DNA of 64,000 bases from Breznakibacter xylanolyticus (GTDB lineage: Bacteria; Bacteroidota; Bacteroidia; Bacteroidales; Marinilabiliaceae): NCBI RefSeq assembly GCF_003254275.1, contig NZ_QKZK01000011.1:62001-126000 (forward strand), given 5' to 3'. How positions within the stretch are numbered: the stretch's first letter is position 1; every line of letters starts with the position of its first letter. The position numbers were made by a program, and so were the translations under genes. The notes under the pieces are model-generated. The model worked only from the letters and a program-made list of their open reading frames with translations, was not told where the DNA came from and searched no databases. This document shows, piece by piece, positions 1 to 64,000 of the stretch.

Positions 1-1835
1 GAGATGCCACCCACGAACACCACGATGTCGGCATCGCGCACCCGCTCAATAGAGGCGGCCATGTCGATGGGCTCCTTAAAGCCCAAATCGAAATTGAGCT
101 GGGCATCGCCCATGGTGTAGTCGAAGTCGAGTTGCAGTTCGTACGTTTCGCCGGCTGAGACGGGCATCTTGTAGTTGCCTTTGCGGCTGCCGTGGTTGCT
201 GCGAAACGATTTTACCTCGTTGCCATTGACCCAAAGCTTGATTTGTCCGCAATAAAACAGGTCGAAAATCACTTCGCCTGACTGTTGTGGGGTAAACGAG
301 GCACTGTAACTGGCGGCAAACCCGGTGAGGTTGACGCCCGGGGCAAACACCGTTGCCCCCGAAGTGCAAAACCGGAAGGGCGATGCTACCTCTGCCTGGG
401 CAACCGGCGAGAGGGTGCGGTCGGGGCTGTTCCAATATCGGGCGGCGAAGCCCTGACGGCCGTTGTGGGTGCAGTGGTTAAAGGCGCTTTGCATGAGGGT
501 GCGTTCCACCAGGTCGCAACCGGGCTCATAAATGAGGCTATCGTCGTTGCCCATCATGGCGCGGATGCCTTGCAGGATAGTGACGGTGTGCGGCGGCGTG
601 CCGTTGTAGTTGCCCCATTGCATCACCGAGTCGTTGGCGTTGGGTCCCATCACGGCGATGGTGAGTCCGCCGGTTTTCAACGGCAAAAAGTTATTGCGGT
701 TGTGCAACAGGGTCATCGACTGGCGTGCCATCATCAGCGCAATGGAATCGTGTTGAGCCGAAGCCACCACCCGGTAGGGGATGGCCGACCACGACACGTC
801 GCTGAGGTTGTCCATCTCACCCAGGTCGAAGCGGGCTTTGAGCAATCGCACGACCGATCGGTCAATCTCTTTTTCGTCGATGAGACCTCGGTTCACACTC
901 TCCTTTAGTGCGCGATAGCTCGATCCGCAGTCCAGGTCGGTGCCCATGAGCACCGCGTCGGCCGAAGCCGAGGCCGCATCGGGATGGGTGGCGTGGGCGT
1001 TGGGTTTGTAGAAGTCGGCAATGGCACCGCAGTCGGCCACCACAATGCCATCGAAGCCCCATTGCTGGCGCAGGATGCGGGTGAGCAGTTTGTTCGATCC
1101 GCAGCAGGGCGCCCCTTCAAAGCGGTTGTAGGCGCACATCACCTCACGCACTTTGGCATCTTTCACCAGGGCTTCGAAGGCGGGCAGATAGGTCTCGTGC
1201 AGGTCGCGGGCAGGGAGCGACGCCACGTCGAAGGAGTGGCGGTTCCACTCGGGGCCCGAGTGCACGGCAAAATGCTTGGCGCAGGCATGCAGCTTGTTGT
1301 ATTTGGCGGTGTCGGGCCCTTGCAGTGCCTTTACCACGGCCACGCCCATCGCCGAGGCCAGCCAGGGGTCTTCGCCATAGGTCTCTATGCCGCGTCCCCA
1401 GCGGGGGTCACGAAAAATGTTGACCGTGGGCGTCCACATGGTGAGGCCCTGATAGCGCAGTCGGCTTCCTTCTTCAATAAAGCGGGTGTTTTTGGCTCGA
1501 GCCTCGTCGGACACAGCTTCGAAGACCCGGCTCACCGCCCCGGTGTTGAACGAGGCAGCCATGCCAATGGGCTGGGGGAACACTGTGGCCACCCCGGCGC
1601 GCGCTACCCCGTGCAAGGCTTCGTTCCACCAGTTGTAGGCTTGGATGCCCAGCCGTTCCACCGGGCGCGAGGCGTCCATCATCAGCAGGGTTTTTTCTTC
1701 GAGGGTGAGACGACCTGTCAGGTCGGTGGCGCGTTCTGTGCTGCTGAGCGTCTTGTCCTGCCAGGGTTGCACCGTTTGGGCGCCAGCCACCATGGCCACG
1801 AAGACCAGGGGGAGCGTGAGGAATTTGGATGTCAT
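1..1835 (-). CDS. GH3 beta-xylosidase/beta-glucosidase, C-terminus cut off by window edge
   Basis: Secreted glycoside hydrolase family 3 enzyme that releases terminal beta-linked sugars (xylose or glucose) from oligosaccharides. I translated it by hand: 611 codons lie in the window. The start at 1835 gives a signal peptide ending near AGA at residues 17-19. The TIM barrel holds WWNEALHG (69-76), KHF (187-189) and the nucleophile loop FDGIVVADCGAI, with Asp268 as predicted nucleophile. After the second domain begins (LTIAVMGPNAND), a PA14-like insert starts near residue 461 (FAARYW). This layout is typical of the xylan-related GH3 enzymes of Bacteroidota, which run to about 850-870 residues, so some 250 residues are missing. 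A dispersed repeat sits 13 nt upstream of the start. Family assignment is firm; xylose versus glucose preference is inferred from the PA14 insert and the nearby xylan genes. Confidence 0.93.
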   Translation of the reverse strand, partial: MTSKFLTLPLVFVAMVAGAQTVQPWQDKTLSSTERATDLTGRLTLEEKTLLMMDASRPVERLGIQAYNWWNEALHGVARAGVATVFPQPIGMAASFNTGAVSRVFEAVSDEARAKNTRFIEEGSRLRYQGLTMWTPTVNIFRDPRWGRGIETYGEDPWLASAMGVAVVKALQGPDTAKYNKLHACAKHFAVHSGPEWNRHSFDVASLPARDLHETYLPAFEALVKDAKVREVMCAYNRFEGAPCCGSNKLLTRILRQQWGFDGIVVADCGAIADFYKPNAHATHPDAASASADAVLMGTDLDCGSSYRALKESVNRGLIDEKEIDRSVVRLLKARFDLGEMDNLSDVSWSAIPYRVVASAQHDSIALMMARQSMTLLHNRNNFLPLKTGGLTIAVMGPNANDSVMQWGNYNGTPPHTVTILQGIRAMMGNDDSLIYEPGCDLVERTLMQSAFNHCTHNGRQGFAARYWNSPDRTLSPVAQAEVASPFRFCTSGATVFAPGVNLTGFAASYSASFTPQQSGEVIFDLFYCGQIKLWVNGNEVKSFRSNHGSRKGNYKMPVSAGETYELQLDFDYTMGDAQLNFDLGFKEPIDMAASIERVRDADIVVFVGGI

Positions 1836-1848
1836 GTGGTTATAAATT

Positions 1849-2005
1849 AGCCCCCTTATTCCCCAAAGGGGGACATCAGGATTTGTTTCGTCATATTTGC
1901 TGCCGACACTTATATGCTTTCGCTTTTGTACTTTAGTATGCTTGTCCTCTCGTACTCTCGCACTCTTGTACTTTTGCACTCTCGCACTTCTGCACTCTTG
2001 CACAT
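1849..2005 (-). repeat. Dispersed intergenic repeat, copy 1 (head plus pyrimidine-rich tail)
   Basis: The head (1849-1904) reads CCCCCTT..AAAGGGGG, a short inverted repeat, followed by GGATTTGTTTCGTCATAT. The same last part recurs in inverted orientation at 25735-25790, with 25 of 26 bases shared at the end. After the head comes a stretch of degenerate 7-bp units (ACTCTTG, ACTCTCGC). Read in the direction of the GH3 gene, the element lies 13 nt before the ATG. Copies at 25735-25790 and 33118-33149 have the same orientation relative to their downstream genes. Confidence 0.75.
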
Positions 2006-2179
2006 AGCCGTTCATCACTCTTTCTCACAAATCTACAAGATGCCCGGGTGCCAGGGGTGCAGATATTGGGCGATTAGGTGGTGAATCTGGTCGGATGGAG
2101 GAGCAGGTGTGGAAAATTTGTGCGGGTTTGATGTGAGAATGATGTTGAGTTGGTTTGACGGGTTTCAACGGGATATTGA

Positions 2180-2310
2180 TCCGACGCACCATCGGAGCAT
2201 AGTCCGACGCACCATCGGAGCCTAATCCGATGCACTATCGGAGCATAGTCCGATGCATCGTCGGAGCCTCATCCGATACATCATCGGACGATGCTCCGAT
2301 GAGCATACTC
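2180..2310. repeat. 23-bp tandem array of TCCGA..TCGGA palindromes
   Basis: Four full 23-bp units (2180-2202, 2203-2225, 2226-2248, 2249-2271) and a fifth partial unit (2272-2288) follow each other directly. Each unit contains a 17-nt inverted repeat of the type TCCGAYGCAYYRTCGGA, and the 6-nt spacers alternate between GCATAG and GCCTAA/GCCTCA. The array ends in a reversed arrangement (ATCGGACGATGCTCCGAT). There are no unique spacers, so this is not a CRISPR array. It lies 345-465 bp upstream of the GH3 start and 260 bp past the GH5 stop. Confidence 0.8.
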
Positions 2311-2499
2311 CTGTAATGGCCGGGGTTTGATGATGCAGATGTTATGACTGATCAGCCTTGTTATGTCAATGCATGATGTTACATCAATCATACCCATGTC
2401 TTTCATGGGTAGGCCATGCGAAGATGTCAATGAGCGCCTCAGCCTGTGTTTCTTACTCAGCATTTGCATCTTGACTGATCATTCGATGGTGAGAAGCAT

Positions 2500-2529
2500 A
2501 AAAAAACCACCCCCGCAATGCGAAGGTGG
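2500..2529 (-). terminator. Rho-independent terminator of the GH5 gene
   Basis: On the minus strand a CCACC/GGTGG stem with an inner CGC/GCG pairing is followed by seven T residues. It lies 32 nt past the GH5 stop codon. Confidence 0.7.
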
Positions 2530-2560
2530 ATGGTGTCATCAATGTATAGCATCAATCCCC

Positions 2561-5218
2561 TTATTTTATAAACTTCATCGTTTGGGTTTGGCCATCAGCC
2601 AGGGTTGCTTCAATGATATAGGTGCCCTTGGGCCATTGACCAATGGCGATGTCGGAGGGCTGGTTGTAGCGCGCCAAAGGGGTGCCGTTGAGACTGCATA
2701 TTTGTGCCCGTGTCCATTCACAGTTGGGGTTGAGGATGAGTGTGTCGCCGTTGACCCATGCCATGGGTTGTGGCAAGGAGTGGGAGGGAGTGATGTGGCT
2801 GGCTTCCGGCAGCACAAATTCAAGGTAATTGATATTGGCCGAGCCAGACTTGAAGGCCAGTCGAAACGTGTTCCATCCTTCTTGCAGGGCGATGGCGCCC
2901 ATCTCGGTGGTTTGCCAGGTTTGCCATCCGCCGGTAGGCGCGAGCGCTTTGGCCAGTAGTTCGGTGTTGTTTTGAGTGTTGATGCCCACCGTGGCCGTTT
3001 GTTCCGACGCGTGACGGATGCGGATGGTGTATTGCCCGGCCTTGGCTGCTTTGACCGAGTATTGTAGCCATTCCCCGGCATTGGTCCACCCCAGGTTGTA
3101 GCCATTCGATTTATCATCGGTCACCCCTTCGGTTTTGTTAAAGTCCACCGCATCGTTGCGCCCCGTCCATCCGGCATTGTAGGCACCGGCATCCATGGCG
3201 GTGCGCTCGATTACCTGGTCGCTGTTGTTTTCATAAAAGGCATAGCCCTGACGTCCCAGATCATAGTGAGTGGTGTGCACCACGCCCGGAACGATGTTGG
3301 TGGGATAGGGGCGCGTGAGGGTGCCGTCGGGCTGTTGGTCGATGAGGGCAAACAGCACATCGTGGTTGATTTTGCAGTTGGCCATCTTCACGGTTTCGAG
3401 AAACTCGTTAAAGATGGCTCGGTTGCCCGCTTTGTCGTTGGCGTCGAGCCCGGTGCCGTGGTTGATGAAGTCGCTGATTTTGCCGAAGGCATCACCCGTT
3501 TGGATGCTGGTGAAGCCGCTGATGTTGTCAATTTTCTTGTGCGCCCACCAAGCCCAGCCAATGTTTCGGCTCTCGGCCAGCTTCACGGTTTGGTAAAACC
3601 ATTCGTTGGCGTTTTCGCCCGTCTCGCCCAGCCACAGGGGCACGTTGTGTTTGGTGCGGAGGTCTTCGCCCGCAAAACCGTCATGTTTCGCCCAGTATTT
3701 ATGGCAACTGAAGGCCACGTTGTCGTCCCAGTCGGCGCCCCATAACTCGGGGGCAATGGTGGCGAAGTCGTTGGCAAAGCCGTTTCCTTCAAGGTAAATG
3801 ATGCTGTGGCGGTCGTGCAGGCGAATGACCTTCGTGCAGCGTTTGTACAGGTCAAGCAGGTTCAGATTGTCGCCCGTGTAGTAGTTGGTTTCGTTCAGTA
3901 GGTCATATCCGCCCATCCACTCTTTGTCGCCAAAGCGACGGGCGAGTTCCTGCCACAACAACACGGTCTTGTCCTGATATTGACGGGCGGTGCCATCGCT
4001 GTTGCCGTCCCACAATCCGGGCGACCGGCTGTCGGAAATGGCGTGGTCGTTGCCCTGGCCGCCGGGCGCTGCATGCAAATCCAGCACCAGGTACATCTCG
4101 TTGGCCGCGCACCATTGCCGCAGTTGTTCGGTCATCTCAAACCCTTTTTCAACGAAGGTGTTGTCATCGGCATCCGTGCCGATGAACAGGTTGTAGTGCA
4201 TTGGCAGGCGGATGGCGTTGAAGCCCCATTTCTTGAGTGAGTCCACATCATCTTTGGTGATGTAGTTGGCCATGTATCCATCGACGAAGGCTTGCAAGTC
4301 GGCCGGTTCCAGCGCCAGACTCATACGCCCCACAATGTCCTGCATGATGCCGGCTTTGGCATAGTCGGTCACCTTCCACATGTAGGGCTCCCACACCATA
4401 TAGTTGCCCAGTCCGATGGCGCGCATCACAAAATTGTTGCCTTGGGCGTCGGTGATTTGGTTGCCGGTTCGTTTCAGATAGTTTTGTGGTGATGTCAGCG
4501 GCACCGGAACGCCTTTCCAACTGTTCACCACGTCGTGGGTGACTTGTGTCGATGCCGTGCTTACGGCAAAGGCGTCGGCGGCCGATTGCTCGTAATCCCA
4601 CGCTGCCCCGCACAGGTATTTATAATAGTAAGTCTGGTCGGGCGTGAGGTCGAGCGTCACCGCAAAGGTTCCCTCGCCAGTTTTTGGCATCTTCACGCAA
4701 CGCCCTTTGGGGACTTCCCAATTGCCCAGTTCATCCATGTCGGTGGCGTTGTCGTTGTCGCCTCCGGCCAGATACACCTCTTGTGTCGATGCCGGCACCG
4801 TCACGTTAAAGGTCACTGTGGTCACTTTGGGGGGGATGGCTGTCCAGTCTGTTACGGTGTTGATGCGGTGGTTGTCGCCTGTTTCATCCTGTGTGCCGGT
4901 GGTGAAGGGGGTGCTGGCGTTGGGCGATTGTTCGTACTTCCAGTTGGGGCCGCACAAAAACATGTATTGGTAGGCGGTGTTGGGTTGTAGTTCCACAGTG
5001 AGCGTCCATCGGGTGGCGTTGGTGGCATTCATGGGCAAGGCTCTGTTTTCGTTGGCGCCCCAGTTGCCCAGTGCATCGGTGCTGCCAATGAGGTACACCT
5101 TTTGCGTGCCATTGGGCACGGTCACATCGAACCTCACTTTTACCGCATGCGCCAGTGTGGCCATGGCTGCTGTCAGCAGGGTTGCAAGGCATCTTTTGTA
5201 GAAGTTTTTCATTTTCAT
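2561..5218 (-). CDS. Secreted multi-module GH5 glycanase with CBM20-like and CBM6-like modules
   Basis: Secreted endo-glycanase of glycoside hydrolase family 5, 885 residues from the ATG at 5218 (a second ATG at 5212 is equally possible). I rejected the longer frame to 5296 because its first 26 residues are polar and precede a clear signal peptide ending LAHA. Modules in order: two repeats resembling CBM20-type starch-binding domains (about 27-124 and 134-236, both with YLxG..LGNW and Y..LCG.xW), the GH5 barrel (about 249-614), a CBM6/CBM35-like module (about 644-804; GWTNAGEWLQYSV) and a C-terminal sorting-type tail (819-885) ending KGTYIIEA..KFIK. Predicted acid/base is Glu443 in LLNETN and nucleophile Glu532 in WLGETGEN. 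The tail suggests export by a type IX-like route. The exact polysaccharide cannot be read from sequence. Confidence 0.92.
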   Translation of the reverse strand: MKMKNFYKRCLATLLTAAMATLAHAVKVRFDVTVPNGTQKVYLIGSTDALGNWGANENRALPMNATNATRWTLTVELQPNTAYQYMFLCGPNWKYEQSPNASTPFTTGTQDETGDNHRINTVTDWTAIPPKVTTVTFNVTVPASTQEVYLAGGDNDNATDMDELGNWEVPKGRCVKMPKTGEGTFAVTLDLTPDQTYYYKYLCGAAWDYEQSAADAFAVSTASTQVTHDVVNSWKGVPVPLTSPQNYLKRTGNQITDAQGNNFVMRAIGLGNYMVWEPYMWKVTDYAKAGIMQDIVGRMSLALEPADLQAFVDGYMANYITKDDVDSLKKWGFNAIRLPMHYNLFIGTDADDNTFVEKGFEMTEQLRQWCAANEMYLVLDLHAAPGGQGNDHAISDSRSPGLWDGNSDGTARQYQDKTVLLWQELARRFGDKEWMGGYDLLNETNYYTGDNLNLLDLYKRCTKVIRLHDRHSIIYLEGNGFANDFATIAPELWGADWDDNVAFSCHKYWAKHDGFAGEDLRTKHNVPLWLGETGENANEWFYQTVKLAESRNIGWAWWAHKKIDNISGFTSIQTGDAFGKISDFINHGTGLDANDKAGNRAIFNEFLETVKMANCKINHDVLFALIDQQPDGTLTRPYPTNIVPGVVHTTHYDLGRQGYAFYENNSDQVIERTAMDAGAYNAGWTGRNDAVDFNKTEGVTDDKSNGYNLGWTNAGEWLQYSVKAAKAGQYTIRIRHASEQTATVGINTQNNTELLAKALAPTGGWQTWQTTEMGAIALQEGWNTFRLAFKSGSANINYLEFVLPEASHITPSHSLPQPMAWVNGDTLILNPNCEWTRAQICSLNGTPLARYNQPSDIAIGQWPKGTYIIEATLADGQTQTMKFIK

Positions 5219-5499
5219 TGTTTTGATTTTATGAGGGTTTGATGATGAATGCGAAGTTACTGTCTCGTCAGGTTCATGCCTTGTTTGGCACCTCATCTAA
5301 AACTCATCTGCCTCCTCATTCAAATCCCATCCTATTGATCTTTTGATGCCGGGGCGGTATTTGTTGTATGTTTCAATGACTTTTTTTGGATGCTTTATGT
5401 TTGGCTCCTTTCAACGCATTGTTTCTTTCAAATCCATGGCGTCATCGTGTCGTTGCAATCAAAAACTCCGTGTATCTTCGTTGACACAAACCACCAGTT

Positions 5500-6339
5500 A
5501 TGATATTAATTGCCGATAGCGGTTCCACCACCACCGATTGGTGCCTGATGGATGCCACGCAACGTCTCTATTTTCAAACGCGGGGCATCAATCCTTTTAT
5601 GGAATCGCCTGTTGACATCTTGCAAATGATTCAGTCTGAATTGTTGCCTCACTTGCATTTTCCACCCGCCAACGTGTTTTTTTATGGTGCCGGATGTGTG
5701 CATCGCGGCCGCGACAATGTGCGTGACGCCCTCGTGCAGGCCTTCCCCGATGTGCCTGTTGAGATTGAAAGTGATTTGTTGGCGGCTGCCCGTGCCCTGT
5801 GCGGGCATCAGCCCGGCATTGCCTGCATTGTGGGTACCGGCTCTAACTCGTGCTATTACGACGGGCTGGCCATTGTCGACAATGTTTCGCCCCTGGGGTA
5901 TGTGCTGGGCGATGAGGGAAGTGGCGCCGTTATTGGTCGTTTGTTTGTGGGGGCACTCTTAAAGAATCAGTTCTCCGATGATCTTAAAAGTCGTTTCTTT
6001 GCCGAGTATGAGCTAACGGTTCCCGACATCATCGAGCGGGTTTATCGCCAGCCTTACCCCAATCGGTTTCTGGCTTCCTTCATGCCATTTGTGCATCGTC
6101 ACTTGCATTTCGATGGCGTTCGGGCATTGGTGATGGATGAATTCGGACGTTTTATCCGGCGCAATGTAATGCAGTATCCTCAGGCTGCTTCGCTCCCCAT
6201 TCACATGACAGGGAGTGTGGCCTGGCATTTCGCGACATTGATGACCGAGGTTCTTGAGCAAAGCCGGCTCCGGGTGGGAACCATTTGTGCCTCGCCATTG
6301 GAACGGTTGGTCGTTTATCATCAAAGCCGTTTGATATGA
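5500..6339 (+). CDS. murK: BadF/BadG-type amino sugar kinase, probable MurK (MurNAc/GlcNAc kinase)
   Basis: Cytoplasmic ATP-dependent sugar kinase of the BadF/BadG/BcrA/BcrD family (ASKHA fold), 279 residues. The N-terminal phosphate loop is ILIADSGSTTTDW (2-14), a second nucleotide loop is IVGTGSNSCYY, and the acidic loop GYVLGDEGSGAVIG follows. The stop codon overlaps the start of murQ (ATGA at 6336-6339), which points to translational coupling. In Tannerella and clostridia this kinase phosphorylates N-acetylmuramic acid, and MurQ then cleaves the product. I therefore call it MurK from family plus partner. A plain N-acetylglucosamine kinase is the main alternative. No murT-like transporter is adjacent here. 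Confidence 0.85.
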   Translation: MILIADSGSTTTDWCLMDATQRLYFQTRGINPFMESPVDILQMIQSELLPHLHFPPANVFFYGAGCVHRGRDNVRDALVQAFPDVPVEIESDLLAAARALCGHQPGIACIVGTGSNSCYYDGLAIVDNVSPLGYVLGDEGSGAVIGRLFVGALLKNQFSDDLKSRFFAEYELTVPDIIERVYRQPYPNRFLASFMPFVHRHLHFDGVRALVMDEFGRFIRRNVMQYPQAASLPIHMTGSVAWHFATLMTEVLEQSRLRVGTICASPLERLVVYHQSRLI

Positions 6340-7175
6340 ATTCTTTGCCACCCACCGAAGAGTCGTCGGAGTATGCCCATTTGGATTTGCTCTCCATCGC
6401 CGAGATCATGGATATTATCAATGCTGAAGATGCGCGTGTACATGCTGCTGTGAGGCGCGCTTTTCCCCAAATTGAGACTCTGATTGCCTTGGTGGTTCGG
6501 CGTTTGAAGGCCGGCAGTCGACTTTTTTATATCGGTGCCGGAACCAGTGGTCGCCTTGGGGTGCTCGATGCCAGTGAATTGCCTCCCACCTTTGGGGTGC
6601 CCGATGGTTTAGTGACGGGCGTGATTGCCGGTGGTGACGTCGCTCTGCGCGGGGCTGTGGAGGGGGCTGAAGATGACTTGCAGGCCGGCTGGCGAACCCT
6701 GATGGCCTTAGGTGCTCAATCGGGTGATGTGGTCGTTGGTATTGCTGCATCAGGAACCACGCCTTATGTGATGGGGGCGTTGAGCGATGCTCGTCGGCAT
6801 GGTTTGCTGACCGGTGCGATCACTGCCAATCCTCATTCTCCGCTCACGCAATTGGTTGATGCGCCTGTGGTTGTTGAAACGGGGCCGGAGGTCATTGCCG
6901 GAAGCACCCGCCTGAAGGCCGGTACAGCACAAAAGATGGTGTTGAACATGTTGTCGACCACAGCAATGATTCAATTGGGACGCGTGAGGGGCAACGCGAT
7001 GGTGAACATGCAGCTCAAAAATCAAAAACTTATTGGACGTGCCATCCGATTATTGATGTTCGAACTGGGATTGGATGCGGGGGAGGCCACCCGATTGTTG
7101 GGCGAGCACGGCTCGGTGCAGCGTATTTTAGAGATCTATGGCACAAAAAAAACCGGCCACAAGGACCGGTCATAA
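6336..7175 (+). CDS. murQ: N-acetylmuramic acid 6-phosphate etherase
   Basis: Cytoplasmic SIS-domain lyase that removes D-lactate from MurNAc-6-phosphate, giving GlcNAc-6-phosphate for peptidoglycan recycling. The 279-residue product carries the family signatures YIGAGTSGRLGVLDASELPP and GIAASGTTPYV, with the later GTAQKMVLNMLSTTAMI and VNMQLKN blocks. I chose the ATG at 6336, which overlaps the murK stop by four bases, over the upstream frame opening at 6285, which would lie inside murK. The last bases of the gene (7152-7170) form an inverted repeat used as terminator by the opposing gene. The pair with murK is typical of the MurK-MurQ salvage route. Confidence 0.96.
   Translation: MNSLPPTEESSEYAHLDLLSIAEIMDIINAEDARVHAAVRRAFPQIETLIALVVRRLKAGSRLFYIGAGTSGRLGVLDASELPPTFGVPDGLVTGVIAGGDVALRGAVEGAEDDLQAGWRTLMALGAQSGDVVVGIAASGTTPYVMGALSDARRHGLLTGAITANPHSPLTQLVDAPVVVETGPEVIAGSTRLKAGTAQKMVLNMLSTTAMIQLGRVRGNAMVNMQLKNQKLIGRAIRLLMFELGLDAGEATRLLGEHGSVQRILEIYGTKKTGHKDRS
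7145..7170 (-). terminator. Terminator of the thioredoxin-like gene, embedded in murQ
   Basis: The plus strand reads A8 then ACCGG(7152-7156)..CCGGT(7166-7170). On the minus strand this is a GC-rich hairpin with an extra CC/GG pair, followed by eight T residues. The structure lies inside the last codons of murQ and just past the stop of the convergent gene. Confidence 0.7.
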
Positions 7176-7178
7176 GTA

Positions 7179-7712
7179 TCAGCTGTTTTGGGAGAGGCGT
7201 TGCAGGGCATCTTCGATGACTTGCAGGTTGTTACCCGCAGCCACAATGCGTCCTTCTCCGTCAATGAGGTACTTGCTGTTTTCCTTGACGTTCCACGTCG
7301 CAGCAAGCGGCGATTCGCTTCCCCTGGCATCGAACACATGGTACGAATAATTCAGGTTGTCGTTGCTTATCGCAGTGATCAAAGGCGTTTTGAATCGGTC
7401 GAGCGAGATGCTCACAATCACAAAACCTTCGCCTTTGAGGAAGTTGTTTTGGCCGTACGACTCGAGGAGTGCGGCCTTGGTGTGGTTCTCGATTCGGTCG
7501 TTGGCATTAAATGAAGCCCAAAAATCGACCAGAATCATTTTCCCCCGCAGATGGCTCATGGTGAGCTTTTCCCCGTTTAGCAGGGTGGTCTCGATGTTGG
7601 GGGCTTGGTTTCCCGGCTCTGTGCCGATAGCAGGTGTCATGGCTTTGTCAGCCCACGACAGCAGTGCTAAACCAATCACAATCAGGGATAATGCAAGTTT
7701 GATTTTTCGCAT
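7179..7712 (-). CDS. TlpA/thioredoxin-fold protein lacking the CxxC active site
   Basis: Predicted periplasmic or membrane-anchored thioredoxin-fold protein of 177 residues. An N-terminal hydrophobic segment (6-20) is followed by the TlpA/AhpC-type fold: APNIETTLLNGEKLTMSHLRGKMILVDFWAS (37-67), then the active-site region. Where family members read WCxxC, this one reads FNAND (68-72), so both cysteines are replaced (Asn69, Asp72). The rest of the fold looks sound: VSISLD, the cis-Pro-like SPLAATWNV and KYLIDGEGRIVA. It cannot do normal thiol-disulfide exchange. A binding or scaffold role is possible, but I do not assign one. It is convergent with murQ, with three bases between the stops. Confidence 0.85.
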   Translation of the reverse strand: MRKIKLALSLIVIGLALLSWADKAMTPAIGTEPGNQAPNIETTLLNGEKLTMSHLRGKMILVDFWASFNANDRIENHTKAALLESYGQNNFLKGEGFVIVSISLDRFKTPLITAISNDNLNYSYHVFDARGSESPLAATWNVKENSKYLIDGEGRIVAAGNNLQVIEDALQRLSQNS

Positions 7713-8349
7713 GCATGTTGTTTAGGTGAAACTTATGGCAGCAAAATTCTAAATTTATTTTGCTGCTCTTTCATTTTTTAGATGAAAGGAATCAATCCGT
7801 TGATGAACGGAAAAATTCAGACCGCAAATATATGCTCTAAAGCACAAAAAAACGTCTAATAAATTTGCCGAAAAGTTAATTTAAGTGTTAAATTAATAGC
7901 AAAAAATAGTAAGTATCAGATAATCAACGTTTATTAAATAGTGTTTTTAACGTTGCTTCAATGGGGCTTTTAGATGGCTGAAGGGTGTCGGAAGCTTATT
8001 GGAGCTGGGTTTTTAACGAAGTGTTAAAAGATATTGCGGATGTGCTTGTTTTGCGCAAAAGTGAGTTTTGTATGAATCAATGAATTTTACTTTCGCTTCA
8101 AGGGATTTCTTTTTAATGACGTATGGACTTTTTGCCTTTGTCGATCATTGTTTTGAAGCATAATTGTTATTTTTATTTCCTGTGGGTGGTGTTTTGTTTT
8201 TAGAACAAAATGCAATCCTGGCTGTTTTTAGTCTTAGCTTGTTTGGATGCATTTAAAGTATGTATATATTTGCATATATTGACGTATTTTTTGGAACTGA
8301 TTTTTAATTGGTGTCCGTTTAAAAACTGAAACATATAGATGATAATGAT
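7713..8349. other. Long AT-rich intergenic region with the dsbD promoter
   Basis: The 637-bp divergent region holds no credible gene. It is AT-rich and has many A/T runs. It carries the probable promoter of the reductase gene near its right end (8242-8272). I saw no other structure. Confidence 0.7.
8242..8272 (+). promoter_or_regulatory. Bacteroidota-type promoter for the DsbD-family gene
   Basis: TTTG at 8242-8245 and TATATTTG at 8265-8272 with a 19-nt spacer match the Bacteroidota primary sigma factor consensus (TTTG, 19-21 nt, TAnnTTTG). The start codon at 8350 lies about 70 nt after the expected transcription start. Confidence 0.7.
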
Positions 8350-10407
8350 ATGAGACGAATGATGCGTTTATCGATTGCAATGGTTCTGTGGGGATTGACG
8401 CTAATGGCTTCAGCACAGATTGTTCAGCCTGTTAAGTGGGCTTTTTCCTTAAAGTCCATCGATGCTCAGCATGTGGAGGTGGTTGCAATGGCTACAATGG
8501 ATAAAGGATGGCATGTGTATGGGATGCATTTGCCAGATGGTGGACCTGTGCCCACGCGATTGGTCGTGGAGGTATCTGACGAAATTGAATTGGTTGGTTC
8601 TGTGACCGATAGGCCTGCTGCTGTGGAGGTGTTTGATAAGACCTTTGATATGAAGGTGAGTTATTATAAGGGAACGGTGTGGTTGACTCAAAAAATAAAG
8701 CTGGCTAAGTCTCAGCCGATGGTGATTCGAGGAGAAGTTGAGTTTATGGCCTGCAACGATGAGCAATGTCTGCCGCCTGATGTGTTGCCTTTTTCGCTAA
8801 ACTTTTCTCCTCAGGTGGCTGTTGTCACCGAAAAATCACAGTCAGCACCCTCTCTTGAGGTCGTTGTGCCTATTGCTGTGGAGAGTGTTTCCGATTCTGT
8901 TGTTGGCGATAGTGCCGTGCAGCCTGCCGAGGCAGTTGCGTCAATGGTTGAGTCCGGCAGTGAGCCCTCTACCGATGAAGGGCATAGCCATTGGGCAATT
9001 TTTTGGCTGGCGTTTGCCGGTGGCCTGGCCGCCTTGTTAACGCCATGTGTTTTTCCCATGATTCCCATGACGGTGAGCTTTTTTACTAAGCATAGCAAGA
9101 CGCGTGCTTCCGGGTTGCGCAATGCCTCGTTTTATGCCCTGTCAATTATTGTGATATACGTCATTTTGGGGACAGTGGTGACCGGTATCTTTGGAGCTGA
9201 TTCACTCAATGAATTATCGACAGCGGCGTGGTTTAATGGTTTGTTTGGGGTTTTGCTCATCGTTTTTGCCATCTCGTTTTTTGGCGCCTTTGAATTGGTG
9301 TTGCCCTCCAAGTGGGTCAATGCAGCTGATCGTGGTGCCGATAAGGGCGGATTGATTGGGAGTTTTTTTATGGCAACGACCCTGGCTTTGGTTTCATTTT
9401 CGTGTACCGGCCCCATTGTGGGAGGATTGATTGTGCAGGCCGCGCGTGAAGGGGGCATGGCACCCGTGGTGGGCATGTTAGGATTTTCGTCGGCCATTGC
9501 TTTGCCTTTTGCTTTCTTTGCAGCTTTCCCAGGTTATTTGAATTCGTTGCCAAAGTCGGGTGGTTGGCTCAATTCGGTAAAGGTCGTGCTTGGCTTTATC
9601 GAACTGGCGTTTGCCTTTAAATTCTTGTCGATGGCCGATATGATTCTGAAATTGGGCTGGTTGCCGCGTGAATTATTTCTGGCTGTTTGGATTGTAATTT
9701 TTGGTGCACTGGGCTTTTATTTACTTGGTAAAATTCGTCTTCCACACGATTCCCCGATGGAGCGAGTTCCTGTGTCCCGGTTTATGCTTTCGATGGTGGT
9801 ATTCTCGTTCACTATTTATATGATTCCCGGATTATGGGGTGCCCCCGTGAAACTGATTAGTGGTTTTCCCCCTCCGGGACGATATGCTGAATCGCCTTTT
9901 GGAGTAGGAAAGGAGATGCCGTCAGGAGGAGGGGCTGTTTCCTCAGGTCATATCCCCGAAGGGATGCACCATGGCCCTCAGGGAATATTAATGTTTGATG
10001 ATTATGAAAAAGCATTGGTGCATGCCCGAAAGGAGAATAAACCATTGTTGCTCGATTTTACGGGTGATGGATGCGTCAATTGCCGCAAAATGGAGGATAA
10101 TGTGTGGTCCGATCCGGTTGTTAAGCAGATGCTCGAAAACGATTTTGTGGTGGTTTCACTTGTGGTTGATGATCGTGAGGTGTTGCCTGAATCAGAACAA
10201 TATGTCTCTCAAACCGGTAAGCGTATCCGAACCAAAGGCCATAAATGGAGCGATTTTCAAATGACTCGTTTTCATAGGAACAGCCAGCCTCACTATGTGA
10301 TTTTAAATCTCGATGAGCAACCAATCGGCTCCGATAAAGCTTATGATTTAGATGTAGATGCCTATGTGTTATGGCTTAAGAATGCTGTTGATGTGTTTCA
10401 TCGATGA
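8350..10407 (+). CDS. dsbD: Protein-disulfide reductase of the DsbD family
   Basis: Inner-membrane reductase that carries electrons from cytoplasmic thioredoxin to periplasmic thiol proteins, 685 residues. Order: signal peptide (1-22); periplasmic DsbD-alpha-like domain (about 25-155) with the cysteine pair Cys135/Cys140 (CNDEQC); a Ser/Glu-rich linker; a CcdA-type membrane core of about eight helices (215-500) with Cys233 in LLTPCVFPMIPM and Cys352 in FSCTGP; and a C-terminal thioredoxin domain with CVNC (Cys575/Cys578). All six redox cysteines expected of a complete DsbD are present. A consensus promoter precedes the gene. It stands alone, so its periplasmic clients (cytochrome c maturation or isomerases) are not shown by context. 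Confidence 0.95.
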   Translation: MRRMMRLSIAMVLWGLTLMASAQIVQPVKWAFSLKSIDAQHVEVVAMATMDKGWHVYGMHLPDGGPVPTRLVVEVSDEIELVGSVTDRPAAVEVFDKTFDMKVSYYKGTVWLTQKIKLAKSQPMVIRGEVEFMACNDEQCLPPDVLPFSLNFSPQVAVVTEKSQSAPSLEVVVPIAVESVSDSVVGDSAVQPAEAVASMVESGSEPSTDEGHSHWAIFWLAFAGGLAALLTPCVFPMIPMTVSFFTKHSKTRASGLRNASFYALSIIVIYVILGTVVTGIFGADSLNELSTAAWFNGLFGVLLIVFAISFFGAFELVLPSKWVNAADRGADKGGLIGSFFMATTLALVSFSCTGPIVGGLIVQAAREGGMAPVVGMLGFSSAIALPFAFFAAFPGYLNSLPKSGGWLNSVKVVLGFIELAFAFKFLSMADMILKLGWLPRELFLAVWIVIFGALGFYLLGKIRLPHDSPMERVPVSRFMLSMVVFSFTIYMIPGLWGAPVKLISGFPPPGRYAESPFGVGKEMPSGGGAVSSGHIPEGMHHGPQGILMFDDYEKALVHARKENKPLLLDFTGDGCVNCRKMEDNVWSDPVVKQMLENDFVVVSLVVDDREVLPESEQYVSQTGKRIRTKGHKWSDFQMTRFHRNSQPHYVILNLDEQPIGSDKAYDLDVDAYVLWLKNAVDVFHR

Positions 10408-10641
10408 TATTTAAAGCTTAAGTTTTTAAAGTTTTTGTGATGACGACTGAGTGAATGAGATAAAAAAAACTGGAAATTGATGTTTTAATTCGCGAAATTA
10501 GTTCAGTCATTTGGGAATCACCTTTGCGTTGTTTGATGCGTGAGTGCCAAAAAAGCTTGTTATTGTTGACGTTCTTTCGTGTTTTTCTGCGATTGGGTGT
10601 TTCCTTTCTGGTTTTTTAATATTCATTTTAATCTTAATATC

Positions 10642-11097
10642 ATGCTTAGTTCAATTCTTAAAGGCGGTGGATCCGAGTTGTTGTCACAGCTTACCAATGG
10701 TTTTAATTTGAATGCCGATCAAGGGGGCAAAGTGCTCGATGTGGCCGCTGATAGTTTGCAGAGTGGGGTAATGGGTGAGCTTAAGTCCGGCAATCTCAGT
10801 GCAGTTTTGTCGCTCTTTAATGGCGACAATTCAAGTGCATCAGGCGGATTGGCCGATAAATTAACATCTTCGTTGTCCGGTAGTTTGCTCGAAAAAGTGG
10901 GTTTGAAAAATGAAACAGCACTTAAAGTTGCTCAGTTTATTATTCCTTATGTGTTGAAGCAGATTAATTCAAAGAAACCTTCAGGTGGTTTTAGTGCTGA
11001 TAATCTTACCGGTTTACTAACCGGATCTGTGGGAGATCAGTTGAAAGATAAGGCGTCTGATTTACTCAAGGGCGGGTTGGGTGGTTTGTTTAAGTGA
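10642..11097 (+). CDS. DUF937/YidB-like small protein
   Basis: A 151-residue protein without signal peptide, rich in Gly, Ser, Leu and Lys. I chose the ATG at 10642 because the 21 residues before it (from 10579) are an unrelated hydrophobic run. The body has amphipathic helices (ADQGGKVLDVAADSLQSGV, KVAQFIIPYVLKQI) and ends in a Gly/Leu-rich tail (LKGGLGGLFK). This composition resembles the DUF937/YidB family, whose function is unknown. It follows dsbD by 234 bp and precedes the DUF4332 gene, with a repeat element between. Family assignment is by overall pattern only. Confidence 0.7.
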   Translation: MLSSILKGGGSELLSQLTNGFNLNADQGGKVLDVAADSLQSGVMGELKSGNLSAVLSLFNGDNSSASGGLADKLTSSLSGSLLEKVGLKNETALKVAQFIIPYVLKQINSKKPSGGFSADNLTGLLTGSVGDQLKDKASDLLKGGLGGLFK

Positions 11098-11189
11098 GCG
11101 ACCGATTAATTATGACAAATATGGTAAATCCTTCATGTTGACGAGTTTTCCTATTTAACGAGTTTGAATCTTAATTCACAATTCAATGT

Positions 11190-11330
11190 CGTTAAGTTAA
11201 GAGATGAAGACGCAAGACTATGAGACAGATGATGAGATTAAGAAAGATAATTAGATCTGTCTTCTTCGTCTTCACAGTCTAATCTATCTGCGGTCTAAAG
11301 TTCTTCTTGTCTTTTATTTGATTGTCACTA
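11190..11330. repeat. Imperfect inverted repeat rich in GAGACAGATGATGA/TCTGTCT motifs, copy 1
   Basis: The left arm holds AAGACTATGAGACAGATGATGAGA and the right arm holds runs of TCTTCGTCTTCAC, AGTCTAATC and TATCTGCGGTCTAA, so the two arms are roughly complementary. A related element at 35822-35940 shares GAGACAGATGATGA and the TCTGTCT/GTCT-rich right arm. Both lie between genes. No protein is encoded. Confidence 0.6.
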
Positions 11331-11389
11331 ACTAAACGACATTGATTCAAAATTTTAAATCACTAATCACTAATTAATTCTTTATTGTC

Positions 11390-11794
11390 ATGGCTAATAT
11401 TTCAGAAATTGAGGGCATTGGTCCGGCTTATGCCGAAAAATTAGAAAAAGCGGACATTAAAACGGTTGAATCGCTTTTGAAACACGGAGCCACCAAAAAT
11501 GGCCGTCAGACCATCGCCGAGGCCTCCGGGATTGATGAAGGCAAAATTTTAGATTGGGTCAATATGGCCGATTTGTTTAGGATTAAAGGCGTGGCAGGTC
11601 AGTTTGCCGAATTGCTTAAAGCAGCCGGTGTTGATACCATCAAAGAGTTGCGTCATCGTAATGCCGAAAACCTGCATGCCAAATTGGCAGAAGTGAACGA
11701 GGCTAAAAAGTTGACGCGCGTGGTGCCCGGTATTGAGCGTGTGGCTGAATTTATTGAGGAGGCCAAAAGCCTCGAACCGATGGTAACCTACTGA
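11390..11794 (+). CDS. DUF4332 helix-hairpin-helix protein
   Basis: A 134-residue cytoplasmic protein with two helix-hairpin-helix-like repeats: ISEIEGIGPAYAEKLEKADI (4-23) and LFRIKGVAGQFAELLKAAGV (62-81). This matches the DUF4332 family, whose members have an IEGIGPxYAxKL motif and are often small DNA-binding-like proteins. The function is not known. The start is the only ATG in good position after a 290-bp gap. A strong terminator follows 20 nt after the stop, so it is the last gene of its transcript. Confidence 0.88.
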   Translation: MANISEIEGIGPAYAEKLEKADIKTVESLLKHGATKNGRQTIAEASGIDEGKILDWVNMADLFRIKGVAGQFAELLKAAGVDTIKELRHRNAENLHAKLAEVNEAKKLTRVVPGIERVAEFIEEAKSLEPMVTY

Positions 11795-11807
11795 TTTTTT
11801 TTGAAGA

Positions 11808-11844
11808 CAATAAGGCCCGGTTGTTTCAGCCGGGCTTTTTTGCA
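11808..11844 (+). terminator. Rho-independent terminator after the DUF4332 gene
   Basis: GCCCGG, a 7-nt loop and CCGGGC are followed by six T residues. It lies about 20 nt past the stop codon. Confidence 0.85.
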
Positions 11845-12006
11845 AAAAAGACCCAACGGCTGTCAGGTCTTTTCATCATTGATTAACTGCCTAAAAGGAA
11901 AGGACAATTGTAGATTTCATTGCAAATCTAAATTTATTTTCACAAAAACTAACATTTAGGCATAGAACTTTGCATATATTTTCAATTTTTATGGGTGTCA
12001 GGTGTT

Positions 12007-12999
12007 TCAATTGAGACGTTCAGCCACGATTTCTACTTGCTTAACCTCTTTTTTGAGATAATCAATGAGGGTCATGTATTTTTGAGTGACACGTTCGACC
12101 TCCATTTTTTGTTGAGCCAACACATCAGAACTTCCTTTGATGGATTCGACCACAGCGTATATTTTTTGCGCCTGACGTTTGGTTTCGTCCGACATTTTGA
12201 CAATTTCACCCGAGATGACCCGAAAGCCCGATCCCTGCATTCCCGCCGAATGTGCTTCGATGGAGGCGTTGATGCCCATGATTCGGATTCGATCGCTCAT
12301 TTCGCGTATGAAATGGACGATGGTGTCGGTTTCGCTAATTTTCATGTTCGAATCGTGTACGCGATCAATGAAGTGTTGCACAAACCGCAATAGGTCTTGT
12401 TGTTGCGAGGCCAGCTCGTTGATTCGGATGGACAGAGCATTCACGCATTTTACCAAGGCATCGCCGGCTTCTTTGCGTTTATTGATGTCGGTGTCGATGG
12501 TGGCCAGATGAATGACTTCACCGTTTTCGTCCAGGATAGGTGTCAGCGATGTGTGGGTCCAGATTTCTTTGCCTGAAGGCATGACGTTGATGGCCTCGTA
12601 AAATACGGGTTGTTTGGTGCGGATGCATCGCTCGAGCCGCTCTTTGATGGCAGGGTTAAAACTTGTTTTGAGTATGTTGTTGCCACGGATTCTGATAAAT
12701 TCTTCAAAGGTGTATTCGTACATGCGGGTGAAACCATCGTTGAACCATTCGATGTTCCCTTCCCGATCCATAATCATGATGGCATTGTCGGTTTGTTGCG
12801 CCACAATGGACAGACGTTCGAGTTCATCTTGTGAATAACGGCTGTTGCTGTTTTTTTGGGTCAGTTGTTCTTCTAATAATTCAATCTGTTGTTGAAGTAA
12901 GACAGCTTTTGCATTGGTTTCTTTACATTTCTTCTTCGCGTAATAATAAAGAATAGGGGAGGAGGTGAGGATGCCGCTGAGAAATAAAATGATGCCCAT
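12007..12999 (-). CDS. PAS-domain protein with methyl-accepting-chemotaxis-like signalling tip
   Basis: Membrane-anchored signalling protein of 330 residues. Order: one N-terminal membrane helix (2-20), a coiled coil (25-60; QQQIELLEEQLTQKN), a PAS domain (about 62-180; NAIMIMDREGNIEWFNDGFTRM, and a PAC-like WTHTSLTPILDENGEVIHLATIDTDI), then a long helical region. The helical part contains IRIMGINASIEAHSAGMQGSGFRVISGEIVKMSDET, a close relative of the tip of methyl-accepting chemotaxis proteins. The methylation helices and the receptor's long hairpin are shortened. No che genes are nearby, so the output partner is unknown. Upstream lies a stretch of about 160 bp nearly free of C on the plus strand. 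Confidence 0.82.
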   Translation of the reverse strand: MGIILFLSGILTSSPILYYYAKKKCKETNAKAVLLQQQIELLEEQLTQKNSNSRYSQDELERLSIVAQQTDNAIMIMDREGNIEWFNDGFTRMYEYTFEEFIRIRGNNILKTSFNPAIKERLERCIRTKQPVFYEAINVMPSGKEIWTHTSLTPILDENGEVIHLATIDTDINKRKEAGDALVKCVNALSIRINELASQQQDLLRFVQHFIDRVHDSNMKISETDTIVHFIREMSDRIRIMGINASIEAHSAGMQGSGFRVISGEIVKMSDETKRQAQKIYAVVESIKGSSDVLAQQKMEVERVTQKYMTLIDYLKKEVKQVEIVAERLN

Positions 13000-13074
13000 G
13001 GTGTGTTATTTGGTTTCAATATGAAACGCAAAGTTATGAAATGATTTTAAAATGATATTGCATTGGTGTCGTTC

Positions 13075-13233
13075 TTTAGGGGTATTTTTGTTTGATTGGT
13101 GTGGGAGGGCTGTTTTTTTTAAGGGGTAAGTTGTGTAAAAGGTGTGTAATTAGGTGGTTTTTCTTTATTGTGTTTGTGATTTGGTGGGATTTTGGATTTT
13201 ATTGAGGGGTATTGTGTGTTTTTGTGAATTATG
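13075..13233. other. Strand-asymmetric G/T-rich tract
   Basis: Over about 159 bases the plus strand has only two C residues, while G and T dominate (for example GGTGTGGGAGGG and TTTGTGATTTGGTGGG). The tract lies between the GH43 terminator and the start of the PAS/chemoreceptor-like gene. I see no open frame or hairpin in it. Confidence 0.75.
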
Positions 13234-13248
13234 GCTTTATGTAAATAA

Positions 13249-13283
13249 ATAGCCCCCATGCATCCAAAGATGCATGGGGGCTA
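13249..13283 (-). terminator. Perfect-stem terminator of the GH43 gene and xylan unit
   Basis: TAGCCCCCATGCATC, a four-base loop CAAA and GATGCATGGGGGCTA form a 15-bp perfect stem. On the minus strand it is followed by the T-rich TTTATTTA. It lies about 20 nt beyond the GH43 stop. Confidence 0.85.
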
Positions 13284-13303
13284 ATGTGTCGTTAAAAACG
13301 TTC

Positions 13304-14278
13304 TTAGGCTTTTCCTCCTCCGTCGATGGTTTTAATGGTTCCGTCGGCATTGTATTCCAGTTCCACAACTTTGATGCTGCGCAACCAGGTTTTTCCGCCC
13401 GAGGGGACGCTGTCGTGGTGAAACAAATACCATTTGCCTTTGAATTCAGCAATTGAATGGTGTGTGGTCCAGCCGACAACAGGCGTTAAGATGACGCCTT
13501 TATACGTGAATGGGCCATAGGGATTGTCGCCGACGGCATAACACAATTTGTGCGTGTTTCCGGTCGAGTATGAGAAGTAGTATTTACCCTGATATTTGTG
13601 CATCCAGGGGCCTTCGAAATATCGACGGTCGTGGTCGCCGGCCTTCAGTGGTTGACCGTTTTCATCAAGAATCACCACATCGCGTGGTTCTTCGGCATAT
13701 TCAAGCATGTTGTCCGACAGTTTGGCCACTTTGGCGCAAAGAGCCGAATCGTTATCGGCGGGTTCGTGCGGGTTTTCGATGGCCTTGTTGTTGCGGTAGC
13801 GCTGCAATTGACCGCCCCAAAGTCCGCCAAAGTACATGTAATATTTTCCGTCGTTGTCTTCCAATACGGCTGGGTCGATGCTGTGGCTTCCTTTGATGGG
13901 ATCGCTTTGCGGAATAAATGGTCCTTCGGGGCGATCGCTCACGGCCACTCCAATGCGGAAGATGTCGTTTTGGTCTTTCAGCGGAAAGTAGAGGTAATAT
14001 TTACCATCTTTTTGAGCTGCATCGGGAGCCCAAAGCTGACGGCCTGCCCAAGGAATGTTTTTTACATCCAGCGCAACACCGTGGTCGGTGACCTCGCCAT
14101 TGATGTCATCCATCGAAAAGACATGGTAATCGCGCATGTCGAAGTGGTCGCCGTTGTCGTTTTCGGGAATGCCCGATTCAATGTCGTGTGACGGATAGAT
14201 GTACAGTTTGCCGTTGAACACGTGTGCCGATGGGTCGGCAGTGTATAAATGGTTAACCAGGTAACGTGGTGTCTTCAT
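13304..14278 (-). CDS. GH43 beta-xylosidase/alpha-L-arabinofuranosidase, cytoplasmic
   Basis: Five-bladed propeller glycosidase of family GH43, 324 residues and no signal peptide, so it should act on imported xylo-oligosaccharides. Catalytic residues that I can place: Asp15 (YTADPSAHV, base), Asp135 (SHSIDPAVLE, pKa modulator) and Glu222 (RRYFEGPWMHK, acid). The start at 14278 gives MKTPRYLVNHLYTADPSA, the usual beginning of the first blade. It is the last gene of the GPH transporter-GH10-GH43 unit, 35 bp after GH10. Xylosidase, arabinofuranosidase or both remain possible; the setting favours xylan. Confidence 0.93.
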   Translation of the reverse strand: MKTPRYLVNHLYTADPSAHVFNGKLYIYPSHDIESGIPENDNGDHFDMRDYHVFSMDDINGEVTDHGVALDVKNIPWAGRQLWAPDAAQKDGKYYLYFPLKDQNDIFRIGVAVSDRPEGPFIPQSDPIKGSHSIDPAVLEDNDGKYYMYFGGLWGGQLQRYRNNKAIENPHEPADNDSALCAKVAKLSDNMLEYAEEPRDVVILDENGQPLKAGDHDRRYFEGPWMHKYQGKYYFSYSTGNTHKLCYAVGDNPYGPFTYKGVILTPVVGWTTHHSIAEFKGKWYLFHHDSVPSGGKTWLRSIKVVELEYNADGTIKTIDGGGKA

Positions 14279-14313
14279 TGTTTTTTGTGTTTTATTATAA
14301 TGATGTTTGTTAT

Positions 14314-15462
14314 TTATTTTTCGGTTGAGGCTGCTTTTTTAGCCTCCTCAATGATGGCAGCCACAATGGGCTTGGGTTCATAGTTGCGATCAAAAATCAA
14401 TGGATAATCGGTTCGACCACGCATGGGCCAGTCGTTTTTCCACGATTGACCATCGTGTACCCCCCACAGGGTAACCCTGTTAATTTTATCGTGGTGCTTG
14501 ATAAATAGCTTGAAGAAATCCAGATAGCGTTGGTGCAATGCCGAGCTGATCGAGTCGGGCAGACCTTCGGTGTAGGGATTCATCTCTTTTTGATAGTCGT
14601 AGTTGAGAGCCACATCGGCACCCACATCTCTGCGGGGCGAAGGCAAAATAGAGACATCGAGCTCGGTGATCATCACTTTGACACCCAGGTTGGCAAAGGC
14701 CACCAGGCTTTTTTCAAATTCGCTCACCTCAGGGAATTGCATGCTCATGTGTCCTTGCATTCCAATGCCATGAATTTTAACGCCCTGTTGTTGTAACGAT
14801 TTCACCATGTTGATCACGCCCTGGCGTCTGCCTTCATGAGCCATGCTGTAGTCGTTGTAGTAGAGTTCGGCATCGGGGTCGGCTTCGTGAGCAAATTCAA
14901 AGGCCAAGCGCACAAAATCTTCGCCCACGATTTTGTAGAACTTGCTTTGACGCCACGATCCGTCATCTTCAATGGCTTCGTTCACCACGTCCCAACCTTT
15001 CACGCGTCCTTTGTAACGGGTTACCACGGTGTGGATGTGCGTTCTCATTCGTTCAATGAGCGTGTCGCGCGAAACTTCGTTGCCTTGTGCGTCGGTGAAG
15101 AACCATTTGGGTGCTTGCGAATGCCAAATCAGCGTGTGACCAATGATGTGCATGTTGTTCTGCATCCCGAATTCAATCATTTTATCTGCCAACGTGAAGT
15201 CAAATTTCCCTTGCTCGGGCTGCAATTCTTCACTTTTCATGCAGTTCTCGGCCACAATGGCGTTGAAATGCTGTGTGATGACGCCAATGGCGGCTGTGTC
15301 AGTACCCTCAATTTGCGGGGCATTCATGGCGGTGCCAATGAAAAATTTACCCGCAAGAGCGTCTTTGAGTGATTCCGATGTTTGTTGTTTTGGGGTGCAA
15401 GCCGTAATGGCAAGCGCACAGGCCATACTGGCGATCATGAATGGTATTTTCATAATGGTCAT
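14314..15462 (-). CDS. GH10 endo-1,4-beta-xylanase, lipoprotein
   Basis: Endo-xylanase of family GH10, 382 residues. The N-terminus is a lipoprotein signal (ALAITAC, Cys22), so the mature protein is probably anchored to an envelope membrane. Catalytic Glu162 sits in GWDVVNEAI (acid/base) and Glu267 in VMITELDVSI (nucleophile). Other GH10 blocks are MKSEELQPEQGKFDF, HTLIWHSQAP and TLWGVHDGQSW. Two ATG codons at 15462 and 15453 are both plausible. It follows the GPH transporter by 21 bp and precedes the GH43 gene. It is short for the family, a single catalytic domain without carbohydrate-binding inserts, as in enzymes that act on medium-size xylan fragments. Confidence 0.96.
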   Translation of the reverse strand: MTIMKIPFMIASMACALAITACTPKQQTSESLKDALAGKFFIGTAMNAPQIEGTDTAAIGVITQHFNAIVAENCMKSEELQPEQGKFDFTLADKMIEFGMQNNMHIIGHTLIWHSQAPKWFFTDAQGNEVSRDTLIERMRTHIHTVVTRYKGRVKGWDVVNEAIEDDGSWRQSKFYKIVGEDFVRLAFEFAHEADPDAELYYNDYSMAHEGRRQGVINMVKSLQQQGVKIHGIGMQGHMSMQFPEVSEFEKSLVAFANLGVKVMITELDVSILPSPRRDVGADVALNYDYQKEMNPYTEGLPDSISSALHQRYLDFFKLFIKHHDKINRVTLWGVHDGQSWKNDWPMRGRTDYPLIFDRNYEPKPIVAAIIEEAKKAASTEK

Positions 15463-15483
15463 ATTTTTAATGGACTTTTTAAT

Positions 15484-16965
15484 TTATTCGGTGTGTGATG
15501 CTGAGGCGCGACGTGCTTTCAATTCTTTTTCAATTTCAACCTCTTTGGTCTTGTTGATTTCATAAAAGAAGAGACATCCAACTGCAATGAAGAATGTAAT
15601 GGTTGGGAAGATACTCATGGTGAGTAAGATGCCGTGAGTGGTTTCTGCCGATTGGCTGGATAAATTGGCATCATAACCATAGGAACTGAGGATGCCTGCG
15701 ACCAACGCGCCGCCGATGGCCAAACCAGCTTTTAAGCCGAAAATCATGGCTGAGAAAATGATGGCGGTGGCTCGACGGTTGTTTTTCCACTCTGAATAGT
15801 CTGCCACATCGGCAATCATTGCCCAAAGAAGCGGAATGGTCAAGCCATAAAAGAAACCGTGAATAATTTGTGTCAGAAATACCAACCCGATGGACGAAGG
15901 TGAAATGAAGAAAAACATAAATTGAGCGATGGCCGAAATGGTTAAGGCTACCCCAAATAAATCTCTTTTCCCGTATTTGTCGGCAATGGGTTTTGAGAGT
16001 GCGATGGCAATAATCATCAGGATGATGCCGCTGGCGTTAAAGAGGCTGAATGCCGATGTGGGAGCATCTTCGGGCCAGTGAAAGCCTACCAGACCAATGC
16101 CGGTGAGGAAACTGTTAAGCCCATTGATAAAGCCATTAAAACCAATCGAGTTCAGGAAGTTGGCAGTGTCTTGTTCGTTTAGGTAGTTCTTGAAGTAGTA
16201 CACATAAGCGCCACCTTTTAATGAAAGGGTGATGAAAATGAATACTGTAATAACCAACATGGCAATCCAAGGCTTATTTTTAAACAGGTCAGTAAAGTCT
16301 TGTTTAATGCTGGTTTTTTGTTCCTGCGAAGGGACAATTCGTTCTTTGGTGGTTAAAAATGTGATGATGAAAAAGATAACCCCAATGGCGGCAAAGACAC
16401 CCATCACGGTTTCAAAACCTGCCGCCTGGTCGCCTTTGCCCACGATGAGTACCAGCGGGAGCAGGATCACCTGAATGATAAACTGAGCTGTGGTAACCGC
16501 AATGAATCGGTATGAGGAGATGCTGTTTCGCTGAGCCATGTCGCCGGTCATCACGCCGCTTAATGCCGAGTAGGGAAGGTTGTTGGCCGAATAAACCAGT
16601 ACCAATAAAACATAGGTAATCATGGCATAAGCCACTTTACCACCCGGTCCAAAATTGGGCGTGCTGAATGCCAACAGTGCCATGATTCCAAATGGAATTG
16701 AAGTCCAAAGAATCCAGGGCCGGAATTTCCCCCAACGAGTGCTGGTGCGGTCGGCAATGATGCCCATTACCGGGTTAAAGAAGGCGCCGATCATACCGCC
16801 AATAAAGATGATGGCCGATGCCGTATTGGGTTCAATTTTATAAACATCGGTGTAGAAAAATGCCAAGAAGGTCATTAATGTCTGAAAAATCAGGTTGGCG
16901 GCCAAGTCGCCCAAACTGTACCCGATTTTTTCAATCACGGAGATTTTGTGAGTGGATGTGTTCAT
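15484..16965 (-). CDS. GPH-family sugar:cation symporter for xylo-oligosaccharides
   Basis: Twelve-helix inner-membrane transporter of the glycoside-pentoside-hexuronide family, 493 residues. Signatures are IGYSLGDLAANLIFQTLMTFLAFFYTDVY near the N-terminus, NPVMGIIADRTSTRWGKFRPWILW in the first cytoplasmic loop and the late MIADVADYSEWKNNRRATAIIFS. It heads the operon with GH10 and GH43. The same trio is known in rumen and gut Bacteroidota as a xylan unit, so xylo-oligosaccharide is the likely cargo (inference from context). A TATTTTTG -10-type box lies about 75 nt upstream and a large direct repeat beyond it. Confidence 0.93.
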   Translation of the reverse strand: MNTSTHKISVIEKIGYSLGDLAANLIFQTLMTFLAFFYTDVYKIEPNTASAIIFIGGMIGAFFNPVMGIIADRTSTRWGKFRPWILWTSIPFGIMALLAFSTPNFGPGGKVAYAMITYVLLVLVYSANNLPYSALSGVMTGDMAQRNSISSYRFIAVTTAQFIIQVILLPLVLIVGKGDQAAGFETVMGVFAAIGVIFFIITFLTTKERIVPSQEQKTSIKQDFTDLFKNKPWIAMLVITVFIFITLSLKGGAYVYYFKNYLNEQDTANFLNSIGFNGFINGLNSFLTGIGLVGFHWPEDAPTSAFSLFNASGIILMIIAIALSKPIADKYGKRDLFGVALTISAIAQFMFFFISPSSIGLVFLTQIIHGFFYGLTIPLLWAMIADVADYSEWKNNRRATAIIFSAMIFGLKAGLAIGGALVAGILSSYGYDANLSSQSAETTHGILLTMSIFPTITFFIAVGCLFFYEINKTKEVEIEKELKARRASASHTE

Positions 16966-17038
16966 GAGTTGTTTTTAAATAATGTTTGAATATGTGTGTT
17001 GGATTGATGGATTCCCTTTTCATTGGGTTTCTATCATT

Positions 17039-17046
17039 CAAAAATA
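17039..17046 (-). promoter_or_regulatory. Probable -7 box of the xylan transporter operon
   Basis: TATTTTTG on the minus strand matches TAnnTTTG. A clear TTG at the right distance upstream is missing, as is common for activator-dependent promoters. The direct repeats at 17059-17163 lie just upstream. Confidence 0.5.
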
Positions 17047-17058
17047 CGATTTGTAAAC

Positions 17059-17163
17059 AGGTGTTAATTTCAATGGCGTATCATATCCTTGTTATTAGGT
17101 AACAACGAGACGTTTTGTAGGTGTCAATTATGAAACATTTTCTTGCAATTGGGTAACATGAGA
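17059..17163. promoter_or_regulatory. Long direct repeat upstream of the xylan operon, candidate operator
   Basis: Two copies (17059-17110 and 17119-17163) share AGGTGTYAATT at the left, a variable middle, then CTTG..ATT.GGTAACA and GAGA at the right. The first copy also contains the partial palindrome GTTATTAGGTAAC. They lie directly upstream of the -7 box, where an activator of the AraC or hybrid two-component type would bind. No regulator gene is adjacent. Confidence 0.6.
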
Positions 17164-17529
17164 GGGCTTAAGTGTCATTAAGACAGGTATTAAGCGTGAA
17201 TCTCTTTTTTTGTATTCCATAGATTTTTATGAAGCCATTTCTGCAGTTTGTTTTTGTGAATTGGTCAAGCGTCTGTTTTTTTACCCTTGGGGGTTTGTAG
17301 CGTTAAAATGTTGTAAACTTTTCATTGTCGATGACAACGACAGGTGTCTCGCTATACATTTGCAGCGGAAAAACATTATGAATGTAAAATTTCACGAACT
17401 GTTTATTGTGATGTTCTGATCTGATGTTTTTGATGACGACAAGTCATTGATTAACTCCAGCCTGGCATCTTCGATGAATTAATGTGAGTGAGAAGTGAGG
17501 TCATTTTTAATTTTGTAAATTTTTTAATT

Positions 17530-18219
17530 ATGAAGAATGGTTTGTTTTTGATTCCATGTTTGTTATTGGCGATTGCCTGTCAGCCTAAAGCCGACCGAGG
17601 AAACGCTACCACCACTGAAGTTCATGCATCTGCTCATACAGAGCATCTTGAGCATCCAGACAGTGCCATGGCTGAGTTGAAAGCCGGTAATGTTCGCTAT
17701 GTCAGTGGTCAGTCCGTTGCGTTTAATGCATTGGCAGGAGAACGTTCAGCCACTGCCGCCAAGCAGCACCCTTTTGCCATTGTGGTTTGTTGCTCCGATT
17801 CTCGCGTGCCGCCCGAAGAGGTATTTGATCAGGGTATTGGGCGTCTTTTTGTGATACGCACCGCCGGCAGTGTGCTCGACCAGGCTGCGATGGGAAGTAT
17901 TGAATATGCAGCTGAGCATCTTGGCGTTAAGCTGGTGGTGGTTTTGGGTCATGAGCGATGCGGTGCCGTCACAGCAGCTGTTGAAGGCGGAGAGGCGCCC
18001 GGTGCTGTTGGGTACATTGTTGAACAGATTCGTCCTGCGGTTGAATCGGCTAAGACTAAAGAAGGCGATTTACTGATGAATGCCATTCATGATAATATGG
18101 CATTGGTTCAGAGTCAAATATCGTCTTCGGAACCCATTCTTAAGCACTTGGTTGATAAGGGTGAGCTTAAGGTCGTGGGTGCCTATTATGATTTAGACGA
18201 AGGAACTGTTGTTTTTTAA
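17530..18219 (+). CDS. Beta-class carbonic anhydrase, lipoprotein
   Basis: Zinc enzyme that interconverts CO2 and bicarbonate, 229 residues. The ATG at 17530 opens a lipoprotein signal (LLLAIAC, Cys17), so this is an envelope-located enzyme rather than the usual cytosolic form. Zinc ligands are Cys88 in CCSDSRVPPEE, His141 and Cys144 in GHERCGAV, with the Asp90-Arg92 pair present. The linker after the lipid Cys is rich in His, Thr and Glu. A possible terminator hairpin lies about 125 nt beyond the stop. Confidence 0.94.
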   Translation: MKNGLFLIPCLLLAIACQPKADRGNATTTEVHASAHTEHLEHPDSAMAELKAGNVRYVSGQSVAFNALAGERSATAAKQHPFAIVVCCSDSRVPPEEVFDQGIGRLFVIRTAGSVLDQAAMGSIEYAAEHLGVKLVVVLGHERCGAVTAAVEGGEAPGAVGYIVEQIRPAVESAKTKEGDLLMNAIHDNMALVQSQISSSEPILKHLVDKGELKVVGAYYDLDEGTVVF

Positions 18220-18309
18220 TGTTGTGCTAATGATCATTCAATGAGTTTCATGTGTGTTTTTTGAATCGTCATTAAGTATGCTGTAAATACTTTTGTCCGA
18301 AAAAATACT

Positions 18310-18341
18310 TTGGGAATTCATTTGAATGTTTATATCTTTGT
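18310..18341 (+). promoter_or_regulatory. Consensus promoter upstream of the greA leader
   Basis: TTTG (18310-18313), 20 nt, TATCTTTG (18334-18341) is close to the Bacteroidota consensus. Transcription should begin near 18348, about 290 nt before greA. That start falls inside the first hairpin at 18345-18371, so either the promoter or that hairpin may not work as drawn. Confidence 0.6.
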
Positions 18342-18344
18342 GTA

Positions 18345-18380
18345 AAGAGTCCTGCAGGTCGGGATTCTTTATTTTTTTAT
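18345..18380 (+). terminator. Hairpin with T-run, probable terminator of the carbonic anhydrase transcript
   Basis: AAAGAGTCC pairs with GGATTCTTT (one G-T wobble), followed by ATTTTTTT. It lies 125 nt past the carbonic anhydrase stop. Confidence 0.6.
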
Positions 18381-18439
18381 ATCAATTGAGGTTTTTGTTG
18401 ATTATAACACACAGAATGCAATTGTCATATTTACATTGT

Positions 18440-18593
18440 ATAAGAGGCGAACTCTTGAGCCGGTGCGTGGCTGTTTCTGTGGTGTTGCAACCTCAGCAAC
18501 CACACCGTCTCCGGTGACGCTATCAAGCAAAAGATTTTAAATTCACAATCATTTTGCAACCCTCAGGACTTCGCGGTTCGGAGGGTTGTTTTT
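18440..18593 (+). ncRNA. Candidate structured RNA or cis-regulatory leader of greA with alternative folds
   Basis: The stretch has several nested pairings. CTTGAGC (18454-18460) pairs with GC..TCAAG (18519-18527). CACCG (18503-18507) can pair either with upstream CGGTG (18461-18465) or with downstream CGGTG (18512-18516), which are mutually exclusive. TTGC/GCAA closes an inner hairpin around 18484-18498. A strong terminator CAACCCTC/GAGGGTTG with T5 ends it (18557-18593). This is riboswitch-like architecture, but I could not match it to a known class. It could also be an independent small RNA. The 63-residue open frame across it (18326-18517) shows no protein features. Confidence 0.45.
18557..18593 (+). 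terminator. Strong terminator at the end of the candidate leader RNA
   Basis: CAACCCTC (18557-18564) and GAGGGTTG (18581-18588) form an 8-bp stem followed by TTTTT. It stands 43 nt before greA, the place for an attenuator. Confidence 0.8.
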
Positions 18594-18635
18594 AAATATT
18601 TGTCTTAATACATTTAGCTCCGGGAGGATCATATT

Positions 18636-19109
18636 ATGTCAAAAATTAATTACATTACCGAAGAGGGTTTAAAAAAGCTGAAGGAGGAATTGGTTCATCT
18701 TGAGAGTGTTGAGCGTCCAAGTATCTCGCGTCAAATTGCCGAAGCACGTGACAAAGGTGATTTGTCGGAAAATGCCGAGTACGATGCCGCCAAAGAGGCG
18801 CAAGGAATGCTCGAGATGCGGATTGCCAAGCTTAAAGACGTGGTTGCCAATAGTCGCATTATTGATGAATCTCGCATTGATACATCTAAGGTGCAGATAT
18901 TGAATAAGGTGACCATTCGAAATACCAAAAATAATGCGAAGATGACCTATACCCTGGTGTCGGAAAGCGAGGCCGATTTAAAAACCGGTAAACTCTCTAT
19001 CTCGACGCCTATTGCGAAAGGTTTGTTGGGGAAAAAAGTGGGCGATGTGGTTGAAATTCAGGTGCCTTCGGGGCTCATGACTTTCGAAATTGTTGATATC
19101 GCGTTATAA
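18636..19109 (+). CDS. greA: Transcription elongation factor GreA
   Basis: Factor that binds the secondary channel of RNA polymerase and stimulates cleavage of backtracked transcripts, 157 residues, the normal length. The N-terminal coiled coil contains the tip signature ARDKGDLSENAEYDAAKEAQ with the acidic Asp-Leu-Ser-Glu residues. The C-terminal FKBP-like domain ends SISTPIAKGLLGKKVGDVVEIQVPSG. A GGAGG stands about 10 nt before the ATG, an unusual strong Shine-Dalgarno for this phylum. It is followed after 29 bp by a HIT gene, a common pairing in Bacteroidota. The structured leader before it suggests regulation by attenuation. Confidence 0.98.
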   Translation: MSKINYITEEGLKKLKEELVHLESVERPSISRQIAEARDKGDLSENAEYDAAKEAQGMLEMRIAKLKDVVANSRIIDESRIDTSKVQILNKVTIRNTKNNAKMTYTLVSESEADLKTGKLSISTPIAKGLLGKKVGDVVEIQVPSGLMTFEIVDIAL

Positions 19110-19138
19110 TCTCTTACTGTTTAAATTTTGTATTCGTT

Positions 19139-19531
19139 ATGGCAACCATTTTTTCTAAAATTGTCAAGGGAGAAATCCCTTCTTACAAAATTGCAGAGGA
19201 TGAGCGATACTATGCTTTTTTAGACATCAATCCGTTGGGCGAAGGCCATACCCTGGTGATTCCCAAGCAGGAGATTGATTATTTGTTTGATTTGGATGAT
19301 GATCTTTTGGCCGCCATGATGGTGTTTGCCAAAAAGGTTGCTGTGGCTCTCAAAAAAGCCATCCCCTGCGAGCGGGTTGGTGTTGCCGTATTGGGCATGG
19401 AAGTTCCTCATGCACACATTCATTTGCTTCCTTTGCAACATGAGAAGGATTTGAATTTTTCAAACCCCAAAAAGAAGTATTCATCTGAGGAGTTTCAGGC
19501 CATTGCCCAAAAAATCACTCAGCAGTTTTAG
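19139..19531 (+). CDS. HIT-family nucleotide hydrolase (Hint type)
   Basis: Cytoplasmic histidine-triad protein of 130 residues, normal for the Hint branch, which hydrolyses adenosine phosphoramidates. The triad HAHIHLLP places the catalytic histidines at 91, 93 and 95. The N-terminus has the Hint pattern TIFSKIVKGEIPSYKIAED and DINPLGEGHTLVIPK. It lies 29 bp after greA and is probably cotranscribed with it. A strong terminator follows at 19632. Confidence 0.95.
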   Translation: MATIFSKIVKGEIPSYKIAEDERYYAFLDINPLGEGHTLVIPKQEIDYLFDLDDDLLAAMMVFAKKVAVALKKAIPCERVGVAVLGMEVPHAHIHLLPLQHEKDLNFSNPKKKYSSEEFQAIAQKITQQF

Positions 19532-19631
19532 TTTCAGTTGCTTGTTGTTCGACCGGGAGGATATTTCGTTGGAATTTATGCCGGGGTCAACCGATGCAGA
19601 TTGGTGATTAGAACGATTTTATATGAACTTT

Positions 19632-19666
19632 TTGAATACCCGAAACAGTTTGGTTTCGGGTATTTT
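19632..19666 (+). terminator. Terminator after the greA-HIT pair
   Basis: GAATACCCGAAAC, loop AGTTTG, GTTTCGGGTATTTTC gives a 13-bp stem ending in a T-rich stretch, about 100 nt past the HIT stop. Confidence 0.85.
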
Positions 19667-19754
19667 CGTTCTGGGCGCCATTGAAGGTGTCGAACATCTT
19701 GTTTTTTTGAAGTTTGTGATTCGGTTTGTTGTGCAAATAAATAAATTCTTTCCG

Positions 19755-19784
19755 TTGAGGGATATTCATATTTTCTTATTTTTG
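19755..19784 (+). promoter_or_regulatory. Promoter of purH and the rod-shape genes
   Basis: TTG (19755-19757), 19 nt, TATTTTTG (19777-19784). The start codon of purH lies 24 nt downstream. Confidence 0.7.
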
Positions 19785-19807
19785 CCAAACTGAATTATAG
19801 TTTATTA

Positions 19808-21397
19808 ATGGATACGACAGTTAAAATCAAATCGGCACTGATTTCCGTCTATCATAAAGACGGATTGGATGAAATCATCAAAACCCTCCACAGTCAGGGG
19901 GTCACTTTTTATTCTACCGGCGGGACGCAAGCTTTCATTGAAGAGTTGGGTCTTCCCTGTATCGCGGTGGAAGACATCACGGGGTATCCTTCCATATTGG
20001 GTGGCCGCGTGAAGACATTACACCCCAAAGTGTTTGGTGGTATTTTAGCTCGTCGTGACAATAGTGGAGACAAAGAGCAGCTTCACAAATATGAGATTCC
20101 GGAGATTGATCTGGTTATTGTTGATCTTTATCCTTTTGAAGCCACTGTTGCCAGTGGTGCTTCGCAGGAAGACATCATCGAAAAAATTGATATTGGTGGC
20201 ATTTCCCTCATTCGCGGGGCTGCTAAAAATTATAAAGATGTGATTATTGTTCCTTCAAAAGGTCAATATGGTGACTTGCTTCGCTTGTTGAACGAAAAGA
20301 AGGGTTCTTCAGATATCAATGATCGTCGTTACTTTGCTTCGGCTGCTTTTGCGGTGTCGTCGCATTACGATTCGGCCATTTTTAATTACTTCAATGGCGG
20401 CAAGCCCGGTGTTGAGCGCGTGAGCCTCAATGATGGTCAGGTGCTTCGTTACGGCGAAAACCCACACCAATCGGCTACTTTTTACAAATTCAATAATATT
20501 CAGCAAGGATCTTCCCTGGCGCAGGCTAAAATTCTGCAGGGTAAAGAGCTGTCGTACAATAATCTTTTGGATGCAGATGCGGCTTGGAAAGCTGCGAGTG
20601 ATGCATACCATGCCGTGACGCATTTGTCAAATAAAGTGGCGGTGTCGGTGGTAAAACACTTAAACCCTTGTGGGTTGGCTGTGACTGATAGTGTGATGCG
20701 TTCGTTGGAATTGGCATGGGCAGGTGATCCGATTAGTGCTTATGGCGGCATTATTTGCTTTACGCACAAGGTGACTGCTGAGGTGGCCGTGTGGTTCAGC
20801 AACCGTTTTGTAGAAATCATCATTGCCCCTGAGTTTACCGAGGAAGCGCTTGCCATTTTGGGTAAGAAGAAAAACCTTCGTTTGCTTGAGGTGCCAGTGA
20901 AGAATAGTGTGACGGGTGAGAAATTGTACCGTTCCATTAGTGGTGGCATTCTGGTGCAGGATGAAGATGAGGAACCTGATACCGAATTCAAAACCGTAAC
21001 CAAGTGTCAGTTTGCCCAAAACAAAATGAACCTGGCCAAGTTTGGGATTACTGCCTGTAAGCATCTGAAAAGTAATGCCATTGCTATTGTTACCGAAAAT
21101 AGTGACGGTTCATTTTGGCTTACAGGAGCCGGCATGGGGCAGCCCAATCGTTTGGACAGCCTCCGCCATTTGACCATGCCTCGTTTCGACATGAAAGAGG
21201 GTGTGAAAATTGAAGAGTCGGTGCTGATCTCCGATGCCTTCTTCCCCTTCCGCGATAGCATTGAGGCGGCCAACGAATATGGTGTAAAATACATCGTTGA
21301 GCCCGGAGGCAGCATTCGGGACGAGGAGGTGATTGAGGCCTGTAACGAGTTTGGCATGGCCATGATTTTCACCGGAAAAAGACATTTCAAACATTAA
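19808..21397 (+). CDS. purH: Bifunctional AICAR transformylase/IMP cyclohydrolase
   Basis: Enzyme for the last two steps of IMP synthesis, 529 residues. The N-terminal cyclohydrolase domain has LISVYHKDGL, FYSTGGTQAFIEE and GGRVKTLHPKVFGGILARRD. The transformylase domain has LRYGENPHQSATFY, the Lys-His pair VVKHLNPCG and the final SIRDEEVIEACNEFGMAMIFTGKRHFKH. The length is normal. The stop lies 13 bp before mreB, so purine synthesis and rod-shape genes probably share a transcript, an order I know from other Bacteroidales. Confidence 0.98.
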   Translation: MDTTVKIKSALISVYHKDGLDEIIKTLHSQGVTFYSTGGTQAFIEELGLPCIAVEDITGYPSILGGRVKTLHPKVFGGILARRDNSGDKEQLHKYEIPEIDLVIVDLYPFEATVASGASQEDIIEKIDIGGISLIRGAAKNYKDVIIVPSKGQYGDLLRLLNEKKGSSDINDRRYFASAAFAVSSHYDSAIFNYFNGGKPGVERVSLNDGQVLRYGENPHQSATFYKFNNIQQGSSLAQAKILQGKELSYNNLLDADAAWKAASDAYHAVTHLSNKVAVSVVKHLNPCGLAVTDSVMRSLELAWAGDPISAYGGIICFTHKVTAEVAVWFSNRFVEIIIAPEFTEEALAILGKKKNLRLLEVPVKNSVTGEKLYRSISGGILVQDEDEEPDTEFKTVTKCQFAQNKMNLAKFGITACKHLKSNAIAIVTENSDGSFWLTGAGMGQPNRLDSLRHLTMPRFDMKEGVKIEESVLISDAFFPFRDSIEAANEYGVKYIVEPGGSIRDEEVIEACNEFGMAMIFTGKRHFKH

Positions 21398-21410
21398 AAT
21401 ATAAAACCCG

Positions 21411-22436
21411 ATGGGATTGTTTTCGTTCCTTTCTCAGGAAATCGCAATGGACCTGGGAACCGCCAATACCCTCATCATCTACAACGATAAAGTTGTGGTG
21501 GATGAGCCTTCTATCGTCGCCATTAACCGTCGCACCGAAAAGCTTGAAGCCATTGGTGAGCGTGCCCGTCAGATGCATGGGAAAACGCACGATAATATCT
21601 ACACCATCCGACCGTTGCGCGACGGGGTGATTGCCGACTTTAATGCTGCCGAGCAGATGATTCGTGGCATGGTGAAAATGATTAACACCAAAGGCAAGCT
21701 TTTTTCTCCCTCGCTCACCATGGTGATTTGTATTCCTTCGGGGAGTACCGAGGTGGAAATACGTGCCGTTCGCGACTCCGCCGAGCATGCAGGTGGTCGT
21801 GAGGTGTACATGATATTTGAGCCCATGGCAGCTGCCTTGGGGATAGGCTTGGATGTGGAAGCGCCCGAGGGAAACATGATTGTGGATATCGGTGGCGGAA
21901 CTACCGAAATTGCCGTGATTTCGCTCGGCGGTATCGTAACCAACAAATCCATCCGCATTGCCGGTGACGATTTGACGGCCGATATCATGGAATATATGCG
22001 TCGTCAGCACAATATTAAAATAGGTGAACGGACGGCCGAGGAGATTAAAATTCATGTGGGCTCGGCATTGCCTGAGTTGGAGACCCCTCCTGCTGATTTT
22101 GTGGTGCAGGGTCCCAACCAAATGACCGCTTTGCCCATTGAGGTGCCTGTTTCGTATCAGGAAATTAGTCACTGTTTGGAAAAGTCAATTTCAAAAATTG
22201 AAACAGCAGTGTTGAGCGCATTGGAGCAAACGCCTCCCGAGTTGTATGCCGATATTGTGAAGAACGGTATTTACCTGGCCGGCGGAGGTGCTTTGTTGCG
22301 AGGTCTCGATAAGCGATTGACCGACAAAATCAACATTCCCTTTATCGTGGCAGAGGATCCGCTTCGGGCAGTGGCGCGAGGTACCGGAATTGCCTTGAAG
22401 AACCGTCATCGCGGCTTGCCATACCTGATGCGATAA
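21411..22436 (+). CDS. mreB: Rod shape-determining actin MreB
   Basis: Bacterial actin that organises lateral wall synthesis with MreC, MreD, PBP2 and RodA, 341 residues. Actin-fold phosphate loops are visible: MDLGTANTLIIY (phosphate 1), VDIGGGTTEIAVISLGGIV (phosphate 2) and YLAGGGALLRGLDKRL (adenosine). The N-terminal GLFSFLSQEI could serve as a membrane-binding amphipathic helix. It is 13 bp after purH. A hairpin with a T-run separates it from mreC. Confidence 0.98.
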   Translation: MGLFSFLSQEIAMDLGTANTLIIYNDKVVVDEPSIVAINRRTEKLEAIGERARQMHGKTHDNIYTIRPLRDGVIADFNAAEQMIRGMVKMINTKGKLFSPSLTMVICIPSGSTEVEIRAVRDSAEHAGGREVYMIFEPMAAALGIGLDVEAPEGNMIVDIGGGTTEIAVISLGGIVTNKSIRIAGDDLTADIMEYMRRQHNIKIGERTAEEIKIHVGSALPELETPPADFVVQGPNQMTALPIEVPVSYQEISHCLEKSISKIETAVLSALEQTPPELYADIVKNGIYLAGGGALLRGLDKRLTDKINIPFIVAEDPLRAVARGTGIALKNRHRGLPYLMR

Positions 22437-22453
22437 CCATACGTTATTAATAG

Positions 22454-22495
22454 CCGGTACATGGATTGAACCATCTGTGTACCGGATTTTTTTTA
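22454..22495 (+). terminator. Terminator or attenuator between mreB and mreC
   Basis: CCGGTACA (22454-22461) pairs with TGTACCGG (22478-22485), followed by A and eight T residues. It would lower mreCD-mrdA-rodA expression relative to mreB. Confidence 0.7.
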
Positions 22496-22510
22496 GTTTG
22501 CGCTGGGTTT

Positions 22511-23341
22511 ATGAGAAATATCATCCGATTTTTGATGCAACACCATGTAGGCGTGTTGTTTGTTTTTCTGGAGATTTTATCGCTCATTTTGGTTTTTCGT
22601 TACAACCCCTACCATCGGTCGGTGTTTGTGAGTTCATCCAATCGTCTCTCGGGGGCTTTGTATGAAGGAACCCACGCGTTGACACATTTCTTTTCGTTGC
22701 AGCGTGACAATGACCGGCTGGCCGATGAGAACGCCTTCCTTAAAAGTCGGTTGCCCGGGGCGTTTCAAATGTCGCCCAACTATATTCGGCTGGTGAAGGA
22801 TAGCCTCACTGGGCAGCAGTACGCTTACCATTCAGCACGGGTGATCAATAATTCCGTGAATAAATCGTTCAACTACCTGACGCTTGATAAGGGGAGCATC
22901 GACGGTATTCGGCAAGAAACGGCCGTGATATGCCCCGATGGCATCGTGGGGGTGGTTCGGCGTGTGTCGCCTCATTTCACAAGTGTGATTTCGCTGTTGA
23001 ATTCGCGGTTAAAAATTTCCGGCAAGTTAAAAGAGTCGGGGCATTTTGGTTCGGTGAGTTGGGATGGCACCGATTCGCGATACGTCAATTTGAGCGAGAT
23101 TCCCTTGCATGCCACGGTTAAACCCGGCGATTTGATTGTTACCTCGGGTTACTCGGCCATCTTTCCCGAAGGGATTCCCATTGGGACGGTTGACGAAGTG
23201 GAAGCCGAGGAGGGCGAGAGTTTCTTTCGCATACGTGTGAAGCTGGCCGTCGATTTCAAACGGTTATCGTACGTCGAAGTGGTGGACAATACTTATCGCG
23301 GTGAACAGTTACAATTAGAAAAGCAGAACGAAAATGATTAA
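22511..23341 (+). CDS. mreC: Rod shape-determining protein MreC
   Basis: Inner-membrane protein with a periplasmic coiled coil and beta domain that activates PBP2, 276 residues from the ATG at 22511. The frame upstream (from 22466) runs through the terminator hairpin and is not part of the protein. Features: one membrane helix (about 11-30), a heptad region RDNDRLADENAFLKSRL, and the MreC beta domain with ARVINNSVNKSFNYLTLDKGSIDGI and GVVRRVSPHFTSVISLLN. The stop overlaps mreD by 8 bp. Confidence 0.95.
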   Translation: MRNIIRFLMQHHVGVLFVFLEILSLILVFRYNPYHRSVFVSSSNRLSGALYEGTHALTHFFSLQRDNDRLADENAFLKSRLPGAFQMSPNYIRLVKDSLTGQQYAYHSARVINNSVNKSFNYLTLDKGSIDGIRQETAVICPDGIVGVVRRVSPHFTSVISLLNSRLKISGKLKESGHFGSVSWDGTDSRYVNLSEIPLHATVKPGDLIVTSGYSAIFPEGIPIGTVDEVEAEEGESFFRIRVKLAVDFKRLSYVEVVDNTYRGEQLQLEKQNEND

Positions 23342-23852
23342 GGACATTGTTAAGCATGCCTTTAGTTTTATCCTGTTTCTGTTGATACAGGTGCTGGTGG
23401 TGAACCAAATTCATTTGGGGTGGGTGGTGAACCCTTATGTGTACATTGCGTTTATTCTGTTGCTTCCTATTGGTACGCCGGGGTGGCTGTTGTTGATTTC
23501 GGCATTTGCCATGGGATTGGGTGTTGATGCCTTTTCGAACACGCCGGGCATGCATGCTGCCGCCTCGTTGCTCATTGCATTTTTGCGTCCGTCGTTGCAT
23601 CGGGTGATGATTCCTCATGATACGTTTCAGCCCGGCACGCAGCCCGATGTCGCGACATTTGGATTGGCCTGGTTTATCAAATATGTGGTAGTAATGACCA
23701 TGATTCATCACACTGCCTTTTTTCTGCTCGAAGCACTTTCGGTTGAGCACATGGGCGTGGTGGTGCTCAAAGCTTTTGCCAGTATGTTTGTTTCAGTATT
23801 GTTGATTTTGTTGGTTCAGCTTTTTACAGTTGGTAGCACCAAGAGACGATGA
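23334..23852 (+). CDS. mreD: Rod shape-determining protein MreD
   Basis: Small integral membrane partner of MreC, 172 residues with about five hydrophobic helices. It shows the family pattern QVLVVNQIHLGWVVNPYVYIAFILLLP and MGLGVDAFSNTPGMHAAASLLIAFLRP. It overlaps mreC by 8 bp and the mrdA start by 4 bp, which supports coupled translation. Confidence 0.92.
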   Translation: MIKDIVKHAFSFILFLLIQVLVVNQIHLGWVVNPYVYIAFILLLPIGTPGWLLLISAFAMGLGVDAFSNTPGMHAAASLLIAFLRPSLHRVMIPHDTFQPGTQPDVATFGLAWFIKYVVVMTMIHHTAFFLLEALSVEHMGVVVLKAFASMFVSVLLILLVQLFTVGSTKRR

Positions 23853-25705
23853 TGATAGGCAGTTATAATAACCGGGCGCTGACCATTTCAGTGATGGTGG
23901 TTCTTTTGGGACTCATTTTCATCATTAAGTTGTTCTTTATTCAGGTGCACGATGAGACCTATAAGTTGTCGGCCGATAGCAATACGCAGCGCATTTTGAC
24001 CCAATATCCGGCGCGGGGTCTCATTTTCGACCGCAATGGAAAGTTGCTGGTGTCAAACCAGCCGGTGTATGATATCATGATTGTTCCACGCGATGTGGAG
24101 CCTTTCGATACCTTGGATTTTTGCAAGTCGTTGAATATTCAGATGGATGATTTGCGCAAGATGTTTGTCGATTTGCGCAAGAGCATTCGTTCACGCAAGG
24201 TGTCGTCGTACAAGCCGTCGGCGTTTATCAAGCAGGTGTCGGCCGAGCAGTATGGCGTGTTTCAGGAGAAGGAATACAAGTTCAAGGGTTTCTTTGCGCA
24301 GCGTCGGACGTTGCGCAAATATGAGTATCCCGGTGCCGCTCACGTGATGGGGTATGTGGGGGAGGTCAACGAAGCGGGCATCAAAAAGGATCCCTATTAT
24401 GTAATGGGCGATTACATCGGCATCAGTGGGATTGAGAATACATACGAGAGCTACCTGCGTGGCCGCAAGGGTGCCAAGGTGGTGATGGTAGATGTGCATG
24501 GCCGTGAAAAAGGGGCCTATCGCGACGGGCGTTTCGATACGGCTGCCATTGTGGGGAAGAACCTCACGCTTTCGCTCGACATTGATTTGCAGATGTACGG
24601 CGAGTTGTTGATGCAGAATAAAATAGGAAGCGTTGTTGCCATTGAACCTGCTACCGGTGAGATACTGGCCATGGTTTCAGCGCCATCGTACGACCCGGGT
24701 TTGCTGGTGGGCCGTGTGCGAAGTCAAAACTACACCTTGCTGGAAGGTGACCCCAATAAGCCGTTGTTCATCCGCCCCTTGCAGGCGCAGTACCCGCCGG
24801 GTTCGACCTTTAAAACGCTCAATGCCCTCATTGCTTTGCAGGAGGGGGTGATTACCGAAGATACACGCATTCCCTGTTCGATGGGGTATCATTTAGGATC
24901 ACTTAAAGTGGGATGCCATGCCCATCCTAGTCCGCTGAATTTGCCACAGTCCATTCAGCATTCATGCAATGCCTATTATTCGGCCGCATTTCGCAAGATT
25001 CTCGATAATCCCAAGTACAATTCGCCTAAGGAGGGGCTTGAGCATTGGAAAGATTATTGTGTGAAGTTCGGGTTGGGGTATCGGCTCGAAACCGATTTTG
25101 CCTACGAAAAGCGCGGTTTTATTCCCAATGCCGAGTATTACAACAAAGCCTATCGTGGGTCGTGGAACTCGGTGACGGTGATTTCGTTGGGCATTGGGCA
25201 AGCTGAATTGTTGCTCACGCCCATTCAAACGGCCAACATGACCACGGCCATCTGTAATCGGGGTTATTATTACACGCCTCATGTGGTGAAGTCCATCGAG
25301 GATGAAGATATCGATCCCCGTTTTAAGGAGAAACATTTTACAGGCATCGACGAACGCCATTTTACACCTGTGCTCGATGGGATGGAGCGCGCCGTGTGGG
25401 GCGATGACGGGGGAACGGCGCGGATTGCGCAAATCGATAGCATCCGTTTGTGCGGCAAAACCGGCACGGCGCAAAACCCGCATGGGAAGGATCACTCCAT
25501 CTTTATTGCTTTTGCGCCTCGCGAAAATCCCAAAATTGCCATTGCAGTGTATGTCGAGAATGCTGGTTTTGGTGCCACTTATGCCGCCCCGGTGGCCAGT
25601 TTGATGATTGAAAAATACCTGAACGGACAAGTGAGCGAGAAACGCAAATTTCTGGAAGAACGCATGGTGAACGCGAATTTGATAGGTAATGCTGTCGCGC
25701 AGTAG
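23849..25705 (+). CDS. mrdA: Penicillin-binding protein 2 (elongasome transpeptidase)
   Basis: Class B PBP that cross-links lateral peptidoglycan, working with RodA, 618 residues. One membrane helix (about 11-32) is followed by the pedestal domain (PARGLIFDRNGKLLVSNQPVYD) and the transpeptidase domain. The three active-site motifs are present: Ser319-Thr-Phe-Lys, Ser372-Cys-Asn and Lys537-Thr-Gly-Thr. The start codon overlaps the mreD stop. Between this gene and rodA lies a 195-bp gap with a dispersed repeat, unusual inside this operon. Confidence 0.97.
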   Translation: MMIGSYNNRALTISVMVVLLGLIFIIKLFFIQVHDETYKLSADSNTQRILTQYPARGLIFDRNGKLLVSNQPVYDIMIVPRDVEPFDTLDFCKSLNIQMDDLRKMFVDLRKSIRSRKVSSYKPSAFIKQVSAEQYGVFQEKEYKFKGFFAQRRTLRKYEYPGAAHVMGYVGEVNEAGIKKDPYYVMGDYIGISGIENTYESYLRGRKGAKVVMVDVHGREKGAYRDGRFDTAAIVGKNLTLSLDIDLQMYGELLMQNKIGSVVAIEPATGEILAMVSAPSYDPGLLVGRVRSQNYTLLEGDPNKPLFIRPLQAQYPPGSTFKTLNALIALQEGVITEDTRIPCSMGYHLGSLKVGCHAHPSPLNLPQSIQHSCNAYYSAAFRKILDNPKYNSPKEGLEHWKDYCVKFGLGYRLETDFAYEKRGFIPNAEYYNKAYRGSWNSVTVISLGIGQAELLLTPIQTANMTTAICNRGYYYTPHVVKSIEDEDIDPRFKEKHFTGIDERHFTPVLDGMERAVWGDDGGTARIAQIDSIRLCGKTGTAQNPHGKDHSIFIAFAPRENPKIAIAVYVENAGFGATYAAPVASLMIEKYLNGQVSEKRKFLEERMVNANLIGNAVAQ

Positions 25706-25734
25706 TTTAAGAGTGGAAGAGTGGAAGAGTGCTG

Positions 25735-25790
25735 GCAGCTAATATGACGAAACAAATCCAAAGTCCCCCGTTGGGGGATGAGAGGGGCTT
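25735..25790 (+). repeat. Dispersed intergenic repeat, copy 2
   Basis: Reads GGCAGCTAATATGACGAAAC, then AAATCC and AAGTCCCCCGTTGGGGGATG, ending GAGGGGCTT. It is the inverted counterpart of 1849-1904. It is preceded by AGAGTGGAAGAGTGGAAGAG (about 25710-25730), the complement of the pyrimidine-rich tail seen at copy 1. It splits mrdA from rodA and lies 110 nt before the rodA start. Confidence 0.75.
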
Positions 25791-25899
25791 ATTATAGATA
25801 CATGAAATATTCATGACGAAGCACCATCGACACAGGAGGATTATAAATCCTCGTTGTCTTGCGTCTTGATAATCATGCCTTAATACTTTTTATAGACAC

Positions 25900-27324
25900 A
25901 TGAAACAAGGGAACCATAGCGCATTGCGCAAATTCGATTGGGTGACCGTCATCCTTTTTTTGATGCTGATTGTTTTCGGGTGGCTCAATCTTTATGCGGC
26001 CAACTTTAATCCCGAAAATCCGGTGTTTTTCGATACCGGCAAGGAGTACTTCAAACAGCTGATGTGGATTGGGTTCTCCTTTGGGTTCATTTGGTTGATT
26101 TCGCTCACCGACAGTAAGTTCTTTGTCGAGTTTGCATATATCTTTTATGGCTTAACCATTTTTCTGCTCATTGTGGTTTTGTTGTTTGGTAAGGAAGTGA
26201 ACGGCGCCAAGGCGTGGGTCGAATTTGGGCCGTTGCGGTTACAGCCGGCCGAGTTTACCAAGGTGGCCGTGAGTCTTTCGCTGGCGCGTGCCATGAGCCG
26301 TTTTGGCTTTTCGTTTCATCGCTGGAGTCATTTGTTTAAAATTGGGGGTATTTTGTTGTTACCCATCTTGTTGATTTTTTTACAAAACGATACCGGGTCG
26401 GCCTTGGTGTATTTTGTGTTTGTGCTCATGTTTTATCGCGAAGGGCTGAGCCCCCTCATTTTGGTGGCTGGCGTCATTGCGGCGGTGGTGGCCATCATGG
26501 CTTTTTTGATTGATTTGCCCGTTGTGTTTTTAATCATTGGCGCTTCGTTGTTGCTTTATGTGTTGTACAAACGCGGCTTTCAGGTGGTGAAACAATCGCT
26601 GGTGATTGCTGCTGTGGTGATGGGGGGCGGTTTTTTACTCAGCCTCACGGGGCTTTACAAATGGAGCCTTTTTTATGCTGTGGCCATCACGTTGCTGGCT
26701 CTGTCGGGGTGGATGCTTTATCGTCGTTTTGCCAAAAAAGAAAAATACCTGCAGGTAGGCGTGTTGATGATGTGGATGGCCGTGGCGTTGGCTTTTTCGT
26801 CTGAATATTTTTACCATAATATCTTATCTCCCTATCAATTGACGCGCATTGAAGTGTTGTTTGGCCTCAAAGAAGATTTGCTGGGAGCCGGGTACAACGT
26901 CAATCAGTCGAAAATTGCCATCGGGTCGGGCGGCCTGGTGGGAAAGGGATTCTTGCAAGGTACGCAAACCAAGTTCAACTTTGTGCCCGAGCAGAGCACC
27001 GACTTCATATTTTGTACCGTGGGCGAGGAGTGGGGGTTTGCCGGAACCAGCCTGGTGGTGATATTATTTGTGGCTTTGCTCTTGCGACTTATCTATCTGG
27101 CCGAACGACAACATTCGGCATTCAGCCGCATTTATGGATACTGCGTGGCCTGTTTGGTGTTTTTTCACCTGGCCATCAATGTGGGCATGACCATTGGGTT
27201 GGCGCCCGTCATCGGCATCCCGTTGCCGCTGTTTAGCTACGGGGGCTCTTCGTTGTGGGGTTTTTCACTTTTGTTGTTCGTGTTCCTCAAGCTCGACACC
27301 AACCGCACTGAATTGATCCGCTGA
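25900..27324 (+). CDS. rodA: SEDS peptidoglycan glycosyltransferase RodA
   Basis: Ten-helix SEDS-family glycan polymerase of the elongasome, 474 residues, a little longer than the 370-420 typical of Proteobacteria. Family blocks: GAKAWVEFGPLRLQPAEFTKVAVSLSLAR, QNDTGSALVY, GLVGKGFLQGTQTKFNFVPEQSTDFIFCTVGEEWGF and the C-terminal IGIPLPLFSYGGSSLWGF. The extra length lies in the middle (about 190-290), where additional hydrophobic segments are found; this is usual in Bacteroidota. It is separated from mrdA by the repeat element and may have its own promoter. It converges on the GH1 gene. Confidence 0.96.
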   Translation: MKQGNHSALRKFDWVTVILFLMLIVFGWLNLYAANFNPENPVFFDTGKEYFKQLMWIGFSFGFIWLISLTDSKFFVEFAYIFYGLTIFLLIVVLLFGKEVNGAKAWVEFGPLRLQPAEFTKVAVSLSLARAMSRFGFSFHRWSHLFKIGGILLLPILLIFLQNDTGSALVYFVFVLMFYREGLSPLILVAGVIAAVVAIMAFLIDLPVVFLIIGASLLLYVLYKRGFQVVKQSLVIAAVVMGGGFLLSLTGLYKWSLFYAVAITLLALSGWMLYRRFAKKEKYLQVGVLMMWMAVALAFSSEYFYHNILSPYQLTRIEVLFGLKEDLLGAGYNVNQSKIAIGSGGLVGKGFLQGTQTKFNFVPEQSTDFIFCTVGEEWGFAGTSLVVILFVALLLRLIYLAERQHSAFSRIYGYCVACLVFFHLAINVGMTIGLAPVIGIPLPLFSYGGSSLWGFSLLLFVFLKLDTNRTELIR

Positions 27325-27378
27325 CGATCGTTCGCATCCCCAATCATCTGCGCCAGCTCAAAGGCTTGTGTGGGATGA

Positions 27379-27450
27379 TGAATTTCCACGTGTGAAAAAT
27401 TATTTTCCACACGTGGAAATTTTTTTTCCACACGTGAGAATTCTCATCCC
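27379..27450. terminator. CACGTG-rich bidirectional terminator between rodA and GH1
   Basis: TTTCCACGTGTG and CACACGTGGAAA form a 12-13-bp stem around an A/T loop, followed by eight T residues on the plus strand. A third related half, CCACACGTGAGAA, follows at once and could pair instead, so two alternative hairpins are possible. Confidence 0.7.
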
Positions 27451-27473
27451 CTGCCGTGGGAATTGGCCACCGG

Positions 27474-28808
27474 TCATTTGAGGAATTGCCGGAACCACTT
27501 TCCCGAATCCTTAATGGTGCGCTGCTGGGTGATAAAGTTGTTGTGTACCAATCCAAAACGAGGAGTGAAACCCTCCCTCCACTCAAAGTTATCCACCAGT
27601 GTCCATGCAAAATAGCCGTGTATGGGTAGTTTCTTTTTTTTGATGCCATCTTTGACGATGTGCAGGATGGTGCGGTGGTAGTCGCGCCGCTGATGGTCGT
27701 GAATATGTCCGCCCATGGGGAAATCGGGAAAGCACACCCCGCTCTCGGAGAGGATGATGCTTTTGATTTGCGGATAACGACCGTAGAAGTCGAGCAGATG
27801 TTGCAGGCCTTTGGGATAGACATCCAGATCCATCAGATTGAGCTTGGCCTTGCGCGAGGCCGGTGCCACCTCTTCGGCAAACAGAATGGGTGGCGTGATG
27901 CTGAAGCGGGTCACGATGCGGAAGTAGTATTGCAAACCAATGAAATCGAAGTCGAAGGCCATCATTTCGGTATCGCCCGGCCGCATGTAGCGTCTGATGA
28001 GGTGCAGCGCCGGCATGGCGTCGGTGGGGTAGCCCATGCCCAGCAGGGGTTCGAGGAAGAAGCGGTTGAGCAGTGCCTCCACCCGGCGTGCGGCACCCCG
28101 GTTGAGCGGGCGATCGTCTACATGTTCGATGTACGAGCACGAGAGTGCCACGCCCACCTTGGCTCCATCGACCATCTCGCGGATGATGCGTCCCCCTTGT
28201 GCCATGCACAGTACGGCATGGTGCGCAGCCGGTAAAAATGCCCCGATGCCCGTACGCCCCGGGGCATGGTAGCCCATAAAATAGCCCATGCCCACAAAGG
28301 TCATTGGTTCATTCATCACAATCCAATGCTTCACCCGGTCGCCAAACAGGCGGGCGCAGGTGCGCGTGTAGTGGGCAAAGTGGCCTATGATATCGCGGTG
28401 CGTCCATCCGCCTTTCGCCTCCAGCTCCTGGGGTAAATCCCAATGGTACACGGTCACCCAGGGCTCCAGTCCGTTTGCCAGGCAGCAGTCGATCACCCGG
28501 TTATAAAATGCCGCCCCTTCGGGATGGGGCTCACCGGTGACATCGGGCAGCAGGCGCGGCCATGAGATGGAGAAGCGAAACACCCCAAAGTTTAGGCGGG
28601 CGGCCAGGGCAACGTCTTCTTCGTAACGATGATAAAAGTCGCAGGTGTCGCCCGGGCGATCGCCGTTTTTGATAATGTCGGGGCGCCCGGTAAATGCGTC
28701 CCATATCGAGGGGGCTTTGCCGTGCAGATGTGCCGCCCCCTCGTTTTGAAAGGCACTGATGGTGACGCCCCACTTGAAGTCGGGGCCAAAATCTGTTTTT
28801 CGGAGCAT
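27474..28808 (-). CDS. GH1 beta-glucosidase
   Basis: Retaining beta-glycosidase of family GH1, 444 residues, cytoplasmic (no signal peptide). I chose the ATG at 28808 (MLRKTDFGPDFKWGV) over an upstream GTG at 28850. The acid/base is Glu167 in HWIVMNEPM and the nucleophile Glu355 in IILSESGVC, where most relatives read ITENG. Other GH1 blocks are FRFSISWPRLLPD, YHWDLPQELEAKGGW and FAWTLVDNFEWREGFTPRFGLVH. It lies 44 bp after the NADH dehydrogenase gene on the same strand. The substrate is probably a beta-glucoside such as cellobiose; the family also includes galactosidases and fucosidases. Confidence 0.94.
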   Translation of the reverse strand: MLRKTDFGPDFKWGVTISAFQNEGAAHLHGKAPSIWDAFTGRPDIIKNGDRPGDTCDFYHRYEEDVALAARLNFGVFRFSISWPRLLPDVTGEPHPEGAAFYNRVIDCCLANGLEPWVTVYHWDLPQELEAKGGWTHRDIIGHFAHYTRTCARLFGDRVKHWIVMNEPMTFVGMGYFMGYHAPGRTGIGAFLPAAHHAVLCMAQGGRIIREMVDGAKVGVALSCSYIEHVDDRPLNRGAARRVEALLNRFFLEPLLGMGYPTDAMPALHLIRRYMRPGDTEMMAFDFDFIGLQYYFRIVTRFSITPPILFAEEVAPASRKAKLNLMDLDVYPKGLQHLLDFYGRYPQIKSIILSESGVCFPDFPMGGHIHDHQRRDYHRTILHIVKDGIKKKKLPIHGYFAWTLVDNFEWREGFTPRFGLVHNNFITQQRTIKDSGKWFRQFLK

Positions 28809-28852
28809 TTGTTTTGTGTCGTCTGCCCAAATGTACCTGCCTGCCGGCACAG

Positions 28853-30148
28853 TTACGTTAACTCGCCGTTAAGTTTGTGGCCGTCGTCGCGATGAATGAT
28901 GAGTCGCAGCGACTGGTCGAAGGTGATGTAACTCCACAGCCAGTTGAGAAATACAAACAGCCGGTTTTTGACACCCAGGATGGCCATCAGGTGCACAAAC
29001 ATCCACACGTACCAGGCAAAAAAGCCAAAAAAGGTAATGCCCGGCAGGTCGGCCACAGCCAAATGGCGCCCCACGGTGGCCAGTGACCCGGGGTTGCGGT
29101 AGCGGAAGGGGCGCAGGTTTTGATGCTTTTGCATGCGAATGAAGTTGCGTGCCAGGTTGCGTGCCTGCTGAATGGCCACTTGCGCCACTTGCGGATGGCC
29201 TTTGGGCGTGGCGTCGGTGATCATGGCGCTGTGGTCGCCCACCACAAAAATAGTGTCGCTGCCCGCCATGCGATGGAAGGCATCTACCCGGATGCGCCCG
29301 TTGGGCAGAATGGCCTCGGCCGGGATGCCGGGCATGGACGCCCCCTTGATGCCCGCAGCCCAAATGAGGGTGCGGGTGGGAATGCGTTCTCCGTTGCTGA
29401 GCACCACTTCGTGATTGGTGTAGTCGTTTACCTGCGTGTCGAGGTACACTTCTACCCCCAGTTTGTGGAGGTAACGCAACGATTTGGACGACGATTTGGG
29501 GCTCATCCCCCCCAGTAACCGTGGGGCAGCTTCGATGAGTACAATGCGGATGCGGCTGGTGTCCAGTTCTCGGTATTCTTTGGGGAAGATGTGTTTCTTC
29601 ATCTCGGCCAGGGCGCCGGCCACTTCGGTGCCGGTGGGCCCGCCGCCCACAATCACCAGGTTGAGCAGCTGTTGTTGCACGGCCTTGTCTTTCTCCAACA
29701 GGGCATTCTCCAGATGGTTGAGGATGCTGTTGCGCAGCGTGAGTGCTTCGGTGACCGACTTCATGGGAAAGGCTGCCGCCTCAATGTTTTTGAGCCCGAA
29801 GTACGACGTTTGTGCCCCCGCAGCCACCACCAAGTAGTCGTAATGGCAATCGCCCGAGCGGGTGTGCACCATTTTGGCCGTGGGGTCGATGCCCGTCACT
29901 TCAGTGATGCGCAGGTAAGCGTTTCCCTGACGCTGAAACAGTTTGCGCAGCGGGAATAGGATGGCGCTGGGCTCGATGCCCGCTGTGGCCACCTGGTAAA
30001 ACAGGGGTTGAAACTGGTGATAATTGTTCTTGTCGATCATCACCACCTGATAATTGCTGTGGGCCAAACTCTTGGCCAGGCTGATGCCCGCAAAGCCCCC
30101 GCCCACAATGACGATGCGCTTTTGGTTGGTTTCCGGTATTTGTAGCAT
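28853..30148 (-). CDS. ndh: Type II NADH:quinone oxidoreductase
   Basis: Single-subunit, non-pumping NADH dehydrogenase on the inner face of the membrane, 431 residues. The FAD Rossmann motif is RIVIVGGGFAGISLAKSLA (11-29), and the NADH motif is LVIVGGGPTGTEVAGALAEMKKHIFP. FAD also contacts DTIFVVGDHSAM. Two hydrophobic segments near the C-terminus (GITFFGFFAWYVWMFVHLMAIL and FVFLNWLWSYITFD) are typical of NDH-2 and hold it on the membrane. It lies upstream of the GH1 gene on the same strand. Confidence 0.94.
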   Translation of the reverse strand: MLQIPETNQKRIVIVGGGFAGISLAKSLAHSNYQVVMIDKNNYHQFQPLFYQVATAGIEPSAILFPLRKLFQRQGNAYLRITEVTGIDPTAKMVHTRSGDCHYDYLVVAAGAQTSYFGLKNIEAAAFPMKSVTEALTLRNSILNHLENALLEKDKAVQQQLLNLVIVGGGPTGTEVAGALAEMKKHIFPKEYRELDTSRIRIVLIEAAPRLLGGMSPKSSSKSLRYLHKLGVEVYLDTQVNDYTNHEVVLSNGERIPTRTLIWAAGIKGASMPGIPAEAILPNGRIRVDAFHRMAGSDTIFVVGDHSAMITDATPKGHPQVAQVAIQQARNLARNFIRMQKHQNLRPFRYRNPGSLATVGRHLAVADLPGITFFGFFAWYVWMFVHLMAILGVKNRLFVFLNWLWSYITFDQSLRLIIHRDDGHKLNGELT

Positions 30149-30585
30149 GTATAAATGGTTGTGTGTTTGTGTTGCTTTTCAACCACAGGAGGGGGGCATT
30201 TGTTCAATTTGAGATTTTTAAGTCTTTTGTTGTGTTTTTTGATGTATGGTGTTAAGAAGTTGATAACCAATGTTTGCATCGCCTGTTGCTGACGTATGCC
30301 TGCATTCTTTTTGGGCTTCGTATTCGCCCGGTGGTGTTGTAGCCCTTTATCTGCGTTTGTATGTCCCATGGCTTTCTGTCGCCCTGGTGGGGGGTAGGAC
30401 TGATGTTTTTAGGGTTTATTGCATAAAATGACCTGTTTTTAATTAAAATAGGTTGAAAATCAGGGTGTCGACTCCCAAACTTTAACAATGAATTTTGAAT
30501 ATTAATACCAGTTAGATGGGGTGGCAGATATTTTTGTATCGTTATCAAAAAGGGAAAATACAAACACAAATAAAAGGTACAAAAC
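30149..30585. other. Divergent intergenic region, no gene
   Basis: The 437-bp gap is AT-rich. A TATTTTTG box at 30529-30536, about 50 nt before the next gene, could be the -7 element of the secreted-protein gene; no matching -33 box is seen. Short open frames here lack protein features. Confidence 0.5.
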
Positions 30586-31185
30586 ATGAACACAAGTATG
30601 TTGAAAAGGGGATGGATGGCTTTGGTTTTTGCAGCAGTAACAGTATCGGCTTTTGCCAAAGACGATGTGGTGGTAAAAACTTATCGCAATACCGACTATG
30701 CCATTGTGTCGGCCGTGTTTGGCGAGAGCGACAACTACCGCGTGGCCATTAAAGACGATTTGGGCAACCTGATTTACCGTAGTGCCAAAATCAGCAACTC
30801 TAACATGTTTCAGCGTCTGGTTGATTTAAGTTCGTTGGCCGATGGCGTTTACCACGTGTATGTGGTGAACGATGGCAGTCGTCGCGTGAGCACCTTCGAG
30901 GTGAGCAACGGCCGTTTGGTGGAAGAGAAAAAGAACAATGCCAAAACTGATGCCGCCTTTTTGCTCCGCGGCAACGAGATGTTGTATGTGCGCCACATCA
31001 ACCCCGCTAAAAGCTACTCGGTAATGGAGATCACCAACGAACGCGGCGAAATGGTTTACACCAACGAGCTCCCCGCCCGCGAAGTGTACAACGGCCTGTA
31101 CAAAGTAAGCAACCTCCCCAAAGGAAATTATACCGTTTCGGTGGCCACGGGTAACCTTTCGCACCGTTATGAGTTTAGCAAATGA
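30586..31185 (+). CDS. Small secreted protein with two tail-like beta repeats (DUF3244-like)
   Basis: A 199-residue exported protein; the signal peptide is residues 1-25 (ending SAFA). The mature part has two similar beta-rich halves (about 27-108 and 115-199), each ending like a sorting-type C-terminal domain: LADGVYHVYVVNDGSRRVSTFEV and LPKGNYTVSVATGNLSHRYEFSK. This resembles DUF3244-type periplasmic proteins of Bacteroidota, which have no known function. It is single, between its own promoter-like box and a strong terminator. The codon use is biased (GCC, AAC, GGC), which hints at high expression. Confidence 0.75.
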   Translation: MNTSMLKRGWMALVFAAVTVSAFAKDDVVVKTYRNTDYAIVSAVFGESDNYRVAIKDDLGNLIYRSAKISNSNMFQRLVDLSSLADGVYHVYVVNDGSRRVSTFEVSNGRLVEEKKNNAKTDAAFLLRGNEMLYVRHINPAKSYSVMEITNERGEMVYTNELPAREVYNGLYKVSNLPKGNYTVSVATGNLSHRYEFSK

Positions 31186-31210
31186 TGATTGATTAAGTGA
31201 GTTGAATGAG

Positions 31211-31246
31211 ACGGCGCCGGGAGGATTTCCCGGCGCCTTTTTTTTA
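31211..31246 (+). terminator. Strong terminator of the small secreted protein gene
   Basis: GGCGCCGGGA, loop, TCCCGGCGCC then eight T residues. It is a 10-bp GC-rich stem about 27 nt past the stop. Confidence 0.9.
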
Positions 31247-31357
31247 CTTAGGCAAATTTTAACCCGTCAGCAAGGGGCGGCTCTTTAGACGATGGGGTGT
31301 TTTAAAGTTATGGAAGGTGGTTCTGTTAATACTTGGCAAAGTTTTAGTGGTTCACTA

Positions 31358-31392
31358 TTTTGTGAATTACGCCTTGATCTGTATTATCTTTG
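31358..31392 (+). promoter_or_regulatory. Possible promoter of the higBA pair
   Basis: TTTTG (31358-31362) and TATCTTTG (31385-31392) are separated by 22 nt, slightly longer than usual. The toxin ATG follows at 31419. Confidence 0.4.
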
Positions 31393-31418
31393 TACCGTGA
31401 AACACTTGATAATATGGT

Positions 31419-31732
31419 ATGGACATCACATTTGATAAGGAGTATTTGCGAGAAATGTACCGTACAGGTAAAACAACCGACAAAAAGCACCGTTTTCAGT
31501 CTGCCATTATCCGCAAATACTATGAGTGATCGACTTAATGATTAATCTTCCCGATACATTGGCTTTGATGAAGTACCATTCGTTGAACTACGAAAAACTT
31601 AAAGGCGACAAATCTGGTGTGTCATCCGTGAGAGTAAATGACCAATACCGTATTGAGTTCGAAGACAAGACATTTGAAAACAAAATGATAGCTACAATAT
31701 GCAACATAATCGATTTGTCAAACCATTATTAA
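31419..31732 (+). pseudogene. higB: HigB/RelE-type toxin with frameshift
   Basis: Reading from ATG 31419 gives MDITFDKEYLREMYRTGKTT..IIRKYYE and then a TGA near 31527. The family sequence continues in another frame from about 31526: VIDLMINLPDTLALMKYHSLNYEKLKGDKSGVSSVRVNDQYRIEF, ending TICNIIDLSNHY. Joined, the two parts make a normal HigB toxin (an mRNA interferase) of about 104 residues. A single-base loss next to TATGAG at 31521-31526 would explain it. Restart at the GTG (31526) would make only the C-terminal two thirds. Sequencing error or programmed frameshifting cannot be excluded. The antitoxin follows after 9 bp. Confidence 0.8.
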
Positions 31733-31741
31733 TGAAAAGTT

Positions 31742-32086
31742 ATGATTGCTGTTCCAGGTGTTGAGCCGAATATGATTGCAAACAACCTCGAACCGTTTGA
31801 ACCCACCCATCCGGGCGAAGTGTTGAAAGACGAAATTGAATATCGGCGGATTTCGCAGCGTAAACTGGCCGCTGCAATGAATGTACCTTACACCTTGCTC
31901 AACGAGGTGTTAAATGGCAAACGTCCCGTTAATACCGAATTTGCCTTGCTTATTGAAGCTGTGGTGGGTTTACCTGCCGAACCCTTGCTTAAAATGCAGG
32001 CGAGTTACAACATTGTGGTAACCAAACGCAATTCTGATTTTATGAATAAGTTAAGCAAAACTCGCAAAATGACGGCCACACTCTGA
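31742..32086 (+). CDS. higA: HigA-type XRE antitoxin
   Basis: DNA-binding antitoxin and repressor of the higBA pair, 114 residues. The helix-turn-helix is RISQRKLAAAMNVPYTLLNEVLNGKRPVNTEFALLIEAVVG, after the family's PFEPTHPGEVLKDEIEYR. I kept the ATG at 31742 because relatives start with a similar short MI.VxGVEPxMIANNL segment. It appears intact although its toxin is frameshifted. A terminator follows 40 nt after the stop. Confidence 0.92.
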   Translation: MIAVPGVEPNMIANNLEPFEPTHPGEVLKDEIEYRRISQRKLAAAMNVPYTLLNEVLNGKRPVNTEFALLIEAVVGLPAEPLLKMQASYNIVVTKRNSDFMNKLSKTRKMTATL

Positions 32087-32126
32087 TGATTGAGGGGATA
32101 ATAGTCGTGTGTGTAGCCTTGATATC

Positions 32127-32178
32127 TAAAACCCACAGCTCCAAAACGATTCCGTTTTTGGGCTGTGGGTTTTTTATT
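32127..32178 (+). terminator. Terminator after higA
   Basis: AAAACCCACAGCTCCAAAA pairs with TTTTTGGGCTGTGGGTTTTTT around a short loop. The stem is over 15 bp and ends in a T-run. Confidence 0.85.
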
Positions 32179-32235
32179 GATGTCATAACTCCGTTCAATA
32201 CAAGTCATTGATGGGCGTGAGATGATGACCGATCC

Positions 32236-33102
32236 TTATTTCATCCATCTTTTCCCTAGCACAATGGTCGCTTGATTTCCGTTGGTGTCGGTGAGGGAGG
32301 CCTCATTGTCACATTCCCCGTTGCCATAATTGAGCACAAAGGTGTTGTTGGCGCCGTTGGTCAGGGTCACTGTGCCGCTCACCGGAAATCGGCAGATGCG
32401 TTTGTGCAACACGTTGGCAATGGCATTGTTGTAGCTCCATCCTCTTGAGTTGCTGCCCGAAGCTGTGCCGTTGATGGTGAACTCGTCGTCCCAAATGTTT
32501 AGCGGTGTGGAGGCGCCGGCGGTCATCTCGCGTGTTTTGGTGGCCGTGCGTTTAATCCAGCTTTCATCAGTAGCAGTGATGGTCAGGTCTGATGCCCAGG
32601 CGAACGTCCAGTTTTGTATGTCATTAAGGCCTGTGTTGGTGTAGGTTTGGGTGCCTTTAATGGCGTTGTCGCTCACATAAAAGTCAGCAAAGCTGATGTT
32701 CCAAACCGAGTTGGCAATAAAGAGAGGCGCGGATTTCTCCACCACAATTTTGCCCCGAATGTTAACTGTGCGGGCATTGATCCCGCTGCCAATGGTGATG
32801 GCCGTGTTTTCACTGCCATAGTCGATGGTGATTTCACGTGGCCAAAATGACTCGCCCGTCGATATGGCTGTGACGTTGGGCAGGCTTACGGTTTTTAGTG
32901 CCGGGGCGTTGGCCGCTTCATCGTCACTGCCGGCGTGGGTCTCCACCAGGGCGTCGAGCAGGTTCGACATTTCTTCGGCCGCATCATCATCTGCCGCAAT
33001 TTGTTCGTTTTGATTGATGGTTTCTTCGTCTTTGTTGCACGAGGTCATCAGCAACATGCCACTCATGGCAAGGGTTGCAAAAAGCAATTGGGTTGTTTTC
33101 AT
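32236..33102 (-). CDS. Predicted lipoprotein of unknown function
   Basis: A 288-residue lipoprotein from ATG 33102: the signal peptide ends LLMTSCNKDEE, with the lipid Cys at residue 22. An acidic, Asn/Gln-rich linker (24-60) follows, then a beta-rich domain. That domain has many Thr, Asn, Trp and Gly residues and repeats such as TVNIRGKIVV, TFAWASDLTITATDESWIKRTATKTREMTAG and TVTLTNGANNTFVLNYGNGECDN. It resembles uncharacterised Bacteroidota surface lipoproteins with a beta-barrel or beta-sandwich. I do not recognise the family. A dispersed repeat head lies 15 nt upstream. Confidence 0.8.
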   Translation of the reverse strand: MKTTQLLFATLAMSGMLLMTSCNKDEETINQNEQIAADDDAAEEMSNLLDALVETHAGSDDEAANAPALKTVSLPNVTAISTGESFWPREITIDYGSENTAITIGSGINARTVNIRGKIVVEKSAPLFIANSVWNISFADFYVSDNAIKGTQTYTNTGLNDIQNWTFAWASDLTITATDESWIKRTATKTREMTAGASTPLNIWDDEFTINGTASGSNSRGWSYNNAIANVLHKRICRFPVSGTVTLTNGANNTFVLNYGNGECDNEASLTDTNGNQATIVLGKRWMK

Positions 33103-33117
33103 ATTTCTGTGATTTAA

Positions 33118-33149
33118 AGCCCCCTCATCCCTCAAAGAGGGACTTCAGA
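33118..33149 (-). repeat. Dispersed intergenic repeat, copy 3
   Basis: AGCCCCCTCATCCCTCAAAG then AGGGACTTCAG matches the heads at 1849 and 25790. It is followed, after about 120 bp, by a pyrimidine-rich tail (about 33270-33325, CTCCTACACTCTTACACTTT). Relative to the lipoprotein gene it has the same orientation as copy 1 has to GH3 and copy 2 to rodA. Confidence 0.65.
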
Positions 33150-33348
33150 GTGTTGATTTCTTTTGGGTTGAATTCGCTCATTGTCATTTTTGTGTGAATG
33201 ACGATGAGTCAATACTTGTTGATAGTATTTGGATCGTTTAGTTGTGAAGAATCATGTTTGGAGTAAAGGACTCTTGAACTCTTATTCGCCTAAACTTTAA
33301 ACTCCTACACTCTTACACTTTCCCCCTTTTTGGCTCGTCCATAATCAA

Positions 33349-33381
33349 CAAACGCCGCGAAACATTGTTTCGCGGCGTTTG
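33349..33381 (-). terminator. Perfect 15-bp hairpin past the mpl stop
   Basis: CAAACGCCGCGAAAC, loop ATT, GTTTCGCGGCGTTTG. It lies 26 nt beyond the mpl stop on the minus strand, followed by only a weak T stretch (TTGATTA). The long GC stem still suggests termination or mRNA 3'-end protection. Confidence 0.65.
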
Positions 33382-33406
33382 TAGTAGCAAATTCTTTGCC
33401 AAATTT

Positions 33407-34771
33407 TTATGGTTTCTCAAACACTTCTTTGACAAAAGCACGGATGTCGATGCCATCAAAGTTCCCGGATGTCATGATGAGCAGGTTCTTGTTGGTCCAG
33501 TCGATGCTTCGGAGCATGTCGAACAATGGAGCCGATTGGGTGTAGGCTTTCAGCCCGGGTTGGTCAAATGCTGTTTCTGCTTCTTGAGGGGTGAAGGGCT
33601 CCAGTCGTTTGTGTTTCATCACTTCGGGGCTGAAGTACACATAGGCGTTGTGCGCCGCCTGCATGGCATGGCGATATTGTGGTAAAAAGGCTTTGTTGAG
33701 GCTGCTAAAGGTATGCAGCTCCATGCAGGCCACCAGTTCCCGGTGGGGGTATTGCTCACGAACGGCCTGTGTGGTGGCTTTCAGTTTGCTGGGCGAGTGG
33801 GCAAAGTCGAAAAATACCGTGCTGCTTTCGCCCGTGTAGAGGGTTTGGAGGCGTCGTGCTGCGCCTTTGAAGGTGCCCATCGAGGTGAGAAAGTCGTGGT
33901 GACTCATCCCCAATGTCTCGCACATCAACATGGCTGCATGGATGTTTTGAAGGTTGTGCGCTCCAAACACCGGGGTGCAATAGTCGCGTCCTGCCCATTG
34001 TAGGATGGTGTTGCCGTTTTCCACCCGATGGGGGATGCCGCGGTAGGCCACGGTTTGGATGCGATGTTGCTGTTTGGATGCGATGGCTTGCAAGTGCTCA
34101 TCGTCTCCATAATAAATGAGCGTGCCGCCATCGGCAATGGTGTCGGCAAACATCCGGAACTGCTCCACGTACCCATCAAACGTTGGAAATACGTTGATGT
34201 GATCCCATGCCACGCCAGTGAGAATGGCCACCTGCGGTTTGTACCACAAGAATTTGGGGCGCATGTCGATGGGCGACGACAGGTATTCGTCCCCTTCGAA
34301 CACAGCTACCGGTGCTTTGGCCGTGAGGCTCACCATGGTGTCGAAGCCTTCGAGCTGGGCACCCACCATAAAGTCAAAGGCCTTTTGATGATGTGCAAGG
34401 GCGTGCATCACCATCGACGTGACGGTGGTCTTACCATGACTGCCACCCACCACGGCGCGCACTTTGTCGGTGGTTTGCGTGTACAGATACTCGGGGTACG
34501 AATAGACCTTCAGCCCCATGTCTAGGGCTTTTTGCAGCTCGGGGTTGTCGCCACGGGCGTGCATGCCTAAAATAATGGCATCGAGCGAATCATCTATCTT
34601 TTCGGGATGCCAGCCCGGTTGTTGTGGCAGCAGCCCATGTTGGGCAAGCCGGCTTTTGGATGGCTCAAATATCTCATCGTCACTGCCGGTGACGTGGTAT
34701 CCTTTTTTGTGGAGGGCGATGGCCAGATTGTGCATGGCACTTCCGCCAATTGCGATGAAATGGACGCGCAT
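33407..34771 (-). CDS. mpl: UDP-N-acetylmuramate:tripeptide ligase (murein peptide ligase)
   Basis: Cytoplasmic Mur-ligase family enzyme that joins recycled L-Ala-gamma-D-Glu-meso-Dap to UDP-MurNAc, 454 residues from ATG 34771. The longer frame to 34819 runs into the neighbouring gene and adds no homology. The N-terminal Rossmann part starts MRVHFIAIGGSAMHNLAIAL. The ATP loop is VGGSHGKTTVTSMV, followed by FEGDEYLSSPID and the metal-binding AWDHINVFP. C-terminal markers include VFFDFAHSPSKLKAT. With murK and murQ it completes a set of recycling enzymes in the window. It lies 8 bp after the flippase-like gene and is probably cotranscribed. Confidence 0.95.
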   Translation of the reverse strand: MRVHFIAIGGSAMHNLAIALHKKGYHVTGSDDEIFEPSKSRLAQHGLLPQQPGWHPEKIDDSLDAIILGMHARGDNPELQKALDMGLKVYSYPEYLYTQTTDKVRAVVGGSHGKTTVTSMVMHALAHHQKAFDFMVGAQLEGFDTMVSLTAKAPVAVFEGDEYLSSPIDMRPKFLWYKPQVAILTGVAWDHINVFPTFDGYVEQFRMFADTIADGGTLIYYGDDEHLQAIASKQQHRIQTVAYRGIPHRVENGNTILQWAGRDYCTPVFGAHNLQNIHAAMLMCETLGMSHHDFLTSMGTFKGAARRLQTLYTGESSTVFFDFAHSPSKLKATTQAVREQYPHRELVACMELHTFSSLNKAFLPQYRHAMQAAHNAYVYFSPEVMKHKRLEPFTPQEAETAFDQPGLKAYTQSAPLFDMLRSIDWTNKNLLIMTSGNFDGIDIRAFVKEVFEKP

Positions 34772-34779
34772 GAGGTGGG

Positions 34780-35724
34780 TTATGTGTTGGTGGTTGTTGC
34801 TTTGGGTTGTTCGGCACATGCCGCCGAGGTTTGTTTGACTATCAGTAATTTGCCGGGAGCAAAGGTGTAGATGATGCCGGGAAGCGCCACTACTACTGAT
34901 ATTAGGTAAAATATAAGGCTCAAAGCCACAGCATGGTTGGCGTTGAGGTTGAGTATTTCAGCGCCTTTGAGCAGGGTTAGTTCCCGGGCTCCGATGCCGC
35001 CCAGCGTGATGGGTACCGATGCGGTGATGGCCGAGAGCAGGAACAGGAAGATAAAATCGTCGCGATGTCCCACCACCTTGGCGCCCATGGCTTCGAGAAT
35101 CAGCATGGCCGACACCACCTGAAGTCCCTGAATGAGCAGTGACCAGGCATTGACTTTCCAAAATGCCGCCGTCAATGGGCGATTGAATAGATAGAGGAAC
35201 AGAAAGTAACCCACGCCAACGGTTGGGATCAGTGCCCAAAACCATCCTTGGTAGGGTAATTCGTAGTTGATAAAATAGACCAACGCCAGCAAATAAACCA
35301 GGATAACCGACAATCCGCTGAGCCGGTCGGCCAGGATGGCTCCGATGAGTCGTTTGGTCGGGGTTTTTATGTATTTGTGGATGAGGAATACTTTGTAACC
35401 GTCGCCTCCCACGCCACCCGGTAAAAAGATGTTGTAGAAAAGGCCCATCCAGTACAACTTGATGTTGTTGGTGCTCTCAATTTTCAGGGGGAGATGCTTA
35501 AACAGGGTGTTGAGTCGCAAGGCGGCAATGAATTGTGAGGCCACGTAGGCCATGATGGCTGTCCCTATAAGCCAGTAATTGGTGCTGCGGGCAGTTGACA
35601 ATAATGTTTTGGTGTCGATTTTTGTGGCCAAGTACCATATGGCCAGCGACGAGATGCCAACTTTTATAAGCGTTTTGAAGGTCTTGACCAATCGGGGGGA
35701 TAACTGCATAGACGATACTCTCAT
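34780..35724 (-). CDS. Flippase-like membrane protein (LPG synthase TM-domain family, YbhN-like)
   Basis: Integral membrane protein with about eight helices, belonging to the lysylphosphatidylglycerol synthetase transmembrane-domain family (also called UPF0104/YbhN). It has 314 residues from ATG 35724; ATG 35709 is also possible. Family signatures: LRLNTLFKHL, MGLFYNIFLPGGVGGDGYKVFLI, ILADRLSGL and the late SVPITLGGIGARE. Members of this family are thought to move lipids or lipid-linked precursors, but this one lacks the catalytic domain of MprF. It lies directly before mpl, which might mean a link to wall precursors, though that is inference. Confidence 0.88.
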   Translation of the reverse strand: MRVSSMQLSPRLVKTFKTLIKVGISSLAIWYLATKIDTKTLLSTARSTNYWLIGTAIMAYVASQFIAALRLNTLFKHLPLKIESTNNIKLYWMGLFYNIFLPGGVGGDGYKVFLIHKYIKTPTKRLIGAILADRLSGLSVILVYLLALVYFINYELPYQGWFWALIPTVGVGYFLFLYLFNRPLTAAFWKVNAWSLLIQGLQVVSAMLILEAMGAKVVGHRDDFIFLFLLSAITASVPITLGGIGARELTLLKGAEILNLNANHAVALSLIFYLISVVVALPGIIYTFAPGKLLIVKQTSAACAEQPKATTTNT

Positions 35725-35746
35725 GAAATAGCTGTCAAAAATAGCA

Positions 35747-35797
35747 AAAACCGCAACGTTTTTGCTTTTATGCAATCACGCTGCGGTTTTTTTCAAC
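35747..35797. terminator. Hairpin with flanking A and T runs upstream of the flippase-like gene
   Basis: AAAACCGCAACGT and ACGCTGCGGTTTTTTT form an imperfect stem with T or A runs on both sides. It could act in either direction. It stands just before the start at 35724, so it might be a leader attenuator on the minus strand. Confidence 0.4.
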
Positions 35798-35821
35798 CAA
35801 ATTCCAAATTTATGATTTTCT

Positions 35822-35940
35822 TTCTTTAAGATAAGACGTATGGCGATGAGACAGATGATGAAAAGATGAGAGACTTTTGGATCTTTTGTATTCGTCTCTT
35901 AAGTCTCATCTGTCTGTCTTTAGTCTATCAATCTTATTGT
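35822..35940. repeat. Imperfect inverted repeat with GAGACAGATGATGA, copy 2
   Basis: The left arm GATGAGACAGATGATGAAAA and GATGAGAGAC faces the right arm GTCTCTTAAGTCTCATC and TGTCTGTCTTTAGTC. It shares the core with 11190-11330. No protein is encoded. Confidence 0.6.
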
Positions 35941-36032
35941 CTAAATTTTGGATAAAGCAAATCAAATTGTGGGCTCTATGTCGATATCTATGGGTAAACA
36001 AAACATGAAAGCTCGAAATCAAGCAAGGTAAT

Positions 36033-36230
36033 TAAGCCGCCTTCGGAAAATGACGTTAAGAAAATCATATGCCTGAGCGTTAAAAAATATGCGCTGTTTG
36101 AGCTTGCGAGTTCGCAGATTTTAGAGAAGGCCTATGATTTTTAGCCATTTTACGTCAGCGGCGGCCTTTTTTGCTTACTTTTTGGGGCTGTAGCCAAAAA
36201 GTAAGAGCCCGCCCGGCTTGAGGGCACGAA
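36033..36230. repeat. Long composite inverted-repeat element between hppA and the flippase-like gene
   Basis: GCCGCC (36036) pairs with GGCGGC (36160). TGACGT pairs with ACGTCA, and AAAATCATATGCC (36061) pairs with GGCCTATGATTTT (36129). Together these form a nested, bulged stem of about 130 bp. A second perfect hairpin, TTACTTTTTGG..CCAAAAAGTAA (36174-36204), follows, then GCCCGCCCGGCTTGAGGGC. There is no open reading frame. The layout looks like a non-coding mobile element or a repeat-type hairpin. Only one copy occurs in this window. Confidence 0.6.
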
Positions 36231-36297
36231 ATAATGGTTTGTGTAAAATATTCCTATGATTACTAATACAAATTAGATTAGAGCTAAATTGTGACTA

Positions 36298-38547
36298 TTA
36301 AAAAATGGAGTAGGCAATGGTCAAGCCAGCCATCACCACCGACACCATGGTCATCAGTTTTATTAAAATATTGAGCGAGGGGCCGCTGGTGTCTTTAAAG
36401 GGATCACCCACAGTGTCGCCTACCACAGCGGCTTTGTGTGTGGGACTTCCTTTGCCTCCATAATTGCCTTTTTCGACATATTTTTTTGCGTTGTCCCATG
36501 CGCCACCCGAGTTATTGAGCATTACCGCCAGGGTAAAACCGGCTGTCAACCCACCGGCCAATAAGCCAATGACGCCGGCCACACCCAGCAGAATACCCAC
36601 CGCTACCGGCACTATAATGGCCAATAACGACGGCAGCAACATTTCGCGTTGCGCGCCACGGGTCGAGATGTCCACGCAGCGAGCATAGTCGGGCGTTGCA
36701 GTGCCTTCCATGATGCCTGCGATGTCGCGGAACTGTCGGCGTACTTCATCTACCATGGCTCCGGCAGCTCTGCCCACTGCTTTCATGGTCATGGCACAGA
36801 ATAGGAAGGCCATCATGGCACCCAGAAACATACCCCCCAGCAGCAGTGGGTTCATCACTGAAAGATCATAATAACTCACGAAATCACGTATTGAGGCTTC
36901 TTGAATTGACGTGATGTCGGATGCCTCTAAAAAGGCACTTAGTTTTTCAGGGGTTTTGCTCAGCCATATTTTTATCTCTTCGATGTAAGCAGATAGCAGT
37001 GCCAGAGCTGTCAGAGCTGCCGAGCCAATGGCAAAGCCTTTGCCGGTGGCTGCGGTGGTGTTGCCCAGCATATCTAAGGCGTCGGTGCGTTCGCGTACTT
37101 CTTTGGGCAGGTGAGCCATTTCGGCATTTCCGCCGGCGTTGTCGGCAATGGGGCCAAAGGCGTCTGTGGCCAGCGTGATGCCCAGGGTGGCCAACATGCC
37201 TACAGCTGCGAATCCAATGCCATACACGCCCCGTGAAAAGGCTCCTGCCTCGGTTGAAAATCCGCCTGCGAATCCATAGGCGGCAATGATACCCAGAACA
37301 ATGGTGATGACCGGAATCCAAGTGGAGTACATTCCCACAGCGATGCCATCGATGATGGTGGTGGCCGGTCCTTGTTGGGCTTGTTTGGCGATGCCCTTGG
37401 TGGGGCCGTATTCATCCGATGTAAAATATTCGGTGGCTTGTCCGATGATTACCCCGGCAACCAAACCGGCTACCACCGATCCAAACACACCCCAACTAAT
37501 CCATTCAAGCCAGGCGAGTGCCCCAACGCCAGCCAAAATGAACACCGAGCTGCCACCTGTGCCCAGTAGTAAAGCGTTAAGCAGATTTTTCTGTGTGGCC
37601 GATTCTTTGGTGCGAACCATAAAGATGCCAAGGATGGAGAGCAGGATGCCGATGGCCGCTACAATCATAGGAGCCAACACGGCTTGCATTTGTGCTTGAT
37701 CGGAAATCAAAGGCAGGGTGGCTCCCAATGCTGCTGTTGCCAAAATGGATCCGCAATACGATTCGTACAGGTCGGCACCCATGCCGGCCACGTCACCCAC
37801 GTTATCGCCCACGTTGTCGGCAATGGTGGCCGGGTTGCGAGGGTCATCTTCTGGGATGCCTGCCTCTACTTTACCCACCAGGTCAGCGCCCACATCGGCC
37901 GCTTTGGTGTAAATGCCACCCCCCACGCGGGCAAAGAGTGCCTGTGTGGAGGCGCCCATCCCGAAAGTGAGCATGGTAGTGGTGATTTCAATGAGTTTTT
38001 GATGGTCGGTGGTGCCCTCGTGCACAAAGGTCAGCCCCATGAAATGCATGCCACTGGCCATGTGTTCGGGTGTGAAAATAACTTTGGTCAGGAACAGAAA
38101 CCAGGCGGCAATGTCGAGCAAGCCAAAACCCACGACCACGAGCCCCATGACAGCCCCGCTGCGGAAGGCCACCTGAAGGCCTTTGTTGAGCGAGATCGAA
38201 GCGCCTTGTGCCGTCCGTGCCGAAGCATTGGTGGCCGTCTTCATTCCAAGATAGCCGCATAGTCCCGAGAAAAAGCCCCCCGTGAGGAATGCGATGGGGA
38301 CAAACGGGTTTTGTACCCCCATGTACGCCAGTACGGCCAAGATGATGACCAGGATGAGGAACACTTTCCCCACCACGGTGTATTGTCGCCTCAAGTAGGC
38401 CATGGCGCCCTCGCGAACGTATTGGGCAATTTCTTGCATGCGTGGCGTCCCTTCCGACGACTTCATCATGGTTTTGTAAAAGTACCAGGCAAAAATCAGC
38501 GCCACCAACGACGCTGCAGGTACCAGCCAGAAAATTGAGCTAATCAT
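36298..38547 (-). CDS. hppA: Membrane-bound ion-pumping pyrophosphatase, K+-dependent type
   Basis: Sixteen-helix pump that couples hydrolysis of pyrophosphate to Na+ and/or H+ export, 749 residues. The substrate motif [35 protein letters not shown] spans about 218-252, with further Asp-rich motifs [16 protein letters not shown] and [17 protein letters not shown]. The K+-dependence motif reads [10 protein letters not shown]: Ala499 and Gly502, where K+-independent enzymes have Lys and Thr. The ADLYESY sequence in helix 6 carries a Glu as in Na+-transporting members, so a Na+ (or Na+/H+) pump is likely. It stands alone. Confidence 0.95.
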
Positions 38548-39070
38548 ACTTTTTTAAGATTTAGGTTTATAAAAGATCATCTGATTTATTAGAATTGAGT
38601 GCTGTATTTGTTTGTTTTACAGCGCTTTTGTCTCTTGTCATTTGTTCGATTGCAAGAGATTAATGGATGTGAAGGCGATGTCGCGGCATCTGATACTGTG
38701 CCTGTGAATGCAGCGTATACTGTTTGTCAACAGCCACTCATGTAAATAAATGAGCATAGAAGCAGGAATGTGATCATGCATGACAAGGGTAGTTGTCTTG
38801 TTAAACGTAATGAGTAAGACCCTGGGCGTTCCTGCACTGCTCTCCTTGTCTTGTATTGCCCTCGGGTTTTCGAAGATAGTGATTTGAGGGGAATAAACAA
38901 ATGGATTGTTTACAAAAATTAATGATTTGCGGAAGTGTTAGCCCGATAACGAGTATTTCGATGTTATGATTGTTGTGGGAATGAAAAAAACGAAAAAATT
39001 TTACGATGAAATGCATTGGGGAATAATTAATATATATATTTGTATGGTCAAACCTTTAACTTAAATTGGA
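38548..39070. other. Divergent AT-rich region between hppA and the TM2 gene
   Basis: No gene is visible in 523 bp. A small hairpin (CTCAT..ATGAG near 38736-38754) and a TATATTTG box at 39035-39042 are present; the box lies 28 nt before the TM2 start and is probably its -7 element. No good -33 box is seen. Confidence 0.55.
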
Positions 39071-39481
39071 ATGAAAAAGTTTGTTTTGTTTTTTGCCCTT
39101 GTGTTGGGCTTGTCAACATTTGCAGTTGATGCCAGTGCGTCATTTAAAATTGACGACAATCAGGTAGAATCGTTGTTTGCTGCCGCAGATGAGGTAAGTA
39201 CAAGCATGATGTTTGATGCTTTGGACATGTCAGCCAATGCTTCCACTGCTACTATTTCAGCAGGAAAAGATCCTTTGGTTGCTATCTTGCTTGACTTCTT
39301 TTTGGGTGGTTTAGGAATTCACCGTTTCTACTTAGGTACTAAGACGATGACCGGTATCGGTTACATCTTGACTTGTGGAGGTATTTTCGGTCTGGTGCCT
39401 TTGATTGACTTGATTGTATTGGCTGTCAATTATGATGACATTAGTCAGTTTGTAGATAACCCCAAGTTTTTCATGTGGTAA
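39071..39481 (+). CDS. TM2-domain protein with signal peptide
   Basis: A 136-residue envelope protein. A signal peptide (1-24, ending DASA) is followed by a short soluble stretch and then a TM2 domain (about 66-130): KDPLVAILLDFFLGGLGIHRFYLG, a turn, GIGYILTCGGIFGLVPLIDLIVL. TM2 proteins have two membrane helices around a GxHRFYLG turn; their function is not settled. A terminator follows, but the next four genes, also on the plus strand, include two with a related motif, so it may belong to the same system. The base composition is AT-rich. Confidence 0.88.
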   Translation: MKKFVLFFALVLGLSTFAVDASASFKIDDNQVESLFAAADEVSTSMMFDALDMSANASTATISAGKDPLVAILLDFFLGGLGIHRFYLGTKTMTGIGYILTCGGIFGLVPLIDLIVLAVNYDDISQFVDNPKFFMW

Positions 39482-39510
39482 TTTGCAGTTTTGTTGACGC
39501 AAAATTTATT

Positions 39511-39546
39511 AAAAAAGCAGGTTGTTTATTGCAGCCTGCTTTTGTC
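39511..39546 (+). terminator. Terminator after the TM2 gene
   Basis: AAAAGCAGG..TG, loop, CA.CCTGCTTTT is a stem of about 9-11 bp with a T-run. It may act on both strands. Confidence 0.75.
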
Positions 39547-39580
39547 TTTGTTTGTAGTAAATGATTGACATTTGATTGTT

Positions 39581-40291
39581 ATGAAACATTATTGCTGCGT
39601 GTTAATTTTATCGATGTTGATTGCTTCCATGGGGGTGAGCTCTGCGCAGTTGTTAAATTCTGCTGTATCTGCCGATGTAACACACCAAATTTTGCAAAAA
39701 GGTAAGGTGATGACTGTTAAATCGCAAACGCTCTATGATGGTAAAAGTGATAAAATTGTATGCCATTATTTTAATCCGAAGGAATTTTATAAAACGGTTA
39801 ATAATAAGGGTGAAATGCGAATATATTTTCCGAAAGATAATACGGTCTCGTATACGCAGAATAACCATTATTCAAGTAATAATGAGTTGATGTACTATTT
39901 TGTGAATAATAAAGTTGATGATCTGGGTCTAAAAAGTGAAGGATTTAAAGTGAAAAGTACAAATTATAAAGACGATCATTTGGTTGTTACATGGGAAGCT
40001 CCGGTTCATCTGATGCCAGTAAAAGAAGTGGATGTTGTTTTTGAAAATTATCTTCCTATCTATTCTGAATATAGGGGAGTGGATGGTAAAGTTTTGAAAA
40101 AAATATATTACTACCAGTATTTTTCGTGCCCGGAGTTTAATTTTCCTCAAAAAATCACCGAAGTATCTTTTGATGCAAGTCCTGATTCTATTTTGAAGCG
40201 AACAACTTATTCAAATATCAAGATCGGTAATCAGGTTGATCGTACTTTGTTTAATTTTGAAATCCCTGCAAATGCTAAGAAGGTCGATTAA
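39581..40291 (+). CDS. LolA-like periplasmic lipoprotein-carrier-fold protein
   Basis: Exported protein of 236 residues from ATG 39581; an in-frame TTG at 39572 is less likely. The signal peptide is about 1-22 (ending SSAQ). The mature part is an open beta-barrel-like fold with the pattern of LolA-type outer-membrane lipoprotein carriers: a string of beta strands such as KVMTVKSQTLYDGKSDKIVCHYFNPKEFYKTVNNKGEMRIYFPKDNTVSY, and a late NFPQKITEVSF..LKRTTYSNIKIGNQVDRTLFNFEIP, where LolA relatives also end in F..PxxA. It overlaps the YidD-like gene by 20 bp. I infer a lipid- or lipoprotein-handling role from the fold only. Confidence 0.7.
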   Translation: MKHYCCVLILSMLIASMGVSSAQLLNSAVSADVTHQILQKGKVMTVKSQTLYDGKSDKIVCHYFNPKEFYKTVNNKGEMRIYFPKDNTVSYTQNNHYSSNNELMYYFVNNKVDDLGLKSEGFKVKSTNYKDDHLVVTWEAPVHLMPVKEVDVVFENYLPIYSEYRGVDGKVLKKIYYYQYFSCPEFNFPQKITEVSFDASPDSILKRTTYSNIKIGNQVDRTLFNFEIPANAKKVD

Positions 40292-40775
40292 GCGTTGTTG
40301 TTTTAGTATTTTTTTTGCTTTTTCTTTCATTTCTTTGGGTGCTCAAAATTCATCAGAATCAACAATTTCTTCGTTGAGTGATTTAATCATTCAGCGTAAT
40401 CGTATTGATTCATCTGAAGTTGCATTGGTGTATAACAAGAACCGCGATTTTTATTTAAAAGGGGAGCCTTTGTCCAGAAAGTTAAATCCGTTGAATTGGT
40501 TTTTTGGGGGTATGCTTTATTTTTATCAGGAGGTTTTATCTAATCAGTTTTCTGCTGATTGTTTGTTTTATCCAACGTGTTCCGAGTTTTGTAAACATGC
40601 AATGCGGCGTCATGGATTAATTCGAGGCTTGTTATTGACCTCAGATCGTGTTGCGCGTTGCAATCAAATTTCTCAGTCTGATTTGCATCCGATGAAATTT
40701 GATGAGAAGAAACGGCGTTTTTTTGATGGTGTTGAATTGTATGATGGTCACAATGGTTGTAAGCTGAAGGAATGA
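40272..40775 (+). CDS. yidD: YidD-like protein with signal-type N-terminus and C-terminal extension
   Basis: A 167-residue protein from ATG 40272. The YidD core (about 68-125) is clear: FYQEVLSNQFSADCLFYPTCSEFCKHAMRRHGLIRGLLLTSDRVARCN, with the conserved Cys-x-[FY]-x-P-T-C-S and RHG..G. Classic YidD is about 70-85 residues and aids YidC-dependent membrane insertion. This one is about twice that length, with a hydrophobic signal-like start (MLRRSIKRCCFSIFFAFS) and a spacer before the core. It is also not next to rnpA. It overlaps the LolA-like gene by 20 bp and its TGA overlaps the next ATG (ATGA at 40772-40775). Whether the core faces the periplasm is open. Confidence 0.8.
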   Translation: MLRRSIKRCCFSIFFAFSFISLGAQNSSESTISSLSDLIIQRNRIDSSEVALVYNKNRDFYLKGEPLSRKLNPLNWFFGGMLYFYQEVLSNQFSADCLFYPTCSEFCKHAMRRHGLIRGLLLTSDRVARCNQISQSDLHPMKFDEKKRRFFDGVELYDGHNGCKLKE

Positions 40776-41632
40776 GTCTGATTCGTTTATTATTTTTTGG
40801 TGTTTTTCTTGCCGGGACTTATTTGTCTTTAAGCGCACAGAAGGATGATTTGGCTTTTGTTGATTTTTTAGTACAGAAGGGTTCCTATCGCGAGGCTATT
40901 TTTGTTTTAAATAAAATGCCTTATGAATCATTCTCTCAAACGAGATTAGATTCTCTTAATTATTTTAAGGGATGGGCGTATTATTCGGTAAAAGAGCTTG
41001 ATTCGTCTTCTGTTTGTTTGGGGCTGGTTTCTCAAGGAGCAGTTATGTATTCTAAATCCAGTCTTTTTAGTGCATATAATCGCATGCATTTAGGGCAACT
41101 TGGCAAGGCAAAAGAACAACTTTCTTTTTATAATCCTTCATCACATCAGGATTCGTTAATGAAAATGTATCTGACATGTGGTATGGAGCTCTTAAGCCGA
41201 AATTATAAAGGATATCATCAACATAGGCAGCAGCTTGATTGTGGCTTTTATGGATATGTTGATGAACTAACAAAAATTGATGCCATTGCATCTCGTCTTC
41301 AAGTGCATCGACCTAAATCGGTTTTTTGTGCCGGATTGATGTCAGCGTTGGTTCCCGGAAGTGGTAAGATTTATTTAGGTAGAACCGGACAGGGCATATC
41401 TTCAATGTTGTTGGTTACTGGTCTCGGTTTGGTTACAGCCGAAAATATCCGCAAACGAGGAATGGAATCTTTTGCTTCCATTTTTTTCGGAACTGTTTTT
41501 ACAACATTTTATGTTGGTAATATTTTGGGGACTGTAAAATTAGGTGCAATTGTTAATCAGGAGTTTAATGCTGAAAATGATGCGAAAATTCTTTTCAATC
41601 TTCATATCCCTCTGCGTAATTTATACAATTGA
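40772..41632 (+). CDS. TPR-like exported protein with TM2-like C-terminal membrane region (paralog 1)
   Basis: A 286-residue protein. The signal peptide is 1-22 (SLSAQ). An all-helical part of about 160 residues resembles tetratricopeptide repeats (GSYREAIFVLNKM, FKGWAYYSVKELDSS, LFSAYNRMHLGQLGKAKEQL). The C-terminal part has SALVPGSGKIYLGRTGQGISSMLLV (192-216), which recalls the GxGxxYxG turn of TM2 and DUF5683-type proteins, then two or three membrane helices. The following gene has the same layout and motif. Start and stop overlap both neighbours, so translation is coupled. I do not know a function. Confidence 0.72.
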   Translation: MSLIRLLFFGVFLAGTYLSLSAQKDDLAFVDFLVQKGSYREAIFVLNKMPYESFSQTRLDSLNYFKGWAYYSVKELDSSSVCLGLVSQGAVMYSKSSLFSAYNRMHLGQLGKAKEQLSFYNPSSHQDSLMKMYLTCGMELLSRNYKGYHQHRQQLDCGFYGYVDELTKIDAIASRLQVHRPKSVFCAGLMSALVPGSGKIYLGRTGQGISSMLLVTGLGLVTAENIRKRGMESFASIFFGTVFTTFYVGNILGTVKLGAIVNQEFNAENDAKILFNLHIPLRNLYN

Positions 41633-42449
41633 TGTTCATTCGCAGTCATTGCCAGTCTTTAATCGTGTTGATTCGTTGATGCTTGCAGGCAGTTTTTTTC
41701 AGGCCTCAATTGAATGCGATCGAGTGATGTTTAATTCCGATTCGATGGAACTGAATCGCATTGCCTTATTGAAAAAAGCGTATGCTCAAAAATCAATGGG
41801 GAATTACGAGAAGGCTATTGAGTTGTTGACTCAGTTTCGTCCGGCCAATAATCATCAGGATAGTTTATGGGTCGTAAAATTTTCCGAATTGGCATTGTGC
41901 CATTTTTTAGATAAAAATTTCGAGAGTTCGTTGGCTGCTTTGGCTGGTATCCGGAATGAATCAATAAAATCAGAACAATTTTATGATATACGCTTGTTGA
42001 AGATTGTGAATTTGAATAGTCTTTATCGTTTTGAAGAAGCCAAAGAATTGATGGAAAGTGCTTTTGTTGATTGCCATCTTGACTGTTCTCAGGTTGATAT
42101 GATATACCGGAAAAGGTATCTACCTAAAAGACGAAATCCAGAAACAGCCAAGAATTTGTCTATGATCATTCCTGGTTCAGGTCATGTTTATTCGGGACGA
42201 TTCGGCGAAGGGGGAATTAATTTTCTGCTCAATGCCGGGGCTTTGTCTTTTGGTGTTTACCATATTTATTATGGATATTTTTTTTCAGGATATGTCATCG
42301 GGTTTACCCTACTTCATAAATTTCATTCCGGAGGAATGCATCGTGCTGAAATATTGGCTGAAGCAAAAAACTTGAGAGACATGACCCGTTTTAATGAATC
42401 CGTTATAAATTGTTTTAATAGAAATCGGAAAATTGTTTTAATGGATTAA
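41577..42449 (+). CDS. TPR-like exported protein with TM2-like C-terminal membrane region (paralog 2)
   Basis: About 290 residues from ATG 41577 or 41580. The signal peptide ends IDVHSQ. The helical part (about 30-190) again looks like TPRs (LMLAGSFFQASIECDRVM, AYAQKSMGNYEKAIELL, LNSLYRFEEAKELM). The C-terminal motif SMIIPGSGHVYSGRFGEGGINFLLN aligns with the same place in the preceding paralog. The gene overlaps the preceding one by more than 50 bp, an unusually long overlap. It abuts the convergent gene at 42450 with no gap. The whole block from 39 to 42.4 kb is AT-rich compared with its surroundings. Confidence 0.72.
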   Translation: MMRKFFSIFISLCVIYTIDVHSQSLPVFNRVDSLMLAGSFFQASIECDRVMFNSDSMELNRIALLKKAYAQKSMGNYEKAIELLTQFRPANNHQDSLWVVKFSELALCHFLDKNFESSLAALAGIRNESIKSEQFYDIRLLKIVNLNSLYRFEEAKELMESAFVDCHLDCSQVDMIYRKRYLPKRRNPETAKNLSMIIPGSGHVYSGRFGEGGINFLLNAGALSFGVYHIYYGYFFSGYVIGFTLLHKFHSGGMHRAEILAEAKNLRDMTRFNESVINCFNRNRKIVLMD

Positions 42450-42866
42450 TCAAAACTCCGGCCTTCTCAATATCTCTGCATATATCACCGCCTGTCGTAT
42501 GTCAATGTTCTTGTCCACGGCCAGGCGTCCTTCCTGGGCTTCTTCCACTTCGAGTGCTTTGGATGGGGTGGCACGTTCAGGTCGTGCTTGATCGGGTGAG
42601 TCGTAAGTGAAGTAATCGGCACGCACAAATGATCTTGGTGTATTGGATGGGGTGGGCGCCGGTTGGGGTGTCGCTTGGGGCTTAGGTTCTTCGTCTTCTT
42701 CCTCGGTGTCGTTGAACCAGTCCGCATATGTGGGCGCTTCATCGTCGTCAGGGCGAGGCGTCGGTGGGATGCCGGCTTGTGCTTTCTTTTTGTTTTGTTT
42801 GATGATGCTGGCCACAATGGCTATGATCATCACTATAATGTACACGTAATCACCGAAGTTTTTCAT
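42450..42866 (-). CDS. Small single-pass membrane protein with acidic, Pro-rich tail
   Basis: A 138-residue protein. One N-terminal membrane helix (8-22; YIIVMIIAIVASII), a basic patch (KQNKKKAQ), then a disordered acidic and proline-rich stretch (DDDEAPTYADWFNDTEEEDEEPKPQATPQPAPTP) and a C-terminal segment ending AVDKNIDIRQAVIYAEILRRPEF. Small proteins of this layout are common in Bacteroidales and have no known function. The final IRQAVIYAEILRRPEF is helix-like and may bind a partner. It is convergent with, and touches, the TPR/TM2-like gene. Confidence 0.75.
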   Translation of the reverse strand: MKNFGDYVYIIVMIIAIVASIIKQNKKKAQAGIPPTPRPDDDEAPTYADWFNDTEEEDEEPKPQATPQPAPTPSNTPRSFVRADYFTYDSPDQARPERATPSKALEVEEAQEGRLAVDKNIDIRQAVIYAEILRRPEF

Positions 42867-42923
42867 ACGGATTGTGTTTATCGGGTGTTTGGGTTCACTA
42901 ATTTAAAGTAAACCTTTTTTAAA

Positions 42924-43883
42924 TCAAAATCCTGACGTTGTTCGGCATCGTTCAATTGTTGTTTGAACGATGTCAATGATGGTTTGGTCATCCGGGCTCA
43001 CTTGTTTAAAAATATCGATGAGCAGTTCCTCGGTCATCTTCATGAAGTCTTCCTCGCGGGGTAAGATGACCACGCCGGCCAAGTCGACCGAAGCAGGGCT
43101 GATGACCATTTGTTCACTGCCAGTTGCCTCGTATTGGCGGGGGCGGTGAGCCGTACGTGGCAGTATATGCACCACCCAACGGTCGGTGTCGTAATGGCAA
43201 AGCAGGTTCATCATTGGTTCTTCCAAGTCGGGTTGACGTGCTTTTAGTGTGTTACAGAAGCAGTGAAAGAGATGCGCCAGCTTTTTGGGGCAGTGGCTTT
43301 CCATGCTTATGATGCCTCGTAAGTAGCCCTGCCATGGCCGTATGGTAACCTCATGTATGTTTTCGGAGAGAAGGGTCCATTGGCCGATTCGGTAGTCTGC
43401 TTCCAAAGGTAGAAATCCCTTATTGCCCGCCTGAAAGTGAAGGTGATCCGGTGCCGATGCCCCACAGCGTGGCCCGTTGTAAAAGATGACCATTTCGGGA
43501 AACATCTTAGCCAACCCCAGTATCGACGCAAATGAGTGTGCAATGCGTTGCGGTTCGTGCGTTAGGGTGGGAATGGTAAGGTGTTGATCGAAAATGGGAT
43601 AAGGGTTCACCAACAACTGGAAGCCATCGGGCAACGACAGGCGCTTTTGCTCGAGTGGCAGATTGTCGGGACACAAAAAGCAGCGACGTGCTTGGATGCT
43701 TGACGCATCAACTTTGGCGGCTGTAGATGCAATCCGGTGCGGGTTGTATTGCAGATGAACGGTGACACCCGCTGGCGTGAGGGTGCGGCGACGAATTTGT
43801 TGTAAGGCTTGGTAGTTGTAGTGGGCTAGGGGCCAGCTTGATAGTTGCTGATGTAGGAATTCAGGTAGGGGTGGATGAGGCAT
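42924..43883 (-). CDS. DUF4922 protein (HIT/GalT-like nucleotidyltransferase or phosphorylase fold)
   Basis: A cytoplasmic protein of 319 residues in the DUF4922 family. The zinc-like pair RRCFLCPDN (Cys68, Cys71), the strand block LPDGFQLLVNPYPIFDQHLTIPT and the HxH site SAPDHLHFQAG (His147, His149) match the histidine-triad and GalT/Apa superfamily, with only two of the three triad histidines. A sugar-nucleotide or dinucleotide phosphorylase-type reaction is likely, though the substrate is unknown. In Bacteroidota I know this family next to a GT2 glycosyltransferase. Here the GT2 gene follows upstream with an AlbA_2 gene inserted between. Confidence 0.8.
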   Translation of the reverse strand: MPHPPLPEFLHQQLSSWPLAHYNYQALQQIRRRTLTPAGVTVHLQYNPHRIASTAAKVDASSIQARRCFLCPDNLPLEQKRLSLPDGFQLLVNPYPIFDQHLTIPTLTHEPQRIAHSFASILGLAKMFPEMVIFYNGPRCGASAPDHLHFQAGNKGFLPLEADYRIGQWTLLSENIHEVTIRPWQGYLRGIISMESHCPKKLAHLFHCFCNTLKARQPDLEEPMMNLLCHYDTDRWVVHILPRTAHRPRQYEATGSEQMVISPASVDLAGVVILPREEDFMKMTEELLIDIFKQVSPDDQTIIDIVQTTIERCRTTSGF

Positions 43884-44136
43884 TCTGTTGATTTTAGGTG
43901 TGCAGAGTAGCTTATTGAGTTGTCACAATAGTTGCTTGGATTCAGTGAGGAAATTCAAATTTTTGTCATCGTGAATCATTTAGATAAAGAGAAAAAGACG
44001 ATTTAAATTTAACCGATGATGAGATGACGAAAGGAAATAGAGCTTTTATTTAAATAGGCATAATGAAACGACGATTAATTGCAGTGTGATTAAAATATGT
44101 TTAGATGTATGGGGTGAATGGTTTTAATTAAGTTGT

Positions 44137-45720
44137 TTATCTTTTTTTTAATAATGTATAAAACACTAATCCTTTGTTTGTTAGTTGATATCTTTGCTTT
44201 GAGCTTTTAGGCTTATCCGGGATAGTCCACTCAATTAATCCATCTTCACGCAGTTTGTTAATGATATGGTACAACTGTCCGGAAATGGTTTTTTGACCTA
44301 AGACGGTAGATATATCTTGAGTTGACAATGTTCCCGTTGATAAAAAACTTAATACTTTACTATAGAGGGATTCTTGGTGTAACTCCTGCTGTAGCACCCA
44401 CTGCAACTCCTGCTGCAACTCCTGCTGCGGCTCCTGCTGTGGCACCCACTGTGACTCTGTCTGTTTTTTTTTAATTTCTTTGTTAATTATTTGATTGTAT
44501 GGTTTTTTGCTATTTTTGTTAGGCTTTTTTTCCCATAGACATTGATCATCGTTGATTATGTTGTTAGGTTGAGTTTCGCTTGTATATGATTGAGGACGAA
44601 AAAACTCTACGTCAAAAAAATCATTTTGCTCTGTTATTTTTGGTTTTTGTAACCCTTGAGCTAAGCAGGTGTTGATAATCCTGTTAATACCGCTGCCCCA
44701 TTGTTCAATTAGTCCAAGTTCTTTAAATACATGAGCAACGGTTCTGTTTCGTACCTCGCTTCTGCCATTCAATGCATCATCCATTGTTATTCCGAAAGGC
44801 AATCCACCTGGCGATACAATGTTGACAATATCGTCGTATATGCCCACTTTTATATCACGGCCTTGGTTGATGTAGTCTCGGTGGACTAAGGCATTGATTA
44901 AGGCTTCACGTAAGGCCGGTACCGGGATTTCATAAGTGTCGGTACGATAAAGTCCGTTGATTTCACCCTTTAGATTGATGTGGTTTAGAACAAAACTTTG
45001 AATGTTTTCTAATATTGTGAATATATCGCCGTTGTACTCTTTTTTGTCGGTAAAAACGGACATCGTGTAGCCTTTAAATCTGGCGCATTTTACAGTGCAG
45101 TGAACAAATTTCCCTAATAAAATCATCAAAGCATGAGTTGGATATGTTTTGCCGTTCTCTGTCTTAATGAGTTTTAAGTTCTCCAGTTTCTCCCTGTTTA
45201 ATGGCTTGTGGATGCTTTCAAAACGTTGGGTCAATGAGGTAATGTCGAGTTGATCAAGGGTCGTTTCATAACAGATTTCTTCATCGAAGCTGATGTGTCT
45301 TTTTTGACGTTCAAGCTCGGCAATTGTTTCTAAATCTGCTAATCTGTTGGTGGCACCGATGCGCACGTAGGTTCCATCGGCTTTACCCTGGCTCTTAATA
45401 AAGTAGGGTTTTAGGTTGCCACGTACAACTTCAATCACCAGTACTAGCTTCCCTTTAATATTTACGCTATAAATTTCAGGATTGATGCCAGGGGTGCAAT
45501 TGTCGGAAATTATTGAAGCTATTTTGTCTTGTAAGTTGAATAATTCGTTGTCGTTAATTCCAATAATTTGCCGGTTATCGTTTACACCTATAATCATTTT
45601 TCCCCCACTGGTATTTGCGAAAGCTGTCACCGTTTTGGCTATGTGTTCGTTCTTCGGCAGCTTTTCCTTCAATTCCAGCGTTTTGCTTTCTCCTTTATCA
45701 ATCTGTTCTGTCAGTTTCAT
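44137..45720 (-). CDS. AlbA_2/RecG-like ATP-binding regulator with Gln-rich linker
   Basis: A 527-residue protein. The N-terminal AlbA_2 (Schlafen-type) domain (about 8-125) reads ESKTLELKEKLPKNEHIAKTVTAFANTSGGKMIIGVND and TYVRIGATNRLAD. A RecG-C/HATPase_c_4-like region has REALINALVHRDY, IVNIVSPGGLPFGI, RNRTVAHVFKELGLIEQWGSGINRI. A linker with a Gln-rich repeat (419-450) leads to a C-terminal winged-helix domain (about 455-527). Such proteins are often called transcriptional regulators or putative DNA helicases, and some Schlafen-like proteins act in phage defence; I cannot decide. It is AT-rich relative to its neighbours and probably acquired. Confidence 0.85.
   Translation of the reverse strand: MKLTEQIDKGESKTLELKEKLPKNEHIAKTVTAFANTSGGKMIIGVNDNRQIIGINDNELFNLQDKIASIISDNCTPGINPEIYSVNIKGKLVLVIEVVRGNLKPYFIKSQGKADGTYVRIGATNRLADLETIAELERQKRHISFDEEICYETTLDQLDITSLTQRFESIHKPLNREKLENLKLIKTENGKTYPTHALMILLGKFVHCTVKCARFKGYTMSVFTDKKEYNGDIFTILENIQSFVLNHINLKGEINGLYRTDTYEIPVPALREALINALVHRDYINQGRDIKVGIYDDIVNIVSPGGLPFGITMDDALNGRSEVRNRTVAHVFKELGLIEQWGSGINRIINTCLAQGLQKPKITEQNDFFDVEFFRPQSYTSETQPNNIINDDQCLWEKKPNKNSKKPYNQIINKEIKKKQTESQWVPQQEPQQELQQELQWVLQQELHQESLYSKVLSFLSTGTLSTQDISTVLGQKTISGQLYHIINKLREDGLIEWTIPDKPKSSKQRYQLTNKGLVFYTLLKKR
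44381..44452. repeat. 12-bp tandem repeat inside the AlbA_2 gene
   Basis: Six imperfect 12-bp units based on AACTCCTGCTGC, with CACCCACTG variants in units 2 and 6. They encode the four-residue pattern QQEL or QWVP/QWVL. Loss or gain of a unit keeps the frame and changes only the linker length. Confidence 0.8.
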
Positions 45721-45857
45721 GGGGTGCTGATTTCAGTATATTGATGTCTGTACAAAGGTGGGTTTAATCAGCAGCTTTTGTCAAGTGATATAATGACTTT
45801 TCTGTATTTTATTCGTCCGCATAAAGGGTGTTGGAGATAGTCTGTTATTCAAATTTA

Positions 45858-47312
45858 TCACTTCCCATTTATCCTTATTCTAGCTTCCAATTCAATGGTT
45901 CTGATTCGGTCTTTGTAGGTGTTGTAGGTGTTTATTTTGTCGATATCCAGGGCTGCGTCGGAGTTATCGTCCCAGCGACGGCACAAATAAAGAGGCTCGT
46001 AGATACGCCCGATTTGAAACTGACGGCTGATGCGAAGCCCCACGGCATAGTCCTCGCCGTAACTCACGTTGGGAATCATCATCTCTCGCAGGATGGGCGT
46101 GAAAAAGGCACGTGGTGCTCCCAGTCCGTTGATACGCAGGGCGTTGTTGCGGCCGTTGTCGGGTGTCCACTCGCGGTGGTCGATGAGACCGGGCGGGATG
46201 GGTTCCAGGTTGAAGTTCACCATCTGGTACGATCCCACCACCATGGCGCACTGTTGCTCGTAAAAGGCATTGACGATGTGTTGCACCACATTTTCGTCGA
46301 TATAGAGGTCGTCACTGTCGAGCTGGATGGCGAATCGGCCGCAACGGGCATCATTCACGGCCAGGTTCCAACATCCGCCGATGCCCAGATCGTGTCGTTC
46401 GGGCGTGAGATGCACGATGCGGTTGTCGTTTTTTGCCAGTTCGCTTATCAATAGGCCAGTGTTGTCGGTCGAGTGGTTATCGACCACGATGAGGTTGAAG
46501 GTGAAGTCGGTTTTTTGGATGAGCACAGATTTAATGGCATCGGCAATGGTCTTTTCGCGGTTGCGCACAGGAATGACCACAGAGGCTTCCACGTCGAAAG
46601 ACGGTGTGTCGAGTACCGGCGTAGTGAAATCAGGCTTGAGCCAGCCCCCGATGGCTTGGAGATGCTTGTTGCAAGCGGCTTCCATTTCTATTTGGACCTC
46701 GCGGTTGCGTGGGTTTACGTAATCGAACTGTTTCTCCCCGCTGGTGCGACGATCGGTTTCGAGTGTGGTGCAAAGGAATTCGGGTACGCGCACCATGGCA
46801 CTTTGTCGAGATAAGCCCAGACGAAGCTCGTACAAGCCTGAGTAATGATGCGTTGCGGTCAGTTCTTGGGCTGCAGACTTCAACATTTTTGTGTTGATCA
46901 GCCACAGGGGGCCAAAGTTGAAGTCATCGCGCAGGCTCCCCTTTTGATAGTCGATGACCGGGCAGGGCTGGATGCCATTCTCTTTTTCGATGCGGTAATC
47001 GCCATAAACCATGGCTGCATCTATGTCGATTGCCACCTGAAGCATCCGCGCCAGTGCCTGATAGCCGAGGGAGATTGGCTGGGGGGTGGTGACGATGAGC
47101 GCATAGGGTGTCTGAACCATTTCAGCCATCCTTATGATGGTTTTGCTACTCCATAAATGGTTGCAGATGATGTGTTTCGCGGTGGTGCTATGGGTTGGAG
47201 AGATCAGTTGTATGGTTTCTTTTACGATGCCCGTTTGATTTAGCTGTGAGGTCATCATCGCATCGTTATCGGTGCCCGATGCCGGAAAAAAAACGGTGAT
47301 GGGGGTTGTCAT
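45858..47312 (-). CDS. Family 2 glycosyltransferase with N-terminal extension
   Basis: A 484-residue cytoplasmic protein from ATG 47312 (a TTG at 47327 is weaker). The GT-A domain of family GT2 occupies the C-terminal half: [35 protein letters not shown], the DxD-like [12 protein letters not shown], and [12 protein letters not shown] with the acceptor-side Glu-Asp. The first 210 residues form a second, degenerate GT-A-like half ([23 protein letters not shown]), so this may be a duplicated fold. It is separated from the DUF4922 gene by the AlbA_2 gene. Sugar donor and acceptor are unknown. Confidence 0.85.
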
Positions 47313-47521
47313 GTCTGTTGAAATCAAGGTTTGATATATTGTTGTAAAAATATGACATTTTCGGACTAAACGCCATGCCCGAAGGATACATTCACGGTTG
47401 AATATGGTCAGGGGATGGGCAATGCATTTTTATGAAGTCCGTTGACCGCCTGCTTCAATAGCTGTGCGAAGTTTGTTATGAACCTCTTTGCGTTTCAGCG
47501 CTTGGTTTGAATCCCACTTTT

Positions 47522-50500
47522 TTACCATCCCGAAAATAGATTTACTCCAAACCGTCCTTCCCTAAATTCCTTCTGATAAAATGGGAACGCAAAGTAGGGT
47601 TCCACGACGAGCAAGCCATATAGGTTGATGCGGTATCCCAGTCCTGTGCTGAACACTGGGACACGTTTTTGCGGGTCGTTGGTGGTTAGGCTCCATATCG
47701 GATGCGCCGTTCTGTTCCACGCCAGTCCGGCATCCACAAAAAAAGCCAACTCGCTGTAAAGGCTGTACGACCGCACTACCGACACCTCAGGAGGGCCGGT
47801 GAAAGGCACTCGCCATTCGGCGTTGGTCACCAGAATTCGTGACCCCAGCAACTGGCTGATACCCACCGACTGTTGATCTATGTCGTCGTTGTTGTAGTAA
47901 CTTCCGCTTTCGTAGCCCCGAAGGTACCAGGGGTAGCCCATGTAGAGGTTCATCAGTCGTTTGTCCTGACTGTCGGAGCCGTAGCGCCCGTAGTGGTAGG
48001 TTCGCAGGGCTATGCACGACGGGTTGAGGAACCAATATTGGCGATAGTCCACCGAAAAGGTTTGCATATCCAACCCAAAGAGGTAACGCTCGGTTTGAAT
48101 GCGCAGGCGCCGACCTTCGTTGGGTGATGCCAGCCCCATTTTGGCGTTGTCAATCACGATGGCGGCGTCGAGGATGGCCACGCGAAAACCGGGGGGCGAC
48201 TCCACCGGCTCGGTTTTAGAGTAATAAATGTCGTTGTACGAGGTAACGTTTTTAATTTTCTCGTCGCGATAGCTGTACCAAGCCCAGGCAATGCCCGATT
48301 CCACCCGACGCGTGCGGCTGAAGGGATAGAAGGCAAAGAGTGACAGCTTGTCCTCAAAAGTTCTACGGAACAGGTAGCTGAGACTTTTGGTTTGCGTGCC
48401 GTCATCGGCCGTTTCGGTCTCGTAGGTGAGTGATGCCGTGGGGTAGGGGATGTGCGAAAGACTCACCCCTTTTTTTAGACGACTTTGTTGGTTGACGTAG
48501 GCCACCTGGCCACCAAAATCGTAAATTTCGCCATTGATGCTCACTCCCGAGTAGAGCATGTGCTGCCCCAGAATGTCGCTGAAGAGCGCCTCCACGCTTC
48601 CGGCCATGCCTGTGCCAAAGCGGCCGGCCATCACCCCTGCCGACACGTTGCCCAGGTAATCGAGTTTGAAGTGGCGACGGATGGGCGCTATCGAAAAGCT
48701 GTCGGGAACCAGGTGGTGGGGGCGGTTCCTAAAGTAGAGGTTGTTCTCAACCTGCGACAGGTGTTGTGTGTAAGGCATTAACCGCAAATCTTTGTAGTTG
48801 GTGGTGGCGGGTGTCGATGCCACTGACATCTGTGCCAAGCGGTTGTAGGTGGTTTTAAAGAGGGTGAATCGTCCGTCCCACAACATGCAGTACACCAGCG
48901 TGTCGCCGGCTGTGGTGAGGGCGGGTGAAAACTCGGTGGCTCCGCAGATGCCTGTGGGATAGTCGGTGAGCTGGCGCAGTGCCCGGCTTTGTGTGTTGAT
49001 GCTGAACAGGTTTCGTCGCCCGTCGCCATCGGAAAGGAACACCACATCGTGTCCCCCGTTCATAGGCAGCGGGTTGACGTTACGAGCTCCGTCGAAGGTT
49101 TTGTAAACTGTGATTTGACCATATTTCAGGTCAATGGTGGCGATGTTTGTGTAAGGGAATCCCACATTGATTTGCCCCGGAGCCGGCATTTCGGTGGTAA
49201 AAAACAGGCGGTTCCCATCGGCACTCCAGGCAGGCATGATGCACGACCCGCGCCCGAGGGTGAGGTTGGTCAGTTGCCGATTGTTGACGTGCCACAAATA
49301 GAGGTCGCTCACCCCTTGATGAAGTCCGGCAAAGGCAATGGTGGTACCATCGGGACTCCAGGCCGGGTAGCCGATGGCGTCGATGTCCGGTATTTCTATT
49401 TGATGGTCAATTTTATCCTTGTCGATGTTGTAGCACAGCAGCACAGTTTTGCCCTTCACGAATCCCACAAAGGTGAATGTCCGTCCGTCGGGACTCCAGG
49501 TGCCCGAAGTTTGCAGCATGTTAAGGGCGTCGATGTGGTCGTAGCGAGTGGCGGTGAAAATGCGGCGCATCACCTTGCCGGTTTTTACATTAGCCAAAAA
49601 AAGGTCGAGGCTGAAGAGATCCCGTTCGGACATAAAGATGATGTGTTGGCCGTCGGGGCTCAGTGACGGTGCCAGGTTGTAACGCCCGCTCTCGCCCTTG
49701 GCCAGCAGTCGTTCGCCCACGATCGAGAAGGTGGTGTCGGCCTGACGCGTGAGTAGTTGCTTGCGCAGGGCGCTCTCCCAGTTTTTCGACAGACTGTCGC
49801 TGCTGATGCCCAGTACTTCGCCAATGGAGGCCGGGAAGCCCTTGTTGGCCGTTTCGCGAAACAGGCGATTGATGTACTGCTCGCCATAGGTGGCAGCGAT
49901 ATATGCCCAAAAGGCATGGCCAAACCGGTAGGGTGAGTAAGTGGGGTTGAAGGTGAGTTTTTCGAGTGAGGGGAAGTTGCGGCTAATGAGCGCGTCGCGC
50001 ATCCACAGGGCTGTGTGGCTGCTCACGCTCCCGATGGATAGGTACTCGGCCATGCCCTCAATCATCCACAGGGGGATGTTTTGAATGGCTCCCAGGCTCA
50101 GGTTCTCCGACTCGGTGATGATATGGTACTGAAAAGCATGCACCAGTTCGTGGCCAAGCACGTGGTCGGTCTCCTGCTGCGTGAAGGCCAACGGGAACAC
50201 CACGCGCCGTTTGAGGCCTTCGGTGACGCCGCCCACGCCCACATCTATCTGGCTCATGATGGCCGTGGTTTGCTGAAAGTCGGCGTGGTTGGTGTACACA
50301 ATCACCGGGTTGCGCCGCTTGAACGTTTCGGCAAACACCCCGCTGTGGTAGAAATACCATTTCTCGCAATCGGCCGCCATTTGGTTCAGCAAGATGCTGT
50401 CGGTGAGGTAATGGTATATCTCGAAATGGGGCGTTTGATACAGCTCGTAATTGAGTTGCTTGTAGATGGGCTTGTTGGTGCCGAAGTATTGCGCGTTTGC

Positions 50501-50566
50501 CGATAGCATCATTATGCCCCACAGGGCAACCGTCAGGACTATCAATTTTTGTCGGTTTGGGGACAT
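47522..50566 (-). CDS. Gluzincin-type metallopeptidase fused to TolB-like propeller and outer-membrane barrel
   Basis: A very large envelope protein, 1014 residues from ATG 50566. Order: signal peptide (about 1-25, SANA); peptidase MA-like domain with the zinc motif HELVH (His139, Glu140, His143) and downstream Glu170 in WMIEGMAEYLS as likely third ligand; a TolB/PD40-type beta-propeller (about 285-590) with repeats of the type LSPDGQHIIF, WSPDGRTFTF, WSPDGTTIAF and WSADGNRLFF; then about 400 residues of alternating strands rich in aromatic and glycine residues (YWFLNPSCIALRTYHYGRYG), ending RFGVNLFSGW, like a 16-stranded outer-membrane barrel of the surface-antigen type. It is probably a surface or periplasmic protease anchored by its own barrel. 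Substrate unknown. Confidence 0.85.
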   Translation of the reverse strand: MSPNRQKLIVLTVALWGIMMLSANAQYFGTNKPIYKQLNYELYQTPHFEIYHYLTDSILLNQMAADCEKWYFYHSGVFAETFKRRNPVIVYTNHADFQQTTAIMSQIDVGVGGVTEGLKRRVVFPLAFTQQETDHVLGHELVHAFQYHIITESENLSLGAIQNIPLWMIEGMAEYLSIGSVSSHTALWMRDALISRNFPSLEKLTFNPTYSPYRFGHAFWAYIAATYGEQYINRLFRETANKGFPASIGEVLGISSDSLSKNWESALRKQLLTRQADTTFSIVGERLLAKGESGRYNLAPSLSPDGQHIIFMSERDLFSLDLFLANVKTGKVMRRIFTATRYDHIDALNMLQTSGTWSPDGRTFTFVGFVKGKTVLLCYNIDKDKIDHQIEIPDIDAIGYPAWSPDGTTIAFAGLHQGVSDLYLWHVNNRQLTNLTLGRGSCIMPAWSADGNRLFFTTEMPAPGQINVGFPYTNIATIDLKYGQITVYKTFDGARNVNPLPMNGGHDVVFLSDGDGRRNLFSINTQSRALRQLTDYPTGICGATEFSPALTTAGDTLVYCMLWDGRFTLFKTTYNRLAQMSVASTPATTNYKDLRLMPYTQHLSQVENNLYFRNRPHHLVPDSFSIAPIRRHFKLDYLGNVSAGVMAGRFGTGMAGSVEALFSDILGQHMLYSGVSINGEIYDFGGQVAYVNQQSRLKKGVSLSHIPYPTASLTYETETADDGTQTKSLSYLFRRTFEDKLSLFAFYPFSRTRRVESGIAWAWYSYRDEKIKNVTSYNDIYYSKTEPVESPPGFRVAILDAAIVIDNAKMGLASPNEGRRLRIQTERYLFGLDMQTFSVDYRQYWFLNPSCIALRTYHYGRYGSDSQDKRLMNLYMGYPWYLRGYESGSYYNNDDIDQQSVGISQLLGSRILVTNAEWRVPFTGPPEVSVVRSYSLYSELAFFVDAGLAWNRTAHPIWSLTTNDPQKRVPVFSTGLGYRINLYGLLVVEPYFAFPFYQKEFREGRFGVNLFSGW

Positions 50567-50820
50567 GAGTGGCGCATGGGGTGTTAATACAAAAATAAAC
50601 AAAGTCGTCAATTACAACACGAAATGTTAGGTCGCTCCCCTGGATCTAGTTTTTTCACGTTGTTTAGGATTAAGAATGAGGTCGTTCAGTTCTGTTCTGT
50701 GAAAAATGATTAAAAAGTATTGTGTTTTGAAAAAATACAATCAGTAATATGTATTAACATTCATTAATATTGATGTGTTCTTAATACACTTACTTATTTA
50801 CTTTTTTAAATCTTTTTGTC

Positions 50821-51993
50821 ATGAAAAAATTCTACGCGTTATCAATGGGGCTTCTGCTGGGGACAGCGGGGGCGTTTGCTGCTGATTTGAGTTTGGGCGA
50901 TTTTGAGGATCAAAGTCTTAGTTCTTGGGGGAATTGGGGTGGAGCAAATACCATCGTTGCTAATCCTTATTCGAATACCGAAAATTCATCTTCATATGTT
51001 ATGAAGTATGTTCCAGCAGCTGAATGGAATGGTATTTCCTTGTCAAAATCGGGTGTCGTTAATGGCGATTTTATTTCAGTTAATGTTGATGTTTATTGTG
51101 AAGAAGATGTAACTATTCAGATGATTTTAAATGGCTCAGCTTCTAAAGGGGCTGATTATGTTGCGTCAAAATCAATTCCAGCTGGTGCTTGGTATCATTT
51201 ATGTTTTGATATCAATGCATTAACACTTCGAGATTATGGGGGGCTTGTTTTTCAAAACAGCGTTGTATCTACTATTTACTTTGACAATATTAGAATTGTT
51301 TCTGGTACGCCAGACTTGTCGAAAAAAATGTTGATGAATTTTGAAGAGGGTTTGATTGATTCTTGGGGTAGCTGGCAGCCTACAACTCCTACCATTGAAG
51401 CGAATCCTGCAATAGGAGCCGTAAATGGTTCAGCAAAGAGTGTGAAGTTGGTTACCACCGACGAGTGGGGTTCATTGAAAAAATGGTATGGTTCTATTTT
51501 TATTTCGGCTAAGCCATCAAAACTTAGCGTTAAAGTGTATGCATCTGTTGCATCTAAAGTGAAATTACAGATGGATAATCCTGTTGTGGCATTAGAGACT
51601 GCTACTATAGAAAAATTTTTGTCTGTTGCAAATGCCAGTGAATGGACTGTATTAGAGTATGATTTGAGCGAATTATCATATTGGGAATATAAACAGTTAG
51701 CATTTCAACCGGAGAAAAATGGGACATTTTATTTTGATGATATTACTGTTTATTATAGTTCCGGGAGTAGTGAGGTTATTGAGATTAAATCACAAATGCA
51801 AGCGGAAATATTTACTTGCGATAGCTCCATCTCCATCCTCAACTCCGAAGGTGCTTCCGTTGAAATCTACACGATGACCGGTGTCAAAGTGGCAGCCGAT
51901 ACCAACATTGGTTCTGAATACTCAGTGGCTGTAGGCAAAGGCACTCACGTGGTGGTGGTGAACGGCGTGGCTCAAAAAGTTTTGGTAAAATAA
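50821..51993 (+). CDS. Secreted protein with two carbohydrate-binding-like modules and C-terminal sorting tail
   Basis: A 390-residue secreted protein. The signal peptide ends AFAA (about 21). Two similar beta-sandwich modules follow (about 22-163 and 167-316), each starting with a short Asp/Glu-Trp-Gly motif (DFEDQSLSSWGNWGGAN, NFEEGLIDSWGSWQPTT) and ending in an IYFDNIRIV/FYFDDITVY strand. This is the pattern of DUF4627/CBM-like jelly rolls. A C-terminal tail (about 333-390) has SISILNSEGASVEIYTMTGVKV and ends KGTHVVVVNGVAQKVLVK, a type A sorting domain. The body is AT-rich, but the tail (after about 51820) is markedly GC-richer. A strong terminator follows. Confidence 0.78.
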   Translation: MKKFYALSMGLLLGTAGAFAADLSLGDFEDQSLSSWGNWGGANTIVANPYSNTENSSSYVMKYVPAAEWNGISLSKSGVVNGDFISVNVDVYCEEDVTIQMILNGSASKGADYVASKSIPAGAWYHLCFDINALTLRDYGGLVFQNSVVSTIYFDNIRIVSGTPDLSKKMLMNFEEGLIDSWGSWQPTTPTIEANPAIGAVNGSAKSVKLVTTDEWGSLKKWYGSIFISAKPSKLSVKVYASVASKVKLQMDNPVVALETATIEKFLSVANASEWTVLEYDLSELSYWEYKQLAFQPEKNGTFYFDDITVYYSSGSSEVIEIKSQMQAEIFTCDSSISILNSEGASVEIYTMTGVKVAADTNIGSEYSVAVGKGTHVVVVNGVAQKVLVK

Positions 51994-52029
51994 TGATTTG
52001 GTTTTAAGGTGTTAGTAATTAGCAATGTG

Positions 52030-52062
52030 AAAGGGCGTCTCCTTGTGGGGCGCCCTTTTTGT
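52030..52062 (+). terminator. Terminator of the duplicated secreted protein gene
   Basis: AAAGGGCG, loop, CGCCCTTTTT is an 8-bp stem with a T-run, about 40 nt past the stop. Confidence 0.85.
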
Positions 52063-52143
52063 ATGGATGCAGATAGGGTGTAAGGGGGATGGATATTTTT
52101 TGTTTCATGATTTACCTTGTGCCTTCATCATTACCGCACACCC

Positions 52144-53328
52144 ATGACCTCACATGATATACACAATGCCATTGTGCATTGCAAACAACCCATCAATGTT
52201 CATTGGGATGCCTTTGTGCACCATAGTCGGGGCGATATTCAGCAAACGTCGGTATGGACGGCCGTCGATGGCGATCCTGCCCGGCAGGTCTCCCGGTTTT
52301 ACCTGATGGAGGGGGGCGACATTGTGGCGGGTGGGCAAGTGGTGACGCGTCGCATGCCGGTGGTGGGGCGTTTTGGATTCATTCTGCAGGGGCCTTGTTT
52401 CAAAGAACATTCCTTTGATTATTACGACTGGTTTGTGGCCGAGGCCATGAAGGTGGCTGCCAAAGAGGGGTTGCGTTATCTGGCTGTGGTGCCCGATTAC
52501 AAGGTTGAGGGGCTTGTGTCGTTGCTCGAAAAGCGCGGCTTTCGGCGAAAATCTGTCCACCTGCCGCCCAATCCAACGGTCAAGAGCACGCTGATTCTCG
52601 ATTTACGTCAGTCTCTGGAGGTGTTGATGCAGCAGGTGAAAAAAAAGCGTCGTAAGTGCATCTTGAAGGGACTCGCATGCCCCGTGACTTATTCCATTGG
52701 CGGGCGCGATGACTTGGAGACTTTTTACACCCTGTTACTCGCGACCTGCAAACGACGAAATACCAAGCCCATTCTTCGCTCATCGGACATTTTGTATCGG
52801 CTATGGGATCGCCTGGTTCACAAAGATGCCATGGTGCTGCATCTGGCACATGTCGATGGTCGACCTGTTGGTGCTTCCATCGGGTTGGTCAATGGCGGAA
52901 CTTACAAAAATTGGTTGTGGGGATGGACGGGGGAATACTCGAATTATTGCATCTCTGAAACGCTCGACTGGAAAACCATCGAATGGGCCAAGGCACATGG
53001 CTGTTGCTGTTACGATTTTCTGCATCTTGACCCCGTAAGTGCCAAAGCGCTGGAGGCCGATGAGGAGGTGCCTGACCTCATTCGCAATCGCACCCATTTC
53101 GGATCAACGTTTTACAAGATGCAGTTTGGAGGTGAGGTGGTGCACTATCCCGATATCTACTATTATTTTCCTCGTAAACGGGATTATTGGCTTTTTCATG
53201 TCCTTGGGCACACCTTGTTGAATTTGTGCGTGGTGAAAAAGCTGGCGTTGATGTTTCATCCTTATCGTCGCGGCGGGCTGTTGATCCCGTTGGTGAGTTG
53301 GTCTGGTTTAGAATTGCTGGTTGTGTAA
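52144..53328 (+). CDS. FemAB/GNAT-type acyltransferase-like protein
   Basis: A 394-residue cytoplasmic protein from ATG 52144 (a TTG at 52117 is unlikely). It has two GNAT-type halves as in FemAB and LPXTG-related aminoacyl or acetyl transferases: the first around IVAGGQVV..GRFGFILQGPCF..AEAMKVAAKEGLRYLAVVPD, the second with VKKKRRKCILKGLACPVTYSI and HLAHVDGRPVGASIGLVNGGTYKNWLWGWTGEYSNYCISETLDWKTIEWAKAHGC. The C-terminal part ends in a hydrophobic stretch. FemAB-like proteins add amino acids to peptidoglycan or modify polysaccharides. Which applies here I cannot tell. Confidence 0.75.
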   Translation: MTSHDIHNAIVHCKQPINVHWDAFVHHSRGDIQQTSVWTAVDGDPARQVSRFYLMEGGDIVAGGQVVTRRMPVVGRFGFILQGPCFKEHSFDYYDWFVAEAMKVAAKEGLRYLAVVPDYKVEGLVSLLEKRGFRRKSVHLPPNPTVKSTLILDLRQSLEVLMQQVKKKRRKCILKGLACPVTYSIGGRDDLETFYTLLLATCKRRNTKPILRSSDILYRLWDRLVHKDAMVLHLAHVDGRPVGASIGLVNGGTYKNWLWGWTGEYSNYCISETLDWKTIEWAKAHGCCCYDFLHLDPVSAKALEADEEVPDLIRNRTHFGSTFYKMQFGGEVVHYPDIYYYFPRKRDYWLFHVLGHTLLNLCVVKKLALMFHPYRRGGLLIPLVSWSGLELLVV

Positions 53329-53492
53329 TTGGGTTATGTTATCAGCGATATCGCTTTGGTGGGCAACGTGGCTCTGTTGATTGATCGTAATTACATGAAT
53401 ATTTGATGTTGTGGTGCTGTTGTTTAGTGTTTTGATTGTTTTTAGAGCGTTTGTCATTGAGGTGTTAAACACTTTTTTATCAGCATCAATTG

Positions 53493-55040
53493 TTACGGTA
53501 GCTTAGGGTGCCATCCGTCCAATACAAACGATGGTTTGCTGTAATTGTCAATGATATCAGCATCATTAGGGAGGGTTAGTTGGCGAGAAACAGGGTGTCG
53601 TTGGCTCACATTCACCGGAAGTCCGTCGCTCAGGTGTGTGCTTTCCCATTCCCAATAATGCACATGGGGCGTGTCGCCGCCCACCGGCCCCCATCCCACA
53701 TTGCTGATGCCCGAGAGCTTGCATTGCAGTAACACCGCTTCGCAGTAAGGATAGTCCTGCCCCTTGTTGGTTGGGGCACGGGCAATCTCGGTTTCTTCGT
53801 TTCCTGTTGCCTGTAATGTGCAGCGGAAAAAAACAGCACCGTGATTGGCCTGAGTGTTACGCACCCATGCAAACACCCCATGCGATCGGATGGTGCAGTG
53901 GTCGAAGAATACAGGGCCTCGTCCCAAGTAGGTGTCACCATCGCCTTCTATCAGGCATTCTTTCAGGTAGGCCGAGCCGTTGGTTTGTAACGCATCTCCC
54001 GAACCGTAAATGCTCATTCGGTAGGCCAGGTTTTCGCTTCCGGCCATGAGTAGTGCTTCGGCTTGACCCTTGCTCAGGTTGCGGATGGTGAAATTACTCA
54101 GCTGGATGCCCCTTGCATTGTCGGCCATGAACACCGCCCGGCGCGAAGGGAAGGTGCCGGGCCATTCGTTGGTGGAGATGTTGATGGGGTGTGGGTTGAA
54201 TACTTCGTTGTTGGCATAGCACACCACTGTTTTCTCCCTGTCTTCACCCACAAGGCTGATGTTGTGTTTGTTTCGGAAATACACAATCTCATGGTATGTT
54301 CCGTTTTTGATGAAGATGGTGGTGCGGTGTGGTGTGTGGTCGGGGATGAAATCCAGCGCGCCCTGCACGGTGTTGAAGTCTCCGGTGCCATCGGCGCTCA
54401 CGGTGATGCGTTGATTGGTTATTATGGGTGGTTCAGGTCGTGTGCTAAAGCGCCACTGTTTGTTGCCCCGGATGCCTTTAAACGGTTTGCCGGGAAGAGT
54501 CAGAACGCCCTGATCGATTTGTATGTAATAGGTGCGGTTATATTCCAGTAAGTTGTTGTGTAGAGTAATGATGGCTTGATTGTCGCGCACCATCACGGGG
54601 TAGAAGTGGAAGGCATCGGTAAACCGCCCAATAATGTTGAGTTGGTAACAGTCAGGGTTTGGCAATGCCCCGCCCGAGGGTGTGCCGGCTTTGGTGTTGG
54701 CGTTGGTAAAGTTGTCCGACGTGTAGGGATAAGGGGTGCTCAGGTATGGCGGAGGCGTGCCTTTGTGATCTACATTCTTGGTCGGCCCAGCCGGAATGCT
54801 TAGGTCGAGCACGTCCACCAGGCGGTCGGAGCCGGCCTCGTACACCCTTATTTGGCCTGAGTTTCCCACCGTAGGTGTTACATCGAAGGTGATTGTCAGT
54901 GGCGCATCGGGGTTAATGTTCTTTGAGCCGGGTGTGGGGTAGAGCTTGGGTTGCCGGGCGTGTAGAACTGACGTGCAGCCAACGACGGCGAGGAGGCAGA
55001 TTGTGCCCAATAAGCTGTTTTGTAGGATAAGTCCCTTCAT
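53493..55040 (-). CDS. CE8 pectin methylesterase-like lipoprotein with SbsA Ig-like domain
   Basis: A 515-residue exported protein. The ATG at 55040 opens a signal peptide with a lipobox (LLAVVGC), so it is probably a lipoprotein. An SbsA-type Ig-like domain (about 30-205) is followed by a right-handed beta-helix of carbohydrate esterase family 8 (about 212-515): VSADGTGDFNTVQGALDFIPDHT at its start, then IYGSGDALQTNGSAYLKECLIEGDGDTYLGRGPVFFDHC, which holds the two Asp residues expected at the active site, and a late NVGWGPVGG. Pectin methylesterases remove methyl groups from homogalacturonan. The usual LGRPW box is not plain, so an alternative ester cannot be excluded. Confidence 0.86.
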   Translation of the reverse strand: MKGLILQNSLLGTICLLAVVGCTSVLHARQPKLYPTPGSKNINPDAPLTITFDVTPTVGNSGQIRVYEAGSDRLVDVLDLSIPAGPTKNVDHKGTPPPYLSTPYPYTSDNFTNANTKAGTPSGGALPNPDCYQLNIIGRFTDAFHFYPVMVRDNQAIITLHNNLLEYNRTYYIQIDQGVLTLPGKPFKGIRGNKQWRFSTRPEPPIITNQRITVSADGTGDFNTVQGALDFIPDHTPHRTTIFIKNGTYHEIVYFRNKHNISLVGEDREKTVVCYANNEVFNPHPINISTNEWPGTFPSRRAVFMADNARGIQLSNFTIRNLSKGQAEALLMAGSENLAYRMSIYGSGDALQTNGSAYLKECLIEGDGDTYLGRGPVFFDHCTIRSHGVFAWVRNTQANHGAVFFRCTLQATGNEETEIARAPTNKGQDYPYCEAVLLQCKLSGISNVGWGPVGGDTPHVHYWEWESTHLSDGLPVNVSQRHPVSRQLTLPNDADIIDNYSKPSFVLDGWHPKLP

Positions 55041-55225
55041 GGTTGAGGTTTTTGTTGAATCCGGGTTTCGGTATCTTGTCACACGACCTTCTGATTTGCA
55101 TTGATTATGTCTAGTGTCTTGATAATCAGGTCTTGTGTCTGTAAGTGTAGAATGTAAATTTGCAAAAAATCATCGTTAAAATAAAAATGGCTGACAAGCA
55201 ATTGCTTATCAGCCATCGAAAAGGG

Positions 55226-55299
55226 TGGGCCCAGTAGGGCATGATCCTACGACCCCCTGATTATGAGTCAGGTGCTCTAACCAACTGAGCTATAGGCCC
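55226..55299 (-). tRNA. tRNA with CAT anticodon (tRNA-Ile2 or elongator Met)
   Basis: A 74-nt cloverleaf reads on the minus strand: acceptor GGGCCTA/TGGGCCC with discriminator A, D-arm GCTC..GAGC, anticodon stem CCTGA/TCAGG, loop CTCATAA (anticodon CAT), T-arm GTAGG/CCTAC. No CCA is encoded. CAT can mean elongator Met or, after lysidine modification, Ile for ATA; the GGGCC acceptor and the CTCATAA loop fit Ile2 slightly better, but I cannot settle it. The T-loop is ATCATGC instead of TTCRANY, so positions 54 and 58 are swapped relative to the normal T54/A58 pair. Confidence 0.9.
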
Positions 55300-55380
55300 G
55301 GCAAAAATGTTATCTTTGCGTTTGAGACTGCAAAAATAGCAAGATATTTTATTCAAACAAATCCTTTTGAAAACCTTTTT

Positions 55381-55992
55381 ATGGCATTGACGGATGGGAT
55401 TCGAAATATCGTTTTCGATTTAGGGGGCGTGGTGGTTGATATTGACCTCAATAGAACCTTTGATCAGATGAAAGCACTGGGTGTGCCTGATCTGGCACCC
55501 TACGTGTCGAAGTACAGTGGCGGCGGTTTTGCTGAGGCGTTTCAAACCGGGCATCTGTCGGAGCAGGGGTTTGTGGAGCATCTGTGTCAACTGGCCGGAC
55601 GACCGTTGCCATATGATGAGGTGGAGCGGGCCTGGAATGCGATGATTTTGGAATACGAACCCGACCGCATCCATCGGCTCCGATCCCTCAAAAGCCGTTA
55701 TCGCACCTTTGTGTTGAGCAACACCAATGTGATGCACCATCGTGACTTTGCTTTTCGTGTTCCCGGTGAAAGTGATCTCAGGAACCTCTTCGAAAAGGTT
55801 TATTATTCGCACGAGATAGGTCTTAGCAAGCCATCTCCCGAGTCGTATCTGTATGTGATGCACGATGCCGGGCTATTGCCCGAAGATACCTTATTTCTCG
55901 ATGACTCGGCCGATAATGTGGCCGCGGCTCAAGCCCTTGGCATGCGTGCCCGGCAGGTGACCTATGGTCGGGAGTGGCTCGAGTGGTTGTAA
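55381..55992 (+). CDS. HAD-superfamily hydrolase (YihX/HAD-IA type)
   Basis: A 203-residue cytoplasmic phosphatase. Motif I is IVFDLGGVVVDID (nucleophile Asp13), where the second Asp is Gly as in YihX-type sugar-phosphate phosphatases and related HAD-IA proteins. Motif II is VLSNTN, motif III Lys in IGLSKPSPESY, and motif IV LFLDDSADNV. The cap domain is the alpha-helical type (about 20-85). Substrate unknown; alpha-D-glucose-1-phosphate is used by YihX. It lies 80 bp after the tRNA gene, on the other strand. Confidence 0.93.
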   Translation: MALTDGIRNIVFDLGGVVVDIDLNRTFDQMKALGVPDLAPYVSKYSGGGFAEAFQTGHLSEQGFVEHLCQLAGRPLPYDEVERAWNAMILEYEPDRIHRLRSLKSRYRTFVLSNTNVMHHRDFAFRVPGESDLRNLFEKVYYSHEIGLSKPSPESYLYVMHDAGLLPEDTLFLDDSADNVAAAQALGMRARQVTYGREWLEWL

Positions 55993-56689
55993 TCCGCATT
56001 GTGTTCGATGCAGCTTCGTATTTGCTTCGCACTTGGGTAGATTAATCCATTTGATATATCCGGTTTATACACTTCATCAATCCAATTATAAATGGGTTAT
56101 AATCGGATTCGAGTTGGATTTGATTAGGATTTGATTAGGATGAGATATTAAGCTGTTGCGACGTTGCTGTAGAGCTGGTATCATACATTCCGTTGGGGCT
56201 TTAAGATTATTTACAAAGTGCCTATTTCAATTGAAGAATTATAATGCCCTGCTTCTTTATGGAATAATCGGCACGCTGATAAACTAAATATTTAAACCGT
56301 CTCACACCTCTTCTTCCTACTATATAACTCTTTTATCGAGTGGCACTGAGGCTCTTTCTCCTCACTGGTTCTCATCTTATCTCACTGCAACTCAGGGGTA
56401 GTTCATAGTTTGTTAAGTAGAGGACGATGATTAAATGCTGAGTTATCTGCTTTCATATTTAAACGCAATCTACATATTCAAACCAACTCAGCGCCTTCGC
56501 GCCACTGCGTTTATTTTGACTCTGTGTTGTTTCTTGTCTTTGAGATTTTTGCTTATCCTTTTTCTCATTTCAACATTGATTTTAATGGGTTCTGAGGGCT
56601 TGGTGATCCATTGCATCCATTTTATCATGAATAAAAAAGGGAGTCTCTTTCGAAACCCCCTCATATTGCATGACTTTGTAATTCAATGA
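55993..56689. other. Long intergenic region between HAD and pgi genes
   Basis: About 700 bp without a convincing gene. It contains a short direct repeat GATTTGATTAGGATTTGATTAGGAT near 56118-56142, an imperfect hairpin TGAGG..CCTCA around 56346-56367, and the segment CTCAGCGCCTTCGCGCCACT near 56487-56508, of a type widely scattered in Bacteroidota intergenic DNA. The open frame at 56435-56689 is a poorly placed, hydrophobic shadow of that repeat and I do not annotate it. Confidence 0.6.
56633..56661 (-). terminator. Terminator after pgi
   Basis: On the minus strand GGGGGTTTC, loop GAAA, GAGACTCCC (with wobble pairs) is followed by six T residues, about 30 nt past the pgi stop. Confidence 0.7.
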
Positions 56690-58027
56690 TTACAATTTCG
56701 CTTTAATGGCTTTTGTTTCGGCTTCGTAGCCGGGTTTTTCGAGCAGGGCGAACATGTTTTTCTTGTAAGCCTCCACGCCGGGTTGGTCAAAGGGGTTTAC
56801 CCCCAGAATGTAACCACTCATGCCACAGGCAATTTCAAAGAAATAAATCATCTGTCCCAGGTAATACTCGTTCAGTTGTGGGATTTCGACCATGATGTTG
56901 GGCACATTGCCGTCAACGTGAGCCACCAGGGTTCCCAGTTCGGCCATTTTATTGACCTCGTCTACACGTTTGCCGGCCAGAAAGTTGAGTCCGTCAAGGT
57001 CGGCGGCATCGTTGGGAACCACCACTTTGGTGTTGGGCGACTTCACGGTCACCACGGTTTCAAAAATGTTGCGCACCCCTTCCTGAATCCATTGTCCCAT
57101 GGAGTGCAGGTCGGTTGAAAAGTCCACGCCGGCGGGGAAGATGCCTTTGTTGTCTTTCCCTTCGCTTTCGCCGTAAAGCTGTTTCCACCATTCGGTGAAA
57201 AAGTGCAGCTTGGGCTGATAGTTCACCAAAATTTCAATGGCTTTGCCTTTTTTGTGCAGTTCGTTGCGCACGGCAGCATATTGAGCGGCCGGGTTTTGGT
57301 CGAATGCCACGCCCGGTGCGGTCAATCCTTTCATGTCAACGGCACCTTTCACCAGTTGGCGGATGTTGTGTCCGGCAATGGCAATGGGCAACAGACCCAC
57401 GGGTGTCAGCACTGAGAAGCGGCCGCCCACGTCGTCGGGAATCACAAATGTTTTGTAACCTTCCTGAGTGGCCAGCGTGCGCAGGGCGCCTTTTTTGGCA
57501 TCGGTGATGGCCACAATGCGTTCTTTGGCTTCAGTTTTTGAATACTTCTTTTCCACCAGTTCTTTGAGTAGGCGGAAGGCGATGGCCGGCTCGGTGGTGG
57601 TGCCCGATTTGGAAATTACCACCACGGCAAACGATTTGTCTTGCAGGAACTCGAGCAGTTCGTGGGTGTAATCTTCGCCAATGTTTTGTCCGGCGTAAAG
57701 GATTACCGGATTTTTGCGGCTGGTTTGCAGCCAGTCGAAGCTGTTGTTGAGGCCGTCGATGACCGCGCGGGCGCCCAGGTAGCTTCCGCCGATGCCCACC
57801 ACCACCACGTAGTCGGCTTTGGCACGGATGGCAGCTGCAGTGGCTTCCAGGTCGGCAAATTGGGCGTCGGTGATTTGAGCGGGCAATTCCACCCAGCCCA
57901 AAAAGTCGTTCCCCTTGCCGGTTTTGTTGTACAGAGCCGAAAGGTTTTCGAGAGCTTGTTTTTCATAACCTTTCACGACGTCCGCTGCGACGCCGCTTTT
58001 TGAAATGTTAATCTTTAAATTCTCCAT
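56690..58027 (-). CDS. pgi: Glucose-6-phosphate isomerase
   Basis: Glycolytic aldose-ketose isomerase (G6P/F6P), 445 residues, the length of the short bacterial type. The two SIS domains hold [20 protein letters not shown] and [21 protein letters not shown]; a further block is [17 protein letters not shown]. The C-terminal end has the active-site [25 protein letters not shown]. Last gene of the lysS-gpsA-pgi operon; the stop of gpsA lies 21 bp before its start. This order is shared by many Bacteroidales. Confidence 0.98.
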
Positions 58028-58048
58028 TTTTTTGATATTAGTTTGTGT

Positions 58049-59044
58049 TTATCGCAGTTGTTCGGTGAGGAGCCGGATTTCGAGTGCCGGCGATATTTTT
58101 TCGTAGATGATGTTATAAACAGCATCGGTGATGGGCATGTTCACTTTGTATTTGTCGTTGATTTCCTTAATGCTTTTCACGGCGTAGTAACCTTCGGCAA
58201 TCATGAGCATTTCCATTTGGGCGCTTTTTACTGAATAGCCTTTGCCCAGCATGGTGCCAAAGGTACGGTTGCGGCTGAACTGCGAGTAGCAGGTCACCAA
58301 CAGGTCGCCCAGGTAGGCCGAGCTTTTGATGTCGCGCGAGATGGGATGCACGGTGTCCACAAAGCGTTTCATCTCCTGTATGGCGTTGGAGATGAGCACC
58401 GCCTGAAAGTTGTCGCCATAGCCCAGCCCGTGGCATATCCCCGAAGCAATGGCCATAATGTTTTTGAGCACGGCCGCGTATTCGGTGCCATAGATGTCGT
58501 CGGTGACGGTGGTCATGATGAATGAACAGGTGAGCAGTGCGGCCAGTTCACGCCCCAGGCGGATGTCCTGACAGGCGATGGTCAGGTACGAGAGACGTTC
58601 AAGCGCCACCTCTTCGGCGTGACAGGGGCCGGTAATCACGCCCACCCGGTCGATGGGCACCCCGTGTATCTTATGGAAATAACTCCCCATGATGAGGTGC
58701 TCGTCGGGCACCAAACCTTTGATGGCCGAAACAATGAACTTGTCTTTAAGCGACACCGTGAGCGGTTGAATGGCCGATTTCACAAAGGCCGATGGCACGG
58801 CAAACACCAGTGTGTCGGAGTTCTGCACCACTTCGTTGATGTCGCTCGAAAAGTGGATGCGGTCGGTGTCGAACAGCACGCCCGTGAGGTAACTCGGGTT
58901 GTGGTGTTTGGCCTTGAATTGCTTGATTTGGTCATCGCTTCTGAAGTACCAGTTGATAGATGGTACATTGGCCAGTAAAATTTTGGCGATGGCTGTTGCC
59001 CAGCTGCCGCTGCCAATGACCCCTATTTTCGATATTTCATCCAT
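58049..59044 (-). CDS. gpsA: NAD(P)H-dependent glycerol-3-phosphate dehydrogenase
   Basis: Makes sn-glycerol-3-phosphate from DHAP for phospholipid synthesis, 331 residues. The dinucleotide loop is IGVIGSGSWATAIAKIL (7-23). The catalytic Lys lies in EYAAVLKNIMAIASGI, and other blocks are FVVSAIKGL-type FIVSAIKGLV, VGVITGPCHAEEVA and LVTCYSQFSRNRTFG. The gene lies between lysS and pgi on the same strand. Confidence 0.97.
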   Translation of the reverse strand: MDEISKIGVIGSGSWATAIAKILLANVPSINWYFRSDDQIKQFKAKHHNPSYLTGVLFDTDRIHFSSDINEVVQNSDTLVFAVPSAFVKSAIQPLTVSLKDKFIVSAIKGLVPDEHLIMGSYFHKIHGVPIDRVGVITGPCHAEEVALERLSYLTIACQDIRLGRELAALLTCSFIMTTVTDDIYGTEYAAVLKNIMAIASGICHGLGYGDNFQAVLISNAIQEMKRFVDTVHPISRDIKSSAYLGDLLVTCYSQFSRNRTFGTMLGKGYSVKSAQMEMLMIAEGYYAVKSIKEINDKYKVNMPITDAVYNIIYEKISPALEIRLLTEQLR

Positions 59045-59125
59045 AAGATGTTGTTTTATATGCTGTAACGGAGGTGTGAGCGTTTTGTTTTGCCGCCGTT
59101 TTTGCGTTGATGTCTATAAATGTCT

Positions 59126-59157
59126 ATCCCCGACAGGGGTTGCCTGTCAGGGATAAG
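59126..59157 (-). terminator. Hairpin between lysS and gpsA
   Basis: TATCCCCGACAGG, loop GGTTG, CCTGTCAGGGATA is a 13-bp stem with one mismatch. On the minus strand it is not followed by a run of T, so it more likely shapes or protects the lysS mRNA end than terminates fully. Confidence 0.5.
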
Positions 59158-59182
59158 AATAATGGGCTGTGCCTGATGAGGG

Positions 59183-60907
59183 TTAAGCCCCAATCCATGC
59201 TGCGACTTCTTCTTTTGAAGGATTTTTCAGTTCCAGTTTCATTTTCTTGTTCAACCCACACAGGTCCTGATGGAGTTTGTTGGGGTTGAGTTGTTTGAGC
59301 TCTTCAGCCTTGTTGAAACCGGCCTTGCGCACCACCGGCACCCATTCGGTGGGGATGCCCATGGCGGTGAATTTGTCGTCGCCATCTTTTTCGGCTTTCT
59401 TCTCGGGTTTCATTTGGGGGAAGAAAAGCACGTCCTGAATGCTGGCCTGGTTGGTCATGAACATGGTCAGGCGGTCGATGCCGATGCCCATGCCCGAGGT
59501 GGGAGGCATGCCATATTCGAGCGATCGCACAAAGTCGTGGTCGATGAACATGGCCTCGTCGTCCCCTTTTTCCGACAGGCGCAGCTGATCCTGAAAACGT
59601 TCCAACTGGTCGATGGGATCGTTGAGTTCTGAGTAGGCATTGGCCAGCTCTTTGCCGTTGACCATCAGCTCAAAGCGTTCGGTCAGTTCGGGGTTGTCGC
59701 GGTGTTTCTTACACAGGGGCGACATCTCCACGGGGTAGTCGGTGATAAAGGTGGGTTGGATATAGTGGTGTTCGCACTTCTCGCCAAAAATTTCATCAAT
59801 CAGTTTGCCTTTGCCCATAGAGGCGTCGGCTTCGATGTTGAGGTTGCCACACACTTCGCGCAGTTGTTCCTCGTTCATGCCGGTGATGTCCACGCCGGTG
59901 TGTTCCTTAATGGCATCAATCATGGTTACGCGCTTAAAGGGACGTTTAAAGTCGATGACCTTGTCGCCCAGTTGCACCTGTGTGGTTCCGTGCAAGGCCA
60001 GTGCCACGCGTTCAATCATCTCTTCGGTGAAGTCCATCATCCACTTGTAGTCTTTGTAGGCCACGTAAATTTCCATTACGGTGAACTCGGGGTTGTGCGT
60101 GCGATCCATGCCTTCGTTGCGGAAGTCCTTGGCAAACTCGTACACGCCGTCAAAGCCGCCCACAATCAGACGTTTGAGGTAAAGTTCGTTGGCAATTCGG
60201 AGGTAAAGCGGTATGTTGAGGGCGTTGTGGTGCGTGATAAAGGGGCGCGCAGTGGCACCACCGGGAATGGATTGCAGGATGGGTGTTTCCACTTCGAGAT
60301 ACCCCTTCTCATTGAAGAAGTTGCGCATGGTGTTGATAATTTTGCTGCGCTTGATAAAGGTATCCTTCACGTGGTCGTTGACAATCAGGTCGACGTAACG
60401 CATGCGGTAGCGTTGCTCGGGGTCGGTAAAGGCATCGAACAATTGCCCGTCTTTTTCCTTCACAATGGGCAGTGGTTTGATGGATTTGGCCAGGACGGTC
60501 AATTCCTTCACGTACACCGATGTTTCACCCATTTGGGTTTTAAATACATATCCTTTTACGCCAATGATGTCGCCAATGTCGAGCAAACGCTTGAACACGG
60601 TGTTGTACATGGTTTTATCGTCGCCGGGGCAGAGGTCGTCGCGGCGGAAATAGACCTGCAAACGACCTTGCATGTCCTTGATTTCGGCGAACGAGGCATT
60701 GCCCATGATGCGTCGGCTCATGATGCGACCGGCCAGACACACTTCCTGATAGGCATCGGGGTTGGTTTCAAAACCATCCTTGATTTCCTGGGTGTAGTGG
60801 CTAACGGGGTACAGGTGGGCGGGAAACGGGTTGATGCCCAGTTTTTGCATCTCTTTGAGGCTCTCACGTCTGATGAGCTCTTGTTCGCTTAAATCCAATG
60901 TGTTCAT
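59183..60907 (-). CDS. lysS: Lysyl-tRNA synthetase, class II
   Basis: Charges tRNA-Lys, 574 residues. The N-terminal OB-fold anticodon domain includes AGRIMSRRIMGNASFAEIKDMQGRLQVYF. Class II motif 2 is DFRNEGMDRTHNPEFTVMEIY and motif 3 is GMPPTSGMGIGIDRLTMFM. The C-terminal extension (about 505-574; DKFTAMGIPTEWVPVVRKAGFNKAEELKQLNPNKLHQDLCGLNKKMKLELKNPSKEEVAAWIG) makes it longer than the 500 residues of E. coli; such tails are usual in Bacteroidota. First gene of lysS-gpsA-pgi. Confidence 0.98.
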   Translation of the reverse strand: MNTLDLSEQELIRRESLKEMQKLGINPFPAHLYPVSHYTQEIKDGFETNPDAYQEVCLAGRIMSRRIMGNASFAEIKDMQGRLQVYFRRDDLCPGDDKTMYNTVFKRLLDIGDIIGVKGYVFKTQMGETSVYVKELTVLAKSIKPLPIVKEKDGQLFDAFTDPEQRYRMRYVDLIVNDHVKDTFIKRSKIINTMRNFFNEKGYLEVETPILQSIPGGATARPFITHHNALNIPLYLRIANELYLKRLIVGGFDGVYEFAKDFRNEGMDRTHNPEFTVMEIYVAYKDYKWMMDFTEEMIERVALALHGTTQVQLGDKVIDFKRPFKRVTMIDAIKEHTGVDITGMNEEQLREVCGNLNIEADASMGKGKLIDEIFGEKCEHHYIQPTFITDYPVEMSPLCKKHRDNPELTERFELMVNGKELANAYSELNDPIDQLERFQDQLRLSEKGDDEAMFIDHDFVRSLEYGMPPTSGMGIGIDRLTMFMTNQASIQDVLFFPQMKPEKKAEKDGDDKFTAMGIPTEWVPVVRKAGFNKAEELKQLNPNKLHQDLCGLNKKMKLELKNPSKEEVAAWIGA

Positions 60908-61315
60908 TTATATGAATGCTTTGTTTGACTATTAGTAAACTGCGTCATGCTCTGATGGTTACCCTTGTGTTAGGGTAAAATCGGTGCAAAGATAATCATT
61001 TCGGGTGTAATGTAGGGTTTAAAATGATTGTGCGAATCCTATAAATAGGGCGGTGTGCCATTGGCTTTTATTGTCGTTTCAATACCGCCTTATTGTCCTG
61101 TGGGTTTTGGTCCTTTTGCCTTTTATATCCCGGTGGGTACCGGTCTATTCTGTTTGCTGTTTTTGATGGTTGCCTGTCCATCTAAAAGGTCGTGTGGTCA
61201 CCTCTTTGTGGGGTTTCGTCAAATATTTTTGGGTCGTTAGTGTGTTTATTGTAGTTTTATGTGTTAATCAAAAGTTAATTCTTTTGCCCTTTCACCTTAA
61301 CATCTTTTATTATCT
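60908..61315. other. Divergent region between lysS and the sensor kinase gene
   Basis: The 408-bp region has no credible gene. I see no clear TAnnTTTG box with a matching -33 and no strong hairpin. A 61-residue open frame at 61055-61240 is hydrophobic but lacks any recognisable start context and is left out. Confidence 0.5.
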
Positions 61316-62767
61316 ATGACGAGCGCACAGCATCAAGATATTGTGCTGGTAGTTGACCCGGAGCAAGATAGTCTTGATTTATTCCGGCTCTTGTTTAAAA
61401 AGCACTACACCATTCTAACGGCCGAAACCCCGTCGGAAGCTTTTGCATTGCTCAAGACGCACGATGTGAAAGTGATGGTGGTGGAGCAGATGCAGCGAGA
61501 GCAGCCGGGCATTGTTTTTTTGCGTGATGCAGCCACATTGCACCCGCGTACCGAGCGCATTTTGGTCACCGGAACCCCTGATAATCACACCATCATGGAT
61601 GCTTTTAACATCGGCGGGGTGTTTCATTATGTGCTCAAGCCTTATCAGGCCGGGAACCTCAAGGGCATCATCGATAAGGCCATCGATAAACACAATCTTC
61701 GCAAACAGAACGACTATTTGATTTCCGACTTGCAGAAAAAAAACAAGGAATTGAGTCGTTTGTTGAATCGTCTGAAAATTGAAGAAAAAAAATTCCGCGA
61801 TATATTTAATAGTAGCCGCGACCCCATCGTCATTGTCGATAAGGGAGGGATTGTGGCTGAAGCCAATGAGCAGGCTTGCTCCGGTTTTGGGTTCTCGCGT
61901 GACGATCTGGGGCTGATTAATTTTTTAGGCATCATTCATAATGATTATGTGAAAAATACGATGCAGTTTTTTACGGGCATCAACCATTCCAATGCGTTGT
62001 TGTTCGAGACTGTGATACGTACTTCCGATGCCCAATGGAAGAGTTTTGAGATTAACGGTCACGTGGTGCAGTTTCAGGGCACCGAGGCATTGTTGTTGAT
62101 GTTGCGTGATACCACCGAGCGCAAGGAGACCGAAAAGCGCATTTTACAAACCATCATCCAGACAGAGGAGTCGGAGCGTCGGCATTTTGCTCAGGAATTG
62201 CACGACGGCATCGGGCCGCTGCTATCGACCGTGAAACTTTATCTTCAGTGGATGAATAAGCCCAACTCAAAAGTCGATAAAAATCAGGCACTCCAAAAAA
62301 TTGAGATGACCCTTGATGAAACCATTCAGAGTGTGCGTCAAATTTCGAATCGTCTGAGTCCGACAACCTTGGTGAACTTTGGTTTGGAAGCGGCTATCAA
62401 AAGTATTTTTGATAGGGTGAACGATATGTCGGAATTAAAATGTAATTTAAGGTGCACTATTCCAGAGCGATTGCCAGACGATTTGGAGGCCACCATTTTT
62501 CGAATTGTGGGCGAGAGTGTCAATAATACCATCAAACACGCTTGTGCTTCGGAAGTGGACGTGTACATCGTGCGAGAGAATAATCGGGTGACCATGTCGT
62601 ATCGCGATGATGGCATTGGTTTCGATGTGGATGCCCTCATTCAGCAACGACGAGGCAACGGCTTGGCCAATATGAAGAGCCGTGTGGTGAGCATGGGCGG
62701 GAATATTGAAATAGAATCGGGTGCCGGTGCCGGTACCTATATTGGATGTAAATTTATTTTGTCATGA
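61316..62767 (+). CDS. REC-PAS-HisKA_3 sensor kinase with unphosphorylatable receiver
   Basis: Cytoplasmic histidine kinase of the NarX/DesK type, 483 residues. A receiver-like domain (8-125) has Glu57 where the phosphorylated Asp should be (VMVVEQMQREQPG), and the acidic pair at the start is DPEQD. A coiled coil (127-155) leads to a PAS domain (about 160-275), then the HisKA_3 dimerisation helix with phospho-acceptor His296 in RRHFAQELHDGIGPLLS, and a HATPase domain with the N-box SVNNTIKHA and G-box RDDGIGFDV. It lies 16 bp before the LuxR-type response regulator, its likely partner. No membrane segment is present. Confidence 0.93.
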   Translation: MTSAQHQDIVLVVDPEQDSLDLFRLLFKKHYTILTAETPSEAFALLKTHDVKVMVVEQMQREQPGIVFLRDAATLHPRTERILVTGTPDNHTIMDAFNIGGVFHYVLKPYQAGNLKGIIDKAIDKHNLRKQNDYLISDLQKKNKELSRLLNRLKIEEKKFRDIFNSSRDPIVIVDKGGIVAEANEQACSGFGFSRDDLGLINFLGIIHNDYVKNTMQFFTGINHSNALLFETVIRTSDAQWKSFEINGHVVQFQGTEALLLMLRDTTERKETEKRILQTIIQTEESERRHFAQELHDGIGPLLSTVKLYLQWMNKPNSKVDKNQALQKIEMTLDETIQSVRQISNRLSPTTLVNFGLEAAIKSIFDRVNDMSELKCNLRCTIPERLPDDLEATIFRIVGESVNNTIKHACASEVDVYIVRENNRVTMSYRDDGIGFDVDALIQQRRGNGLANMKSRVVSMGGNIEIESGAGAGTYIGCKFILS

Positions 62768-62783
62768 TAAAACCTCAACTATT

Positions 62784-63434
62784 ATGGATGGCCTGAGACT
62801 TTTTTTAGTGGATGATCATAAAATATTCAGAGAAGGATTGAAGAATTTGATTGAAATCGAACAAATTGGGAAAGTGGTGGCTGAAGCCGCCAATGGACAG
62901 GATTTCATCAATAAATTGTCGGAACCATTGCCCGATTTGGTGCTGATGGATATTTCGATGCCGGTGATGGATGGCATTGAAGCCACCCGCCGGGCTCGGG
63001 AACGTTTCCCCGATTTAATGGTGCTGGCCTTGTCGATGCATGGTGACGAAGAATATTACTATAAAATGATTGAAGCCGGCGTAAAGGGCTTTTTGTTGAA
63101 AGACTCGGGCATCAAGGAAATTGAGCGAGCCATTCAATCGGTGGTTGACGGGGAAAGTTATTTCTCAAACGAATTGTTGCGTAAAATCATCTCGGGGATG
63201 AATAAGAAGTCGCATGATCCGGTGCCCGATAAAGACGGCCTATCGGTGCGTGAGGTGGAAGTGCTTGGGCTGATTTGCGAAGGACTTACCAATGAGGAAA
63301 TTGGCGATCGTCTTTGCATTAGTGCGCAAACGGTGAAGGGGCATCGCAGCAACTTGCTGGCCAAGACCAATTGTAAAAATAGTGCCAGCTTGGTGATGTA
63401 TGCCATCAAGCATAAGTTGGTGCAGCCAGTTTAA
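62784..63434 (+). CDS. NarL/LuxR-family response regulator
   Basis: DNA-binding regulator of 216 residues from ATG 62784; the upstream frame from 62721 lies inside the kinase gene. Receiver: acidic pair VDDHKIF, phospho-Asp56 in LVLMDISMP, Lys in KGFLLKDSG. C-terminal LuxR helix-turn-helix: LSVREVEVLGLICEGLTNEEIGDRLCISAQTVKGHRSNLLAKT. It is the cognate partner of the preceding HisKA_3 kinase by position and by type. Target genes are not shown here. A terminator follows. Confidence 0.96.
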   Translation: MDGLRLFLVDDHKIFREGLKNLIEIEQIGKVVAEAANGQDFINKLSEPLPDLVLMDISMPVMDGIEATRRARERFPDLMVLALSMHGDEEYYYKMIEAGVKGFLLKDSGIKEIERAIQSVVDGESYFSNELLRKIISGMNKKSHDPVPDKDGLSVREVEVLGLICEGLTNEEIGDRLCISAQTVKGHRSNLLAKTNCKNSASLVMYAIKHKLVQPV

Positions 63435-63453
63435 TGACCTTATATGAGATAAA

Positions 63454-63478
63454 TTGCCGGTTAATCCGGCTTTTTTTG
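63454..63478 (+). terminator. Terminator after the response regulator
   Basis: GCCGG, loop TTAAT, CCGGC is followed by seven T residues, about 20 nt past the stop. Confidence 0.8.
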
Positions 63479-63528
63479 TTCACAAGCATGTGTGTGGCGG
63501 GTGAATTCTGCACTTTAATCTAACCGTT

Positions 63529-64000
63529 ATGAGTGAGATGTCTGTTGGTGATGTGTCGTCTGTGTTTGAGCAGCGAGTGTTGAGCGATATGGCTCAGCAA
63601 CTTTCGGTTGTGATGTACCGGTTTTCAGTTGGGGAGTCTCTCCTTCCTTCTTATATTTCCCCTTTTATAGAATCCCTCACCGGGTATCGTTCTGATGCAT
63701 TTATGAGTGGAGATGTGTCGTTCATGCAATGTGTACATGTCGATGATGTTGCATCCGTGAAGGGTAAATGGGCTGCGATCATCCATTCCGACGAGCCTTA
63801 TGTCCTCGAATATCGGCTGATGCATCGCGATGGGCGTTGCTTTTGGGTGATGGATAAGGGTTGTGTTATTCGCGAAGAAGGGGGGCGTAAATGTTTGTCG
63901 GGCATTATGTTGGATTTTTCCCATAAGTGCCTTCAAATTGATGAACGGGTGCAGGCATCGATGGATGCGGTTGAAGAGGGGATTATTGTGATGGATGAAA
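63529..64000 (+). CDS. PAS-domain sensor, N-terminal part (cut by window end)
   Basis: The ATG at 63529 opens an uninterrupted frame to the window end, 157 residues. I translated it by hand. A PAS_3-type fold is seen: VVMYRFSVGESLLPSYISPFIESLTGYRSDAF, then HVDDVASVKGKWAAIIHSDEPYVLEYRLMHRDGRCFWVMDKG with the PAC-like CLSGIMLDFS. A second PAS seems to begin at the edge (DAVEEGIIVMDE). It probably continues into a histidine kinase or a diguanylate-type sensor. No membrane helix lies in the part visible. Confidence 0.82.
   Translation, partial: MSEMSVGDVSSVFEQRVLSDMAQQLSVVMYRFSVGESLLPSYISPFIESLTGYRSDAFMSGDVSFMQCVHVDDVASVKGKWAAIIHSDEPYVLEYRLMHRDGRCFWVMDKGCVIREEGGRKCLSGIMLDFSHKCLQIDERVQASMDAVEEGIIVMDE

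Follow-up and report, generated by a model that had tools for sequence, protein, structure and literature searches.

A conserved Bacteroidota gene cassette combining a predicted exported YidD-domain protein, a predicted LolA-fold protein and TPR/TM2-like paralogues, with a TM2 protein as candidate client

YidD has been viewed as a protein that helps YidC from the cytoplasmic face, and is thought to assist YidC clients. LolA binds the acyl chains of lipoproteins, and the periplasmic carriers known to us serve either lipoproteins or beta-barrel proteins. Canonical YidD lacks a signal peptide and is encoded between rnpA and yidC, as in Escherichia coli (PMC10502375). Bacteroidota have LolA1-3 and LolB1-2, and dedicated Lol pairs, including the LolA2-LolB2 pair of the flexirubin locus, have been proposed in this phylum (PMC11885536); LolA3 and LolB of Porphyromonas gingivalis have also been described (PMC13103446). 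YidD is mentioned in neither of the latter two papers, and the open-access papers searched included none joining YidD with LolA and Bacteroidota, or YidD with a signal peptide and Bacteroidetes, and no description of the cassette reported here.

The five genes, designated A to E, lie on the + strand of a 64,000-nt window (the whole stretch of DNA that was analysed). The first-pass annotation had described five genes in an AT-rich stretch, the last four overlapping by 20, 4 and more than 50 bp. Both descriptions were confirmed: the GC content of B-E was 35.9%, compared with 48% for the window, the 3-kb block of lowest GC in the window was 39001-42000, and the overlaps measured 20 bp (B/C), 4 bp (C/D) and 65 bp (D/E; 53 bp from the alternative ATG of E). 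The same annotation had read these genes as an operon following directly on the TM2 gene A. This reading held for B-E, which overlap and begin 99 bp past A, but not for A itself, which is set apart by an intrinsic terminator (39513..39543, + strand) with a 13-pair stem and a T-rich tail. Such a terminator was found in the A-B gap of 22 of 30 loci, compared with 4% of shuffles. Because the terminator divides A from B, gene A is its own transcription unit, outside the translationally overlapping set B-E.

The locus search used a narrower D alignment, the full D alignment being too diverse. Among the 80 Bacteroidota loci, D was followed by E in all 80 and preceded by C in 75; B stood before C in 67, and A adjoined in 64. 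The overlaps also recurred, with medians of -20 (B/C), -4 (C/D) and -65 (D/E), and all five proteins carried signal-like N-termini. Since the same gene order and overlaps are repeated throughout the phylum, the arrangement is not due to chance, and we rejected the possibility of chance neighbours or an annotation artefact. The cassette is widespread and ordered in many environmental Bacteroidota; far from being rarely conserved together, the four genes were found in ordered loci phylum-wide. The flanking genes for an H+-pyrophosphatase, a DUF4922 protein and an AlbA_2 protein were considered as members and rejected, as they were not common to loci of the same type. A defence system was likewise rejected, PADLOC matching none of the five proteins.

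Gene C (40272..40775, + strand) encodes a protein of 167 aa that scored 65.3 bits against Pfam YidD (PF01809; 4.2e-18, cut-off 27) and 64.9 bits against NCBIfam TIGR00278 (4.4e-18, cut-off 40), the Pfam match covering residues 77-139 (40500..40688, + strand). C97, C103, D125, R126, R129 and C130 were invariant in 19 homologues, and a signal-like N-terminus was present in 75 of 78. As the first-pass annotation had suggested, a YidD core thus resides in a protein of double size with a signal-like N-terminus, and the sequence indicates that C is a true YidD domain placed behind that N-terminus. A second, canonical YidD of 80 aa is encoded in the same genome (G000:C4:212432) behind an rnpA-like ORF; as this copy is intact elsewhere in the genome, a simple duplication of the rnpA-yidD-yidC locus was rejected as the origin. 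C has the whole core of a canonical YidD, including the conserved cysteines and the arginine-rich motif, but it is an extra copy of twice the length, has a signal-like N-terminus and is linked to B, D and E instead of rnpA.

Gene D (40772..41632, + strand; 286 aa) encodes a predicted exported TPR protein with a C-terminal TM2-like PGSG membrane half. Its AlphaFold2 model (pLDDT 95.7) consisted of a TPR superhelix at about residues 20-180 followed by helices at 184-285, and a fold search matched it only to TPR chains, many of them with Z 12-14, and to nothing resembling the membrane half alone. Gene E (41568..42449, + strand) encodes a D paralogue of 293 aa with weak TPR matches; it may start at ATG 41568, which has AGGAG upstream, or at ATG 41580 (289 aa). 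Profile cross-matches showed that D and E are paralogous. Weak Pfam TM2 matches were found in 14 of 69 D homologues, and some homologues matched TM2 or DUF5683; D itself scored 13.1 bits against TM2 (PF05154), below the cut-off, and no TM2 match was listed for E. Taken together, the cross-matches, the D model and the TM2 matches agree with the proposal that D and E share a helical-repeat half and a TM2-related PGSG membrane half. D and E resemble TM2 and DUF5683 proteins in the PGSGxxYxG turn of their membrane halves, but differ from them by the additional exported TPR half. The TPR half of D also resembled YfgM of PpiD-YfgM, the TPR helper at the Sec translocon, with Z 13.4, a value shared by many TPR structures and therefore indicating a TPR superhelix only; the membrane part and gene partners of D are unlike those of YfgM. 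By crude scoring, the hydrophobicity of the D and E membrane halves was low, with a median predicted dG of +1.5 to +2.5 kcal/mol, so that their membrane anchoring is uncertain. In two distant genomes (L103 and L163) C and D are fused into one gene, which places YidD in the same compartment as the TPR half.

Gene B (39581..40291, + strand) encodes a predicted exported protein of 236 aa, beginning MKHYCCVLILSMLIASMGVSSAQ, in which no lipobox was seen by eye. A signal-like N-terminus was present in 69 of 72 B homologues by a crude criterion. The Pfam search of B itself matched no family, and 21 of 66 homologues matched Pfam LolA_like. The AlphaFold2 model of B (pLDDT 93.8) matched the LolA superfamily in Foldseek (2.2e-10) and, in VIA, P. 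gingivalis LolA3 with Z 15.5 over 190 residues (rmsd 3.4) and P. gingivalis LolB with Z 14.9. These concordant results uphold the earlier claim that the 236-residue protein is LolA-like, and B is predicted to have a LolA half-barrel fold; a structure of another kind, which would have counted against the claim, was not obtained. The same fold is found in RseB/MucB (Z about 9-10), and histidine kinases adjoin two of the loci (L039 and L043), as might be expected if the cassette were an envelope stress sensor in which B detects mislocalised lipid or protein like RseB/MucB and C-E relay the signal. However, RseB and MucB match B less well than the LolA proteins do, the cassette has no recurrent anti-sigma factor or regulator and the kinases are not constant neighbours, and we consider this explanation highly improbable. 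B resembles the Lol carriers in its predicted export and LolA fold, but its identity to them is only about 10% and its gene overlaps with those for an exported YidD and TPR/TM2 proteins. The existence of a conserved exported YidD branch with a LolA-fold partner implies that YidD domains are able to work on the periplasmic side. The ORFs upstream at L044 and L045 were considered as LolA proteins and rejected because of poor alignment and no Pfam match. They resemble other exported, possibly beta-barrel, proteins.

Gene A (39071..39481, + strand) encodes a predicted exported TM2-domain protein of 136 aa that scored 59.6 bits against TM2 (PF05154; 3.4e-16), above the cut-off of 27.9. It is composed of a signal peptide, a conserved YxIDDxxVExLF segment, a TM2 hairpin and a conserved C-terminal DNPKFFMW, and the last eight residues were the most conserved segment in an alignment of 51 homologues. 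Compared with TM2 and DUF5683 membrane proteins, A further contains the signal peptide, the conserved segment in its N-terminal part and an FFMW tail; ordinary TM2 proteins lack both signal peptide and tail and occur in genomes without B. No lipobox was found in A or in any of the other four proteins. In 8 of 10 genomes the CAI of A exceeded that of the other four genes, and it mostly equalled or surpassed the ribosomal median; judged from this codon bias, A looks abundant. It is separately transcribed, through either the terminator or convergent orientation on the other strand; it lies on either side of the cassette where it adjoins and is sometimes unlinked from it. Six A-like genes occur around L160 and three at L123, with one B-C-D-E set each, so that several A genes could be served by a single set.

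Full-length A and strong B were found in the identical 13 genomes of 100 relatives and in the identical 2 genomes of 395 phylum genomes. Both were present in G093, in which they are unlinked, A, B-C and D each occupying a separate contig, and within genera A and B were present or absent jointly (for example, G031 compared with eight other g2 genomes). The first-pass annotation had envisaged an envelope route for lipoproteins or small membrane proteins. Because the genomes with B carry A, A looks abundant and no lipobox was found, the small membrane protein A is the best candidate cargo, ahead of lipoproteins. B might nevertheless be a specialised LolA that carries lipoproteins or lipid, with C-D-E as the membrane acceptor. 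Its closest matches in fold are members of the LolA family, P. gingivalis LolA3 among them, and the dedicated Lol pairs proposed in Bacteroidota (PMC11885536) provide a precedent. Against this stand not only the five proteins without lipobox but also the cassette loci, next to which no recurring LolB or LolCDE genes were seen, and the fact that the partner tracked by B is the TM2 protein A and not a lipoprotein; we regard this possibility as rather improbable.

We propose, with about an even chance of being correct, that the cassette is a dedicated periplasmic-side assembly pathway in which A is the client and B-E are the carrier and insertion machine. We infer the roles of client (A), carrier (B) and inserters (C-D-E), together with export itself and the order of the steps, as follows. 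A would be exported by Sec and freed once its signal peptide is cleaved, whereupon its two TM2 helices would need shielding and then placement in a membrane. The hydrophobic cleft of B could hold these helices, like LolA with lipoprotein acyl chains, and the TPR halves of D and E, seated at the membrane through their TM2-like hairpins, could dock the carrier. C may rest on the periplasmic membrane surface via an amphipathic helix and ease the insertion of A. Should A be the cargo, the cassette would be a compact and testable model for the handling of hydrophobic helices in the periplasm. A likely pathway is also given to five mostly 'hypothetical' families across environmental Bacteroidota.

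The shared occurrence of A and B is compatible, too, with a structure of five subunits that has no client. A-E might form one stable envelope complex, such as a channel or scaffold, with A as main subunit, B-E as accessory or maturation subunits and nothing crossing the periplasm. Shared occurrence and gene order cannot separate subunits from clients, and A is related, as a TM2-type hairpin, to the membrane halves of D/E, with which it might pack. However, it is only A that has its own terminator and a strong codon bias and that in some genomes is present in several copies or apart from the other genes, while the LolA fold and YidD domain point to biogenesis. In addition, C-D-E remains where A and B are absent, as seen in 16 of 20 loci sampled elsewhere in the phylum, the C-D fusion locus L103 among them, and in G071. 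A stable complex is a possible but unlikely explanation. Within the assembly pathway that we prefer, the C-D-E sets found without A and B suggest a general C-D-E core from which A and B, as client and carrier, can be removed as a pair. Evidence against the pathway comes from L161 and L168, at which C-D-E occurs with A elsewhere and no B adjoining.

The destination of A bears on the need for a carrier. The TM2 helices of A are moderately hydrophobic, and crude hydrophobicity scoring favoured neither the inner nor the outer membrane. The outer membrane would explain best why a carrier is present, but the sequence of A is also compatible with a hairpin in the inner membrane and a tail in the periplasm. 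It is conceivable, albeit doubtful, that the A hairpin is chaperoned by B and inserted into the outer membrane by a complex of C, D and E on the outer-membrane side, under the guidance of DNPKFFMW and with the YidD domain put to a new use beyond the cytoplasm; if true, proteins could reach the outer membrane by a route that serves neither barrels nor lipoproteins. Also against the pathway, two genomes (G068 and G144) have no cassette but encode an exported TM2 protein whose C-terminal tail is related, implying that such proteins can exist independently of it.

The cassette consists of five plus-strand genes at window positions 39071-42449. The first, A (39071-39481), encodes a signal-peptide-bearing member of the TM2 family (Pfam, 3.4e-16) and is followed by a 99-bp gap containing a computed intrinsic terminator on the same strand (39513-39543). 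The LolA-fold gene B (39581-40291) overlaps the YidD gene C (40272-40775) by 20 bp, C overlaps D (40772-41632; TPR and PGSG helices) by 4 bp, and D overlaps its paralogue E (41568-42449) by 65 bp. AGGAG precedes the ATG of E at 41568, and an alternative ATG start lies at 41580. The GC content of B-E is 35.9%, compared to 48% for the window. Downstream, the minus strand carries a gene for an SLFN_AlbA_2/RecG-like C-terminal protein (44137-45720).

A-E form a conserved cassette. A search of 100 relatives showed the cassette with B in 12 genomes beyond the window genome. A scan of genome contigs with D also found 235 relatives, and order and gap statistics were taken from the best 80 loci, which came from Marinilabiliales and other Bacteroidales, Cytophagales (Spirosoma, Runella, Rudanella and Flectobacillus), Chitinophagales and one Balneolales MAG. 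In these best 80 loci, E was immediately 3′ of D in all 80, C immediately 5′ of D in 75 and B ahead of C in 67, and A was close by in 64 (29 loci with A on the same strand and upstream, 36 with A convergent downstream; the groups can overlap). Median spacings were −20 for B-C (overlap in 58/67), −4 for C-D (56/76) and −65 for D-E (76/78). The flanking genes vary by lineage. Two loci, L157 and L147, have paired adjacent B-C-D-E sets, between which lies a small gene (about 145 aa) of one family.

Co-occurrence of A and B was scored with at least 140 bits for a full-length A and at least 220 bits for a strong B. The result showed that both were confined to the identical 13 genomes among the 100 relatives (p 1e-16 if genomes were independent, which they are not) and, among 395 phylum genomes, to the identical two, the window genome and G289. 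Within genera g2, g4, g13 and g21, A and B were jointly present or jointly absent. Loci that appeared to lack A, L161 and L168 among them, usually had it at another site in the genome, and in G093 three separate contigs carry A, B-C and D. TM2 proteins without the signal peptide and C-terminal tail were found in the absence of B. G068 and G144 are exceptions to the joint occurrence of A and B: both lack the cassette and encode an exported TM2 protein, a weaker A-like one whose tail is related.

Among 20 loci taken from other parts of the phylum, 16 have C-D-E but neither B nor A, most of them in a shared, conserved gene neighbourhood next to rlmN and an acyl-CoA dehydrogenase gene; one of the 20 (L084) has the full set. 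Across L085-L101 the neighbourhood is near-constant, with no A or B: rlmN, acyl-CoA dehydrogenase, C-D-E, ACT-domain, DUF711, LemA and TPM genes. L100 and L102, also among the 20, carry a distant B-C-D-E with, directly upstream in A's place, a different small exported multi-helix membrane protein of no Pfam family (L100 1456-1869; L102 9114-9515), possibly an alternative client. Beside C-D-E at L044 (7153-7821) and L045 (6604-7314), B's place is taken by an exported protein that is unrelated to it and may be a beta-barrel; L045 also has an adjacent M48 peptidase gene.

Most homologues of all five proteins had signal-like N-termini by a crude test (not SignalP). In C, the complete YidD core (residues 77-139, Pfam) lies behind such an N-terminus, which 75 of 78 homologues share, 62 with an xAQ-type cleavage site. 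A canonical 80-aa YidD is also encoded in the window genome behind an rnpA-like ORF. C-D fusions were found in distant lineages, at L103 (5599-6801, 400 aa), one of the 20 phylum loci, and L163 (7578-8816, 412 aa); the YidD part of the latter is degenerate and its RC motif is gone, suggesting from sequence that the last cysteine of YidD may be dispensable there. The AlphaFold2 model of D (pLDDT 95.7) showed a TPR superhelix, then a half-helix and a pair of longer helices with the sequence PGSGKIYLGR; Pfam gave weak TM2 matches in 14 of 69 D homologues, and cross-matches to the D profile identify E as its paralogue. That the cassette is a sensor seems very improbable.

Window B had no direct Pfam match; 21 of 66 homologues matched LolA_like. 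The AlphaFold2 model built from these 66 (pLDDT 93.8) matched the LolA superfamily (Foldseek, 2e-10), with VIA Z of 15.5 for LolA3 and 14.9 for LolB, both of P. gingivalis, and about 10-12 for proteobacterial LolA. These relatives bring to mind a lipoprotein or lipid branch, which we consider improbable for a cassette in which A accompanies B so closely.

Where A is upstream of B, an intrinsic terminator follows A in 22/30 loci versus 4% in shuffles; elsewhere A is on the opposite strand. When CAI was computed against ribosomal genes, A had the highest value of the five genes in 8/10 genomes, and it exceeded all 40 background ORFs of the window. Several lineages have extra A copies per single B-C-D-E set, as at L160 (3322-10450), where one set lies amid six A-like TM2 genes. 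The most conserved stretch of A is its last eight residues, DNPKFFMW. Judged from such features, A looks like a product and not a stoichiometric part. A static A-E complex, with which the shared occurrence of A and B would also agree, is thus unlikely, if less so than the lipid branch. The best reading, to which we give an even chance, is that A is served by B-E as a carrier and insertion apparatus on the periplasmic side. Either membrane could receive A: its helices have moderate predicted insertion energies, the helices of D and E unfavourable ones, and the charges of A are arranged in a way that would also fit an inner-membrane hairpin.

The role of YidD in insertion reportedly rests on Yu et al. 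2011. The parts of the cassette are known families; no description of the LolA-fold, exported YidD and TPR/TM2 combination was found in the open-access literature searched. YidD goes unmentioned in the two papers on Lol proteins of Bacteroidota; its canonical location is the rpmH-rnpA-yidD-yidC cluster (PMC10502375). A TM2 context unlike the cassette occurs in the window genome at L219 (G000:C60:6256-7189), where two cytoplasmic-type TM2 genes precede one for a small membrane protein. This last protein may resemble DUF2752.
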